From the IMG/VR virus record IMGVR_UViG_3300025151_000064, positions 1 to 46,774 of that record: a DNA stretch of 46,774 bases, one strand, 5' to 3'. Both the position numbers and the translations under genes were made by a program. This stretch comes from a virus. This document shows, one piece after another, positions 1-46,774 of the stretch (the first letter of the stretch is position 1; each line of letters begins with the position of its first letter). The notes beneath the pieces were generated by a model. The model was not told the DNA's origin. It saw nothing but the letters and a program-made list of their open reading frames with translations, and searched no databases.

Positions 1-1476
1 TTTGAGCCTGCCCTACAACCCGGCTTTCTTCGTACCAGAAACTATCGACTCGACAAAGCAAAGACTAAACTTGAGATAACCATTCAAGACTCTGAAGTTG
101 AGTCAGACTTCCCATATCCTCCGGGGGTAGTTGAGATAGATGTTGACTACCAGATTGGATCAAGCCTTCTGGGGAGTAACCCATTTACGGGAGGGCCATC
201 AGGTTTCAATGTCTGGACTGCTCAGATGGGTGGTTCATTCACACTGGCAAAAGGTTTTCATCCTCACTGGAGAAAGATCTATCCGTACTACCTGATCATT
301 CAACTGATACGAACCAGATTCATCCCCGGCCCTGCTTTTGATACAAGCTATACTAGTTCTGCCGGTGATTCTTTAGCATCTCCTGTTGATACAGGTGATA
401 ACAGTTCGATTGACAAAAAAGCAAATGGGACTGTGATCCCACTAAAATTCAATTTGTCTGAAAGTATGTTTGGTAGAACTTTCGGATTTAATTTTGAATG
501 GGGAGTTGTCCAACCACCACAAAAAGCTGTAGCTGCTTTAAGATTCGGGTTCCCTTCTAATGAATTTGCTGACTTAGCTTCTGCATCCTCAAGTGGAACA
601 ACTAGTCAGGTTATTTGGAGTTGGGACATGTGGATCTCTAGTGTCTACGGAGATGGAACAGACTCTCGTAGTGGCACTTGGGATAACTACTACTTAACTG
701 CTCCCCTTAGGTACTGGAAAGCCGCACCTACTAAAGAAGGTAAATTAGCAGGACAAGGGCAGTGGGTCAGCAGGAATATACCTGTTCTTAGCTCATGGAA
801 AAGTCATGGGGCAGCAATGTCTAATCGAGGTAACATGAGAGCAAGTTTTGAAGGTGATCAAAGATTTGAACCCTGCCAAGACAATGCTGATTTCTGGTAC
901 GGGAGAACTCAACAAGGCTTCTCTGCCTCAGGAACTACTCCTACTCCGAATTTCAATGGAAGTATTGACCCTGATAATCGAATCCTTGATTTTAACTTTG
1001 ACATTTCAATCGTCCAAAATAATCATGTGATCATGCATTCGACCGTCAACGATGGTAACAACACAATTTCAGATAATCAATCTGGAAACGGACTAACTCT
1101 TGGAGCTAATGCAGCCGCTGGTACTGCTGGTCAGGAACCATTTAATCCTGTCGAAGTAGTTATTACGTCAAGTAGTTCTGAAGCAGATATTCCACAAATT
1201 AATAGCGTCTCGCCTTCGTTTGAAATTATCGTAACTGGCAAAGTGTCTGCTGCTGGCAAAGCTGCACCTGTCCCCGTCTTCAGCAAATTTGGCGAAGCAG
1301 AGTTGATCGAACGCATGAAAGACAGCAAAATAAAACCCTTAACACAGTTAGGTGATACGCCAATTTACATAACTGCGTTTAAAATGAAATATGCATGTCA
1401 GGGTTCACCTTCTGTCGCAGCAGGTGACTCAATAATGGATCATATTCATGGTACACTAGGTGAATCAGTATTTTAG
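1..1476 (+). CDS. Structural protein, C-terminal part (gene cut by the window start)
   Basis: Frame 1 is open from the first base to the stop at 1474-1476 (491 codons), although the first internal ATG is only at 226. The upstream part encodes sensible protein with an FPYPPG stretch, so the gene begins outside the left edge. It most likely continues the gene that starts at 46514, which runs off the right edge in the same frame; joined, they give about 578 residues. The protein is rich in Ser, Gly, Thr and Asn, with no signal peptide or catalytic motif, which fits a beta-rich virion protein. It follows the tape-measure-like gene on the circular map, the usual place of distal tail or tail-tip proteins. 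The role is inferred from position only. Confidence 0.75.
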   Translation, partial: FEPALQPGFLRTRNYRLDKAKTKLEITIQDSEVESDFPYPPGVVEIDVDYQIGSSLLGSNPFTGGPSGFNVWTAQMGGSFTLAKGFHPHWRKIYPYYLIIQLIRTRFIPGPAFDTSYTSSAGDSLASPVDTGDNSSIDKKANGTVIPLKFNLSESMFGRTFGFNFEWGVVQPPQKAVAALRFGFPSNEFADLASASSSGTTSQVIWSWDMWISSVYGDGTDSRSGTWDNYYLTAPLRYWKAAPTKEGKLAGQGQWVSRNIPVLSSWKSHGAAMSNRGNMRASFEGDQRFEPCQDNADFWYGRTQQGFSASGTTPTPNFNGSIDPDNRILDFNFDISIVQNNHVIMHSTVNDGNNTISDNQSGNGLTLGANAAAGTAGQEPFNPVEVVITSSSSEADIPQINSVSPSFEIIVTGKVSAAGKAAPVPVFSKFGEAELIERMKDSKIKPLTQLGDTPIYITAFKMKYACQGSPSVAAGDSIMDHIHGTLGESVF

Positions 1477-1485
1477 GAGTAGACA

Positions 1486-1821
1486 ATGGCAAAGCCCATC
1501 ACAATTACCACACCAGATCTTGATTACAAAATTCGACTAGCCAATCAGGAGGACGAAACCCTCTTCGAAGCTGAGGCGATTTACATTGATCATATTCTGG
1601 CGAAGTCCCAAGAAAACATAGATCTATCTGAAGAAGACGCAGTCGTTGAATGGCTACCTCGTTTTACCGAGATGCTAAACAAGAAATTCAATGTTGAGAT
1701 CTCTGGAACAGATGCATTTTTCATCGCCAGAGAATCCGTCAAATTGATGGTAGACCTTAAAAAAAAATACGCAGATATGTCGATGTCGCAGCAACCTACG
1801 GAATCAACCCCTTCGACCTAA
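1486..1821 (+). CDS. Putative tail assembly chaperone, short (frame 0) product
   Basis: 111 residues, with a good ribosome site (AGGAG) 9 bases after the previous stop. It is mostly helical and acidic in the middle, and ends in a low-complexity Gln/Ser/Thr/Pro tail. Near the 3' end the codons CTT AAA AAA AAA TAC form a run of nine A (1759-1767), a classic slippery stretch, and the -1 frame from there is open into the next reading frame up to 2018. This is the layout of gpG/gpGT-type tail assembly chaperones, in which a small fraction of ribosomes makes a longer product. No family match was recognised by sequence alone, and the position after rather than before the tape-measure-like gene is atypical. 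Confidence 0.6.
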   Translation: MAKPITITTPDLDYKIRLANQEDETLFEAEAIYIDHILAKSQENIDLSEEDAVVEWLPRFTEMLNKKFNVEISGTDAFFIARESVKLMVDLKKKYADMSMSQQPTESTPST

Positions 1822-2018
1822 CACCTATGCAGCTTAAAATGCTGCAAATGGGTATCCCCAGAACCATCGCCAAACGGGAGATGCTTCAAAGGAATAGTCA
1901 GGGTAAAATGACTGAGGATAGATTGTATTCATTGATTTATAATATTTACGAAGACGATGACAAAGCAGCCAGAACAGTCAGCGACTTTATAATCGAGAAA
2001 GCAAAAAGGCAGTCATGA
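1767..2018 (+). CDS. -1 frameshift extension of the 1486 gene (long chaperone-like product)
   Basis: Read in the -1 frame from the A9 run, 83 codons follow without a stop. The 20 codons before the first ATG (1827) encode ordinary protein (RRYVDVAATYGINPFDLTP), so the ATG at 1827 is probably internal and not a true start. No clear ribosome site precedes 1827. The fused product would be about 177 residues, ending in a helical domain of about 63 residues with an acidic YEDDDKAA patch. Its stop overlaps the start of the portal gene (ATGA at 2015). An independent 63-residue gene starting at 1827 remains possible. Confidence 0.6.
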   Translation: MRRYVDVAATYGINPFDLTPMQLKMLQMGIPRTIAKREMLQRNSQGKMTEDRLYSLIYNIYEDDDKAARTVSDFIIEKAKRQS

Positions 2019-3232
2019 ACAAAGACTTCAATCCAGACGAGTTACTCGGAACCCCGATGACCGCTGACTATATGCCCAGTGGTTACGCAGGTATCTTTCT
2101 CTTTGCCAGAAACAGACCACCATTTAGCCTGACTGTGATTCAGGAGATGCTGGCAGACCCTCGGGTCATCTTTGGTCTGTGGTTACTCAAGGGACCGATC
2201 CTAGCCAACTCACGTTTCTTCATCGAATGTGAGAACGAAGATGTTAAAGAGTTCTTAGTTCGCAACGTCACTCGTTTCTGGAAGAACTCGGCTGCTCGCG
2301 CATTGAAAGCTATTGAGTGGGGATACTCTGGTAGCGAAGTAATGTATCGAGTCAATGAAGGAAAGATTGAGTTTGACATCCTGAAGGATCTGCACTCGCA
2401 GGACTTGATGGCTGTCACACACGATGGCTCATTGGTGGGCTTCACTGTGAGAAATGTGCCAGACCCTCATACCAAGCAAGGTCGCCACAAAATCTTCTTG
2501 GGCATCCCCAAGGGATTCTGGCATACACATTGGAGGACCCACCACCCATGGTATGGTCTAAGTCGATTGTACGGAGCGCATATCCCGTGGTGGGAAATGT
2601 GGTCAGACGGAGGGTATCGAGATGTTCGTAGATTGTGGTTCCACAAAAATGCGTTCGAGGGTGGTACGATGTATCATCCCCCCGGAATCACACGCACGAA
2701 GGACGGTTTAACCATCTCAAACAAAGACCTCGCTCGTGAAATGATCGAAAAGAAGCGTACAGGTGGAACGCTTACGCTTCCGAATACCATGGGCGCAGAC
2801 AATGTCCGTAGTTGGGAATACATCCCACCTATGGCAAACCAAATCCCAGCAGGGTTAATGGAGTACGGACAGAGCCTCAAAGAGGAGTTGTTCGAAGGGA
2901 TGGGTATCCCTCCAGAAGTATTCCAGAACGCCACCTCGGGCTTTGGAGCGGCTTCTGGAAGGCAGATACCAGAGGAAGCATTCTTCTCCATCCTTCAGGA
3001 GATGACGCAATGGCTGATCTCTGACGCTGACAACCAGATCTTCCGTCACTTAGTACGCATCAACTTTGGTGAAGTGCCATACGAGATCGTACCATTCGGT
3101 CTAACAGGCAAAGCTGAAGAACGTGAAGCTGAACTGCGGGAAGATAATCGTGCTGCTCAGGCTGCTCAGTCGGGCATCATGGCTGGAGCAGGAGCCATGC
3201 CTCCACAGCAAGAAGAAGTTGTTGAAGAATAA
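2015..3232 (+). CDS. Portal protein, Mu gp29-like (DUF935 type)
   Basis: The 405-residue protein forms the dodecameric ring at the capsid vertex through which DNA is packaged and ejected. The supporting region is the C-terminal half: WEYIPP, then YGQSLKEELFEGMGIPPEVF and a following TSGFGAASGRQ stretch (about residues 270-320), typical of portal proteins of the Mu gp29 group. The C terminus is Ala/Gln/Glu-rich and disordered. The start overlaps the preceding stop (ATGA). The gene lies 26 kb before the terminase on this map and behind the tail genes on the circle, whereas portals normally sit next to terminase and capsid genes. Function is assigned with good confidence from family features. 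Confidence 0.85.
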   Translation: MNKDFNPDELLGTPMTADYMPSGYAGIFLFARNRPPFSLTVIQEMLADPRVIFGLWLLKGPILANSRFFIECENEDVKEFLVRNVTRFWKNSAARALKAIEWGYSGSEVMYRVNEGKIEFDILKDLHSQDLMAVTHDGSLVGFTVRNVPDPHTKQGRHKIFLGIPKGFWHTHWRTHHPWYGLSRLYGAHIPWWEMWSDGGYRDVRRLWFHKNAFEGGTMYHPPGITRTKDGLTISNKDLAREMIEKKRTGGTLTLPNTMGADNVRSWEYIPPMANQIPAGLMEYGQSLKEELFEGMGIPPEVFQNATSGFGAASGRQIPEEAFFSILQEMTQWLISDADNQIFRHLVRINFGEVPYEIVPFGLTGKAEEREAELREDNRAAQAAQSGIMAGAGAMPPQQEEVVEE

Positions 3233-3257
3233 AATTCAATAAATTGGAAGGTGTAGG

Positions 3258-5027
3258 ATGAGGTTTAGCGTACAGACTCAAAGAGACAGCAGTGGTACCC
3301 ATGGGCTAACTATCTACGATCCTGAGAAAACTAGACAACAACTACAGCAAGCTGGTAAAGATACCAGCGGACTATCTGGGTTTGTAAATTCTTTTACTTA
3401 CAGAACAAGAGGCCCAATTTCATCTGATGGTTTCTTATTAACTGATAGAGAATCTCTGGAAAAGGTGTTCCCAGAATATTTTGAAGAAACAGAGGGTACT
3501 TCTGGGTTTGGAGGAGTTTTTGGAGAAAGGCTTGGATGGTATGGCGTATCGCAGATATCGCTATACATATATAACAGTTCGAACACTCTTGTCTCCAGTT
3601 TGAAAAATTTAAGAATTGCGGGAGCTTACCCAATAACCTACTGCTTAAAACCATCAGGTTATGCTGACTTTTGGGATGGGGGAGATCCAGTTGCAGGAGA
3701 CCACAATTTCAAAAAACAGTTGTACATTGCTCACATAGTTGATGAGCGATACTTTTTTACAAATGAGTATGATTCTCGTTTTCAGAATGATGGTGGAACT
3801 AATCTCAACAACACTCTTAGGCAGAACCTTCCGAGAACTTGGCATAAATCATCTGAAGAATCTTCAATCACTTCTGGACACAGTTCAGGGGCTATGGTTG
3901 ATACGTTGTTTGAGGATAATACAAAGTTCGAATCAGCGGACACTCAACCAACTAATTACCAAACATTAATAGAGTACCTTCATCCAGAAGGTGATATTAG
4001 TAACTGGGATCATACTTTAGCTGACTACCCTACGCTGTGTAGAAATATTGAAGTGAAACAGGAAGATCGTTGGGAAAATCTATGGTCACTTCTCGATGAG
4101 ATAGGACATACCATTGTGTATGATTTTACTTTAGCGTCACAGAAACGAAGAGTGGTGGCTTTGGGGGACACTAGTAGTACGTCCTTGTCCTCGGAAAGAA
4201 CAGAAAATGAGTCAAAGATTCTTGAGAAGTCTTACAGCACTAACATCAAGATAGCCACAGACAACTATCATGTATTCTTTCCCCAAAGTTCAGGGAGAGA
4301 TATAAGCATAAAAACATATGTAAAAGCATCTTCAGGACTGTCAATATCCTATTCCCCAGAAGAAATTGGAGGGGGAGGATCAGCATCGCCAGACAACAAA
4401 TCTATTTTAGGCAGACTTCATTACAGAAGTTATTGCCGAAACGAAATAGAAAATCATGCCGAAGAACTAGCAAAACTACATCTTAAAAAAGACTTGTTTG
4501 AAGGTAGAGTTGCTAACAGGAGAGAGGTTTACTCAGGGTTTATTGGATTCACTTATACCACTAAAGATATCAGTTCAATTACTTGGGTATGTGATGGGTT
4601 TGGCCCAAGAACAATACTTAGACAAGATCCATTTCACCTTGATTACCACGATTTCTTAGAAGTCTTTAAGATAAAAAAGAAATCTTCTTTTGAACCAAAA
4701 TTAGTACCTTACATGCCAAGCGAATCGTTTAATTCTCTTAAATGGTTTATTGGAACTGGCTCTACTCCAGCAGCATCTGGAGGTATTCCCGGTTCGGCTG
4801 ACATTGCAGATTCCCATTATGGTACAGTCAAAGTTTACAATGTATTTGATGAAGCAACAGGAAGTACTCAAATTCAATTAATTGTTTTTAATATTGGTAA
4901 TAGCTCTTCTGGGGCAAATGGTAGGTGGGAAACAGTGTCACCAAATATAGATGCAATGGTTCAAGATTACCAAGTTGTTATAAGTAGTGGGTCTTCCGCT
5001 GGTACTTATTCAGTTAGCCACCCATAA
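3258..5027 (+). CDS. Large structural protein, probably tail tip or baseplate
   Basis: 589 residues, starting with a GGAAGG ribosome site 25 bases after the portal. It is rich in Ser, Tyr, Phe, Gly and Asn, with no transmembrane segment and no motif I can assign to an enzyme. The middle (about 330-350) is charged, a Gly-rich linker (GGGGSAS) lies near residue 375, and the C-terminal 100 residues are low-complexity Gly/Ser-rich beta sequence (NIGNSSSGANGRWE). This pattern of a folded N-terminal part followed by linkers and a beta-rich end fits tail hub or receptor-binding virion proteins. It closes the rightward late transcription unit and faces the leftward operon. Confidence 0.55.
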   Translation: MRFSVQTQRDSSGTHGLTIYDPEKTRQQLQQAGKDTSGLSGFVNSFTYRTRGPISSDGFLLTDRESLEKVFPEYFEETEGTSGFGGVFGERLGWYGVSQISLYIYNSSNTLVSSLKNLRIAGAYPITYCLKPSGYADFWDGGDPVAGDHNFKKQLYIAHIVDERYFFTNEYDSRFQNDGGTNLNNTLRQNLPRTWHKSSEESSITSGHSSGAMVDTLFEDNTKFESADTQPTNYQTLIEYLHPEGDISNWDHTLADYPTLCRNIEVKQEDRWENLWSLLDEIGHTIVYDFTLASQKRRVVALGDTSSTSLSSERTENESKILEKSYSTNIKIATDNYHVFFPQSSGRDISIKTYVKASSGLSISYSPEEIGGGGSASPDNKSILGRLHYRSYCRNEIENHAEELAKLHLKKDLFEGRVANRREVYSGFIGFTYTTKDISSITWVCDGFGPRTILRQDPFHLDYHDFLEVFKIKKKSSFEPKLVPYMPSESFNSLKWFIGTGSTPAASGGIPGSADIADSHYGTVKVYNVFDEATGSTQIQLIVFNIGNSSSGANGRWETVSPNIDAMVQDYQVVISSGSSAGTYSVSHP

Positions 5028-5028
5028 C

Positions 5029-5072
5029 AAAAAAGGCTCCCGAGGAGGAGCCAAAAGATATCCCCGGGAGCC
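5029..5072 (-). terminator. Leftward intrinsic terminator with competing hairpins
   Basis: On the minus strand GGCTCC-TCCTCG-GGAGCC (5052 to 5035) is followed by six T (5034 to 5029), a standard intrinsic terminator for the leftward operon. A second GGGAGCC at 5066-5072 can pair with the same GGCTCCC arm on the plus strand, giving an alternative, longer fold. It lies just past the convergent gene ending at 5027. Confidence 0.75.
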
Positions 5073-5119
5073 ATATACCGAACCGAACTATTCGTATTAT
5101 GTTCGATTAGGATTTATAG

Positions 5120-5308
5120 TCAAACCCTAAACAGTGTAGAAATCAGATTACCTGTTCCCAGAGATCTACCATCTGCATTACGGGTCACATTAGTCTTAGA
5201 GTCGTAAGTAGCTACAACCCTTCCATTAGCGTCTCTAGCAGTAACTGTCGTGCCTTTCTTATCAGACATCCCAACTACGTTACCTTTGTTGTTTCTGAAA
5301 GTACTCAT
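5120..5308 (-). CDS. Small repeat protein (RDxxGRxxGT-like repeats)
   Basis: 62 residues, with an AGGAG ribosome site 8 bases before the ATG. The sequence has about three copies of a 17-20 residue unit: FRNNKGNVVGMSDKKG, ARDANGRVVATYDSK and TRNADGRSLGTGN. Short beta-type repeats of this RDxxGR kind occur in small phage proteins of unknown role and resemble RHS/YD-type beta units. It is the last gene of the leftward unit and sits alone between two terminators, so it may be expressed by readthrough or from its own promoter. Function unknown. Confidence 0.7.
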   Translation of the reverse strand: MSTFRNNKGNVVGMSDKKGTTVTARDANGRVVATYDSKTNVTRNADGRSLGTGNLISTLFRV

Positions 5309-5319
5309 ATCTTTCTCCT

Positions 5320-5367
5320 AAAAAATCCCCCGCCACCATATGACAGTCCGAGTTTCTGTCGGTGGCG
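5320..5367 (-). terminator. Leftward terminator with two-tier stem
   Basis: Minus-strand reading: CGCCACC, inner GACAG...CTGTC hairpin, then GGTGGCG, GGGGA and TTTTTT. The outer 7-bp stem (5361-5367 with 5331-5337) encloses a 5-bp inner stem (5356-5360 with 5342-5346) and is followed by six T at 5325-5320. It separates the operon from the 5120 gene. The space between stem and T-run is longer than usual, so efficiency may be partial. Confidence 0.65.
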
Positions 5368-5409
5368 AGGGCAATCAGCGGTGACAACTTTACCGCATCA
5401 TGTATTAAA

Positions 5410-5476
5410 GGTGAGCAGGGGACGCTAGATCCCCACCTAGTTCGCAGTCGAGAGTTTCTACGAAGCCCTGCTCACC
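5410..5476 (-). ncRNA. Structured RNA element in the 3' part of the leftward operon
   Basis: A perfect 11-base inverted repeat (GGTGAGCAGGG at 5410-5420 and CCCTGCTCACC at 5466-5476) encloses a second hairpin with stem GGGGA/TCCCC (5418-5422 with 5430-5434) and a 7-base loop. The whole is 67 bases and lies 8 bases after the stop of the 5485 gene. It superficially resembles a cloverleaf with acceptor and T-arm, but it lacks a T-loop consensus, a D-arm and an anticodon stem. It could be a processed small RNA, a 3'-end stabilising structure or a protein-binding site. Strand is assumed from transcription direction. Confidence 0.5.
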
Positions 5477-5484
5477 TCCCAGTT

Positions 5485-5961
5485 CTAGTTAGACTCTGCT
5501 ATCGCTTTAAGCTTGCTGCTAAGTTGCTCATGAAAGCTCTCATTCTCTTTCAGAAAATTAGCAACGTCATTGATGATCTTGACAATCGTATCTGGAATAT
5601 CTGTGTACTGAGTATTTTCGGCAATGTAGTAATCAGCCTTTACCCATTCCGCAACAAATACTGCATTCCCTCGGAATGATTGCACTTCAAGAGTCGGGTC
5701 ACTAGCATCGAACTGAAAAGCAGTCTCAGCTATTGCAGAGGCTCCACGATTAACTGGAAGGTTTTCCAGTATGCCTTCTTCGTTCACGTACATGTAAACT
5801 TCAACCTTATCGGTTCCCAGAACTTCTTCTGGAAAAGGAATCCTTAGAGGCTGTACCAGTCCACCTACAATCTCTCGTATAGTTTCGTACATCTCATCTG
5901 CTGGAACCATGGCTGTACGTGATTCATGGTCAGTTGTAATTGCTGTGATTAAAAAGCTCAT
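5485..5961 (-). CDS. DUF3846-like protein
   Basis: 158 residues. The segment EVYMYVNEEGILENLPVNRG (about 53-72), followed by AIAE and later FRGNAVFVAE (about 96-105), matches the DUF3846 pattern known from many phages and mobile elements (NEEG, LPxN, then a G-x-A/V-V-V motif). That family has no established function; it is often next to antirestriction-like genes. The C-terminal 40 residues form a charged helix (NDVANFLKENESFHEQLSSKL) outside the domain. It is the last tightly linked gene of the leftward operon, one base after the 5963 gene. Confidence 0.65.
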   Translation of the reverse strand: MSFLITAITTDHESRTAMVPADEMYETIREIVGGLVQPLRIPFPEEVLGTDKVEVYMYVNEEGILENLPVNRGASAIAETAFQFDASDPTLEVQSFRGNAVFVAEWVKADYYIAENTQYTDIPDTIVKIINDVANFLKENESFHEQLSSKLKAIAESN

Positions 5962-5962
5962 C

Positions 5963-6190
5963 TTAAATCCCTTTCGGTTCTTTCTTCGGTTCGATAAAAG
6001 TTCTGCCCTCGGCTTTCTGAAGGACTTTGACTAGTTTCTCTACATCTTTCTTGTACTTCTTATGGCCGAAGTACCAACCATCTCTTTCATCCCTGATGAT
6101 CCACCATCCTACGTTGAGTCTGGTTCCGGGGGAACTCCACTTCTTTATTTCCTCGAGATGTTTCTTAGATTTGATTTTGATTATTTCCAT
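5963..6190 (-). CDS. Hypothetical small basic protein
   Basis: 75 residues, strongly basic (Lys-rich at both ends), with a central beta-like core containing GWWIIRDERDGWYFGHKKY. The first ten codons overlap the end of the 6181 gene. The alternating charged and aromatic pattern suggests a small soluble nucleic-acid- or protein-binding protein, but no family was recognised. It lies inside the leftward operon between a small lipoprotein and the DUF3846 gene. Confidence 0.65.
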   Translation of the reverse strand: MEIIKIKSKKHLEEIKKWSSPGTRLNVGWWIIRDERDGWYFGHKKYKKDVEKLVKVLQKAEGRTFIEPKKEPKGI

Positions 6191-6354
6191 GACTCTCCAC
6201 CTTTCTGGAGGTAAAGACCACCTCCGAATTCGACCTGACTGTCAAACACTCGGGTCTCAGTTTTGCCTGCGGTAGAGCATCCTGCAAACGCACAGATCAC
6301 TCCAATTCCAAATGCAATAATGCATAACATAGTTCCACGATGATGTTTATTCAT
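6181..6354 (-). CDS. Putative small lipoprotein
   Basis: 57 residues from the ATG at 6354, preferred over an upstream ATG at 6411 because it gives a clean signal peptide: MNKHHRG, a hydrophobic stretch (MLCIIAFGIGVICAFAG) and a lipobox-like AFAGC with Cys at about residue 24. The mature part is only about 33 residues, with a GGGLYLQKGG motif. The start overlaps the stop of the 6347 gene. Small phage lipoproteins act as outer-membrane spanins or as superinfection-exclusion proteins; this one lacks the proline-rich composition of Rz1, and its early-operon position favours the second role. That is inference. Confidence 0.6.
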   Translation of the reverse strand: MNKHHRGTMLCIIAFGIGVICAFAGCSTAGKTETRVFDSQVEFGGGLYLQKGGESWK

Positions 6355-6853
6355 AAGTTCCCTCACACCCTTCACATAGTTGAAGTTCCCATTCTTCCAA
6401 CACGCATCCACACTGGAGGCATTTCTTTTGGTCGTCAGGTTTCTTTTCTAAATCAGCTAGGCACTTCTTGCGAAACTCCTGATGATTTTCAAAGACCTCT
6501 GGAGCTAAGAATTCTAAGATTCTTTTATTGGTTTGATACAGCGACCTGAGCAGTCGTTTACGTAAGTTGTACTTGCTCCAGTAGTACTGGATCTCTGCCA
6601 AAGGTATATGATCTAGGTCACCTTCCAGATGAGCCTGATCAAGCTCTGCACAGACATCATCAATTGCATCAAATAGATTTTGTAGTTTTTCTTCCACGAT
6701 TCGGTTCCTTAAAAAAAGTAATGAAAAGAGCAGTTTCTCATCGTACTCAGGATGTCGGAGGCTCGGAAGCATTGTTTGTCTAAGGAGGACTGCTTCCAAG
6801 CAAGTAGTGGTTACAAAGCCACTCACTACCTTGGCTCTTCCTGCGGCAGACAT
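6347..6853 (-). CDS. Helical protein with C-terminal zinc ribbon
   Basis: 168 residues. Residues about 40-140 are predicted helical and charged (heptad-like LFDAIDDVCAELDQAHLEG). The C-terminal end carries CLQCGC...LCEGCEG (about 144-164), two Cys pairs spaced as a zinc ribbon. The start at 6853 has no good ribosome site and translation could begin at the ATG at 6772, which would remove the first 27 residues. The gene lies between the 6882 gene and the lipoprotein gene in the leftward operon. Function unknown; DNA or RNA binding is plausible. Confidence 0.65.
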   Translation of the reverse strand: MSAAGRAKVVSGFVTTTCLEAVLLRQTMLPSLRHPEYDEKLLFSLLFLRNRIVEEKLQNLFDAIDDVCAELDQAHLEGDLDHIPLAEIQYYWSKYNLRKRLLRSLYQTNKRILEFLAPEVFENHQEFRKKCLADLEKKPDDQKKCLQCGCVLEEWELQLCEGCEGTYE

Positions 6854-6881
6854 GACTCACGCCGCTGAGGACGGAAGCATC

Positions 6882-7103
6882 CTATCCTAGTTCTTTGAGG
6901 ACTTTGTCCCACTTCCCCTTCTTCATGCTAATGCGTGCTGCATCAGCCTCTTTCTTGGTTGCGTAGGGGCCATAGTACTCAGTCCCTGTATCGAAGTCTA
7001 CCTTAACTTCCCATGACCCAACCTCGATAGGAGGGTCTAGGAAGTGAAGTTCTTTTGCCAGAGACTTAGTAGCTCTTACTGTAGTGAATGTGATCTTACT
7101 CAT
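6882..7103 (-). CDS. Hypothetical small protein
   Basis: 73 residues from the ATG at 7103, chosen over an ATG six codons upstream because GGGAGGAG lies 4-5 bases before it. The core contains PIEVGSWEVKVDFDTGTEYYGPYATKKEADAARISMKKG: a short beta hairpin followed by a K/A helix, similar in layout to small SPOR- or KEAD-type motifs (YGPYATKKEADA) seen in many phage proteins. The start overlaps the end of the helicase gene by 8 bases, implying translational coupling. Function unknown. Confidence 0.65.
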   Translation of the reverse strand: MSKITFTTVRATKSLAKELHFLDPPIEVGSWEVKVDFDTGTEYYGPYATKKEADAARISMKKGKWDKVLKELG

Positions 7104-8619
7104 TGGACTCCTCCCGAACAAATACCAAACGATTCATGCTGCGAGTGATCGCAACGTACTTAATGTTGTATTCCTGCTCCCGCTCCCACTCCAGAGTAGC
7201 CATCGGGTGAGGCATCTTTTCTGGGTGGAGAATGAACACGTTGTCTGCTTCTAGTCCTTTTGCTCGATGTACGCTCGACAGAACAACTTTGCTCTTAGGC
7301 ATTCCAGCTTTGTCGGTGTCTGCGAATAGCTCAGTTATCCTCTCACAAACCTCACCGGCAGTGTTTAAACCCTCTGAGATCAACTTGATGCAGTTGACCT
7401 TATCCATTACTAGTTCGTACTTACTACGACTCACAGGAGCAGTCAGAGCTAACTTATCAAGTTTAGCAATCTCTTTGGTCAGGTAACCATCCAACTTGTT
7501 TTCCATGATTACAGTATCAGTAGTCTTCCAAGGCTTTCCACAAACCTTTTTGATAAGTGAATTAAGCCCTGCTCCGATATCACGACCTTGGATCATGCAG
7601 GGGATTCCCTTACGAATCATTCCGTAAGCAGCCTTCATCAAAGGGGCATTCATTCTGCAAAGAACCATATCACCCTCTTTCACAGCGTCAAACAATCCAC
7701 CAGAAGTTACATCTTCAATCACCCCTTCACAAGCATCATCCATAGCTTGGATGTCTGAAACAATGGATTGAGCAAGAGCAACGTGGCTCTTGGGGCAACG
7801 ACGAGTCACTGTCAGTGGTAGTGTGATAACTTCTCCGAGCATGTTGCTCATGTTACGCATGCTGTAAGCATCTGCTCCAGCAAATCCGTAGATAGCTTGT
7901 TTGGGGTCACCGACAATTACGATACGCTCACCTGCTTTGACAGCTAGTTGCTGACGTGACTTGTTGAGGTCCTGAGCTTCATCAACGAACAGCACATCGA
8001 ACTTGGTAACTTTCAGATCCAGAACAACCGGCAACCAGATCATGTCATCAAAATCGATAACATTGGTTTGCTCTACTGACTTTTTGAGAATGAGTCGAGT
8101 CAACTCACGGATGCGAGCTTCACTATCGTTCATGTCTAGATTGTAATGACTAACCATCGACGACCACTCACCTTCGTTGAAGTCGAGAGGCAGCATGGTG
8201 TTCTTTGCTAAGGACACAGCCTTCTTCACAAGACCGACAAAGTGCCATCCAACATTCTTGAACTCATCTTCGCCAAGAATCTCTTTCAGAATGTCTTGAG
8301 TTTTGTAGCCACTTACTTTGTGCTTCCCACAGTTGCTGTAGATAGCTTTCTTACCCAGAGAGTGCATAGTGCATGCAGTTACCCCGGCTGGAACCTTCTG
8401 CTCTAATTCAGAAGCAATGGATTTGTTGTAAGCAACCATTGCGATGTTGAGTGATGAATCAGCTTCGAGCATACGCTTGCAGCCCTCGATGCAACTAAAA
8501 GTTTTACCAGTCCCAGCACGAGCTTCAAGTACTACGTGAGAGTCGTTGTCTGTAAGAGCTTTCCAAAAAGCTTCTTGCTCAGGTGAACCAACAACTGCTT
8601 CTTGTTTGAAAAGTGACAT
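7096..8619 (-). CDS. Superfamily 1 DNA helicase (UvrD/Rep-like)
   Basis: 507 residues. Unwinds DNA with ATP, acting in replication or recombination. Visible motifs: Walker A ARAGTGKT (33-40), motif Ia AYNKSIA (about 63-69), TMHSLGKK (84-91), Walker B DEAQDL (213-218), motif III GDPKQAIYGFAGADA (237-251), a TRRCP motif IV region and, near the end, SSVHRAKGLEAD and YVAITRSMNRL (motifs V-VI). It is shorter than UvrD (about 720), as phage versions often are. The ATG at 8619 has TAAGGAA 7 bases upstream. It is the first gene of the leftward operon and faces the recombination genes across a divergent promoter region. Confidence 0.92.
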   Translation of the reverse strand: MSLFKQEAVVGSPEQEAFWKALTDNDSHVVLEARAGTGKTFSCIEGCKRMLEADSSLNIAMVAYNKSIASELEQKVPAGVTACTMHSLGKKAIYSNCGKHKVSGYKTQDILKEILGEDEFKNVGWHFVGLVKKAVSLAKNTMLPLDFNEGEWSSMVSHYNLDMNDSEARIRELTRLILKKSVEQTNVIDFDDMIWLPVVLDLKVTKFDVLFVDEAQDLNKSRQQLAVKAGERIVIVGDPKQAIYGFAGADAYSMRNMSNMLGEVITLPLTVTRRCPKSHVALAQSIVSDIQAMDDACEGVIEDVTSGGLFDAVKEGDMVLCRMNAPLMKAAYGMIRKGIPCMIQGRDIGAGLNSLIKKVCGKPWKTTDTVIMENKLDGYLTKEIAKLDKLALTAPVSRSKYELVMDKVNCIKLISEGLNTAGEVCERITELFADTDKAGMPKSKVVLSSVHRAKGLEADNVFILHPEKMPHPMATLEWEREQEYNIKYVAITRSMNRLVFVREESNE

Positions 8620-8668
8620 GTTTCTATTCCTTACGAATTTGTGAAATTAAATACTAACTGAGATACTT

Positions 8669-8697
8669 AGTCTATCGTCAGGACAAATACGCTGCAA
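8669..8697 (-). promoter_or_regulatory. Candidate promoter of the leftward operon
   Basis: Minus strand: TTGCAG (8697-8692), 17-base spacer, TAGACT (8674-8669), about 50 bases before the helicase ATG. Spacing is ideal for a sigma70-type promoter; the -10 matches 4 of 6 bases. No other gene could supply this operon from the right. Confidence 0.45.
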
Positions 8698-8737
8698 TAG
8701 GTTATCTGGGGTTTGAGCAAAATAATAGTAAGTTTTT

Positions 8738-8766
8738 TTGCCCTTGATTTATCTGGGTAGTACAAC
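8738..8766 (+). promoter_or_regulatory. Candidate promoter of the rightward recombination operon
   Basis: TTGCCC (8738-8743), 17-base spacer, TACAAC (8761-8766), about 38 bases before the ATG at 8804. Each hexamer matches the sigma70 consensus at 4 of 6 bases. A seven-T run (8733-8739) overlaps the -35. Together with the leftward promoter it makes 8620-8803 a divergent control region. Confidence 0.4.
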
Positions 8767-8803
8767 TAAACTACGTTCAGTCATTTATTTGAAAGGAAAA
8801 ACG

Positions 8804-9046
8804 ATGGCAGAGAAAAAAGAAAAACCAGTAGCAAAGAAGGTCGTGGATTCCCCTCTTCCCCCAGAAGAAAAGCCACAAGCTGCTCCAGTTCATATTGATC
8901 ACGAACTGGTAGATACAATCGAAGAACTAAAGTCTGCTGGAATAGCAGTCGATGTAATCAACGCAAACATCCCGCTCGTTCGCAAATTGCAACGAGGTGT
9001 ATGGGATCTAGAATTTACTGTGAATTGTCTGAAAGGAGACAAGTAA
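8804..9046 (+). CDS. Hypothetical protein, Lys/Pro-rich N terminus
   Basis: 80 residues from the ATG at 8804, preceded by GAAAGGA; an in-frame ATG at 8738 lies inside the putative -35 and is not used. Residues 1-30 are low complexity (KKEKPVAKK, PPEEKPQAAP), followed by a helical acidic segment (HELVDTIEELKSAGIAVDVIN). The first gene of the rightward early operon, two bases before the next gene. Function unknown; a small regulatory or adaptor protein would fit the position. Confidence 0.65.
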   Translation: MAEKKEKPVAKKVVDSPLPPEEKPQAAPVHIDHELVDTIEELKSAGIAVDVINANIPLVRKLQRGVWDLEFTVNCLKGDK

Positions 9047-9047
9047 A

Positions 9048-9536
9048 ATGCCAAGCCTAAACAAAGCCCGAGCAAAGACTAAAGCTGCGGCTAAGAAGAA
9101 GTCAGCTAAAGTCAGTGCCGCAAACCTCGACAAGTTGTTGGATATCCAATCGACACCTGATGCTCCACGAAAAACGTGGCATCGTACCCACGGCAAGAAA
9201 ACCGGATTAGGCATCATGGCCTTCTGGGCTACCTTGTTCGAAGGCAACGAGATCCTGCCAAAGAGTAAGAAGATGACCAATGCGGAAATCGAACGACAGG
9301 TTCGTCTTGAGTTTCCTCACGAGAAGACTCTGCTTGAGAACCTTGACTCCGGTCGTCAGTCGGTTAACTACTACCGACATCTCTACAACAAAGGTCGCAT
9401 GAGTAAACCTAAAGGTGTTACGCCTGAGACTCTCAGCTTTCGGTACAACGAAGATGGAGTTAAAGTTGATACTCGCTCTGGTAACAAAGTGTTGGATGCC
9501 AAAGCCATCAAAGCTATCGAGGCAAAGTATGAGTAA
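9048..9536 (+). CDS. Hypothetical basic protein of the recombination operon
   Basis: 162 residues. The N terminus is a Lys/Ala-rich tail (KARAKTKAAAKKKSAK, about 5-20) of the kind that binds nucleic acid. A central part has GKKTGLGIMAFWATLFEGNE and NAEIERQVRLEFP followed by SGRQSVNYYRHLYNKGRM (about 105-122), suggesting a helical DNA-binding domain. It is wedged between the 8804 gene and the resolvase, whose start it overlaps by 8 bases, so a role in DNA metabolism is likely. No named family was recognised. Confidence 0.65.
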   Translation: MPSLNKARAKTKAAAKKKSAKVSAANLDKLLDIQSTPDAPRKTWHRTHGKKTGLGIMAFWATLFEGNEILPKSKKMTNAEIERQVRLEFPHEKTLLENLDSGRQSVNYYRHLYNKGRMSKPKGVTPETLSFRYNEDGVKVDTRSGNKVLDAKAIKAIEAKYE

Positions 9537-9975
9537 GTACTATCTTGGAATTGACCCCGGCAAGAGTGGAGGAGTTGCTCTCGTTTCTGACGAAGAGTAT
9601 CTTGCATGGAAGATGCCAGAGACCGAAAGAGATCTTTGGGATATCATCCAGCAATATAAATCATCTATTCGATTCGGGATCATTGAGAGAGTACACAGCA
9701 GTCCACAAATGGGAGTCCGTAGTGCGTTCACGTTTGGACAAAGCTACGGATTCCTACGTGGAATGTTGATCGCAAGTGAGGTTCCGTTTGATGAGGTATC
9801 ACCTGTCAAATGGATGACCAAGCTGTCTTGTCGAACTAAAGGCAACAAGAACATCACCAAAGCCAAAGCACAGCAACTCTTCCCAGAGTTGAAAATCACA
9901 CACGCTATTGCTGATGCACTTCTAATCGCTGAGTACTGCAAGCAGATTCGATCTGGAATAGAATTTTATTCCTAA
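9529..9975 (+). CDS. RuvC-like Holliday junction resolvase
   Basis: 148 residues from the ATG at 9529, overlapping the previous stop. Cleaves branched DNA, resolving recombination and replication intermediates before packaging. The RNase H fold motifs are visible: YLGIDPGKSGGVAL (5-18, catalytic Asp 9), an acidic position in IIERVHSS (Glu about 55), then GQSYGFLRGML, and a C-terminal HAIADALLIAEYC with the final catalytic Asp. Length fits phage RuvC homologues (150-170). The next genes encode a RecB-like nuclease and a recombinase-type ATPase, consistent with a recombination operon. Confidence 0.85.
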   Translation: MSKYYLGIDPGKSGGVALVSDEEYLAWKMPETERDLWDIIQQYKSSIRFGIIERVHSSPQMGVRSAFTFGQSYGFLRGMLIASEVPFDEVSPVKWMTKLSCRTKGNKNITKAKAQQLFPELKITHAIADALLIAEYCKQIRSGIEFYS

Positions 9976-10020
9976 AGTCAGATTACCTATTGAACCGAAA
10001 ACCAGATTAGTATATAAACC

Positions 10021-10200
10021 ATGTCTCACTTCGAAATTCATTACAGTCATGACGATTGCTTTTACGAAGTAATCAGCCCACTTGGAGTGGTAGTAACCCG
10101 CTTCATTGACAAAGACCAAGCCAAACAATTTATAGAACAAACACTGAGGGGAGTAGTAGAAGATGCCTCGGAAGACGAAGACGAAGAAACCATTTCGTGA
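10021..10200 (+). CDS. Small hypothetical protein with acidic tail
   Basis: 59 residues. The N-terminal part reads MSHFEIHYSHDDCFYEVISP, followed by LGVVVTRFIDKDQAKQFIEQ: a compact beta-beta-alpha pattern typical of small phage proteins. The C terminus is strongly acidic (DASEDEDEETIS). It overlaps the next gene by 38 bases in another frame. The ribosome site is weak and the promoter-like TATATAAA just upstream is noted. Too short for routine gene callers, but composition and codon pattern look real. Confidence 0.5.
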   Translation: MSHFEIHYSHDDCFYEVISPLGVVVTRFIDKDQAKQFIEQTLRGVVEDASEDEDEETIS

Positions 10201-11134
10201 TATTGCGAAAGACGGAATCACTTATTCATTTCTGGATGAGTGGTTGCTCGACAGAGAACAAGCCAGACTGAGCTACGTAGAAGGCTGGGCTTCATCTGGA
10301 TTTAGCCAAGCGATGACCTACGGACTAGCGTTCCACGATTGCTTAGAGTGGATTGCCAAAGGACGTAGCCCAAAAACCATTCGCTGGAAGATCCTCAACC
10401 CATTCTACGAACGTAGATCTGAGAAGTTGAACGACAGCGACAAAGAACTGCTCATTAAGCTACTGAGTTTGGTTGAAGTTGCTTTCAAGCAATACGTTAA
10501 ACACTGGGAAGGCTACGATCAGAACTTCAGCTACCTGTTCTACGAAGAATCCTTCAAAGTGGACCACGTTACAACCACGGGAGCATCCATTCCCCTCAGA
10601 GGAAGATGGGATGCCGCCTACTATGATCAGGATGGTCGACTGTGGCTTATGGAGAATAAGACCAAAGCCCAAATCGACGAAGAAGCGATCATGACCGCTC
10701 TCCCGCAGGATCTGCAAACGATGCTCTACGTGCATACTTTACAGCAGCGTACTGGAAGGCAGGTTGCAGGAGTCCTGTACAACGTGGCTCGTCGACCTCT
10801 TCTGCGTCAAAAGAAAAATGAGTCGCTTGAAGAGTTTACATGGCGGGTTGAAGATGATATAGTGACACGCCCAGATTACTACTTCATGCGATGGAAGGTC
10901 GAACTACTTCCTGAAGATATTGTGAACTGGGTAGACCGAACCTTGAACCCCATTCTCGACCAAGTAGGATTGTGGTGGGAGTCCATAAAAGAAAATCCAT
11001 TTGAGCCGTGGGATTCCCCGCAGCACTTCCAGAACCCCGGAGCCTTGTTCACGAAGTATGGTAAATCAAGGTACTTTAACCTCCTTACCAGAGGTAGTAC
11101 TGAGGGCTTATACCGAAGAACCGATAGGAGCTAA
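10163..11134 (+). CDS. PD-(D/E)XK nuclease, RecB/Cas4-like exonuclease
   Basis: 323 residues. The nuclease core is seen in order: a His in AFHDCLEW (about 56-63), LRGRWDAAYYDQDG (about 143-157, metal-binding Asp), LMENKTKAQ (about 160-169, the ExK motif) and LPQDLQTMLYVHTL (about 180-193, the QxxxY motif of the RecB family). It would resect DNA ends for recombination or process replicated DNA. The ATG follows a GAGGGGAG ribosome site inside the overlapping 10021 gene. It is followed 3 bases later by a Sak4-like ATPase, a pairing common in phage recombination operons. Confidence 0.8.
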   Translation: MPRKTKTKKPFRDIAKDGITYSFLDEWLLDREQARLSYVEGWASSGFSQAMTYGLAFHDCLEWIAKGRSPKTIRWKILNPFYERRSEKLNDSDKELLIKLLSLVEVAFKQYVKHWEGYDQNFSYLFYEESFKVDHVTTTGASIPLRGRWDAAYYDQDGRLWLMENKTKAQIDEEAIMTALPQDLQTMLYVHTLQQRTGRQVAGVLYNVARRPLLRQKKNESLEEFTWRVEDDIVTRPDYYFMRWKVELLPEDIVNWVDRTLNPILDQVGLWWESIKENPFEPWDSPQHFQNPGALFTKYGKSRYFNLLTRGSTEGLYRRTDRS

Positions 11135-11137
11135 CCA

Positions 11138-11995
11138 ATGGCAAAAACTAAACAAGTCCGACGAAAAAAGAAAGCTTCATCAGGAGTCTCAGCGATACGG
11201 ATTCCATCTGTTGATGAAGTTAACGAGCCTTCCACCACATTGACGGATTATGCAATCTGTTTGTTTGGGGAGAAGGGAGTTGGTAAAACATCTCTCGCTG
11301 CTCAGTTTGAGAACTCATTAATCATCATGCTGGAACCCAAGCGTAGGAACCTGAGAATCCGTCAGGTGAACGTAGATCCAATGAGCATTCGTGACATGGA
11401 AGAGTCCAACCCAAAGATGACTCCATGGATGTTGATCAAAGAGTACACCAAAGCAGTGCTTGCAGACGACACAGTCGACACTGTAGGCATCGATACGGTG
11501 GATCGTGCATGGGAAGCTTGCATTAACCACCATTGCTTCCAGAAGGGAATCAAAGACCCTTCTGACGCAAATGACCACGGGCGTACATGGAGAGTCATCA
11601 AGGATGATTTTGAGCAAACCATGAACAAGTTGCTGTATGCTGACAAGGGATTGATCTTCATCAGCCACGCTCACCTCCGTGAAGTAGAATCGCATGAGGG
11701 TGACAACCAATGGGTTCCCACTTGCGCACCTGCTGCATGGAAGTACTTGAAAGCAGTTTGTGATCTTGCAATCCACTTCGGCTACACCGAAAGCCGCCGT
11801 GCGTTAACAGTTCGCAACCCGGGACGCATTTGGAGTTCATGCGGTCCAACGGATCAATTCAGGACTGCTGATGGAACTCCTATTGAAACATTTTTTTCTG
11901 GTAACTCTCACGAGGAGAGCTACAAAATTTTAACCGATGCATTCAACAATGAGATTGACGAATCGTTGATTGCATCCACTTCAACAATTGTTTGA
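11138..11995 (+). CDS. Sak4-like / AAA_24 recombination ATPase
   Basis: 285 residues. The Walker A box is GEKGVGKTS (about 46-54). VGIDTVDRAWEA (about 115-126) is the Walker B region, and LIFISHAHLREV (about 170-181) provides the conserved His of phage RecA-like (Sak4, AAA_24) ATPases. Such proteins promote single-strand annealing together with a phage SSB. The N-terminal 25 residues are a basic tail. AGGAG lies 8 bases before the start, and the SSB-like gene follows within 13 bases. Family assignment is from motifs and context. Confidence 0.8.
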   Translation: MAKTKQVRRKKKASSGVSAIRIPSVDEVNEPSTTLTDYAICLFGEKGVGKTSLAAQFENSLIIMLEPKRRNLRIRQVNVDPMSIRDMEESNPKMTPWMLIKEYTKAVLADDTVDTVGIDTVDRAWEACINHHCFQKGIKDPSDANDHGRTWRVIKDDFEQTMNKLLYADKGLIFISHAHLREVESHEGDNQWVPTCAPAAWKYLKAVCDLAIHFGYTESRRALTVRNPGRIWSSCGPTDQFRTADGTPIETFFSGNSHEESYKILTDAFNNEIDESLIASTSTIV

Positions 11996-12008
11996 AAGGA
12001 ACTGAACT

Positions 12009-12722
12009 ATGGCTCGTGAAAAACAAGCCCAAGGATTTGCCGCCGCTGTCAAGAAAGTCGGAAACGATGCATGGGAGCAAGGCAAAAGTAATGTCAAAAG
12101 TGGTGGCTCGTATGAGCAGCAACCTATTGACGATGGAACTTATGTAGCCACTGTCGAGTCTGGTCGTACCGGAACCGATAAGAATGGCAACCCATACGTA
12201 GCCTTTGATTTCAAAGTCTTGCGTGGGGAATTTCAGGGAGTGCGTGTGAACAAATTCCACTCCATCGCAGAGAAGGGCAAGCGTACTCTTGAGCAAGCTC
12301 TTGGTAGCCTGCTGACCGATGTGAGTCGATTAGCGTCTCAGGATGTAGCTGATATTCAGCCTGAAGATGTAGAGACTCTTGTTGGGGATCTCAACGATGA
12401 GAATCCAGTTGTACAGATTGCTGTAGTGAACTCCGAATACAACGGTAACAACTACATCAACGTGTATGTTAACAAGCGACTGGAAGACTCAGACGCTCCA
12501 GCAATTGGTTCCTCTGACGACAGTGATGGTGAAGATGATCCTGAAGTCGGTGATTGGTACGAGTACACTCCACCAAAACGAAAGACTCCTGTTAATGTGG
12601 AAGTCATGGCGGTTGATTCTGACGAAGAGACTGTTGACCTGAAGACGCAGGAGGACAAGACTTTCGATGGAGTTGCTTGGGATGATCTCGGCGATTACAT
12701 CGGGGATGATATCCCGTTTTAA
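12009..12722 (+). CDS. Single-stranded DNA-binding protein, DUF669-like with an SSB-type tip
   Basis: 237 residues. The N-terminal half has a beta-rich oligonucleotide-binding pattern: DGTYVATVESGRTGTDKNGNPYVAFDFKVLRG (about 42-73), similar to DUF669 proteins found beside Sak4. A highly acidic region (DDSDGEDDPEVGDWYE) is followed by a second small beta domain (NVEVMAVDSDEETVDLK). The last residues are GDDIPF, matching the acidic DDIPF tip with which bacterial SSB recruits partner proteins. A terminator follows immediately, ending the operon that starts near 8773. Confidence 0.8.
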   Translation: MAREKQAQGFAAAVKKVGNDAWEQGKSNVKSGGSYEQQPIDDGTYVATVESGRTGTDKNGNPYVAFDFKVLRGEFQGVRVNKFHSIAEKGKRTLEQALGSLLTDVSRLASQDVADIQPEDVETLVGDLNDENPVVQIAVVNSEYNGNNYINVYVNKRLEDSDAPAIGSSDDSDGEDDPEVGDWYEYTPPKRKTPVNVEVMAVDSDEETVDLKTQEDKTFDGVAWDDLGDYIGDDIPF

Positions 12723-12743
12723 CGATACCTCTACTGCCCTGAG

Positions 12744-12780
12744 AGGGAGGGTGTGTTCGCATGCCCTCCCTTTCTTTTTT
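12744..12780 (+). terminator. Strong intrinsic terminator
   Basis: Stem AGGGAGGGTGTG (12744-12755), TTCG tetraloop (12756-12759), CATGCCCTCCCT (12760-12771), then TTCTTTTTT. The 12-bp stem has two G-U pairs. It ends the recombination operon 20 bases after the SSB-like gene. Confidence 0.9.
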
Positions 12781-12792
12781 AAGGAACCGAAC

Positions 12793-12948
12793 ATGAAGTG
12801 CTATTGTTGCGACGAAAACCTAATTTGGGGTGGCGATGAAAATTGTGACGATGATGATAATTTTGAAATTATGACAAACTTAAGCTGCTCAAAATGTGAA
12901 GCGTTTGTCATTGTTTACTGGCAGAAGAAAGAGGAGGAGTCATGCTAA
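12793..12948 (+). CDS. Small zinc-finger protein
   Basis: 51 residues with AAGGAA 6 bases before the ATG at 12793. Two Cys pairs, CYCC (positions 3-6) and CSKC (about 32-35), are separated by an acidic stretch (DENCDDDDNFE), as in a zinc ribbon. It overlaps the polymerase start by 7 bases. Likely a small metal-binding accessory protein; role unknown. Confidence 0.65.
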   Translation: MKCYCCDENLIWGGDENCDDDDNFEIMTNLSCSKCEAFVIVYWQKKEEESC

Positions 12949-14873
12949 TTGCTCTCGACACTGAGACCACTGGGGTAGACATGTTCCACGGAGCAACCCC
13001 ATTCGCAGTCACGACCTGCGATGAAAACGGATTAACAAAGCTTTGGGAGTGGCCTGTAGACCCTCACACCAGACAAGTCATGGCTCCTGAAGAGGAGGTT
13101 CATGAACTCGTAGATTACATCTATGGATCTACGCTCGTATTTCACAACATCAAGTTCGATGTAAAAGCCCTGCGTAACTTGGGGATCAGGCTCGTATTCA
13201 AAGACTCAGGATGGGCCTCAGCACCGTACGTAGATCATAAGTTCGAAGCAGTTCTGGAAGGCTTCGAGGATACCTTATTGGCATCTCATGTTTGCAACAG
13301 TGAAGAGTCTCATGGCCTGAAGTACTTAGCTGATAACTACCTCGATATCATGGAAGATGATCAGGAGGAGCTTCTGGACGCAGTCCGAGCAGCTAGAAGA
13401 TCAGCGAAGGCTAAAGGCTGGACTCTTGGCAAAGCCCTGAGCAACACCTCTTCAACTCACTGCGACTACTGGCTACCGAAAGCAGTCGACCCAGAGTCGA
13501 AGGTTCTAGAGAGGTATGCTGTTCAGGATGCAGTAAGAACTATCCTGCTGTGGATGATGTATCGAGTTGTCCTGAAGGAAGAGAAGCTGCAAGAGCATTA
13601 CGAGACCCGCAAACAGCTTGTCCCCCTTACCTTCAGAATGGAGCAATCAGGTATCACGCTAAAGCCTCGTACACTTACCAAAGAGATCAAGAGGTACACT
13701 GAAGCTGCTGAAGAGTGCGAAGAGGCTTGCATCGAGATGGTAGCTAAGAAGGGGCTGCTCGACGACGAGTTCAACATTCGTTCCGGGATACAGATATCCA
13801 AAGTGCTGTATGGTGATCCTGATGGAGATACCCCTGCTCGCCAGAAAGGATTGAATTGCCCCGTCATTGAGACAACCAAGACGGGAGCCAGTACATCAGC
13901 TAGCACTTTGCTGGAGTTGTATCGTGGTCACGTTGGAAAGAGATCCCACGCTAGACCGTTTATATCGAATATACTAACTCATAGGAAGAATCAAACCTGC
14001 TCACAGTATCTCACGAGCTACAAAAACCTATCACTGAAGGAGGGTAAGAGAACTGTTCTTCATCCATCGTTCAATCAAACAGGAACCAGAACCACTCGGT
14101 GGTCATCAAGTAACCCCAATGGACAAAACATCGGGGCGGGAGGCAAAGATGCGTTCGGAGTGGCTGTGGACGATTTCTGTCTTCGGGATGTGTTTGGTCC
14201 TCCCAATGGGCGTGTCTGGTTTTCCGCTGATTATAGTCAGTTGGAGCTTCGGATATTGGCTGTGCTTGCGAAAGAGGAAAAGCTATTACGAGCATTTGAA
14301 GAGGGACAGGATATCCACACCCTTACTGCTGACTCCTGTTCCATTAGTCGGAAGGCGGCTAAAGGAGTTAATTACGGACTCATTTATGGGGCAGGGAAAG
14401 CGAAGCTAGAAGCCATGACTGGCGTGAAGAACTTCGACAAGGTTTTCAAAGAAGCCTTTCCCGGCATTGGTAACTTCATGGATCAGACTTCGAAGGAAGT
14501 CAATCGCACTGGATGCGTGAGAACCATCAGTGGTTACAAGCTTCAGGTTCCTGAAGAGAAGCCTTACATCGGAACCAACTATAAGATCCAAGGCTCTGCT
14601 GGTGATATACTGAACCACGCAATGATAGCTGTCAGCAACTGGTTGAAGCCTGACGACGACTTCCCGAAGAATGACAAAGGTAAACTTATCATGTGCATTC
14701 ACGATGAGCTTGTTATCGATTACGACAAGTCAGTCGGTCGTAAGAAGCTATCTGCGGTCCCCCGCAACATCAAGAGACTGATGGAGTCCGCTGGTGATAT
14801 GTTTGAGATTGTTACACCAGTTGACGTAGATCGAATTGACAACCGCTGGTCAGATAAACAGGGAGTAGAGTGA
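12942..14873 (+). CDS. DNA polymerase, family A (Pol I / T7-like) with 3'-5' exonuclease
   Basis: 643 residues, near the size of T7 gp5 (704). The exonuclease domain has Exo I DTETTG (6-11), Exo II FHNIKFD (about 66-72) and Exo III YAVQDAVRT. The polymerase domain has motif A DYSQLELRILA (430-440), motif B RKAAKGVNYGLIYG (470-483) and motif C HDELVID (587-593). In motif B the position equivalent to E. coli Phe762 is Tyr478, as in T7 polymerase; in viral surveys Tyr/Phe there is more frequent in virulent phages and Leu in temperate ones. No 5'-3' exonuclease domain. GGAGGAG lies before the start. Confidence 0.95.
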   Translation: MLIALDTETTGVDMFHGATPFAVTTCDENGLTKLWEWPVDPHTRQVMAPEEEVHELVDYIYGSTLVFHNIKFDVKALRNLGIRLVFKDSGWASAPYVDHKFEAVLEGFEDTLLASHVCNSEESHGLKYLADNYLDIMEDDQEELLDAVRAARRSAKAKGWTLGKALSNTSSTHCDYWLPKAVDPESKVLERYAVQDAVRTILLWMMYRVVLKEEKLQEHYETRKQLVPLTFRMEQSGITLKPRTLTKEIKRYTEAAEECEEACIEMVAKKGLLDDEFNIRSGIQISKVLYGDPDGDTPARQKGLNCPVIETTKTGASTSASTLLELYRGHVGKRSHARPFISNILTHRKNQTCSQYLTSYKNLSLKEGKRTVLHPSFNQTGTRTTRWSSSNPNGQNIGAGGKDAFGVAVDDFCLRDVFGPPNGRVWFSADYSQLELRILAVLAKEEKLLRAFEEGQDIHTLTADSCSISRKAAKGVNYGLIYGAGKAKLEAMTGVKNFDKVFKEAFPGIGNFMDQTSKEVNRTGCVRTISGYKLQVPEEKPYIGTNYKIQGSAGDILNHAMIAVSNWLKPDDDFPKNDKGKLIMCIHDELVIDYDKSVGRKKLSAVPRNIKRLMESAGDMFEIVTPVDVDRIDNRWSDKQGVE

Positions 14874-15133
14874 TGGGGCGTAAACATAAAAAAGAAGAAA
14901 AGGAACGAATCATCCTGAGGCCATGTCCATTCTGCGGACATGAAGCAGAAGAGTTTCATTCCCTCCAGAATGTTCCACTCAGCCTCCCTTCAGGATATGG
15001 CTGCAAGAGTTGTGGAGTCCAACGTGAGACTGCTGAACAATGGAACCAGAGAGCCAAATGGTCTGAGATGTGTGCATTCATGTACAGACTTGGTTGGAGC
15101 GATGCTCAGGAGAAATTAAATGATTCGCATTAA
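14873..15133 (+). CDS. Lar-like zinc-ribbon protein, copy 1
   Basis: 86 residues from the ATG at 14873, which overlaps the last base of the polymerase stop. The core LRPCPFCGHEAEEF (about 15-28), then GCKSCGV and TAEQWNQRA (about 44-62), matches the Lar (restriction alleviation) zinc-ribbon layout CPFCG...C..CG...A...WN.R. E. coli Lar modulates type I restriction; most phage members have no tested function. A helical extension (MCAFMYRLGWSDAQEKL) follows. A related gene lies directly downstream. Confidence 0.75.
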   Translation: MGRKHKKEEKERIILRPCPFCGHEAEEFHSLQNVPLSLPSGYGCKSCGVQRETAEQWNQRAKWSEMCAFMYRLGWSDAQEKLNDSH

Positions 15134-15344
15134 TCGTGATACCTTTAGGGATCTTGTTGAGAAGAACAACCCGGTGAAACCTTGTCCATTCTGCGGACAC
15201 TTCTACCCACAACTTCTGGAGAGCAGTGATCTCTGCTGGATCAACTGCTTAGACTGCGATTGTGATGGGCCACCAAAAGAAACCCCAGACAAAGCAATCG
15301 AAGCTTGGAACACTCGTCCCTATCTGGGCGATGGTAAGAAATAA
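15120..15344 (+). CDS. Lar-like zinc-ribbon protein, copy 2
   Basis: 74 residues, overlapping the previous gene by 14 bases. It shows VKPCPFCGHFYPQ (about 19-31), WINCLDCDCDGP and DKAIEAWNTRP, the same CPFCG...C..C...A...WN.R framework as its neighbour. The pair therefore looks like a tandem duplication that has diverged. Possible anti-restriction role by family analogy only. Confidence 0.75.
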   Translation: MIRINRDTFRDLVEKNNPVKPCPFCGHFYPQLLESSDLCWINCLDCDCDGPPKETPDKAIEAWNTRPYLGDGKK

Positions 15345-15347
15345 ATC

Positions 15348-15386
15348 TGAATTAAATTCACAAAATAGTAACCTATGGGGGTTTAC
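15348..15386 (+). promoter_or_regulatory. Palindromic operator-like motif plus conserved box (site 1)
   Basis: TGAATTAAATTCAC at 15348-15361 is 14 of the 15 bases of the palindrome found perfectly at 18347 and 26865, followed by AAAATAGTAACCTATGGGGG. The next 40 bases (TTTACAT...GGTATAT) look like a promoter but no hexamer pair has ideal spacing. Lies in the 120-bp gap before the 15465 gene. Confidence 0.5.
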
Positions 15387-15464
15387 ATACCGATAAGGTT
15401 TGTAGTAAGGTATATGAAGTTGGGAAACGGTTCCCACAAAAACAAACCCTAGAGGAGACATCAC

Positions 15465-15647
15465 ATGGTGATTTGTTACCAGTGCGGACACCCCGCAGAA
15501 CTTGTTGAAACAGAATTTTCCGAAGACAGCTATGGCCTCTGCTCAATCCGAGGTCCATACCTAGCACACACCAGTTATCATACCGAAAAAGCAACCGAAT
15601 GTTGCGAATCTACTGAGTGGACTGAAATTGAAGAGGAGGACGAGTAA
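15465..15647 (+). CDS. Small acidic zinc-binding protein
   Basis: 60 residues with GAGGAG 9 bases before the ATG. It begins VICYQCGHPAELVETEF (CxxC at 4-7) and has a second Cys pair ECCES near residues 46-47, then ends in a very acidic EIEEEDE. This is the third Cys-rich small protein between the polymerase and the primase, and it heads the primase operon. Function unknown. Confidence 0.6.
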   Translation: MVICYQCGHPAELVETEFSEDSYGLCSIRGPYLAHTSYHTEKATECCESTEWTEIEEEDE

Positions 15648-15730
15648 TGAATTGGTTGCAGAAAATGCAAAGGTAACATAGTTTTAACCTAACCGAACAA
15701 CAACTAATCGAACTAATTAGGAGAGCCAAA

Positions 15731-17761
15731 ATGGCAAAAGTAAAAGGAAACGAGCAATCAAAGCTCAGAGTGTTTACTCACCACGGTGTGAGTCTCAATG
15801 ACAGTGGATCTCAGGCAGTTGGGGACTGCCCCTTCTGCGACAAGGAGAAGAAGTTCTATGTCTCCAAATCACGGGGACAGTACCACTGCAAAGTCTGCGG
15901 AGTGAAAGGCAATACATACACTTTCCTCTCAGAGATGGCGAAGCTCTGCAAAGACGCTACGTCTGAAAAGCAATTCAAGTCTTTCGCTAAGGATCGTGGA
16001 ATCGATGTCAATGTACTCAAGCGTAACGGGCTTGGGTACGATGGTGCATTGGAACGATGGCTGATGCCAGTCCTCAACTCTGAGGGAAATCTTGTTAACC
16101 TGATGACCTACGATGAATCTCTGGAAAAAGGGAAGACTCGCAGTACTCCAACTTGTGCGAGACATCTCTACGGGGTTAACAAGCTTGCTGACAGTGGCCC
16201 CATCTACGTTTGTGAAGGTGAGTGGGATGCTCTGGCTCTGGAGAGCCTGCTGGACAAAGCTGGAGTTACTACGGCATCTGTAGTAGCTGTTCCGGGGGCT
16301 GAGACATTCAAAAAAGAATGGGTGAAACATTTCGATAAACGTGATGTGATCCTGCTTTATGATAACGATGCGTCTGGTCAGGATGGTAAAATCAAAGTGA
16401 TCGAAATCCTAACCGACAAAGCCAAGTCAATCCGCTCGATTGTCTGGCCCTCTACCACCCCAGAAAAGTATGATATCCGAGATCTCATATCTGACCATGG
16501 TCTTAAGAAGACTACGTGGAAGCGTCTTCAGGAATTGCTGCAAGATGATTCCGGTCAGCCCTCAAAGCCAAAGATCAAGAGAACCTCTTTCAAAAGTGTC
16601 CTAAAGGATTTCAAAGCAAGTCTCCACTTTGATAAGGACATGGAAGAGGCACTCTTGATCACTTTGGCTACCGTGATCAGTAACAAGATTCCCGGCGACC
16701 CTCTTTGGATCTACGTAGTTGGACCTCCCGGATGTGGTAAGTCCATGATGCTACAAAGCTTCATGCACGCTCAGGAGTGTATCTTCCGCTCCAAGCTGAC
16801 TGCAACCTCACTGGTATCTGGAATGCGTCAGGACGATGGCTCAGACCCCTCTCTGCTTGCTCAGTTGGATGAGTGTACTTTGGTCATCAAAGACTTCACA
16901 GCAGTGAAAGCATTGCCTCTGGTGGTTCAGGAGAACCTTTATGGGATACTCAGAGATGCCTACGATGGGAATGTACTTGTCGAATATGGGAATGGAGTGA
17001 AGCGTAACTACCCCAAAGTCCACTTCAGTATCGTGGCTGGGATCACGGACGTTGTCCACGGTGACAATCGTGCTGCTCTTGGTGAGCGATTCCTAAAGGT
17101 CGAAGTGATACCCTCCGACAGAGAGTATAACCAAGAAGCTCAGATCCGTGCATCGCTGACTAATGCGATTGCCAATCGACGGGCTGAGGATGGTCTGAAG
17201 GATAGTGTGCAAGCATTCATCTGGCATCTTTCCGAGACCTTCGATCTGGAGAAGCTTCCAGCAGTGCCACCATGGGTTGTGGATCGTATCGTCTCATTGT
17301 GTCAAATCATCGGTAGCCTCCGAGCATCTGTACTACGAGAACGAAGTGACGATGTATCCTATCGTCCCCGCCCAGAAATTGGTACCAGATTAGCCAATCA
17401 GATACTTAAGCTGGGACGGGCCTGTGCGCTCGTAGCAGGCAAGGACGAGATTGATGAGGATATATACCAGATCATGCAGAAAGTCGCATTCTCGACCGCT
17501 CACGGCTATCAGAGCGACATTGTGCGGGAACTGGTACACTATCCCAAGGGATTGACCATTGAAGAACTGTGTCAAAACCTACAATTAACAACTTCTACTG
17601 TTCATCGTAGGCTAGATGACCTCCAACAGCTTAAAATAGTAGTATCGCAGAAGCGGAAGGATAAGAGGCGTGGTAGACCTACCAATGTCTGGAAAGTCAC
17701 TGACATGATGCGAGACCACTGGGACAAAGCCGAGGTTAACATTAGAAGAGTTATAAGATGA
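15731..17761 (+). CDS. DNA primase-helicase: CHC2 zinc finger, TOPRIM, AAA+ and winged helix
   Basis: 676 residues. Synthesises primers and unwinds the fork. CHC2-type zinc finger with CPFC (33-36) and CKVC (53-56); TOPRIM motifs YVCEGEWDALAL (159-170, Glu162) and LLYDNDASGQD (208-218); Walker A GPPGCGKS (331-338); a Walker B-like LDECTLVIKD (379-388); and GERFLKVEV (451-459) with a likely arginine finger. The last 100 residues hold a winged-helix signature (LTIEELCQNLQLTTSTVHRRLDDLQQL) and a basic RGRP tail. The ATPase does not look like DnaB/T7 gp4. AGGAGAG lies before the ATG. Confidence 0.88.
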   Translation: MAKVKGNEQSKLRVFTHHGVSLNDSGSQAVGDCPFCDKEKKFYVSKSRGQYHCKVCGVKGNTYTFLSEMAKLCKDATSEKQFKSFAKDRGIDVNVLKRNGLGYDGALERWLMPVLNSEGNLVNLMTYDESLEKGKTRSTPTCARHLYGVNKLADSGPIYVCEGEWDALALESLLDKAGVTTASVVAVPGAETFKKEWVKHFDKRDVILLYDNDASGQDGKIKVIEILTDKAKSIRSIVWPSTTPEKYDIRDLISDHGLKKTTWKRLQELLQDDSGQPSKPKIKRTSFKSVLKDFKASLHFDKDMEEALLITLATVISNKIPGDPLWIYVVGPPGCGKSMMLQSFMHAQECIFRSKLTATSLVSGMRQDDGSDPSLLAQLDECTLVIKDFTAVKALPLVVQENLYGILRDAYDGNVLVEYGNGVKRNYPKVHFSIVAGITDVVHGDNRAALGERFLKVEVIPSDREYNQEAQIRASLTNAIANRRAEDGLKDSVQAFIWHLSETFDLEKLPAVPPWVVDRIVSLCQIIGSLRASVLRERSDDVSYRPRPEIGTRLANQILKLGRACALVAGKDEIDEDIYQIMQKVAFSTAHGYQSDIVRELVHYPKGLTIEELCQNLQLTTSTVHRRLDDLQQLKIVVSQKRKDKRRGRPTNVWKVTDMMRDHWDKAEVNIRRVIR

Positions 17762-17988
17762 TATCACATAGCAGCAGGTTCTCGTCAGACGATACTGATG
17801 AACGATACCAGCGTGCTGTTCACAACATATTCGATTACGTCCGTCAGGTAGGCTTCCAAGAGGGTCTTACAATGGAGGAACTCTTGGGAGTCATGACGGT
17901 GTGTCGAGGTTCGCTGGAATTGAATCTAGCCCTATCAAATTTAAGAAAAAAATTAGAAGAAAACGAAAGTGAGGAAGATGATGAGTAG
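17758..17988 (+). CDS. Hypothetical helical protein
   Basis: 76 residues starting in an ATGA overlap with the primase-helicase stop, so it is translationally coupled. Mostly helical: RYQRAVHNIFDYVRQVGF and TMEELLGVMTVCRGSLELNLALSNLRKKL, with an acidic C terminus (EENESEEDDE). Such small coupled proteins behind a helicase are often accessory factors or loaders; this is inference from position. No family recognised. Confidence 0.65.
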   Translation: MISHSSRFSSDDTDERYQRAVHNIFDYVRQVGFQEGLTMEELLGVMTVCRGSLELNLALSNLRKKLEENESEEDDE

Positions 17989-18355
17989 CGGTTTTCAAAT
18001 TGAGATGCGTTTGGTGATGCTGGAGGATCAGGATCAGGGACCACGACAGTTCCTTGGTGTTGGTGGATACAGTGTATCCCCGAAAGACATCTACGACATC
18101 GACAAACATGATGCAGTCAGATTACGTATGGCAGCAGTGTCGTCAGAGCTTCTCAATCGAGCTTACATGGCTCTGGTTGATGAGAAGGTGGAACTCGATG
18201 AGATCCATGAAGAGACATTGTCAGCAGATCAAATAGTACGAATGGCTGATCTAGTTCGGGTAGGTAAATACAGTACCACCGCCCTGATGCGTACCCATGA
18301 CGATGGTAAAAAAGAACTTACATTCACGATGACACCCGAAGGTGAAGTGAATTAA
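17981..18355 (+). CDS. Hypothetical protein at the end of the replication operon
   Basis: 124 residues from the ATG at 17981, preferred because GAGGAAG (17971-17977) is optimally placed; it overlaps the previous gene. Sequence is mixed alpha/beta, with MRLVMLEDQDQGPRQFLGVG near the N terminus and ADLVRVGKYSTTALMRTHDDG in the C-terminal half. No catalytic motif seen. The last codons overlap a perfect 15-bp palindrome (18347-18361), so the operon boundary is a control point. Confidence 0.6.
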   Translation: MSSGFQIEMRLVMLEDQDQGPRQFLGVGGYSVSPKDIYDIDKHDAVRLRMAAVSSELLNRAYMALVDEKVELDEIHEETLSADQIVRMADLVRVGKYSTTALMRTHDDGKKELTFTMTPEGEVN

Positions 18356-18386
18356 ATTCACGAAATTGATACCTATAGTATGTATC
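18347..18386 (+). promoter_or_regulatory. Palindromic operator-like motif plus conserved box (site 2)
   Basis: GTGAATTAAATTCAC (18347-18361) is followed by GAAATTGATACCTATAGTAT. The layout is the same as site 1 at 15348: palindrome, four to five bases, then ACCTAT. AT-rich sequence with TCTATAAAT lies before the ribosome site of the 18422 gene, giving a plausible promoter about 50 bases from the ATG. Confidence 0.55.
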
Positions 18387-18421
18387 TTTTTATTCTATAA
18401 ATCACGAGGTGAGAGAGTAGC

Positions 18422-19705
18422 ATGCCTAAAAAGACCAAAAAACGCCCCCCTGCGACCCCCCAAGTAGGGATCAGGGAGTTAGTATGGGTTGACCCCACAT
18501 CATTAGATGATAACCCCTTGAACTGGCGTAAGCACCCTCCCAAGCAGCGATCAGCCATTGGAGCATCCATCAAAAACAATGGATGGGCTGATGCCCTAAA
18601 GTTCAATGAGAACACTGGCAAGCTGATTGATGGTCATGGGCGTAAGCAAGTCGCCATTGAAAATGGAATTGATTCCGTTCCTGTTTTGATTGGTTGGTGG
18701 AGCGAGGATCAGGAAAAGGACTTGCTAGCTACTCTCGACCCTCTTGGTTCCATGGCAGAGACTGATGCCGAAGCTTTGCAGGCTCTCACCAAATCCTTAA
18801 AGCAGGATGAAGACAGGTTGGAGAACCTAGCAGACGAAGAGGCACGAGTCCTCGAAACATTTACTCACCAGCTAGACTCCTACGCATTTGATGTTGGGAT
18901 TGGTAACGCACCAGCTTCATTCCTCAACCGCCAGAAGATTGTTAGTGATCGAGAACAGGAAGAGATTCTAGATCCAGCACGAAGACAAGTCGAGTACGAT
19001 GAATCTGTTGTCACTTACGAAGTGAACGAAGATGTATTCTTCGAAGGCTACGGAGATATCCCTGCCCTCGACCCAGAAGGAATTGCAACGCAGCCACCAA
19101 CTATCACTTGGGATCGTCAGGACAAGACAAACGTACCTGAAGCTTGGTACTGTTACTCAGCACGACCATTCCCGGAAGACCGAGTTGGGGGTACTCTTGG
19201 ATTCTTCACCGAAGACCACAGATTCGAAAAGGTTTGGCAGCGTAAGAAAGAGTTTGTAAAAATACTTGTCGAGGACGAATGGGACGCAGTAGTTGCTCCA
19301 GATTTCTCAACTTGGTCTAGCTGGCCCTTCCCTGTTCGACTTTATAATGTGTATAGAAGTCGGTGGTGTGCTAGGTTTTGGCAGGAGTTCGGAATCAAAG
19401 TCATCCCGACACTACCTTGGGGTGGTGATCCCGAAGAAAATGCTCCGTTCATGTATGAGTCTCTCCCAGAAAACTGCCCACTCGTAGCAACGCAGTGTAG
19501 GGTAACGAAGGGGGATCGTAAAGCTTGGGCTAGTTTTGCTCGTGCCATGCATGTTGCAAACGAGTGTATTCAGCCTCAAGGTGTTATAATATACGGAGGG
19601 ATTGAGCTAAGGGAAAAGTTCATTCGCAATTTGCCAAAAGGGCCGGAATACATATTTTTAGATGCCTTCATGACTAAGCGGAGGCACAGACTAAAGAGAA
19701 GTTGA
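18422..19705 (+). CDS. ParB-like nuclease domain fused to DUF4417
   Basis: 427 residues. N-terminal part (about 18-100) is ParB/Srx-like: ELVWVDPTSLDDNPLNWRKH, then IGASIKNNGWADAL and GKLIDGHGRKQVAIENG, with the GHGR motif of ParB-type DNA-binding or nuclease domains. The C-terminal half (about 245-420) resembles DUF4417: VVAPDFSTWSSWP, LYNVYRSRWCARFWQEFGIK, VIPTLPWGGD. Phage ParB-like proteins act in genome modification, partition or as nucleases; DUF4417 has no known function. GAGGTGAG precedes the start, and it heads the unit after palindrome site 2. Confidence 0.8.
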   Translation: MPKKTKKRPPATPQVGIRELVWVDPTSLDDNPLNWRKHPPKQRSAIGASIKNNGWADALKFNENTGKLIDGHGRKQVAIENGIDSVPVLIGWWSEDQEKDLLATLDPLGSMAETDAEALQALTKSLKQDEDRLENLADEEARVLETFTHQLDSYAFDVGIGNAPASFLNRQKIVSDREQEEILDPARRQVEYDESVVTYEVNEDVFFEGYGDIPALDPEGIATQPPTITWDRQDKTNVPEAWYCYSARPFPEDRVGGTLGFFTEDHRFEKVWQRKKEFVKILVEDEWDAVVAPDFSTWSSWPFPVRLYNVYRSRWCARFWQEFGIKVIPTLPWGGDPEENAPFMYESLPENCPLVATQCRVTKGDRKAWASFARAMHVANECIQPQGVIIYGGIELREKFIRNLPKGPEYIFLDAFMTKRRHRLKRS

Positions 19706-19706
19706 G

Positions 19707-20285
19707 ATGGAACGAAAACGATTCAGACCGCAATTCAATGGCGACCCATTTTCCTTTCAGGATGAGTGGGTCGACATGCGTTACTCACGCAAAAGATACA
19801 AAGAAGGCAAAGGGACCCTAGAGTCTTACAAGAAAGATCTTGAAGGCTTGTGGTCGAATGTTGTTAGGGCGCACGAGCGTTACAACAAAGGGGATCAGAC
19901 TAAAGAATCCAACCGGGCAATGTCTCGTGCGGAGAATGCATTTGGTCGTAAGCTTCAAAGTATTAAACGTACCGGCGGTAAGGTAAAGATTAGTAAATCT
20001 GGTCACCTGATGATCGACGGGAAGACGGTTGCCAAACGTGGTGGTGCCAAAGTCGGAGGTAAGAAAAACCTCAAGGCAGGTGGTATCTATGAGATGTACA
20101 AAATTAGCGGTAAGCAGTATCGACATGCTGGTCGACCAAATCAAAAGAAGGGCGATGACAGATATCGTGGATCAGAAAAAGCCGCAGCACATCGTAAGAG
20201 TAGGACTGCCTACCAAAAAGATTACAGGGCAAGAATCAAAGCTGGGACTCATACTCCTAAGAAACGAAAGAAGAAAAAGAAATGA
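19707..20285 (+). CDS. Very basic lysine-rich protein
   Basis: 192 residues, one base after the ParB-DUF4417 gene. The first 80 residues contain charged helix (YSRKRYKEGKGTLESYKKDLEGL). A small basic beta segment (GGKVKISKSGHLMIDGKTV) follows, and the end is extremely basic (AHRKSRTAYQKDYRARIK...KKRKKKKK). Such composition implies nucleic-acid binding, for DNA condensation or capsid entry. It begins a run of six basic small genes. No family recognised. Confidence 0.65.
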   Translation: MERKRFRPQFNGDPFSFQDEWVDMRYSRKRYKEGKGTLESYKKDLEGLWSNVVRAHERYNKGDQTKESNRAMSRAENAFGRKLQSIKRTGGKVKISKSGHLMIDGKTVAKRGGAKVGGKKNLKAGGIYEMYKISGKQYRHAGRPNQKKGDDRYRGSEKAAAHRKSRTAYQKDYRARIKAGTHTPKKRKKKKK

Positions 20286-20560
20286 TTAAGAAAAATAGAA
20301 GCTCGATGAATGTGAGGAAAAAACTCCTCCCAGCTAAAAAAAAGACCATCCTTAAAAATAGCAGAGCAGACGGTGGCAATCATACTAGAGAGCAAGGTTA
20401 TAAAGCTTTGAGCCTTGGGCGACCCAGAGGTATTAGCGGTAAAAAAAGTGACCATGGCGGTATTGCAGGCCAAGGAGCCTCCTTCCGAAAAGGGGGAGGA
20501 GTCAAAGGTACTGCCATAAGAAAAGTTCCAAAAGACACTTACAAACGTAAAAAGAAATAA
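20282..20560 (+). CDS. Lysine/glycine-rich microprotein 1
   Basis: 92 residues, starting within the previous stop (ATGA). Both ends are Lys-rich (KKNRSSMNVRKKLL, TYKRKKK) around a Gly-rich centre (GRPRGISGKKSDHGG). Looks intrinsically disordered and nucleic-acid-binding. One of a cluster of similar-sized basic proteins at 20.3-22.2 kb, which recalls the set at 36.3-36.9 kb. Function unknown. Confidence 0.6.
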   Translation: MIKKNRSSMNVRKKLLPAKKKTILKNSRADGGNHTREQGYKALSLGRPRGISGKKSDHGGIAGQGASFRKGGGVKGTAIRKVPKDTYKRKKK

Positions 20561-20570
20561 AAGGGCTTGG

Positions 20571-20624
20571 GCTAGCACTAGCAAAGGGGTTCGGCTACTC
20601 AATCTCTAGCTAGTGCTGGCTTTT
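20571..20624 (+). terminator. Long hairpin between microprotein genes, terminator-like
   Basis: GCTAGCACTAGC (20571-20582) pairs with GCTAGTGCTGGC (20609-20620), 12 bp with one G-U, around a 26-base loop, and is followed by TTTT. The weak U-tract suggests a partial terminator or an RNA-processing site between 20560 and 20645. Confidence 0.5.
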
Positions 20625-20644
20625 AGCACGAAAGGAAAATTGCA

Positions 20645-20839
20645 ATGGCTAAAATGAGATCACTTCAACAACACAATCGAGAACAAGCTACGTTGCGTAA
20701 AGTAATAGACCGACAGAAATTTGGTCCGAAAAAACTGTATAGAAAACCACCACCTGCTCCTCTTATGAAATCACCGAGGAGTTCCAAAATAAATGCAATG
20801 AAAGCTAAGTTGAAAAAAGAACAAGCTAAAAAGAAATGA
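20645..20839 (+). CDS. Lysine-rich microprotein 2
   Basis: 64 residues with AAAGGA 7 bases before the ATG. The sequence is Gln/Arg/Lys-rich (SLQQHNREQATLRKVIDRQK), has a proline patch (KPPPAPLMKSP) and ends in KLKKEQAKKK. Its stop overlaps the next start. No recognisable domain; probably disordered and nucleic-acid-binding. Confidence 0.6.
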   Translation: MAKMRSLQQHNREQATLRKVIDRQKFGPKKLYRKPPPAPLMKSPRSSKINAMKAKLKKEQAKKK

Positions 20840-20991
20840 CACACTTAGCAGCGTACATTCATCATCGAAAACTAAAGCGGGAGAGCTTGGAAAAGTCTTT
20901 TCTCCCAGAAGTAGAAAAGCAAAAGCTACGGGAGAAATATTATGCCAAGGCCAAAGAACAAACTCAAAGCACAACACAAACACAGTCGTGA
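20836..20991 (+). CDS. Microprotein 3, helical and charged
   Basis: 51 residues. The start overlaps the previous stop (ATGA). MTHLAAYIHHRKLKRESLEK begins a long charged helix that continues through EVEKQKLREKYYAKAKEQ and ends in a Thr/Gln tail. The downstream 50 bases also encode the start of the next gene in another frame. Below normal gene-caller size; support is the coupling and the uninterrupted array. Confidence 0.5.
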   Translation: MTHLAAYIHHRKLKRESLEKSFLPEVEKQKLREKYYAKAKEQTQSTTQTQS

Positions 20992-21082
20992 TGCTGCTTA
21001 CAAACGGAAGAAGAAAGCGTCCTACAAGGGCGATCCTATGAAGAACTTTATCGACAAACAGTCTAAAAAAATGAAAGGTTAG
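20942..21082 (+). CDS. Lysine-rich microprotein 4
   Basis: 46 residues with a GGGAGA ribosome site and 50 bases of overlap with the previous gene in another frame. MPRPKNKLKAQHKHSRDAAY and KRKKKASYKGDP show extreme basicity; the tail is KQSKKMKG. It fits the same class as its neighbours. Confidence 0.5.
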   Translation: MPRPKNKLKAQHKHSRDAAYKRKKKASYKGDPMKNFIDKQSKKMKG

Positions 21083-21086
21083 ACAA

Positions 21087-21257
21087 ATGGCTTCACTACG
21101 AGGAAGAGCAAAGTACGTCAAGAACGTCAGACATCAATTAAAGAAGGCTACATCCGGGAAGAAATCCACGACAGAAGCTCTCAAAACTGTCAAAGGTATG
21201 CAAAAAGGTCGGAAGAAATTCCGAAAGATTAAACCTGTAAGGCTCGACGAAGTCTAA
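21087..21257 (+). CDS. Lysine-rich microprotein 5
   Basis: 56 residues, four bases after the previous stop. MASLRGRAKYVKNVRHQLKK is followed by a Ser/Thr/Lys-rich stretch (ATSGKKSTTEALKTVKG) and KKFRKIKPVRLDEV. Last gene of the basic cluster before a strong terminator, so it is a real end of a transcript. Function unknown. Confidence 0.55.
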   Translation: MASLRGRAKYVKNVRHQLKKATSGKKSTTEALKTVKGMQKGRKKFRKIKPVRLDEV

Positions 21258-21292
21258 TTTAAGTACAGTTTTTCGCTACTTTAGGCTGTATC

Positions 21293-21329
21293 AACCCACC
21301 AACTTAATGCAAGTTCGGTGGGTTTTTTT
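21293..21329 (+). terminator. Strong intrinsic terminator after the basic cluster
   Basis: AACCCACC plus AACTT (21293-21305), five-base loop, AAGTT (21311-21315), one bulged C, GGTGGGTT (21317-21324), then a run of seven T to 21329. Ends the 18.4-21.3 kb transcription unit. Confidence 0.9.
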
Positions 21330-21373
21330 ATGCATTGATTGATCTAAAAGGTACTTATGGGTAAACTTAGGGC

Positions 21374-21976
21374 ATGAGCAAGCAAACTGAAAACCTGACC
21401 AACGACTTTGAACAAGCCCCATCCTCCAAACGAAAAGGAGGACGACCAAGTAAGTTGAAACAACTGCTGGAGAATCGTGAGCAATATGACAAGATGCTCC
21501 AGTATTTAAGGCTAGGTGCCACGATCACATCGGTATGCGGTGTTCTGGGTATTGCTCCGAATACATTTGCTCAATGGATGCATAAAGGCAGGGATGCTGC
21601 CAAAGGTATGTATCGTGAGTTTTATTGGGATGTGATCGAATCTATCGGGCATGCATCTGTCATGGTGGAGGCGCAGATCAAGGTTAACAACCCCATGGCA
21701 TGGCTGAAAAATGGGCCACGGAGACTGCTTGGGGACGAGTGGCGGGACGACCCTGAATCTGTCTCCATCATGCGGATGGAAGGCGAAGTCGATCACCAAC
21801 ATGTTATCTATGACGGTCGCGCCCCGGCCACGGATGAAACTTTAGCGGCTGCTCTAACAGAGCTAAAGAACGCTGGACTACTGGATTTCAAGCAGAATAT
21901 AATCGACGGTAGTGTTATGGGAGGCGACTCAAGTGAGGTCAGTCCCGAAGAGATCTCCCTCCCAGATAAAGAATGA
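21374..21976 (+). CDS. Terminase small subunit-like HTH protein
   Basis: 200 residues. After a disordered start comes KRKGGRPSKLKQLL, then a helix-turn-helix in YLRLGATITSVCGVLGIAPNTFAQWMHKG (about 44-72), the arrangement of phage terminase small subunits that recognise the packaging site. The central helices (YREFYWDVIESIGHASVMVEAQIKV) would form the oligomer, and the rest is acidic. It lies about 7 kb before the large terminase, unusually far, so another HTH role remains possible. Confidence 0.65.
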   Translation: MSKQTENLTNDFEQAPSSKRKGGRPSKLKQLLENREQYDKMLQYLRLGATITSVCGVLGIAPNTFAQWMHKGRDAAKGMYREFYWDVIESIGHASVMVEAQIKVNNPMAWLKNGPRRLLGDEWRDDPESVSIMRMEGEVDHQHVIYDGRAPATDETLAAALTELKNAGLLDFKQNIIDGSVMGGDSSEVSPEEISLPDKE

Positions 21977-22031
21977 CCCCCTATGCTTGAGCGGTCAAGC
22001 ACATAGTATCGAAAACAAAAAGGCATTTGAA

Positions 22032-22229
22032 ATGGCGAGACTAAAAAGATCGAAACGACGACGCAAGCTTAAGAAGGCTGGAAAAATGGGTGCTGCTGTC
22101 ACCCTCGGTAGACTAGGTGGAGAAGTAGGTGGTCCTCGTCGTGACGCAGTCCTCTCGAAAAAGCGTAAACGCAAGATCGCCCAGATGGGTGCTGCTGCCA
22201 AGCATGGCTACAAATATAAGGGTCGATAA
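22032..22229 (+). CDS. Basic microprotein with GRLGGxxGG / IAxxGAxAxHG motifs
   Basis: 65 residues from the ATG at 22032; longer upstream extension is rejected because it reads through the terminase-like gene. Arg/Lys-rich start (RLKRSKRRRKLKK), then GAAVTLGRLGGEVGGPRRDA and KRKRKIAQMGAAAKHG. The pattern resembles the small LGRLGGxKGGxxRA...IAxxAAxAR motif of many bacterial and phage DNA-associated proteins. A terminator follows at 22284. Confidence 0.6.
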   Translation: MARLKRSKRRRKLKKAGKMGAAVTLGRLGGEVGGPRRDAVLSKKRKRKIAQMGAAAKHGYKYKGR

Positions 22230-22283
22230 CGGGTGGTTTGAAGAACGCGCGTGGAAAAATTTTTTTTTGCTCAACTCACTGAA

Positions 22284-22313
22284 GGGTCAGCCGACTAGGG
22301 GCTGGCCTTTTTT
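22284..22313 (+). terminator. Intrinsic terminator, module 1
   Basis: GGTCAGCC (22285-22292), seven-base loop, GGCTGGCC (22300-22307) and TTTTTT to 22313. Ends the rightward transcript of the 21.4-22.2 kb genes and opens the first repeat module. A T-tract with eight or more T lies 15 bases upstream. Confidence 0.85.
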
Positions 22314-22325
22314 CGTGCGATGACC

Positions 22326-22470
22326 TGTAAAGAGGGCCGATTAGACGAGACCCCCAAGATACATGTAAAGAGGGCCGACAAGACAGGGGTACCTACCGAG
22401 TCCGAGTGTGGTGTAAAGAGGGCCGTCTAGACCGACCTTCCCGAAGGGTTACCCCTCCGAGTCGGCCTTT
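22326..22470 (+). repeat. GC-rich repeat cluster, module 1 (three copies)
   Basis: TGTAAAGAGGGCCG occurs exactly three times: 22326-22339, 22364-22377 and 22412-22425. A matching right arm, CGGCCTTT (22463-22470), follows the third copy, so any of the three GGCCG arms could pair with it and form a terminator-like hairpin ahead of TTTCC. The gap 22230-22730 contains no gene; it holds this cluster, the terminator and the AT-rich promoter region. Confidence 0.75.
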
Positions 22471-22599
22471 CCTTCATGACTTGAAATGATCTAGGTAGTT
22501 CGCCAATGCCATCTCTATCGGCCATAATATCACCACGTATCCTATCCAGCTTAATGCTTCTAACATTTTTAGACTCCCGAATTAAAACCATAAATTAAC

Positions 22600-22672
22600 T
22601 ACCTATAGTATCGGTGCATTAATTCTAAAAACTTTACGGAATTCCTTATTATTACCCTTTACAATGTCGATT
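22600..22672 (+). promoter_or_regulatory. AT-rich promoter region, module 1
   Basis: TACCTATAGTATCGG (22600-22614) repeats the box seen at 18370. TTTACAATGTCGATTCTATT runs from 22658; TGTCGATT (22665-22672) is shared with the other two modules and lies 66 bases before the ATG of the Gp88 gene. Either TATTAG or TAAGAT could be the -10. Confidence in exact hexamers is low. Confidence 0.5.
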
Positions 22673-22730
22673 CTATTAGAGTAAGATAAAAACCTACTTA
22701 ATTAATCCCTAGTTTTAAGGAACTAAAAAC

Positions 22731-23465
22731 ATGACCAACTTATTGAAATTCCGTCCTAATTCTAAGATCCTAAAAACCGGCAAGGCTTTCGGTATGCGAC
22801 CTTGTGAGGTTTCCGCTTTTGCTATCCTTGCCGGTCATACTTGCCCGGGCGCAAAAGATTGCCTAGCTAAGGTGATGATTGAGGAAATGAAGCGGAAACT
22901 GATTGACGGTAAGCACTCAAAATTTCGTTGCTTTGCTGCCACTAGTGAAGTGGGAAGGGCAAACGTATTCAACGCTCATAAGCACAACACCGATTTACTA
23001 CAAGATTGTAAGACAAAAGAAGAGATGGCCGAATTAATAATAGAATCGATTATTGCCAATTGTAGCAAAGCTATTCAATTAATTAGGGTACATTGGTCTG
23101 GTGACTTCTTTAGTCAAATGTATTTTGATGCATGGCTATTAGTTGCAAAACGAATGAGAAATATTCGATTCTATGCCTACACTAAGAGCCTCAATTTTTG
23201 GAAGCGTAGGGAATACGAGATCCCCCATAATCTATTTTTAACCGCTAGTCGTGGTGGTCGTTACGATCATCTCATCGGTAAAATCTTTGCTGATCGTGAG
23301 GCTGTCGTGGTATTCAGTGAAGAGGAAGCGGAAAGACTAGGCCTAGAACTAGATACCGATGACACCCACGCGGCAGGCTATGGGGGCGACTTTGCGTTAC
23401 TCATTCATGGTAATCAACCATCGGGAAGCGATGCCCAAAAAGCTTGGAAGAAACTACATGCATAG
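22731..23465 (+). CDS. Gp88-family phage protein
   Basis: 244 residues. Matches the phage Gp88 family along its length: RPNSKILKTGKAFGMRPCEV, LAGHTCPGAKDC (Cys-rich), FAATSEVGRANVF, VHWSGDFFSQMYFDAWLLVA, FYAYTKSLNFW, FLTASRGGRYDHLI and, near the end, LLIHGNQPSGSDAQKAW. The family is widespread in phages and has no proven activity; the conserved Cys and the GDFFSQ and YAYTKS motifs suggest an enzyme. Preceded by TTTTAAGGAAC and the module 1 promoter. First gene of the accessory region. Confidence 0.85.
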   Translation: MTNLLKFRPNSKILKTGKAFGMRPCEVSAFAILAGHTCPGAKDCLAKVMIEEMKRKLIDGKHSKFRCFAATSEVGRANVFNAHKHNTDLLQDCKTKEEMAELIIESIIANCSKAIQLIRVHWSGDFFSQMYFDAWLLVAKRMRNIRFYAYTKSLNFWKRREYEIPHNLFLTASRGGRYDHLIGKIFADREAVVVFSEEEAERLGLELDTDDTHAAGYGGDFALLIHGNQPSGSDAQKAWKKLHA

Positions 23466-23476
23466 GAGGATTAAAA

Positions 23477-23560
23477 ATGAAATTCTTGAAAACAGACAGT
23501 ACGCCTAAAATGCTTTTCATGGTCATTGTCATAAGCCTAGCAATTAGGATCCTAATATAA
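23477..23560 (+). CDS. Single-membrane-span microprotein
   Basis: 27 residues. A perfect AGGAGG ribosome site lies 7 bases before the ATG. The sequence MKFLKTDSTPKMLFMVIVIS continues LAIRILI: a short basic head and one hydrophobic span of about 15 residues. A terminator follows 10 bases after the stop. Well-placed expression signals make it credible despite the length. Confidence 0.5.
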   Translation: MKFLKTDSTPKMLFMVIVISLAIRILI

Positions 23561-23570
23561 CTAGGGAAGG

Positions 23571-23601
23571 CCTCCTACCAGAAATGGTAGGGGGTTTTTT
23601 T
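23571..23601 (+). terminator. Strong intrinsic terminator, module 2
   Basis: CCTCCTACCA (23571-23580), GAAA tetraloop, TGGTAGGGGG (23585-23594), then seven T (23595-23601). A near-perfect 10-bp stem with one G-U. Confidence 0.92.
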
Positions 23602-23611
23602 ATCTCTGGGG

Positions 23612-23720
23612 TGAAAAGAGGGCCGATAGTATACACCCACCTAGTTGCACGCAGTGACCATGAAAAGAGGGCCGTCTGGGGGGAGGCAACTCCGTAGGAG
23701 ACCTACCGGTCGGCCTTATT
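23612..23720 (+). repeat. GC-rich repeat cluster, module 2 (two copies)
   Basis: TGAAAAGAGGGCCG occurs at 23612-23625 and 23661-23674, 49 bases apart, and CGGCCTTATTT (23711-23721) is the right arm for either copy. The first repeat starts 11 bases after the T-run of the terminator. There is no gene between 23561 and 23868 (308 bp). Confidence 0.75.
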
Positions 23721-23756
23721 TACAGCCATGCTAATCCTGCATCATGGGGCTATAAA

Positions 23757-23826
23757 ATAGTCAGAAAATAATTATGGATTTCTTTAATTATGGGCTTGCA
23801 ATATGTCGATTCTATAATTAGACTGA
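23757..23826 (+). promoter_or_regulatory. AT-rich promoter region, module 2
   Basis: TCAGAAAATAATTATGGATT (23761-23780) is closely similar to module 3. TTGCAA, a 17-base spacer (containing TGTCGATT at 23804-23811) and TAGACT give a sigma70-like promoter; TATAAT also lies directly after TGTCGATT. The ATG follows 65 bases after TGTCGATT. Confidence 0.55.
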
Positions 23827-23868
23827 TATGTAATAAGTTTATTAATCCTAATTTAAGGAACCCTAGAC

Positions 23869-24024
23869 ATGGAACTGAATTATATCTGGAATGAGAATTA
23901 CCCGATTGCTATTCACGTAGATGACAAGAACGCATCGCCCCAGAGTTTACAACTATTATCGAATATGGAAGATTTGCCCGTCCGACATATCCCAACCAAC
24001 AAAAGTTACTACCCACAATCCTAA
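23869..24024 (+). CDS. Hypothetical small protein
   Basis: 51 residues. Start has the shared leader AAGGAACCCTAGACATG. Sequence MELNYIWNENYPIAIHVDDK runs on through a polar stretch to HIPTNKSYYPQS. No domain recognised. It is the first gene of the module 2 transcript, and its neighbours use the same leader. Confidence 0.55.
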   Translation: MELNYIWNENYPIAIHVDDKNASPQSLQLLSNMEDLPVRHIPTNKSYYPQS

Positions 24025-24042
24025 TTACAAGGAACCCTAGAC

Positions 24043-24243
24043 ATGAACGATCGAACGATAAATTTAGTTGCCCTACGTGTTGCAATCGCTAAGTTAGAAA
24101 TGGAATGCGTAGGGTTAAAATCCCGAGGACAATCAGCCTATAGCCAATTGAAGAATGCTTTAGGGTTGAAGGGGAGCAAGGCCAAAGTCTTAGAACAGGC
24201 TAAAGCCATTTATGAAGCGGGCAAAGTAGCCCATAACATTTAG
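24043..24243 (+). CDS. Hypothetical helical protein
   Basis: 66 residues with the shared leader AAGGAACCCTAGACATG. Two helices, LVALRVAIAKLEMECVGLKS and NALGLKGSKAKVLEQAKAIY, both amphipathic and basic, suggest a compact helical bundle. Second gene of the module 2 transcript. Function unknown. Confidence 0.65.
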   Translation: MNDRTINLVALRVAIAKLEMECVGLKSRGQSAYSQLKNALGLKGSKAKVLEQAKAIYEAGKVAHNI

Positions 24244-24291
24244 TCACCTAGGGGGATGAAATACTCCCCCATATTTTAAGGAACCCTAGAA

Positions 24292-24468
24292 ATGAACTAC
24301 CGAGAAAAGTGTTCAATATTAGCCAAAGAAGTTGCCCAGAATATGAGCGTTAAAGAACTACGTGAATATATGGAATACACGGTATATGACGGGGCGAAGT
24401 CTGACACGGGGATGTTTGACTTCTGGAAAGAAGAACTAAAATCAATGAAAGAAGAAAGGGCAGAGTAA
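24292..24468 (+). CDS. Hypothetical small charged helical protein
   Basis: 58 residues with the leader AAGGAACCCTAGAAATG. MNYREKCSILAKEVAQNMSV leads into KELREYMEYTVYDGAKSD and a charged C-terminal helix (WKEELKSMKEERAE). Its stop overlaps the next start (TAATG). Not long enough for routine prediction but it carries the same leader as five neighbours. Confidence 0.6.
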   Translation: MNYREKCSILAKEVAQNMSVKELREYMEYTVYDGAKSDTGMFDFWKEELKSMKEERAE

Positions 24469-24713
24469 TGAAAGTTAAAGACGCAATCAAGTATTTGAAC
24501 CAATTAGACCCAGAGGATCACATCGTGATCGCATGGTGGGACATGGGCATGTTTTATGATCCAGATCCAGAACAGACACGGTTTGACCCACCTGTCACAA
24601 AGACCGAGTGGGAAGACGTAGTACATATCGGTGATGATATGGATTGGAGTATGACGCACGAATCGTTATCGAGCGTTATGGATATGGAGATTGAAAACAA
24701 CCGGAAACAGTAG
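24468..24713 (+). CDS. Hypothetical acidic protein
   Basis: 81 residues in a TAATG overlap with the previous gene. The start MKVKDAIKYLNQLDPEDHIV (KDAIKYLNQLDPED) followed by IAWWDMGMFYDPDPEQTR resembles a small phage domain that begins with V.(D/E)AI..L..LDP(D/E). The rest is acidic, with WSMTHESLSSVMDMEIE. A terminator follows at 24725. Confidence 0.65.
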   Translation: MKVKDAIKYLNQLDPEDHIVIAWWDMGMFYDPDPEQTRFDPPVTKTEWEDVVHIGDDMDWSMTHESLSSVMDMEIENNRKQ

Positions 24714-24724
24714 CCTAAAACCCT

Positions 24725-24752
24725 AGCCCCTGAAACATGGGGCTTCTCTTTT
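24725..24752 (+). terminator. Intrinsic terminator, module 3
   Basis: AGCCCC (24725-24730), eight-base loop, GGGGCT (24739-24744), then TCTCTTTT. Weaker T-tract than modules 1 and 2 but the same position: straight after the last gene and just before the repeat. Confidence 0.7.
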
Positions 24753-24762
24753 GCCCAGAGGT

Positions 24763-24823
24763 TGAAAAGAGGGCCGACCCGTGCCTGCGGCTCTTTCCAG
24801 TCGTACCTCCTGTCGGCTCTTTC
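24763..24823 (+). repeat. GC-rich repeat cluster, module 3 (one left arm, two right arms)
   Basis: TGAAAAGAGGGCCG at 24763-24776 is followed by CGGCTCTTTC twice (24788-24797 and 24814-24823). Left arm AGAGGGCCGAC can pair with GTCGGCTCTTT by Watson-Crick and G-U pairs, giving two competing hairpins ahead of a T-rich tail. No gene lies between 24714 and 25017 (304 bp). Confidence 0.75.
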
Positions 24824-24879
24824 TTCATCTTCTCCAGAGAATCAGAGGACTTGTTGGTGTTAAAATAGGTAAGATATAA

Positions 24880-24957
24880 GGTCAGAATTATTTTATGGAT
24901 TTTTTGTCAAAATAGTAACCAAACCTATTTACTTACTAGTAATCTGTCGATTATACT
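24880..24957 (+). promoter_or_regulatory. AT-rich promoter region, module 3
   Basis: TCAGAATTATTTTATGGATT (24882-24901) repeats module 2. GTCAAAATAGTAACC (24906-24920) repeats the box of site 1 at 15348. TGTCGATT (24945-24952) and TATACT (24951-24956) are the likely promoter core, with TTTACT 18 bases upstream. ATG is 73 bases after TGTCGATT. Confidence 0.55.
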
Positions 24958-25017
24958 TAATAGCAGAGTTGAGGCACTTAGCCAAAACCAAAACCCTAGT
25001 TTAAGAGAACCCTAGAC

Positions 25018-25548
25018 ATGACCATTATTTATCCATCAATAAAAACACAAAGACCAATCGACCTGACAAACCTTGTCGAGGTTTACCGTAATCTTAACGT
25101 AACGGATAAGACTAGAATCCCTCAAGAATTGCGGACAGAGTCCGGAGTGTATGGCTGCCCGATCTATAGTATCTGCCAAAATGGTAGGATCGTAGGTTAT
25201 AGCAATAACCTGATTTTGGAAGATGTTCGAATCCGTATTCAGGAAGGGGGACAACGTCGAGCCAAAGAAGAAGACCGCAAAAACGTACACGCCTATTTCG
25301 TCGGGAAGCTTGTTCCCCATGTTAGCGGAGTTTGCAAGGCATCCGGCGGTTTCCCTGTCAACCCGTATCGACCGAAACAGGGTGACAAGTGTTTCACTTA
25401 TCGAGTCAATGCATTCGTTGCCGAGGTTGGGGAACGCCAAGACATTGACTCCCCGTTTTGGTATGCCGGTGCTGTGAAGCTTTCCCACGAGGGTCAATGT
25501 GCTACGGTTTACCTTCCCCGTGAAACTGTAGCCCCAGATCTTACCTAA
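25018..25548 (+). CDS. Hypothetical protein with basic core
   Basis: 176 residues with the leader AAGAGAACCCTAGACATG. Mixed alpha/beta: ELRTESGVYGCPIYSICQNG, a basic RIQEGGQRRAKEEDRK stretch (about 74-89), VNPYRPKQGDKCFTYRVNAF and a C-terminal beta segment (QCATVYLPRETV). No family or catalytic signature recognised. First gene of module 3; the structured element at 25562 follows 13 bases after its stop. Confidence 0.65.
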   Translation: MTIIYPSIKTQRPIDLTNLVEVYRNLNVTDKTRIPQELRTESGVYGCPIYSICQNGRIVGYSNNLILEDVRIRIQEGGQRRAKEEDRKNVHAYFVGKLVPHVSGVCKASGGFPVNPYRPKQGDKCFTYRVNAFVAEVGERQDIDSPFWYAGAVKLSHEGQCATVYLPRETVAPDLT

Positions 25549-25561
25549 TAACTAGGGTGTC

Positions 25562-25711
25562 CTAGGCATGACTCAAAACTGCCTATTCTCAAATAATTGG
25601 GACTAGCTCGCAACCCAGTGAACTTAGTCCATTGCTCAGAGGTTGCCGCATATGCAGGCTTTGGATTGTCCCAGTTATTTTTTCTAGGCATGACTCAAAA
25701 CTGCCTATTCT
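25562..25711 (+). ncRNA. Putative structured RNA flanked by exact 28-bp direct repeats
   Basis: The same 28 bases occur at 25562-25589 and 25684-25711. Each copy contains the hairpin TAGGCA(11)TGCCTA; the second is followed by TTCTTTTTCTC. Between them AATAATTGGGAC (25592-25603) pairs with GTCCCAGTTATT (25668-25679, 12 bp with one G-U), followed by six T. Inside lie GCAACC/GGTTGC (25610-25615 with 25641-25646) and GCATATGC (25648-25655). No convincing gene fits. It may be a noncoding RNA with its own terminator, an attenuator for the 25744 gene or an inserted element. Confidence 0.6.
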
Positions 25712-25743
25712 TTTTCTCACTCCAATTTTTAGGAACTAATAAC

Positions 25744-26373
25744 ATGACTGACACAATTCTCAACATTCATACCGATTTTTTCAACCAGCAAGCTGACACC
25801 GTTTACAACACCATTGAGCAAGAATTGCAATTAGCGATGGATCGGTTTTTGCGTGAGCATAAACTACAACAGGAATTCAATAACGGAAATGTCTGGTTTG
25901 AGAATCAGGTCGAGATCCTAACCTGTGACAAAGACGGACGTATCGAAGGGTCTGAAGCTTACGTCGAAATGCCCGAGTATATCGGAACCCGTAAGGATAG
26001 CGACAAAGACCGATTTGACGATCCAGACGTAGAAGACATCCACTCGTCGACTTGGCACACTAAGACCGAAAGAATTTTCGATTGGATCTCTTGGAGTTAT
26101 TCCAACTATCCAAATGCTACCGATGTCACGGTTTCCATCCGTGGGTTATACGATGACGGAAGTGAACACGGATGCACTATTGAATGGACGGGGTTTGTGG
26201 TCGAGTTCAAACGAGAGACTTTCAAAATCGTTCGGTTTCACTTCCCCAATATTGACATCAATGAGGCTGAATTTATTAAAGGCGGTTTGACTAGGGAAGA
26301 AGCCATCGCTCATTGCAAGCGAGAAGACTCGCACGAGATGTGGACGTGGTTTGACGGATGGACAGCAGAGTGA
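25744..26373 (+). CDS. Hypothetical protein with GGLTREEAIAHC motif
   Basis: 209 residues from the ATG at 25744 (TTTTTAGGAACTAATAAC precedes it); an upstream in-frame ATG lies in the structured element. N-terminal helices (QQADTVYNTIEQELQLAMDR), acidic linker (RKDSDKDRFDDPDVED) and a beta-rich centre (VTVSIRGLYDDGSEHGC). The end carries GGLTREEAIAHCKREDSHE, a short motif (G-x-x-T-R-E-E-A-x-x-H-C-x-x-x-x-x-H) known at the ends of many phage and plasmid proteins, possibly a small metal-binding unit. Function unknown. Confidence 0.7.
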   Translation: MTDTILNIHTDFFNQQADTVYNTIEQELQLAMDRFLREHKLQQEFNNGNVWFENQVEILTCDKDGRIEGSEAYVEMPEYIGTRKDSDKDRFDDPDVEDIHSSTWHTKTERIFDWISWSYSNYPNATDVTVSIRGLYDDGSEHGCTIEWTGFVVEFKRETFKIVRFHFPNIDINEAEFIKGGLTREEAIAHCKREDSHEMWTWFDGWTAE

Positions 26374-26435
26374 GAAGGGGGGGAGGTCAAGCAATTGGCC
26401 TTCTCTCTGTGGTATTTCCCCCCTAGTAGCACCCT

Positions 26436-26481
26436 CAAAAAAAATTTAGGGGTATCCCCCACAAAAAAAATTTTGGGGTAT
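26436..26481 (+). repeat. Tandem 20-bp repeat upstream of the 26527 gene
   Basis: CAAAAAAAATTTWGGGGTAT occurs at 26436-26455 (W is A) and 26462-26481 (W is T), 26 bases apart. The A8 tract and GGGGTAT recur with the second copy ending in TATACT, a possible -10, 43 bases before the ATG. Curved A-tract DNA and a 26-bp period suggest a protein-binding or promoter-activating region. Confidence 0.6.
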
Positions 26482-26526
26482 ACTGGACGCTGTAATGTAA
26501 CCCTGTAGTCGTGCAAAGGAGTAGCC

Positions 26527-26757
26527 ATGTCTGAAGAACAACAGGAATTCGAATTCGTCCATCAGGAGACGGAGATCAACGAACGCCCCTCCCCGGAAAA
26601 AATTGAGATGATAAAGAAGGTGGAAGGGATGATGCAAACTACCCTCCCTAAAGTAGAGCAGATGCTTGCAATGAAGGAGGAAACTCGTCAGATGATATCG
26701 GAGGTTAAAAACCTCCTCCAAGAAGTCGAAGAAATAACAAAAAGATTATCCGACTAA
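26527..26757 (+). CDS. Small acidic coiled-coil protein
   Basis: 76 residues with AAAGGAG 5 bases before the ATG. A polar acidic start (EEQQEFEFVHQETEINE) and a long heptad-like helix (MIKKVEGMMQTTLPKVEQML, then KEETRQMISEVKNLLQEVEE) predict a coiled coil. The gene lies on its own between the tandem repeat and the palindrome site 3 operon. Function unknown. Confidence 0.7.
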   Translation: MSEEQQEFEFVHQETEINERPSPEKIEMIKKVEGMMQTTLPKVEQMLAMKEETRQMISEVKNLLQEVEEITKRLSD

Positions 26758-26864
26758 GCTTTATCTCTTCTCCAGAAGACCCTACAATGGTAGATGGAGA
26801 GGTCTATTAACATAAATATTAATATTACCCAGAGTAATAGTTTTATAGTATACCTTACGATTTC

Positions 26865-26879
26865 GTGAATTTAATTCAC
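26865..26879 (-). promoter_or_regulatory. Palindromic operator-like motif (site 3)
   Basis: GTGAATTTAATTCAC at 26865-26879; its reverse complement is exactly GTGAATTAAATTCAC, as at 18347. On the minus strand it is followed by GAAATCGTAAGGTATACTAT, similar to the box at 18362. On the plus strand it lies between a TATAGTATACC sequence and the GGAG ribosome site of the 26893 gene, ideal for repression. Confidence 0.55.
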
Positions 26880-26892
26880 AGGAGTAGCAACA

Positions 26893-27291
26893 ATGGCAAA
26901 AGCCCCCGCAAAGAAAACGGAAGAGAATCCTCTGGAAGCAAAGATGCAGGCACTCGCAAGTGCAATGGCAACGGTTTCAGAGTCAGTGTCCACTATCAAT
27001 GAACGATTATCCGAACTAGAGCCTAAGGTGGACCGAGTCCTTCCTCGTGAAGGCCCGGTGCCTATTGAAGTCTGGCTTTCTCTGGACAAAGAGACTGTAG
27101 TCGCAAATGCTCTAAAGGGGTGTGTCGAGGGTATTCTGGCGAATGCACCTCTTCACAATCTTGGGGATCCACACATGCAGGCTGAATACGCTAGAATAGC
27201 TATAGGGATGGCTGAGGTCTTCCTTCTAGAGGTTGCAAAGAAGAAAAATCAGACACTAGAGGTAAAAACCGATGAACAAGATACTGAGTAA
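26893..27291 (+). CDS. Hypothetical protein with coiled-coil start
   Basis: 132 residues with CAGGAG 8 bases before the ATG. Lys/Ala-rich tail (AKAPAKKTEENPLEAK), a heptad helix (MATVSESVSTINERLSELEP) and a globular C-terminal part (GCVEGILANAPLHNLGDP, IAIGMAEVFLLEVAKK). The start is 14 bases after the palindrome, so it is probably controlled there. Its end overlaps the small membrane protein gene. Function unknown. Confidence 0.65.
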   Translation: MAKAPAKKTEENPLEAKMQALASAMATVSESVSTINERLSELEPKVDRVLPREGPVPIEVWLSLDKETVVANALKGCVEGILANAPLHNLGDPHMQAEYARIAIGMAEVFLLEVAKKKNQTLEVKTDEQDTE

Positions 27292-27487
27292 CGTAAAAGG
27301 CATGTTTTCTGACTGGTTAGCGTCCACAAAGTCAAAAAGACTGGTCGCAGCCATCGTAACCTCGGTTTTCACCACAATTGGCGTGGAAACAGGGTGGTTG
27401 AGTGAGTCTCAAGCGTTAAATATCGCTGGAATCGTCATTGCAGCCATTCTTGGTGACTCGTATCGTCCTATGAACCCTGAGAAGTAA
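27272..27487 (+). CDS. Two-span membrane protein, holin-like
   Basis: 71 residues. KRLVAAIVTSVFTTIGVETG (about 23-42) and ALNIAGIVIAAILGDSYRP (about 48-66) are two hydrophobic helices divided by a short polar turn (WLSESQ). The size and layout match small class II-like phage holins and related phage membrane proteins. It overlaps the previous gene by 20 bases and is followed by another membrane protein gene. Lysis function is inference; no endolysin lies beside it. Confidence 0.6.
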   Translation: MNKILSNVKGMFSDWLASTKSKRLVAAIVTSVFTTIGVETGWLSESQALNIAGIVIAAILGDSYRPMNPEK

Positions 27488-27488
27488 G

Positions 27489-27785
27489 ATGGGACGTAGA
27501 AGACGAGCTAGAAGGGATGATATGGACGATCAGGGCTATTACACCAAACCTGACGCTAAATCTTCCCGTATAGAAGCCAAAACCGAGGCTAAAAGCGACA
27601 AATACGACTATAAGATCTCGAAAGTCGATGCCAAGGCAGAAAAAAGCTACGCCACCGCTGCTAAACGCAACTCATTAGCCAATTTGATAAAATGGGTGCT
27701 AATAGCAGTGGGTGTCCTCTATTCACTGACCAAATTCGGTGGATCAGGCTTACTAGACAAAGCGAAAGGGTTAATCGGACTATGA
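27489..27785 (+). CDS. Membrane-anchored basic protein
   Basis: 98 residues. Arg-rich start (GRRRRARRDDMDDQG), Lys/Ala/Asp-rich middle (SSRIEAKTEAKSDKYDYKIS) and one transmembrane helix near residues 68-81 (LIKWVLIAVGVLYSL), with a short GGSGLLDKAKGLIG tail. One base after the preceding gene. Could be a spanin- or holin-associated protein, or an envelope-directed effector. No family assigned. Confidence 0.65.
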   Translation: MGRRRRARRDDMDDQGYYTKPDAKSSRIEAKTEAKSDKYDYKISKVDAKAEKSYATAAKRNSLANLIKWVLIAVGVLYSLTKFGGSGLLDKAKGLIGL

Positions 27786-27973
27786 GAACTAGATTTATCA
27801 AAGATTATGTCAAGAATCGCATGGTAATACGTGGTCCCTTCACTGAAGATACAGTGATGGTCAGCAAGTACCTCGTTTCCAGCGGATATAAGCCAGTTAC
27901 TCTCGTAGCGTACTGGAAGCATGTCCTTTTCTGGTGGAAGAAGCCTAAATCGACTCCTCTCCAGAAAAAGTAA
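27782..27973 (+). CDS. Small basic hypothetical protein
   Basis: 63 residues in an ATGA overlap with the previous gene. Sequence MRTRFIKDYVKNRMVIRGPF, then SKYLVSSGYKPVTLVAYWKHVLFWWKKP: basic and aromatic with no clear membrane span. An upstream in-frame ATG at 27692 is rejected because it has no ribosome site and lies in the upstream gene. Function unknown. Confidence 0.6.
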   Translation: MRTRFIKDYVKNRMVIRGPFTEDTVMVSKYLVSSGYKPVTLVAYWKHVLFWWKKPKSTPLQKK

Positions 27974-28021
27974 TGACTTTACTTATTAATAAATAACGAC
28001 CGAAGCTTTAGCGAGGGAGTG

Positions 28022-28378
28022 ATGAATCAAGCCCTAAGTGAAGATGCCCTCTTCTACTTCTATCGCTGTGTTCCCCAGAGAATAATTGACGGGGACACGG
28101 TGGTTCTGAAAATAGACCTTGGACTTAACGTCTCAGTCACTGAACCATGCCGTCTCAAAGGCATCAACGCCCCCGAGATACGAGGTTTAGAGCGTCCAGA
28201 GGGGTTAGAGTCCAAAGCCTTCTTAGAATGGCTTCTAGACGGTCCTAGCGACTTTGCCTGCCAGACGTACAAAGACCGAACTGGCAAATACGGGAGATAT
28301 CTTGTCGACCTGTATGCTGATGAGGTTTGCGTTAACGAAGCAATGGTGGCAGAAGGCTATGCAGAAGAAATCGAATGA
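28022..28378 (+). CDS. Staphylococcal-nuclease-like thermonuclease
   Basis: 118 residues from ATG 28022 with GAGGGAG just upstream; the adjacent GTG at 28019 is rejected. SNase-fold signature is complete: RIIDGDTVVLKIDLG (about 19-33), CRLKGINAPEIRG (about 44-56, catalytic Arg and Asp/Glu set), KAFLEWLL, then KDRTGKYGRYLVDLY (about 85-99) and NEAMVAEGYAEE at the end. No signal peptide, so it acts in the cell, perhaps on host DNA or RNA. It overlaps the DUF3310 gene and sits just before the terminase. Confidence 0.88.
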   Translation: MNQALSEDALFYFYRCVPQRIIDGDTVVLKIDLGLNVSVTEPCRLKGINAPEIRGLERPEGLESKAFLEWLLDGPSDFACQTYKDRTGKYGRYLVDLYADEVCVNEAMVAEGYAEEIE

Positions 28379-28619
28379 TCTCCGTATCAGTGTAGGTGTG
28401 AACGAGCAGGTAAATCACCCGAAACACTACACCAAAGGCAAACTGGAGGCATGGGACGCTATTCATGGTCTCGGATTAGGTTACCTCGCAGGGAATGTGG
28501 TAAAGTATCTAATTAGATACAAGCTGAAAGACAACCCAATGCAGGATCTCTTGAAAGCTCAGGCGTACCTAAACAAGCTAATCGAGGAAGAATCGAATGA
28601 GTCTACTGGATCAGATTAA
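28359..28619 (+). CDS. DUF3310 (SaV-like) protein
   Basis: 86 residues from the ATG at 28359 (AGAAGG upstream), overlapping the nuclease gene by 20 bases. The family signature is nearly complete: VNHPKHYTKGKLEAWDAIH (about 18-36), LGLGYLAGNVVKYLIRYKLK (about 38-57) and DLLKAQAYLNKLIEE. DUF3310 proteins are common in phages and in some cases linked to nucleotide metabolism, but have no settled role. The end overlaps the terminase start. Confidence 0.85.
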   Translation: MQKKSNDLRISVGVNEQVNHPKHYTKGKLEAWDAIHGLGLGYLAGNVVKYLIRYKLKDNPMQDLLKAQAYLNKLIEEESNESTGSD

Positions 28620-30102
28620 GAATAAAGACCAAGTATTCCATGGTTTACGTCCTAAGTGGACAGCCTATATTCCTCATGATCCTACGGCAAAACAACTAGC
28701 ATTCCTGATGTTACCCCATCGTGAGGCTTTCTATGGGGGTGCGGCAGGGGGTGGTAAGTCTGACGCTCTCCTGATGGGAGCTTTGCAGTATGTAGACGTT
28801 CCGGGCTACGCTGCTATGATCTTCCGTAAGACATTATCTGACCTTAAACAACCCGGAGCCTTACTCGACCGTACTCATGCATGGCTCTCAAACACTCCTG
28901 CGAAATGGAATGCTGGTGAACACACTTATTACTTTCCTACATTCGACGATAAAGGCAATCCTGCGGAGCCTGCGAAGCTTACGTTCGGGTACATCGGACA
29001 AACCGATGCTTACACCCGCTATCAGGGAATCGAACTCCAGTACTGTGCATTTGACGAACTTACCCAACACTGGGAAGACGATTATCTGTATCTCTTCTCT
29101 CGAATCCGGCGTAACCGATGTCCTGAACACGGAAATGACCGAGACCCAACTTGCAAAGATTGCGACTTACGCTCTTCCGTCCCTATTCGAATGCGATCAG
29201 CATCCAACCCCGGCGGTGTGGGTCATCAATGGGTACGGGATAGATTCGACATTGGCCCATCGCCCGATCCAGATAATCCCGAAAAGCAAAGATACGTAGG
29301 TCGCCATGCTGACCGACCGTACATCCCTGCGTACATCTCCGATAATCCATTCCTCGACCAAGAAGAATACAACATCGGTCTGGATCAGTTAGATCCTGTC
29401 ACACGCGCACAGCTACAGGGTGGAGACTGGGGAATCTCGGCAGACTCACGATTTAAGAAACAGTGGGCCAGATACTACAGCGTTCGTGGGCCAAATATTT
29501 GCATGGGCAAGGATGGTAAAGGAGAAGCTCACCCAATTGATTCTCTCCAGAGAATATTCTGTACTATTGACCCTGCGGCATCATCGAGAGAAGGGCCGGG
29601 GGACAAAGACATCTGGCGTAAGCAAGCCAGCTACACAGTTATCTCAACATTCGGACTCACCATGGACTACAACCTCGTCTGGTTGGACATGCGTAGATTC
29701 CGTAAAGAGATTCCCGACATCCTTCAGGAAGTGCGTACTGTCTACAAGAAATGGCATCCACAATACTTTGTCTGTGAATCCTCTGGACTAGGTAAGGGAG
29801 CGTACCAGATGCTTCTGAAGTGTGGTCTGCCTGTTAAACCTGTTCACCCTCACTACGACAAGCTGGTTCGGGCTACCGATGCCATGAACCGCATGCAGCA
29901 AGGTAAGATCTGGCTTCCTCAAACCGCAGGCTGGTTGGCTGACTGTGAAAAAGAACTATTCACATGGACTGCTCACCCTCACCAAAGCGATGACATCATA
30001 GACACTTTGGCGTATGCAGCGAAAGAAGTTAGTTGGGAAGCAGCCCATGAAGAGCGGAGCATGTCCGAACTTTACATGGACGACCTTCCGTCTGTCTTCT
30101 AG
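28597..30102 (+). CDS. terL: Terminase large subunit
   Basis: 501 residues. ATPase-nuclease that pumps DNA into the prohead and cuts it. Walker A GGAAGGGKS (47-55), Walker B CAFDEL (150-155), coupling region SASNPGGVGHQW, then nuclease motifs TIDPAASS (about 327-334), FVCESSGLGKG and DDIIDTLAYAA (near 467-477). There is an unusual Cys cluster RCPEHGNDRDPTCKDCDL (about 173-190), probably a zinc site. GAGGAAG precedes the ATG. The gene ends next to the converging metallophosphoesterase gene. Confidence 0.95.
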   Translation: MSLLDQIKNKDQVFHGLRPKWTAYIPHDPTAKQLAFLMLPHREAFYGGAAGGGKSDALLMGALQYVDVPGYAAMIFRKTLSDLKQPGALLDRTHAWLSNTPAKWNAGEHTYYFPTFDDKGNPAEPAKLTFGYIGQTDAYTRYQGIELQYCAFDELTQHWEDDYLYLFSRIRRNRCPEHGNDRDPTCKDCDLRSSVPIRMRSASNPGGVGHQWVRDRFDIGPSPDPDNPEKQRYVGRHADRPYIPAYISDNPFLDQEEYNIGLDQLDPVTRAQLQGGDWGISADSRFKKQWARYYSVRGPNICMGKDGKGEAHPIDSLQRIFCTIDPAASSREGPGDKDIWRKQASYTVISTFGLTMDYNLVWLDMRRFRKEIPDILQEVRTVYKKWHPQYFVCESSGLGKGAYQMLLKCGLPVKPVHPHYDKLVRATDAMNRMQQGKIWLPQTAGWLADCEKELFTWTAHPHQSDDIIDTLAYAAKEVSWEAAHEERSMSELYMDDLPSVF

Positions 30103-31020
30103 TTATTTGGCTTCAAGAATCTCGTAGTCGATGTACTTATTGAATCCTAAGTTTTCGTCTCGTTTGTTGACATAGAAAAGTCTTAACCAGTATGCTCCGA
30201 TTGGCTTAGGAGGCGCACCTCGTTCGACATGCCATCCATCGTAACCGTCTTTGAATTCTTCTTTATAAGTCGGAATACACAGATGCGTTTGTTTATCGTG
30301 ATAAGTCCCTGTCTTTCCTAAACGTAATCGCATTAGATCAACTTTCCACGATTCGTGAATGTGACCACTAATAACGATGTGTGGATCAGGTAGGTAGACA
30401 GCCTTCCGAGCAGTTTTAATAACACCCTTGGTTACTGGACCACCACCACCTGCACCATGAGAATAGTGCAAAATTAATGTGCGTCCTGAAACCCTGTTTG
30501 TACTGGGGTCACTTATCGAAAATCTTACAAAGCCAGAGTACCCACCGTTGTGAGTTCTGTGGCCTGTTCGATATTTAAGCTGAGTAGTCAGTCTCTCAAT
30601 TAAGTCAGTCTCCTGACGTTTTAAGATGGAGGCTTCATGGTTACCCCGAGCAATGACAATAAACTGATCAGCGTAGGGTAGAAAAAAATCAGAAGCAGTG
30701 TCCACCAGAGCGTCCAAATACTCAGGAACCTTATGCTCCTCTCGGATATCTGCTTTCGAGGATCTCGGGTCATACTTTCCCTGCATGGCACAGAAGAAAT
30801 CACCGCAGTCAATGATTCCTGCGTTCCGTTCTCGTGCCTGTTCTAGATGTTTTTTCTGGAGTTCCCAATCACTTTTAGGATTATCCCAGTGTCGGTCGGA
30901 AGTTAATAAAAACCACTGTTCCCACTTACTAAGTGTACTTTTTGGAGTACATCTTACGTTGAAAACATTTCGTGAGGATTTAGTAACAGCATATGTTGGT
31001 TCGAATTTGGCAGTAGCCAT
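30103..31020 (-). CDS. Calcineurin-like metallophosphoesterase
   Basis: 305 residues. Conserved two-metal motifs in order: SDRHWD (41-46, Asp42/His44), DCGDFF (71-76, Asp74), ARGNHE (124-129), HYSHG (185-189) and SGHIHESW (218-225). It cleaves phosphoester bonds; phage members act as DNases, RNA 2'-phosphatases or nucleases. It is encoded on the strand opposite to terminase and capsid genes, its stop directly touching that of the terminase. Substrate cannot be told from sequence. Confidence 0.85.
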   Translation of the reverse strand: MATAKFEPTYAVTKSSRNVFNVRCTPKSTLSKWEQWFLLTSDRHWDNPKSDWELQKKHLEQARERNAGIIDCGDFFCAMQGKYDPRSSKADIREEHKVPEYLDALVDTASDFFLPYADQFIVIARGNHEASILKRQETDLIERLTTQLKYRTGHRTHNGGYSGFVRFSISDPSTNRVSGRTLILHYSHGAGGGGPVTKGVIKTARKAVYLPDPHIVISGHIHESWKVDLMRLRLGKTGTYHDKQTHLCIPTYKEEFKDGYDGWHVERGAPPKPIGAYWLRLFYVNKRDENLGFNKYIDYEILEAK

Positions 31021-31028
31021 ACTGTCTC

Positions 31029-32369
31029 CTAGTCGCTAGCTAATGAATCCGCAATTGAAGGGCTTCCTGCGGAGGGAAGCTGTACCCCAATTCCTTTTCG
31101 GAAGAAGGTCTGGAAAACACCAGAGTCATTGTTAGTCACTGAGAAAGTGAAGTTATCATCTTTTCTAAACTTACCTGCACCAGAGATTACAACTGCGTTG
31201 ATACCTCCATGATAGTCAACAGGTCCAAAGTTCAAAGCATCAATCGATACAGTCTTAGCACTTGTTAACGTGTTGGTCATATTGATAACTAGCTTAAAAT
31301 CTGAAGGGATTTCAGTGGGCATATTGATGTAGAAGTGCTTCAATGTGTAACTGGTAGCAGCGGCTAAAGCTGAAGCATTCATTGATATCTTTTCACTAGA
31401 CGATGCTGTAAAGCCTGTACCTTCAAAAGTAATCTCAAGCTCACCTGAGGAAATCGAAGCTTCACCTTTGACATAACAGGCAACGCAATATCGTCGATAT
31501 CTGTTTACAGCACTAGCTGCTAGAGCTTGTGAGATCTTCCAAGCTGCTGATCCGTTCCCAACAAATGAAAGTGCATAAGTCCCTTTGTAGGGAGACGCAG
31601 ATCTTGTTGGATCTGGAGTAAGGTCACTAGACCATGTCCCAAGTGTCGAAGCATCTGTCCATGTTTCAAAATCAGCATTTGTAAAGTAACTGGCAGTCTT
31701 TGAATCCAGAGGACGTAAGGTAGGGCCTGCGTTAGATCCGCTACTTTCTGTGGTGTACTTCTCTGAACCAATACTTCCACCCCATTCAAATGCTTCTTGA
31801 TCGAGAGTGGAATTACCAGTTACCGAGTCACGAACACAAATAATTTGTAGAGAGTCTGAAGTCGGGGCAAGCTCACTGTCAACTCCGTTGTAGTCTTCAT
31901 AAGAAGAGAATGCGGAAGAAGGAGCATTGTGACCATCAAGAACCTTGTCCAGAAGAACGGTTCCCGCAGTAGCATTAGTCTTACTGGCAGTTACAGATCC
32001 GATGGTCACTGTACTACTTTTAATAGTTTGTGAACTAGCTTTCATATCTGCAATGAGTTCAATAAGAATGCCGTCCCAACCAGAAGTAGTGTTGAAGTTG
32101 TCTAACACCAGTTCATCGTTATTAAGCACATCGGTGACTTTACTGGTTAACGTGTCGATCCACGATAGAGCAGATGATTTGAACCCATCAAAGACATCAG
32201 TATTGTCTCGATAAAGATCTATCGGAGCAGAGTTAGCCTGCATTTCTGTTTCAATTTGAGTACGGTCTGTTTCTAAATCGGATATAATAGTCACAAAGTC
32301 ATTGATTCTTTGTACATACTCACCGATTATTTCGAACAAGTTTGTATACTGAGCGGAGCTAAGTCCCAT
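31029..32369 (-). CDS. Large beta-rich virion protein with a jelly-roll-like domain
   Basis: 446 residues from the ATG at 32369 (AGGGA upstream); an ATG 45 bases earlier lacks a ribosome site. Helical N-terminal part with coiled-coil character (FEIIGEYVQRINDFVTIISD), Ser/Thr-rich middle, then a carbohydrate-binding-like segment: TNADFETWTDASTLGTWSSD, GTYALSFVGNGSAAWKISQA and YRRYCVACYVKGEASISSGE. This is the pattern of galactose-binding or carbohydrate-binding modules of tail and capsid fibres. Leftward transcription from a divergent region shared with the protease gene is unusual for a virion gene. Confidence 0.6.
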   Translation of the reverse strand: MGLSSAQYTNLFEIIGEYVQRINDFVTIISDLETDRTQIETEMQANSAPIDLYRDNTDVFDGFKSSALSWIDTLTSKVTDVLNNDELVLDNFNTTSGWDGILIELIADMKASSQTIKSSTVTIGSVTASKTNATAGTVLLDKVLDGHNAPSSAFSSYEDYNGVDSELAPTSDSLQIICVRDSVTGNSTLDQEAFEWGGSIGSEKYTTESSGSNAGPTLRPLDSKTASYFTNADFETWTDASTLGTWSSDLTPDPTRSASPYKGTYALSFVGNGSAAWKISQALAASAVNRYRRYCVACYVKGEASISSGELEITFEGTGFTASSSEKISMNASALAAATSYTLKHFYINMPTEIPSDFKLVINMTNTLTSAKTVSIDALNFGPVDYHGGINAVVISGAGKFRKDDNFTFSVTNNDSGVFQTFFRKGIGVQLPSAGSPSIADSLASD

Positions 32370-32392
32370 GGTCTGTCCCTGTATATGATTAC

Positions 32393-32428
32393 TTGACAAG
32401 AAATTAGCTAACAAATTATCCTGTTAGC
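32393..32428 (+). promoter_or_regulatory. Promoter with overlapping inverted repeat, divergent region
   Basis: TTGACA (32393-32398), 18-base spacer, TATCCT (32417-32422): a good sigma70-type promoter toward the capsid genes. GCTAACA (32407-32413) and TGTTAGC (32422-32428) form a perfect inverted repeat around its -10, an operator-like layout. The leftward gene starts 24 bases away, so one protein could control both directions. Confidence 0.55.
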
Positions 32429-32495
32429 AGATAGGTTCTCTTTATTATTACACAAGATAACCTATAAAATGAATTCAGCGAGGAAGATATCTCAT

Positions 32496-33782
32496 ATGCG
32501 ATTCAAAAAACCTATCGTCACTACTGGAGTTTATACCATACCGGGTGACGTTCCAAGAAAAGTAAAAATCAATCAAGACAGACTAGATCATTGGAAAGAC
32601 CAATTTGATAAGATGAAAGAGGCGGGTGTTTCCGTACCTGCTCCTTGGAATCACAGCAAAGAAGCTCTTCCAATGTCTGTCGGTAATGACGGAACCCTCC
32701 CCAGAAGTGACATCAACGCAGGTTGGTGGGATAAACTTTGGGTAGAAGACGGTACTCTCTGGGGAGAATTAAATGTTCCTCAGAGTGCAGATGCTGTTAA
32801 AATTGGAACTAATGTTAAAGAGACTTCTATTTATGTTCGACCTGACTTTGAAGACGGTTCAGGAAATAAATGGCAGGACTCTTTAATGCATATAGCTTTG
32901 GTTACCCATCCAATCGAAAACGGACAGGGTAACTTTACGCCCGTTGGAGACGAGTCAGGACTGGCTATCTCCATGTCACATTTAACGGAGCCACTAGAAA
33001 TGGCATCGCCAGAAAAAGCTGAAGAACAAGTTAGCTCTAATCCTGTTGGAGTTAGCCCTGATCGTGAGAACTCTCAGAATGGAGTTCCCGCATTGTTAGA
33101 GGCTCTTCGAGCAGTCATGATTGATTTGCCTGAAGATACCAATGACACTAATTTTATGGAAAGACTTTTGGTTGCTTTACGTCAGAAGAAGGCTTCTGAG
33201 CATCCAGAAGATAAATCTGTTTCTAAACCACCGGAGGGGGCAAAAGAACAACCTGCCCCAGTTGCTATGTCACAAGAAAATGCAAAAGAAATAGAGGCAT
33301 CCTCCGACGATAAGCAGTTGGAAGAGGTAGTAATGTCTCATCCTAAGTTCCAAGCTGCCCAGAAGACCGTCAATTTCTTGATGGGTCACATTGGGAATCA
33401 GCACAAAGAACAACTCGCTTCCCGTCGAGATAGCCTTATCTCAGAAGGCAAGATCACGGAAGAATATGCTGCACAGCACCTGAATCCATCAATCGATGGT
33501 TTCCAGATGTCGTTCGGCGAAGACGGAAGTGTATCTGAATGTGCTGCTGCACAGATTATGGACGCTCTTGAAGCTGCTCCATCACTTACAACGAACATTT
33601 TGGGTGGAAGCAATTCCAGTCAGGATCTTAACAAACTCGCTTTGGCTATGTCACAGTCAGGTGTTTCAGGTCTTCCAGCAGGAATTAACTTGCAGGAAGA
33701 AAAGAATCCAGCCGCAGGAGAAGGATTAAATCCTGACGATGTTGCTTTGGAATTCCTGAAAAACACTGGTCACGCTAGCTAA
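32496..33782 (+). CDS. Capsid maturation protease and scaffold, Mu I-like
   Basis: 428 residues from the ATG at 32496, chosen because GAGGAAG lies 10-16 bases before it; an ATG at 32469 adds nine residues. The N-terminal half (20-160) fits a Mu I-type prohead protease: VSVPAPWNHSKEALP (His/Ser pair), GWWDKLWVEDGTLWGELNVP and LMHIALVTHPIENGQGNFTP. From about 165 on it is disordered and helical, with repeated MSQ and MSH segments, as in fused scaffolds. The major capsid gene is downstream. The active-site residues are inferred from family layout. Confidence 0.75.
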   Translation: MRFKKPIVTTGVYTIPGDVPRKVKINQDRLDHWKDQFDKMKEAGVSVPAPWNHSKEALPMSVGNDGTLPRSDINAGWWDKLWVEDGTLWGELNVPQSADAVKIGTNVKETSIYVRPDFEDGSGNKWQDSLMHIALVTHPIENGQGNFTPVGDESGLAISMSHLTEPLEMASPEKAEEQVSSNPVGVSPDRENSQNGVPALLEALRAVMIDLPEDTNDTNFMERLLVALRQKKASEHPEDKSVSKPPEGAKEQPAPVAMSQENAKEIEASSDDKQLEEVVMSHPKFQAAQKTVNFLMGHIGNQHKEQLASRRDSLISEGKITEEYAAQHLNPSIDGFQMSFGEDGSVSECAAAQIMDALEAAPSLTTNILGGSNSSQDLNKLALAMSQSGVSGLPAGINLQEEKNPAAGEGLNPDDVALEFLKNTGHAS

Positions 33783-33815
33783 TTTTGTCCCCTTTAGTGA
33801 AGAGGTAAAAGGAAT

Positions 33816-34640
33816 ATGTCTTTCGAATTCACTGGAGCCTTTGGACTCCCTTCTGTACAAGCTGCACTGGAAACATCTGAAAATGTTTTCTGGTGGGGAC
33901 GATTTGAGCAAGAGGCGTTCATCGGTTCAATCATTGATGGGTCTGCAAGAGACTCAGGAAACTCAGGCTACACGGATGTATTACGTCCGGGCCTACTTTT
34001 AGGTCGAGTCACTTCCAGCGGTAAGCTGAAAGAGTGGAACCCTGCTGCAACAGATGGTACGCAGGAAATCTACGGTGTACTCGGGTACTCCCAGAAAATG
34101 CAACGAATGGGCAGCAATGCTGATCGTTGGTTAGGTTGGGTTTACACTTGGGGATTCCTCAAGGCTGATCGCATTCTCATTCCCGGCCAAGCCAACACTG
34201 GTATCTCCGGTAATGCGAATGAACACCTGATTCGCGCACAGCTTCACAAACGATTTACTTTCTCGGATCAACTTGAAGGTAATAGTTTTGGTGGTTATCG
34301 CAACGTAGTTGCTAAGACTGCTGATTACAGTGTGACTGAAGCTGATCACGATACTCTGTTCACCAACACTGGTGCAGGTGGTGCAGTCAACTTTACGCTA
34401 GATGCTGATGGTCACACCAAGAAAGGTTTGCGTTACGGTTTTTATGTAACTGCGGATCAGAATGTCACTATCACTGGCGGTACTGCTGACAAAATGATTA
34501 CTTTTAACGATGCTGCTGCTGACAGCGTAGCCTTTAGTACTTCCAGCCAGAAATTGGGTGGTTTTGTTGAAGTCTATAGCGATGGTGCTGCTTGGCTCGT
34601 TGTTCATCACGGTGCTAATACCCTTACGGTTGCTAGCTAA
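33816..34640 (+). CDS. Head decoration or fibre protein
   Basis: 274 residues with AAAGGA before the ATG. Near 55-85 TDVLRPGLLLGRVTSSGKLKEWNPAATDGTQEIYGVLG resembles the lambda gpD-like head decoration fold (RPG..LG...SGK...W.P.A.DGT....G.L). The C-terminal half (about 165-274) is a small beta domain (AKTADYSVTEADHDTLFTNTGAGG...VEVYSDGAAWLVV), of the type in capsid or tail fibres. Placed directly before the major capsid gene, so it is likely a capsid stabilising protein that carries a surface domain. Confidence 0.75.
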   Translation: MSFEFTGAFGLPSVQAALETSENVFWWGRFEQEAFIGSIIDGSARDSGNSGYTDVLRPGLLLGRVTSSGKLKEWNPAATDGTQEIYGVLGYSQKMQRMGSNADRWLGWVYTWGFLKADRILIPGQANTGISGNANEHLIRAQLHKRFTFSDQLEGNSFGGYRNVVAKTADYSVTEADHDTLFTNTGAGGAVNFTLDADGHTKKGLRYGFYVTADQNVTITGGTADKMITFNDAAADSVAFSTSSQKLGGFVEVYSDGAAWLVVHHGANTLTVAS

Positions 34641-34664
34641 TTAACGACAGGAGAATTCTAAATT

Positions 34665-35822
34665 ATGGCTGGTGAAATTACTCTCCAACAGTTGATGCAA
34701 ACTCCCGTAATCACTCGGGTAGTCTCACGCATCAAAACCCCAATGACCTTGTTCCAGAACTTCTTTAAGATGCTTCCGGGACAGGCAGGTACGCAGAATG
34801 TTTCTGGTCGTTACCTTGGTTGGGATATTTTCGACAAGACTCGTCTGATCGCTGAAGGTCGTGCGCCCGGAACTGGGCCATCAACCGTACAGCGTAAAGC
34901 AGTCGGTCACGTTAGTGCAGTCGCCTATCGCGCTCACGAAAAGATTACTCTTCTTCACGAAGAAATCTTCCGTACTCGTCCTCTCGGACAGCAGTTCGGT
35001 GTCGTGGATGTGAATGGTCAGAACTACATCAATCGTCAGCTTGAGTATATGACTCAACGCTTTCGTAACTCTCGTGAGTTTATGATCTCACGCATGTTGC
35101 GAGGTGGCTTTGGTGTTAAGCAGACTGGTGAATCTTGGATTCCTGTAGAAAAGGGTGCCGGTACATTCGATATCGATTACTCCCTTCCTTCGGAACACTT
35201 GAATCAGCTAGATCTCGGTACTGGTTCTAACATTATCGACGCTGGCTGGCAGACTGCTTCCACGAACGTGATCAAGCAAGTCTTGAACGTCAACAAAGCA
35301 TTCGAACGACTTCACGGTCGTCCACTGCGACACATTTGGATCAACAGTTCTACTTTCGAGTTGCTGTTGAACAACACTTCATTGCAGAACACTGCTGGTA
35401 CAGCTTACCGAATCTTCGATTCGCTGACTGCTCGCAACATGTCTTCTGCTGAAGGTATTCCAGATAGTGGTTTTGATGTAGTCTTCCGTGGTCTTCCACT
35501 TCAGACTTTCCACATCTACGATGGTGTTCTGAATGTTGATCAGACTGTTGATAGCGACACAGCAGCTAACAGCAGCATGTTCATCCCAGATAATGTTGCC
35601 ATCTTCATGCCAGATCCAAACCCAGATTGGGTTGGTCTGATCAACTCCTCCGAGTTCGTGAAAGAAAACATCATGGACAACGGTAAGCAGGTCTACGGTT
35701 TCCACAGTTGGACAACCAACACAATCGACCCTGCTGGTGTTGAGTTGAAGATGATCGATAACTGTCTTCCAGTTCTCTACGTACCTAAGTCAATCGCTTA
35801 CGGTACAGTAGCTAACTTCTAA
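34665..35822 (+). CDS. Major capsid protein, lambda gpE-like
   Basis: 385 residues. It shares the layout of the phage capsid E family: N-terminal arm with LQQLMQTPVITRVVSRIKTP, central helices (NRQLEYMTQRFRNSREFMIS) and a C-terminal end with NVAIFMPDPNPDWVGLINSS, then VYGFHSWTTNTIDPAGVELK and LPVLYVPKSIAYGTVANF. Upstream are a protease/scaffold and a decoration protein, and a terminator follows. This is the shell protein of an HK97-fold capsid. Confidence 0.92.
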   Translation: MAGEITLQQLMQTPVITRVVSRIKTPMTLFQNFFKMLPGQAGTQNVSGRYLGWDIFDKTRLIAEGRAPGTGPSTVQRKAVGHVSAVAYRAHEKITLLHEEIFRTRPLGQQFGVVDVNGQNYINRQLEYMTQRFRNSREFMISRMLRGGFGVKQTGESWIPVEKGAGTFDIDYSLPSEHLNQLDLGTGSNIIDAGWQTASTNVIKQVLNVNKAFERLHGRPLRHIWINSSTFELLLNNTSLQNTAGTAYRIFDSLTARNMSSAEGIPDSGFDVVFRGLPLQTFHIYDGVLNVDQTVDSDTAANSSMFIPDNVAIFMPDPNPDWVGLINSSEFVKENIMDNGKQVYGFHSWTTNTIDPAGVELKMIDNCLPVLYVPKSIAYGTVANF

Positions 35823-35845
35823 GATAGCTTCGATTGAAGTCAAAG

Positions 35846-35881
35846 ACGGGCTATGGGCGTTTGGCCTGTGGCCCGTTTTTT
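35846..35881 (+). terminator. Terminator after the major capsid gene
   Basis: ACGGGC (35846-35851) pairs with GCCCGT (35871-35876) around a 19-base loop that holds GGGC/GCC pairs of its own; TTTTTT ends at 35881. It limits readthrough so that capsid protein is the most abundant product. Confidence 0.8.
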
Positions 35882-35894
35882 ATTAGGCATAGAG

Positions 35895-36197
35895 ATGAAA
35901 ACACTATTTGCATTTTTACCTCCTGTATTGGCAGCGGCAGACGGATTCCCAAACTTTGAATGGGGAACTGTCAGTGCAACCGGGTTGTTAGGTTGGTACT
36001 TGTGGTATAACACCCGAGTCACCATGCCAAAACATCAGGAGCAGATTTCAGACATGCAGGCCCACTTTAGTGAACAGATTCTCGCCCAGAGAGATCATTA
36101 CGAGAAACTTCTGGATGAGCAACAGGGTCGACATGAAGAGCGTCATAATCAAATTGTGGGAGCTTTGGAAAAACTGGTTAACAAGTTAGAAGAATAA
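35895..36197 (+). CDS. Membrane-anchored coiled-coil protein (spanin- or holin-like)
   Basis: 100 residues from the ATG at 35895 (AGGCATAGAG upstream). A hydrophobic start (MKTLFAFLPPVLAAADG), a membrane-like helix (VSATGLLGWYLWYNT, about 27-41) and a long charged helix with heptads (SEQILAQRDHYEKLLDEQQG, then HNQIVGALEKLVNKLEE). This layout resembles inner-membrane spanins or a membrane-anchored lysis factor. It starts just 14 bases after the terminator. Function is inferred only from topology. Confidence 0.6.
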   Translation: MKTLFAFLPPVLAAADGFPNFEWGTVSATGLLGWYLWYNTRVTMPKHQEQISDMQAHFSEQILAQRDHYEKLLDEQQGRHEERHNQIVGALEKLVNKLEE

Positions 36198-36198
36198 T

Positions 36199-36357
36199 AT
36201 GGCTACGATAAGTAAAATTTTGATCTGTCAAAAATGTAAGCAAGCTTACGATGTTACTTATCTTGTTTTGGATCACGGAATACAACGACTCAACGAATAC
36301 TTACAGGACGAATGTCCTCATTGCGAAGGCAAGCAAAATGGCGAAGAAGAAACTTAA
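36199..36357 (+). CDS. Small zinc-finger protein
   Basis: 52 residues, one base after the previous stop. ICQKCKQAYDV and DECPHCEGK carry two CxxC pairs (about residues 9-12 and 40-43), and the rest is one helical segment. It overlaps the start of the DUF6321-like gene by 20 bases in another frame. Likely a metal-binding accessory protein. Confidence 0.55.
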   Translation: MATISKILICQKCKQAYDVTYLVLDHGIQRLNEYLQDECPHCEGKQNGEEET

Positions 36358-36631
36358 GAAGCCATTCAAAGGCTACAACAAAAAAAAGAATCATCCCGAA
36401 GGAGGTCTGAAGCCTTCCTACGCAAAGAAGTTAGGCATTCGGGCAGGCATCGAAACCAAAAGAGAGGCAGAACGCAAAGGCGGTGTTCGCAAGATGTCAA
36501 AGAAGACTCAGGCTCGACGCAAAAGCTTCTGCGCCAGAATGAAGGGGATGAAACGTAAATTAACTTCTGCGAAGACTGCTAATGACCCCAATAGCAAGAT
36601 CAACGCATCATTAAGAGTCTGGAAGTGCTGA
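36338..36631 (+). CDS. DUF6321-like basic protein
   Basis: 97 residues from ATG 36338. The sequence follows the known phage pattern: KKPFKGYNKKKNHPEGGLKP near the start, then KKTQARRKSFCARMKGMKRK and a C-terminal NDPNSKINASLRVWKC, with two Cys kept (FCARM and WKC). DUF6321 is a small family in large phages with unknown role. It heads a second cluster of basic microproteins behind the capsid gene; the product may bind DNA or be packaged. Confidence 0.75.
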   Translation: MAKKKLKKPFKGYNKKKNHPEGGLKPSYAKKLGIRAGIETKREAERKGGVRKMSKKTQARRKSFCARMKGMKRKLTSAKTANDPNSKINASLRVWKC

Positions 36632-36632
36632 G

Positions 36633-36752
36633 ATGAAAAAACCTAAAATGAAGAAACGTAAGATGAAGAATCCCTGTTGGAAGGGTTACGAAGCTTACGG
36701 AATGAAAAACAAAAACGGTCGTATGGTTCCTAATTGCGGAAAGAAGAAGTAG
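36633..36752 (+). CDS. PCWKGYExxGxKxKNGRxVPNC microprotein
   Basis: 39 residues, one base after the DUF6321-like stop. The core CWKGYEAYGMKNKNGRMVPN matches a short conserved motif seen in proteins of large tailed phages (Trp, Gly, Tyr and two Cys kept); the ends are Lys-rich (KKPKMKKRKMKN, GKKK). Likely a zinc- or nucleic-acid-binding microprotein. Too short for normal gene calling, but the motif is distinctive. Confidence 0.7.
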   Translation: MKKPKMKKRKMKNPCWKGYEAYGMKNKNGRMVPNCGKKK

Positions 36753-36754
36753 TC

Positions 36755-36937
36755 ATGCCAAAAGTAGGTGGAAAAAAGTTTAGTTACACTGCCAAAGGTA
36801 AAGCCAAGGCAGCTAGATATCGAAAGAAGATTGACGAGAAAAGGCGTAGAGCTAAAGAAGCTCGCAAGATGGTCGTCACTGATGATGCAAAGCCAACCTC
36901 CCGTTACAAGTACCCCAAAGGATCTAAACTCAAATGA
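36755..36937 (+). CDS. PKVGGKKFSYTxKGKAKA microprotein
   Basis: 60 residues from ATG 36755. It begins PKVGGKKFSYTAKGKAKAAR, the conserved start of small lysine-rich phage proteins (PKVGGKKFxYTxxGxxxA), then a very basic helix (RYRKKIDEKRRRAKEARK) and KYPKGSKLK. Its stop overlaps the next start (ATGA). Function unknown. Confidence 0.7.
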   Translation: MPKVGGKKFSYTAKGKAKAARYRKKIDEKRRRAKEARKMVVTDDAKPTSRYKYPKGSKLK

Positions 36938-37659
36938 CTCGAATAAGCAGAGCAGTATCGAACACGGTTAGCTTCTCTCCCTCCAGAGCTATTGAGACAT
37001 TCCCTCACATGGATTTAGCTGGAGGTGGTGGTGGTGGAACTACACTAACAATTGACCTTGCTACCAGCGATGCAAGCCCAACCGCCAATTATGACACTGG
37101 GGAATTCAAAAAATCGGGCGCTTTCAGCTCTTCCATTCCAACAACCTTCGATAGTTACATTCAAAGGGGTTATGATTATCGTCAGGTTGGAATTTCGTAT
37201 TCAAGTTACTACAGTAGTTATGATTTCTATCATCCGTATTTTCGATTTGTGAATGTGGGAGTCCCGCAAGGTTCAACTATCAGCAGTGCATATTTGATAC
37301 TTGAAGTCCCTGCTTCTCCTGCTGGTTATCCAGCATCTGACGGAGACACTTTCAGAATTGCAGGTTATGATTCAGATGATGTATCACAGCCATCGACAGG
37401 TTCAGATGGTGCGCATAGTTTACACACATCAGCCACTGTAGATGGCTGGCAACTTCGGTCAGATGGGGGGATTACAACCTCTCCAGACATTAAAACGATT
37501 ATTCAGGAAATTGTAGACCGTGCTGGTTGGTCATCAGGAAACGATATGATGTTTATGGTTTGGCAACCAACAGCACAATCTTCCACTTACAGAAGGTATT
37601 ACAACACTGGTAAAGATTCAGGTGACACAGCACCACAGTTACAGATAACGTATTCGTAA
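36934..37659 (+). CDS. Virion surface protein with DNRLRE-like domain
   Basis: 241 residues. After a Gly-rich linker (GGGGGG, about 31-36) the domain spans about 55-240: QRGYDYRQVGISYSSYYSSY, RFVNVGVPQGSTISSAYLIL (DNRLRE-like beta-strand start), IAGYDSDD, TSPDIKTIIQEIVDRAGWSS and MMFMVWQP. These strands and the conserved W and D match surface modules present in many bacterial and phage extracellular proteins. Probably a head or tail decoration that touches the outside. Functional role inferred. Confidence 0.65.
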   Translation: MTRISRAVSNTVSFSPSRAIETFPHMDLAGGGGGGTTLTIDLATSDASPTANYDTGEFKKSGAFSSSIPTTFDSYIQRGYDYRQVGISYSSYYSSYDFYHPYFRFVNVGVPQGSTISSAYLILEVPASPAGYPASDGDTFRIAGYDSDDVSQPSTGSDGAHSLHTSATVDGWQLRSDGGITTSPDIKTIIQEIVDRAGWSSGNDMMFMVWQPTAQSSTYRRYYNTGKDSGDTAPQLQITYS

Positions 37660-37714
37660 TGTCAGAACACAGATAAAGCAGCCCAATTAATTATTAATGT
37701 TTAGGAGAAGCTAA

Positions 37715-38023
37715 ATGGCTTTTACAAAAGTACTAAATGCAGTTAGTGCCAACTCCAATAGTTCCACGTATGACTTTAACAAAGGTGAAGGTCAAATCGT
37801 AGCTGCTGGTACTTGGGATACTGCTACAGTCAAATTGCAAATGTCTCCCGATGGAGGCACAACTTGGGTTGATGTAGGTTCTGCATCGACATTTACTGAA
37901 GATGGTACTGCGAGCTTCGCACTCAATGCGTGCAAGGTTCGTGTTAATGTATCGTCTGTAGGATCAAGCACATCTGTTAGTGCTTGGATTTCCACAGAAG
38001 TTCATGGTGATTTAAGCACATAG
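37715..38023 (+). CDS. Small beta-sandwich virion protein
   Basis: 102 residues with TAGGAGAAG before the ATG. Ser/Thr/Asn-rich and beta, with IVAAGTWDTATVKLQMSPDG (W..A...L..SPDGG) and TTWVDVGSASTFTEDGTAS; this pattern (D..TVKLQ.S.DGGTTW.DV) is common in small phage capsid or tail decoration proteins. Good ribosome site and separate stop codons. Likely structural. Confidence 0.6.
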   Translation: MAFTKVLNAVSANSNSSTYDFNKGEGQIVAAGTWDTATVKLQMSPDGGTTWVDVGSASTFTEDGTASFALNACKVRVNVSSVGSSTSVSAWISTEVHGDLST

Positions 38024-38034
38024 GAGTATAACTA

Positions 38035-38457
38035 ATGGCTGGATTCACAAACGCTGGAAAAGAAAACGTCCTGAACTATGCATTCAGAGCAGTTTCTACG
38101 CCTGCAACCTACAAACTTCACCTTTGCACTAGTGCCTCTGCTCCTTCAGCAGATACTAATACACTTGGTGATTTAACTGAAATTAGCGATAGCTACACAG
38201 TAGCTTCTTTGACTCCCGGAACAACTGATTTTGATTCCACTCAGGAAGATGATTCCAATGACAAAGGTATCATCCAGATCAAAGACATTACATTCGCTGG
38301 TCCAATTACAAATGCTCGGTACTGCGTACTGACTGACGCTAATTCAACAGCAGCTTCTCGTGAAGTTCTTTTGTATTGGGACTTAGCTAGTAATCGAAGT
38401 GTAAGCTCTGGACAGAACTTAGTTCTTCAGGACTTGCAGATCGAACTAACTGAATAG
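38035..38457 (+). CDS. Small structural protein
   Basis: 140 residues with TAGGAG before the ATG. MAGFTNAGKENVLNYAFRAV and TPATYKLHLCTSASAPSADT, followed by a beta sheet (RYCVLTDANSTAASREVLLY, NLVLQDLQIEL). Similar N..LNYAFR.......LHL(C/Y)TSA starts recur in phage virion proteins. A strong terminator follows. The role is inferred. Confidence 0.65.
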   Translation: MAGFTNAGKENVLNYAFRAVSTPATYKLHLCTSASAPSADTNTLGDLTEISDSYTVASLTPGTTDFDSTQEDDSNDKGIIQIKDITFAGPITNARYCVLTDANSTAASREVLLYWDLASNRSVSSGQNLVLQDLQIELTE

Positions 38458-38468
38458 TTCAAATAACA

Positions 38469-38506
38469 GGCGGTACTCTCAACTGGGGAGTACCGTCTTT
38501 ATTTTT
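38469..38506 (+). terminator. Intrinsic terminator before the repeat protein gene
   Basis: GGCGGTACTC (38469-38478), nine-base loop, GAGTACCGTC (38488-38497), followed by TTTATTTTT. It precedes the 38517 gene by 10 bases. Confidence 0.9.
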
Positions 38507-38516
38507 AGGGTAGACC

Positions 38517-41423
38517 ATGGCTCAATTCGCTAGACCAGACGCAGATACATCAGCAGGAAACTGGACCGCAAGTTCTGGTTCTGACCTGTACGCTATGCTT
38601 GATGAAACTTCTGCAAGCGATTCAGACTACATTACTGTAACTGATAATTTTGGAAGTGCAGAAGCCACTACTCTCAGTTTAAGTTCAGTAACTGATCCTT
38701 CAGATCACACTTCAACCTCAGTTGTCGTTCGATCATATACCGATTCTTACTCAGGATCAGTAACCCTAAACGTCCACCTAAAAGACGGGTCGACATCGAT
38801 AAAAAGCGAAAACTTTACTCCATCTACATCGTACTCAAACCATACGATGAGTTTAAGTACCACGCAAGCAGCATCTATCAGCAGCTACGCAAATCTAACT
38901 CTCATACTTACTGCAACCGATAGCTTTGGGATGGGTAGTGAGACTAGGATCTCACACGCTTACTTCACCTGCCCAGACGCATCACTTGCTGATCTTGAAG
39001 TAACTCCAAGTGCAGCTACTGCAACAGCCGCAACAGTTAATCCTACAGTTTCAGGATCTGATTTAACTTTAAGTTCCATTACCGCTGCATCAGCAAAAGC
39101 AGCTACTAGTTTTGATGTGACTGTTAGTGGGATTACCGCAGCCAGTGCTACTGCAAAAACAAATCATAATGATCATGGGTACTATTGGTTTTTAATTGAG
39201 CAAGAAGAAATAGTTTTTTCTGGTCAGAATAGTTCCACTTCTAACGATTTGTACACAATTGAAACTGATGCTTACGGGTCTGCACAAAGTTCTAGTTTAG
39301 AGTACAACCTTGATTACAATTTTCTTGACGAGTCTTACACAGCATTAGGCGAAGAGAGAACAACAAGAAAAATCTATTTAGCTTTTACAAATGTAGATAT
39401 TCCTCCGGGGCTGGAATTTACTGAAGTTAAATTAAGTGGTGGCGTAAAAACATCAGTTTCTAGCTCTGCTAGTGATAGACCTTCTTCAGACGCTACTTGC
39501 TACTTGTTTACAACTACGTCTGCCAATTTAGAACTACCTACAAGTTTGACTGACACAGACAGTGATGGAATTGGTGATACCCTTTTTATCATTTCTGACG
39601 GAACAGCAATTCAAAACCAAAGTTTTAACAATGTTGGTAACTGGGGTCCCTTAAATTCTTTTCCAACCAATTCAGATGACTTAAAAGCTGGGTTTCAGCT
39701 TTTATGGACAGGACCTAGTGGAAACGATGGTCTTCAGGATAGCTGGCAAAGAAACCATAACTTTGCTATGAAGTTAACTCCTCCGGGAGTTGGTTCAGTA
39801 GAAGCTGATTCCTATAACTTTGCATTAAATGGTAGAAGAGATGCTGGAGGAGGGTCTTACACTGGCAGTCCTGTTTCTATCAGTCTTAAGTATGTTGTTA
39901 GGTCAGTTACCCCTAATCCAGCTTCTGCCAGAGCAGTAACACCTGCTCTACCACTAACCGTAACTCCGACAGCTGCTTCTGCCAAAGCAAAAGCTTTTGA
40001 TACGCCAACGATTACAACATGGTCACCTATAGCTTCAGCCACGGCAGCAACGGTGGCACCTACTGTAGAATTTGGATCACTTACCCTTAATAGCATTACA
40101 GCAGCTTCAGCAAAAGCTGCTACCGTTGACCCTTCTGTATCAGAAACATATCCACCAGTATCTGCAACCGCAGCTACCTCTGGACCGACTGTAGTTCTTG
40201 GGAATTTGACGTTAACTCAGCCTGACATCGCATCAGCGTCTGCTGTTACAACAACTCCTACAATAGTGACTTGGTCATCAATAGTTTCAGCAACATCAGC
40301 TACTGTAGATCCTTCTGTTGTCTTTGGATCTATCACTACGACTCCTACAGCGGCATCTGCTTCAGGAGCAACAGTAGCACCCACGCTTGTATTTGGCTCA
40401 CTCACTCTTTCAGGAATTACAGCGGCTAGTGCTGTTGCTGCAACCACTAGTCCAACAATCTTTCAGTCAACTCTGGAGCTAACACCAACAGCAGCCAGTG
40501 CTAAGGCAGCTACAGTATTCAACGGTACGTTTGGTACTGACGGGCCTGCTAGTGCTAAAGCTGTTACTTCAGGACCGACTGTCAGCATCACTGGCTCTTC
40601 TGATTTATATCTTGAGGTGGCTGACATTGCTTCCGCAGTTGCTGCCACTGTATTCAACGGTACCTACGGAACCTCCCCCGCTTCAGCAAAAGCAGCAACT
40701 GTTGCACCAACGATCACGACTACTGGTGGTGCGCATATTGAAGTGACTCCTACGGCAGCAAGTGCGGTCGCTGCTACTGTGTTCAATGGCCCTTATGGAG
40801 CTTCTCCAGCCTCCGCAAAAGCCGCTACAGTTAGTCCTACCGTCACTACCACTGGTGGGGTACACATAGAAATTACTCCAGATTCTGCTGTAGCTACCGC
40901 AGGCACTGTAGCCCCAACAGTAGTCCTGACCACCCTGACAGTAGCACCTGCGGCAATATCTGCGAAAACAGCTACTTCTGGGCCAAACGTATTTATCCCT
41001 GTGGTGTCCTGTAAGGCACGCACATCAGGGCCTACTGTTTCCACTAGTTCAGTCAGCGTAACGCCCTCAGCAGCCTCCTCAGCGGCTTCTACGGCCATTG
41101 GGAGCGTATTTGGGGAGTTAGTCCTGTCTGCCATTACAGCAGCAACAGCGTCAGCCTCGACTTATTACGGAACGATAGTACCTGCTAGAATATCAGCTAG
41201 AGCAATTACAAAGCTCGGTGGTCTCCCAACGAATATAATTAAGATAGTTGGGGAGATCCCATCCTTCGTTTCTGCCTCAGCAATTGAAGAATCTTTTGTT
41301 GAAGGGTGGGCAAGAAATGAAAGGTTTGCAAGCCAAGCATTAAGAAACGAAATATTCAGAGATCTTATTTCAGCTAATGAGCTATTTAGAGATCCAGATG
41401 TAGATAACGAAACATTGGAGTAA
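38517..41423 (+). CDS. Very long Ala/Ser/Thr repeat protein, probable tail or head fibre
   Basis: 968 residues. N-terminal beta domain (1-150), a repeat region broken by a globular insert (about 215-450), and then a series of short units with consensus (T)AASAKAATVxPTVxxGxLTL, 15-25 residues apart, up to about residue 890. Three longer units are nearly tandem with 43-45 residue periods (starts near 40506, 40641, 40770). The end has GWARNERFASQALRNEIFRD, then ANELFRD, two NE-x-F-x units. Such Ala/Ser/Thr arrays form extended beta fibres on phage virions. A strong terminator upstream isolates this gene. Confidence 0.75.
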   Translation: MAQFARPDADTSAGNWTASSGSDLYAMLDETSASDSDYITVTDNFGSAEATTLSLSSVTDPSDHTSTSVVVRSYTDSYSGSVTLNVHLKDGSTSIKSENFTPSTSYSNHTMSLSTTQAASISSYANLTLILTATDSFGMGSETRISHAYFTCPDASLADLEVTPSAATATAATVNPTVSGSDLTLSSITAASAKAATSFDVTVSGITAASATAKTNHNDHGYYWFLIEQEEIVFSGQNSSTSNDLYTIETDAYGSAQSSSLEYNLDYNFLDESYTALGEERTTRKIYLAFTNVDIPPGLEFTEVKLSGGVKTSVSSSASDRPSSDATCYLFTTTSANLELPTSLTDTDSDGIGDTLFIISDGTAIQNQSFNNVGNWGPLNSFPTNSDDLKAGFQLLWTGPSGNDGLQDSWQRNHNFAMKLTPPGVGSVEADSYNFALNGRRDAGGGSYTGSPVSISLKYVVRSVTPNPASARAVTPALPLTVTPTAASAKAKAFDTPTITTWSPIASATAATVAPTVEFGSLTLNSITAASAKAATVDPSVSETYPPVSATAATSGPTVVLGNLTLTQPDIASASAVTTTPTIVTWSSIVSATSATVDPSVVFGSITTTPTAASASGATVAPTLVFGSLTLSGITAASAVAATTSPTIFQSTLELTPTAASAKAATVFNGTFGTDGPASAKAVTSGPTVSITGSSDLYLEVADIASAVAATVFNGTYGTSPASAKAATVAPTITTTGGAHIEVTPTAASAVAATVFNGPYGASPASAKAATVSPTVTTTGGVHIEITPDSAVATAGTVAPTVVLTTLTVAPAAISAKTATSGPNVFIPVVSCKARTSGPTVSTSSVSVTPSAASSAASTAIGSVFGELVLSAITAATASASTYYGTIVPARISARAITKLGGLPTNIIKIVGEIPSFVSASAIEESFVEGWARNERFASQALRNEIFRDLISANELFRDPDVDNETLE

Positions 41424-41425
41424 GC

Positions 41426-41809
41426 ATGTCTCGGTCAAAATTAAATGAACGTGAGCGACGAGTTGACGAAGGCTGTACTGCACGATACCAAACAAAGTTT
41501 AAGGATGAGACGGGTGCAACAATTAACTCTCTCACAACACTTACTTTAACTCTATACGATGATTCGACAGGTACGATTATTAACAGTCGTAATCAGCAAA
41601 ATGTGTTAGATCAAAACAACGTAGTGTTTTCCGGGAATACGTTAATCTGGACATTACAACCTGCGGATAACATTATCGTTACCACTGGAGTTAGAACAAA
41701 CTCCTATGAAAGACATATAGCCCTGTTTGAATATACTTATGACTCTGGCAACAAGTCAGGCAAGCATGAACTAGAGTTCAGCGTTAGACAGTTGAAGAAG
41801 GTGAGCTAA
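41426..41809 (+). CDS. Ig-like small virion protein
   Basis: 127 residues, three bases after the fibre gene. SKLNERERRVDEGCTARYQT precedes a beta domain: TLTLTLYDDSTGTIINSRNQ, LIWTLQPADN, YERHIALFEYTYDSGNKSGK and LEFSVRQLKKVS. The pattern (LTLYD..TGT.IN...) is common in phage structural genes near the head-tail region. Function unknown, likely structural. Confidence 0.65.
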   Translation: MSRSKLNERERRVDEGCTARYQTKFKDETGATINSLTTLTLTLYDDSTGTIINSRNQQNVLDQNNVVFSGNTLIWTLQPADNIIVTTGVRTNSYERHIALFEYTYDSGNKSGKHELEFSVRQLKKVS

Positions 41810-42310
41810 ATGGTTGAATCATTATCTTTTACATACACTTCCCGAAGCGAGATCGAGAGAGTGTTTGGTAACAAAGCAATTGTCTACCGAGCGGATGATC
41901 TTTCTGGATCGGAAGAAGCTACGATGATGGAGGAAGTAGTCGGTGAGGCTACTGAGATGATTAATTTCTACTGCGGCATGAACTATGCAGAAGTAGATCT
42001 TAACGACTCTTACATTGTGCGTAGATGGGCTACATGGATTGGTTGTCATCTTCTCTCCCAGAGAAGAGGTAATCCAGCTATGTTCATGGAGAAGTATGAA
42101 GAGACGCTTCGTCTTCTGGAAGAGATCTATAAGTTTAACAGGATCATTCCCCGACTACCGACGAGAGAAGATCTTACACCTGCGATGTCTAACCTACACA
42201 TTGATGATCGTTTCCGAACTCACAAAATTCGAGTTCATCCTACGATCTCTACTGGAGGTACATACGGTAAACAAGACCTGTCACCAAGGTTCCCATTTGA
42301 ATGGCTTTAG
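41810..42310 (+). CDS. Head-tail connector, Mu gp36 (DUF1320)-like
   Basis: 166 residues, start joined to the preceding stop. The helical pattern EIERVFGNKAIVYRADDLSG, MMEEVVGEATEMINFYCGMNY and RWATWIGCHLLSQRRGNP fits small connectors that bind the portal ring. It overlaps the next gene by 10 bases. The assignment rests on size, helical layout and position between fibre and tail genes. Confidence 0.7.
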   Translation: MVESLSFTYTSRSEIERVFGNKAIVYRADDLSGSEEATMMEEVVGEATEMINFYCGMNYAEVDLNDSYIVRRWATWIGCHLLSQRRGNPAMFMEKYEETLRLLEEIYKFNRIIPRLPTREDLTPAMSNLHIDDRFRTHKIRVHPTISTGGTYGKQDLSPRFPFEWL

Positions 42311-42981
42311 AATTATCTGGACTTGTAGGCGATTTACCAAATGTGCTTACAGGTAAAAAAGTAACTCCCCAACTGACTAAACTTCGACAAGTTTATTGGT
42401 CAGCATTTGCTTATTCGTTTTTTAAGCAGATCAGCCAGAACTTCTCAAGAAAATCAAGAGGGGCTGCTGATAAGCAAGGTCTTAAATGGAAACCATTGAC
42501 GAAGAAGACCAAAGCCTACCGACCCCGTAACACTAGAAACAAAGGTCGTGGGCTTTTAACCGGTGAGCAAGACTCTCTCTGGAAAGGTCTTTTTGCAAAG
42601 AATTTTAAGAAGTTCTCAGCTACAATGCCTGAAGATGAAGCGAAAGGTAAAGCAGCAAGTTTGGCTTGGGCAATCCTGAAGAAGCAGGGAGCTAAAACAA
42701 AGATCGATGAGTATGGTAATAAGAACGTACCAATACTTGTTCGAACAGGTCGTTTAAGGAATAGCTTGAAGCCCGGAAAATACACTGGCGACAACTACAT
42801 TCCATTTAACGACGATCAGTTTTTTAAGTTTGATCGAGGCAGAATGGTACTGGGAAGTAAGGTTCCTTATGCTGGTGAGGTCGAAGAAACTCGCTCGCTA
42901 TATGGCGATTCAGATACTGTCATTGCAAAAGCTATTGAGTTTGCTACCAAAGAGTTAGCAAAAGCAATGAAGAATCTATAG
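42301..42981 (+). CDS. Head-tail joining / virion morphogenesis protein (gp10/gpG-like)
   Basis: 226 residues. A basic helical start leads to VLTGKKVTPQLTKLRQVYW, then GLKWKPLTKKTKAYRPRNTR. The typical end of HK97 gp10-type proteins is visible: PILVRTGRLRNSLKPGKY (about 144-161), VLGSKVPYAGEVEE (about 184-197) and a closing helix (VIAKAIEFATKELAKAM). It overlaps the connector gene, consistent with joint production. Acts during tail attachment. Confidence 0.75.
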   Translation: MALELSGLVGDLPNVLTGKKVTPQLTKLRQVYWSAFAYSFFKQISQNFSRKSRGAADKQGLKWKPLTKKTKAYRPRNTRNKGRGLLTGEQDSLWKGLFAKNFKKFSATMPEDEAKGKAASLAWAILKKQGAKTKIDEYGNKNVPILVRTGRLRNSLKPGKYTGDNYIPFNDDQFFKFDRGRMVLGSKVPYAGEVEETRSLYGDSDTVIAKAIEFATKELAKAMKNL

Positions 42982-43005
42982 GTTACAATTTTGAGAAATT
43001 AAATC

Positions 43006-43581
43006 ATGAGTCTAGGCAGGTTACTATTAAGTGTTCGAGACACACTTCGAACAGAATTAAATTTAGATCCACATGAGTGTGAAGTGATGCCATCTGGAGA
43101 GCCACCACCTTCCTGTGGGCAACGATTTATTTCAGTTTATGGTAGTACGTGGGGTTCTGAGAGCGGTCAGATGTTTGCTGATCGTGGGATCATGGAAACC
43201 TACGATGTTACCTGTGCAGTTACTTTCCGCAGCAATTTCATGCCTTTTGATCGTATGGGAGAAGGTCTCTACGTTAATCGATTGATTGGTATGGAGGATT
43301 TCTGCCGAGATATCATTAGAGTGATACATATTAACCCCGAGGTTAATGTAAAGACTGATGAGTTGATAGATGATGACTATGGTGATAATTCGCCAGAACC
43401 ACATAAAATGGTAGAATATTTAAGGTGGAGTTATTGCGATGCAAACCCACGATCAGTAGATGGTGACTGGTTCAGTACTGAGTCTAGCGAGTCATCTGGA
43501 CTGGTCATGGAAGTAAGGTTTGGTAATGCAACTCGATTCAGTTCCTTCGGGGATGGGAATTTAGAAAGTAACTTTGCATGA
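43006..43581 (+). CDS. Tail terminator-like protein
   Basis: 191 residues. LGRLLLSVRDTLRTELNLDP near the start, GQRFISVYGSTWGSES, GIMETYDVTCAVTFRSNFMP and DIIRVIHINPEVNVK. This order (helix, RF.SVYG, strands, helix) matches the small proteins that cap the tail tube in long-tailed phages. It lies in the normal position between the gp10-like gene and the tail tube gene. Its stop overlaps the next start. Confidence 0.6.
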   Translation: MSLGRLLLSVRDTLRTELNLDPHECEVMPSGEPPPSCGQRFISVYGSTWGSESGQMFADRGIMETYDVTCAVTFRSNFMPFDRMGEGLYVNRLIGMEDFCRDIIRVIHINPEVNVKTDELIDDDYGDNSPEPHKMVEYLRWSYCDANPRSVDGDWFSTESSESSGLVMEVRFGNATRFSSFGDGNLESNFA

Positions 43582-44039
43582 CATTTAAGATACACAAGCC
43601 CATCAGTAAACTTATTCCCGTTCAGTGTAGAAATCCACGCTGCAACGAGAATATGATTACTAAATACTTGCCCCATAAATTAGAAGACAGAACGTGGAAG
43701 CTGGAAGTCGGAGCATCAAATCTCTGCCAGAAATGTCAGAAGATATACACTCCGATTACTATTGTCCACTTAGTTCTCCCCAACGAGAACGGTGCTATTT
43801 ATGGGTCATTGGAAACAAGCCCCGGGTCGTTCCAAGAACACCCAATTAAACGCTGGGAGATAGCGTGTGAAAAGGGTCGTGATGCTTATGAGGCAGGCGA
43901 CCGAGAGGATATAGAATACCCTCACATGTTCACAGTTGTTCCCAGCCAAGCAAGTTGTTATGAGTGTTTAGAGCGGTTAGCGAACACTGATCAAGAAGAG
44001 TTAGACCGTCTCATGGATTACTTTAAGTCGAAGGAATAG
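43578..44039 (+). CDS. Cys-rich zinc-binding protein in the tail region
   Basis: 153 residues, ATGA overlap with the previous gene. Three Cys pairs can be seen: CRNPRCNENM (about 17-22), NLCQKCQKIY (about 49-52) and ASCYECLERL (about 127-130), which would bind metal. The rest is a mixed alpha/beta region (WEIACEKGRDAYEAGDREDI). Zinc proteins in tail modules are rare; it may be an assembly factor. Function unknown. Confidence 0.6.
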   Translation: MTFKIHKPISKLIPVQCRNPRCNENMITKYLPHKLEDRTWKLEVGASNLCQKCQKIYTPITIVHLVLPNENGAIYGSLETSPGSFQEHPIKRWEIACEKGRDAYEAGDREDIEYPHMFTVVPSQASCYECLERLANTDQEELDRLMDYFKSKE

Positions 44040-44043
44040 AAAA

Positions 44044-44571
44044 ATGGCACAAGCTGTTAACGCAATTTCTGGTCCGTATCATAGTACATGGAACGGAACC
44101 TACCTCGGGGCTACAGAAGATGGATTCGAAGTGGAACACACATTCTACAGCGAACCAGTACGAGGAGATAACTTAGGTGACGCAATTCAAGATGAGATCC
44201 ATCGTGGTTGCGATGTTTACGTGAACTTCACCTGCATTGAATGGGCAAAGGCTATAACTGGTGCTGGCCCTGCTGGTGGTCCAATCTCTTGGCCGCAAGC
44301 TGCCAGTCGTGCGGTTGGTGTTATCGGAGACGTACTCTCTGATGGTGCTGGTGCTTTAGTCTTAACTGCTACAGCAAATGTACCTGCTGCTGCAAACCCA
44401 GCGACAATGAGTTTCACTAAAGCTACGTTAGCTCGTAACTTCCCAGTTCGAGTTGTTTATGCAAGTCGTCTTCGTCGTTTGCCACTACGAATGATTGCGT
44501 ATCCACAAAGTGCTGGTTCTGGTACAAGCCAAGGCTACAACGCAGCAATTAATTGGTACACCACAACCTAA
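44044..44571 (+). CDS. Major tail (tube) protein candidate
   Basis: 175 residues with AGGAAT before the ATG. The sequence is Ala/Gly/Thr-rich (MAQAVNAISGPYHSTWNGTY, VEHTFYSEPVRGDNLGDAIQ, ARNFPVRVVYASRLRRLPLR, NWYTTT), with one stretch IDxx similar to tail tube folds. It lies in the standard location between terminator-like and tape-measure-like genes. Identification is from position and composition. Confidence 0.6.
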   Translation: MAQAVNAISGPYHSTWNGTYLGATEDGFEVEHTFYSEPVRGDNLGDAIQDEIHRGCDVYVNFTCIEWAKAITGAGPAGGPISWPQAASRAVGVIGDVLSDGAGALVLTATANVPAAANPATMSFTKATLARNFPVRVVYASRLRRLPLRMIAYPQSAGSGTSQGYNAAINWYTTT

Positions 44572-44575
44572 TGAG

Positions 44576-44806
44576 ATGGATGATTTGATATCCTACTTAT
44601 TTGCCCGAGGGCCACGAAACGATGCAGAGGAGGCTATCCTTGATGAGCATATCAAGGAAGCCTCTGAACGCATTCGTAACTCTTGGACGGATGAAGAAAG
44701 ATATCTAAGAGCATCCAAAGCAGGCTCCCCTCTCCCAGAAGAAGCTCGCACACGTTTCGTGACAATATTCTATGACTCTCTGAATTTGGCAGACGATAAT
44801 GGCTGA
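44576..44806 (+). CDS. Small acidic protein between tail tube and tape measure genes
   Basis: 76 residues from the ATG at 44576, chosen because an upstream ATG at 44495 lies within the tail tube gene and has no ribosome site. Acidic and helical: MDDLISYLFARGPRNDAEEA, then HIKEASERIRNSWTDEERYL. The end overlaps the tape-measure-like start by 8 bases. This is the slot where many phages encode tail assembly chaperones, but no frameshift signal was seen here. Confidence 0.6.
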   Translation: MDDLISYLFARGPRNDAEEAILDEHIKEASERIRNSWTDEERYLRASKAGSPLPEEARTRFVTIFYDSLNLADDNG

Positions 44807-46514
44807 TTCAAAACATACCATTACAATCAAAAGTGAAGATAGCGGTAAGAGTCGTGGAGTTGGCGGTTCTGGAGATGTTGGTGGTGGAGACTTCCTGAAG
44901 ATCTTCCAACAGGAAGTAGCTAAACTTAAAGAAGCTATTCTGCGAGAGCGTCCTGAGCTGACTCGGGGAGAAGCTCAACGAGAAGCTCAACAAGAAGTTT
45001 CTAGACAACTTGCTGCCGCAAAAAAGCAAGAACGAGATGAAGGTCGTCCTCGTCAGGCACAACCAACGGCTTTAACAGAAGAAGACGAATACCAACTTCA
45101 ACCAGTTTCTGAAACAACTGGGGAAGAGTACTCTGGTTATGGTCTTGCTCCTATGGAAGAAGAAGAAGAGGACATAAGAAACGTCCGCGCTCAATCCTTC
45201 CTTAAAGAAGCCATACAAGAACAAAAAGAATCTGGAGATGCAACAGCAGGACCAGCATTTGCCGAAGGCGTAGCTGAAGTAGAATCAGTCAAAGCAGATC
45301 CAAAATCTACTCTTGTTCAAATGGTAGGACAAGAGAATGCAGACGCTCTTGCTCAGGAACAAAGGAGACAAGCTCTCACCCCAGCAATGGCTTCTGAGGG
45401 GGATGAAGGAGACTTTGACGATGCTGATGATCAATTGCAGGATGATGTAGAGGGATCTGCTGAAGCCAGTGATACTGAAGAAGAAGACGAAACAAAACAA
45501 CTAGTAGCAGCGTCAACCGAGGAAGAGGACAAAAGTAGTGGGTTCTTTCAACGTCAAGGCGGTAAACTTGGTGGGGCTGCCGCTGGAGCAGTAGGTGGTG
45601 TAGTTGGGGGAACTGTAGGAGCAATTGGTGGGGCTTTTGCAGGCAACCCCATGGTAGGTGCAAAAATAGGAGCAAGCCTTGGATCATCCGCTCTTAAACC
45701 TATAGGAAAAGCAATTGGTCAAGGCGTAGGGGCAATTGCTGATGGTGCAACTCAGCTTGCAGGAGATGCAGTTCAAACTACCACAGGAGATGCTACTGGA
45801 GCAGCGGCAGCTACAGCGGGAGGATTTGCTACAGCAAGCGAAGGGGTATTGAAAGCTTTCGGTGACTTAGGGGGAATGATACCCGGCATTGGTGGAATTC
45901 TAGAGACAGCGTTTGATGGTCTGGCAGAAGCAATCGGACCAATTGCTGAAGGGTTTGTCCAACTCTTTAGTGCAATGGATAAAGCTTCTGAAGAGGTGGC
46001 TGCGTTTAATCCGGGAATTCTAGGCGAACGAATAGAAACTGACTTAGATATGCTCTTTAAGAAAATGGAAAGAGCGCAACAGGCCGGAGACGAATTTGCA
46101 GAGTTTGAGGCGGCTAAGGGCGATATGATGTCAGTCTTCGAAGACGTAAAGACTGGTCTCTTTAAGATACTGGGACCATTGGTTACTTTAGGCACTAAGC
46201 TCTTAACCCGTTTGCTTGAATTGTTCCTAGATTGGTTACCTACGATAGGTGAATTTATAGCGGCTTTATTAGAAGGACTGGCTTGGATTGTAGACTGGTT
46301 TGACGGAAGCGGTGTTAGTGAAGCTCAGCAGGCTATACTTGATACAGCAGTATCAGTAAGAAAAGCTGCTAAAGAAGTTGAGCAGTGGCATGATGAAGAT
46401 AAAGAAAAAGAACAAAAGAACTACATGGGCGAGATCGATCAATGGCTCACTGGCGGTTTCTTAGAGAATGATCATATCGGTGCAGTAGGTCCAGCACCTC
46501 CGGGAGTTTTGTAA
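44799..46514 (+). CDS. Tape measure-like protein
   Basis: 571 residues. A charged, helical N terminus (FLKIFQQEVAKLKEAILRER), acidic disordered middle (EEDEYQLQ, DFDDADDQLQDDVEG), a Gly/Ala-rich hydrophobic stretch (about 250-350: GAAAGAVGGVVGGTVGAIGG) and hydrophobic helices near 465-510 (LLTRLLELFLDWLPTIGEFI). Tape measure proteins set tail length and often have exactly this helical plus membrane-active composition. With about 0.15 nm per residue, a tail of roughly 85 nm would result. It starts in an ATGGCTGA overlap. Confidence 0.65.
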   Translation: MADSKHTITIKSEDSGKSRGVGGSGDVGGGDFLKIFQQEVAKLKEAILRERPELTRGEAQREAQQEVSRQLAAAKKQERDEGRPRQAQPTALTEEDEYQLQPVSETTGEEYSGYGLAPMEEEEEDIRNVRAQSFLKEAIQEQKESGDATAGPAFAEGVAEVESVKADPKSTLVQMVGQENADALAQEQRRQALTPAMASEGDEGDFDDADDQLQDDVEGSAEASDTEEEDETKQLVAASTEEEDKSSGFFQRQGGKLGGAAAGAVGGVVGGTVGAIGGAFAGNPMVGAKIGASLGSSALKPIGKAIGQGVGAIADGATQLAGDAVQTTTGDATGAAAATAGGFATASEGVLKAFGDLGGMIPGIGGILETAFDGLAEAIGPIAEGFVQLFSAMDKASEEVAAFNPGILGERIETDLDMLFKKMERAQQAGDEFAEFEAAKGDMMSVFEDVKTGLFKILGPLVTLGTKLLTRLLELFLDWLPTIGEFIAALLEGLAWIVDWFDGSGVSEAQQAILDTAVSVRKAAKEVEQWHDEDKEKEQKNYMGEIDQWLTGGFLENDHIGAVGPAPPGVL

Positions 46515-46774
46515 TGGTTCTAGAGCATACATTAGATTTTGGTCAGGTAACTTACAACGGATTTAACTTCCCACCTGCCTTAAACTCATCAGCACAATGT
46601 ACTCCCGTCTACGATGATACGGATAGAAGTATCATGTACATGCTGTACAGCTTTCGAATCGAGTTCATTGTAAATCTTGCTGAAGTAAACACTTACGGCG
46701 ATAGTGCAATCGGAACCTCTGACATTGCAGATTCTAACGGTGACATTCTTTCCAGAAGAGCCGCAAGTATTGAT
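46514..46774 (+). CDS. Structural protein, N-terminal part (gene cut by the window end)
   Basis: 87 codons open to the last base, starting in a TAATG overlap with the tape measure gene. Sequence MVLEHTLDFGQVTYNGFNFP, then MYMLYSFRIEFIVNLAEVNT: beta-rich, typical of virion proteins. Exactly 261 bases remain, so the next codon would start at base 1 of the window, where an open frame (1-1476) runs to a stop. The two pieces are therefore most simply one gene of about 578 residues that spans the contig ends. Confidence 0.75.
   Translation, partial: MVLEHTLDFGQVTYNGFNFPPALNSSAQCTPVYDDTDRSIMYMLYSFRIEFIVNLAEVNTYGDSAIGTSDIADSNGDILSRRAASID

Follow-up and report, generated by a model that had tools for sequence, protein, structure and literature searches.

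The window analysed here is the viral contig IMGVR_UViG_3300025151_000064 at its full length of 46,774 nt. Between two of its genes lie a pair of direct repeats, the core that they enclose and a small predicted pseudoknot overlapping the first repeat; a second pseudoknot of the same family lies elsewhere on the opposite strand.

25018 to 25548, + strand: upstream gene, 176 aa, Pfam Phage_L5_gp82 family, with the stop codons TAATAA at 25546-25551
25559 to 25584, + strand: intact H-type pseudoknot made of repeat copy 1 and the preceding GTC, predicted from family covariation
5' part of the pseudoknot: S1 GTC 25559-25561, CT, S2 AGGCA 25564-25568, T, S1' GAC 25570-25572
3' side of the pseudoknot: L3 TCAAAAC 25573-25579, S2' TGCCT 25580-25584
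25562 to 25589, + strand: direct repeat copy 1, beginning at the CT loop of the pseudoknot and leaving out S1
25590 to 25683, + strand: core, 94 bp, seen only in this phage lineage
25684 to 25711, + strand: direct repeat copy 2, with TTT at the S1 position (25681-25683), which cannot pair with GAC
25708 to 25715, + strand: TTCTTTTT tract after copy 2, found also after the native hairpin of the empty site described below
25744 to 26373, + strand: downstream gene, 209 aa, without family match
6728 to 6753, - strand: second family pseudoknot of the same phage, ATC-CT-GAGTA-C-GAT-GAGAAAC-TGCTC

A repeat search of the window returned the 28-bp direct repeats as exact copies at a spacing of 122, each with the TAGGCA/TGCCTA hairpin and the second followed by TTCTTTTT, just as the initial annotation of this DNA had described. 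No further copy was present in the window even when three mismatches were allowed, and none appeared in shuffles. Neither a tRNA nor a tmRNA was found in the window. What the initial annotation had overlooked is a pairing between the two triplets GTC and GAC. The GTC that precedes copy 1 can pair with the GAC in the hairpin loop, and the repeat thus becomes part of an H-type pseudoknot of 26 nt whose start lies 3 nt 5' of copy 1. Copy 2 follows TTT and lacks S1, so that the intact pseudoknot is confined to copy 1. This pseudoknot starts 10 nt past the first and 7 nt past the second of the tandem stop codons. Because copy 1 has both S1 and the position close to a stop, it is predicted to be functional and should still be working, with copy 2 as a by-product that forms no pseudoknot.

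The ends of the core form a terminal inverted repeat (25591-25603 with 25668-25680), followed by a T-rich stretch. The closing stem, previously given as 12 bp, comprises 13 bp including one G-U; the 94-nt length stood, and inner hairpins were again predicted. The fold of the core reaches -28.8 kcal/mol (z -2.6, with 2 of 200 shuffles equally good) and that of the region -50.6 kcal/mol (z -2.8), which beats the shuffles without being extreme. No convincing open reading frame was found in the core, in agreement with the earlier reading: a single frame, starting at a TTG, runs without a stop into the downstream gene, and its best family match has an E value of 0.13.

Relatives were retrieved by a search with both flanking proteins, which led to two other contigs. 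The insert is present in IMGVR_UViG_3300002483_000222, which shows 14 differences from the window along 14.5 kb (99.9% identity), and the insert is therefore probably real rather than an artefact of a single assembly. The second contig, IMGVR_UViG_3300030433_002207 (hereafter the relative), carries the same genes (92% protein identity for the upstream gene and 65% for the other) and between them a single repeat, CTAGGCATGACTTAAAACTGCCTATTCTTTTT, and no core, which answers the question, raised by the initial annotation, of whether relatives lack the interval between the repeats. When the flanks of the window are joined at the repeat they match this site, so that the window holds 122 additional bases, the core plus one repeat. 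Judged by this alignment, the relative is a natural empty site for the core, and a family element would have been duplicated around a 94-bp insert in the window.

The suggestion of a small inserted element with duplicated ends fits this empty site. It is rather probable that the core came into the 3' UTR as a small mobile element or a product of recombination, 28 bp being duplicated in the process, or, alternatively, that it was deleted from the relative when one repeat recombined with the other; with two lineages only, gain and loss cannot be told apart. This view is favoured by the terminal inverted repeats, by the insert shared between the two nearly identical contigs and by the empty site of the relative. 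Filled and empty sites with a duplicated target, as expected of a transposable element, were found; against such an element stand the length of 28 bp, which is long for a target duplication, and the lack of a second copy outside this lineage. No homologue of the core was detected in phage records, in the relative or in the fetched loci (about 4 Mb), and when viral contigs were scanned for its 17-mers the sole match sat in an unrelated coding sequence. The symmetric multi-branched RNA (hairpin, big stem, hairpin) proposed initially finds no support as one unit: the single repeat of the relative stands alone, the core has no detected homologue and the conserved part is the 26-nt pseudoknot. The idea of a noncoding RNA survives for the repeat unit but not for the whole interval as one RNA.

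The relative also keeps the pseudoknot at 6728-6753, with sequence changes. About 130 nt of structured noncoding sequence (window 6754-6882, - strand; -48.7 kcal/mol, z -2.9) lie between this pseudoknot and a stop codon; they are 95% identical in the relative, where one stem has changed from C-G to T-A in a compensatory manner, and have no Rfam match. At window 8753-8774 (+ strand), just ahead of a gene start, CTGGGTAGTACAACTAAACTAC is a weak family match with a longer loop and poor pairing, and the relative carries it unchanged.

The consensus of the family reads S1(3 bp)-CU-S2(5 bp)-N-S1'(3)-NNNAAAC-S2'(5). Viral contigs scanned for the loop and inner stem pattern GCATGACTNAAAACTGC gave 109 matching stretches, and in 71 of 79 distinct matches the S1 position (upstream by seven to five bases) was occupied by GTC without this being required by the pattern. 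When S2 was left free in the search, at least 120 contigs were found, with complementary stems of many sequences. S1 was probed by searches that barred the usual pairs (GUC:GAC): all three positions were complementary in 88 of 91 and 95 of 101 distinct matches, where about 5% would be expected for random bases. The alternative pairs comprised GAC:GUC, GCC:GGC, AUC:GAU, UUC:GAA, AAC:GUU, CAC:GUG and others. Among 110 sequences picked without a pairing filter, 94.4% of the pairing cells were complementary compared to 74.6% in shuffles, and two-sided changes occurred at all 8 base pairs, which is the mark of covariation. Sliding the structure by one to three columns lowered the pairing to 25-42%. 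L3 read NNNAAAC in the relaxed searches; since the covariation set was picked by its loop letters, the conservation of CU and AAAAC is partly by construction. By these comparisons, the repeat unit at 25559-25584 is shown to be one member of a large family of small predicted H-type RNA pseudoknots associated with viruses. This widespread pseudoknot, which the RNA catalogue searched does not contain, is the real discovery.

A descriptor of the family recovered 534 distinct copies in 4.16 Mb of fetched loci, mostly virus contigs, where about 11 were expected (3 matches in 1.15 Mb of shuffled sequence); as most of these loci were picked for holding the motif, the count is not a frequency for viruses at large. 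Single contigs hold up to seven copies (91 matches compared to 2 for the reversed pattern), and one locus (L402, positions 196-306) has three family pseudoknots in tandem within about 110 bases. Copies occur in isolates from hosts as diverse as cyanobacteria (Synechococcus phages S-EIVl, with three copies, and S-RIM4, and Nostoc phage NMeng1), actinobacteria (Mycobacterium phage Labelle and Arthrobacter phage Molivia), proteobacteria (Paracoccus phage ParMal1 and Rhizobium phage RHph_Y65) and streptococci (Streptococcus phage Javan271). They are also found in gut phages and a microvirus, and a Moraxella phage has a copy with the two sides of S1 exchanged, fully or nearly, to GAC:GUC (GAC with GTC). 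A single pattern run against 84,980 bacterial and archaeal species genomes (257 Gb) gave nine matches, eight of them in metagenome-assembled genomes, a count in which proviral origin is not distinguished.

No match to the 4227 models of Rfam 15 was obtained at curated thresholds in the window or in 15 motif loci, apart from a neighbouring tRNA, and permissive scans returned chance-level matches only. A full-text search did not find a description of the motif in the part of the literature that it covered, and an earlier description is possible. Two bacterial RNAs listed in Rfam are similar in some respects. The L17 downstream element (RF01708) is a structured RNA lying in what may be the 3' UTR of a bacterial gene (PMC2864571); it differs in being tied to a single ribosomal gene and in its structure, and the phage pseudoknot has no Rfam match. 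The STAXI motif (RF01728) is a repeated pseudoknot near DNA-handling genes (PMC2864571), in this case enterobacterial, in tandem and with UUCG loops, and the phage loci were unmatched in the Rfam scans.

The position of the pseudoknot relative to stop codons is narrowly defined. S1 starts 5 nt after the stop in 12 copies, 6 nt in 95, 7 nt in 46 and 8 nt in 18, and never at 0-4 nt. Overall, 61% of the copies lie 4-20 nt past a stop compared to 4% of random positions, and about 38% have no detected stop within 20 nt. That copies far from a stop are regularly preceded by a hairpin was considered and set aside as weak (16 of 134, or 12%, compared to 4.8% of random positions). Giving the 116 upstream gene families one count apiece leaves the peak at 6 nt in place, with a median of 6 in 37 families, and six annotated isolate genomes have a spacing of 6 or 7 nt. 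The upstream genes are diverse, including those for DUF932, HSP20, a carboxymuconolactone decarboxylase family protein, DUF669, capsid protein and ribonucleotide reductase. On the other side, a tRNA follows in 65 of the 534 copies compared to 4 in the control, mostly with a gap of 3-4 nt after S2', although this tight gap stems mostly from two tRNA types (Asp and Asn) and may reflect few independent cases. The pseudoknot is placed tightly with respect to the upstream element and loosely with respect to the next start codon. Such a position, tied to the upstream gene, makes a riboswitch for the next gene unlikely.

Two kinds of noncoding stretch recur just 5' of the pseudoknots. At six loci (L407, L417, L453, L350, L357 and L437) a stretch beginning with TCGCCAGGCTGATTAGGGCGATCA, with small variations, resembles a phage small RNA that would have the pseudoknot at its end. 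Four others (L035, L061, L102 and L103) have long hairpins whose loop contains TCCTTTCT, and these are possibly candidate small RNAs able to pair with ribosome binding sites.

The spacing to the stop and the loose tie to downstream features suggest an element of the 3' end of the upstream transcript, and our tentative reading, which we would put somewhat below an even chance, is that the pseudoknot protects the 3' ends of phage transcripts. From the geometry of the ribosome, a 6-nt spacer brings S1 near the mRNA channel entrance when the stop codon is in the A site. The fold would then sit just beyond the footprint of the terminating ribosome, the closest place at which it would escape unwinding by each terminating ribosome. 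Once the transcript is cut downstream, it could block decay in the 3'-to-5' direction; where a tRNA follows, the cut would be made by RNase P and the mRNA would then end in the pseudoknot, and the protected upstream gene would remain translatable. The position near stops is as such a protector would need it, and an effect on half-life is a prediction. REP elements of enterobacteria are known to protect upstream mRNA against 3'-to-5' decay and resemble the phage pseudoknot in being structured, multi-copy and intercistronic and in lying soon past stop codons, but they are long chromosomal hairpins rather than pseudoknots, of other sequence and without association with viruses. Against 3'-end protection speak the copies that lack a nearby stop, the stem of 5 bp, a short one for stopping an exonuclease if the pseudoknot does not contribute much stability, and the fixed spacing itself, which could equally reflect an action on the ribosome.

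As the next candidate, it is possible, though doubtful, that the ribosome is the target. The pseudoknot would then abut the mRNA entry site and alter termination, recycling or post-termination scanning, for instance by stopping run-on into the next gene. The sharp minimum of 5 nt and the mode of 6 nt across unrelated genes would be well explained, and coremin motifs in eukaryotes block scanning ribosomes (PMC10520033). Some copies, however, are far from stop codons, and plain avoidance of ribosomal unwinding gives the same minimum spacing.

Coremin motifs also raise the idea, quite unlikely in our judgement, that the pseudoknot blocks an exoribonuclease of the opposite direction (5'-to-3', RNase J) as a bacterial counterpart of the plant-virus xrRNA. 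The coremin xrRNA (xrRNA-C) of plant and fungal RNA viruses consists of a GUC-YGAD-GAC hairpin, a GUUAAACUAC spacer and a second hairpin downstream (PMC10520033). Both elements have a GUC...GAC stem followed by an NNNAAAC spacer and are mostly found in 3' UTRs or intergenic regions, and the copy of the Nostoc phage (GUCC-N8-GACGUUAAACU) shares GACGUUAAACU with coremin (GUCC-N3-GACGUUAAACU). Coremin has two hairpins and a small YGAD loop and faces Xrn1 in eukaryotic RNA viruses, whereas the phage element builds a covarying 5-bp pseudoknot stem from its loop and leaves the letters of S1 free; with a loop of 8 nt that pairs with the 3' side and a variable S1, it falls outside the coremin definition. 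A block to RNase J would moreover shield downstream RNA, yet the position is fixed to the upstream gene, and the S1-swapped copy belongs to a phage of Moraxella, a gammaproteobacterium. To our knowledge, RNase J is generally missing from gammaproteobacteria.

A transcription terminator made of a hairpin and a T-tract, as hinted by the TTCTTTTT of the window and by the T-tract that follows both copy 2 and the relative's only copy, is very unlikely. At least six T in the next 8 bases follow only 45 of the 534 copies, so that the family does not have the GC-rich hairpin directly joined to a U-tract that makes an intrinsic terminator; no terminator-like site was called at the repeats of the window, many copies lie in the middle of operons ahead of a ribosome binding site or tRNA, and the strictly kept GUC:GAC pseudoknot would be unneeded for termination. 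Stimulation of stop codon readthrough or frameshifting hardly deserves consideration: known cassettes in RNA viruses and phages likewise combine a stop codon, a short spacer and an H-type pseudoknot 5-8 nt past the decoding site, but the phage element has no conserved open frame past the stop (frame 0 is open through the pseudoknot in only 48 of 164 cases), the downstream genes are about evenly spread over all three frames and the stems vary freely in a manner that is not coding-like.

Taken as a whole, and with a confidence that stays just short of even, the element may represent an undescribed virus-associated RNA class, a 26-nt pseudoknot placed 6 nt past the stops of unrelated genes in phages of many host phyla. 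Its target would be either the ribosome at termination or the decay machinery of the host, and the mechanism would be one hardly used by bacteria themselves. The pseudoknot would be a well-supported addition to RNA catalogues and an aid to phage annotation. Its near-absence from bacterial and archaeal genomes, together with the fixed distance from the stop across phage hosts, points to a general need of phage transcripts and, if active in many hosts, it would provide a short and portable mRNA stabiliser.
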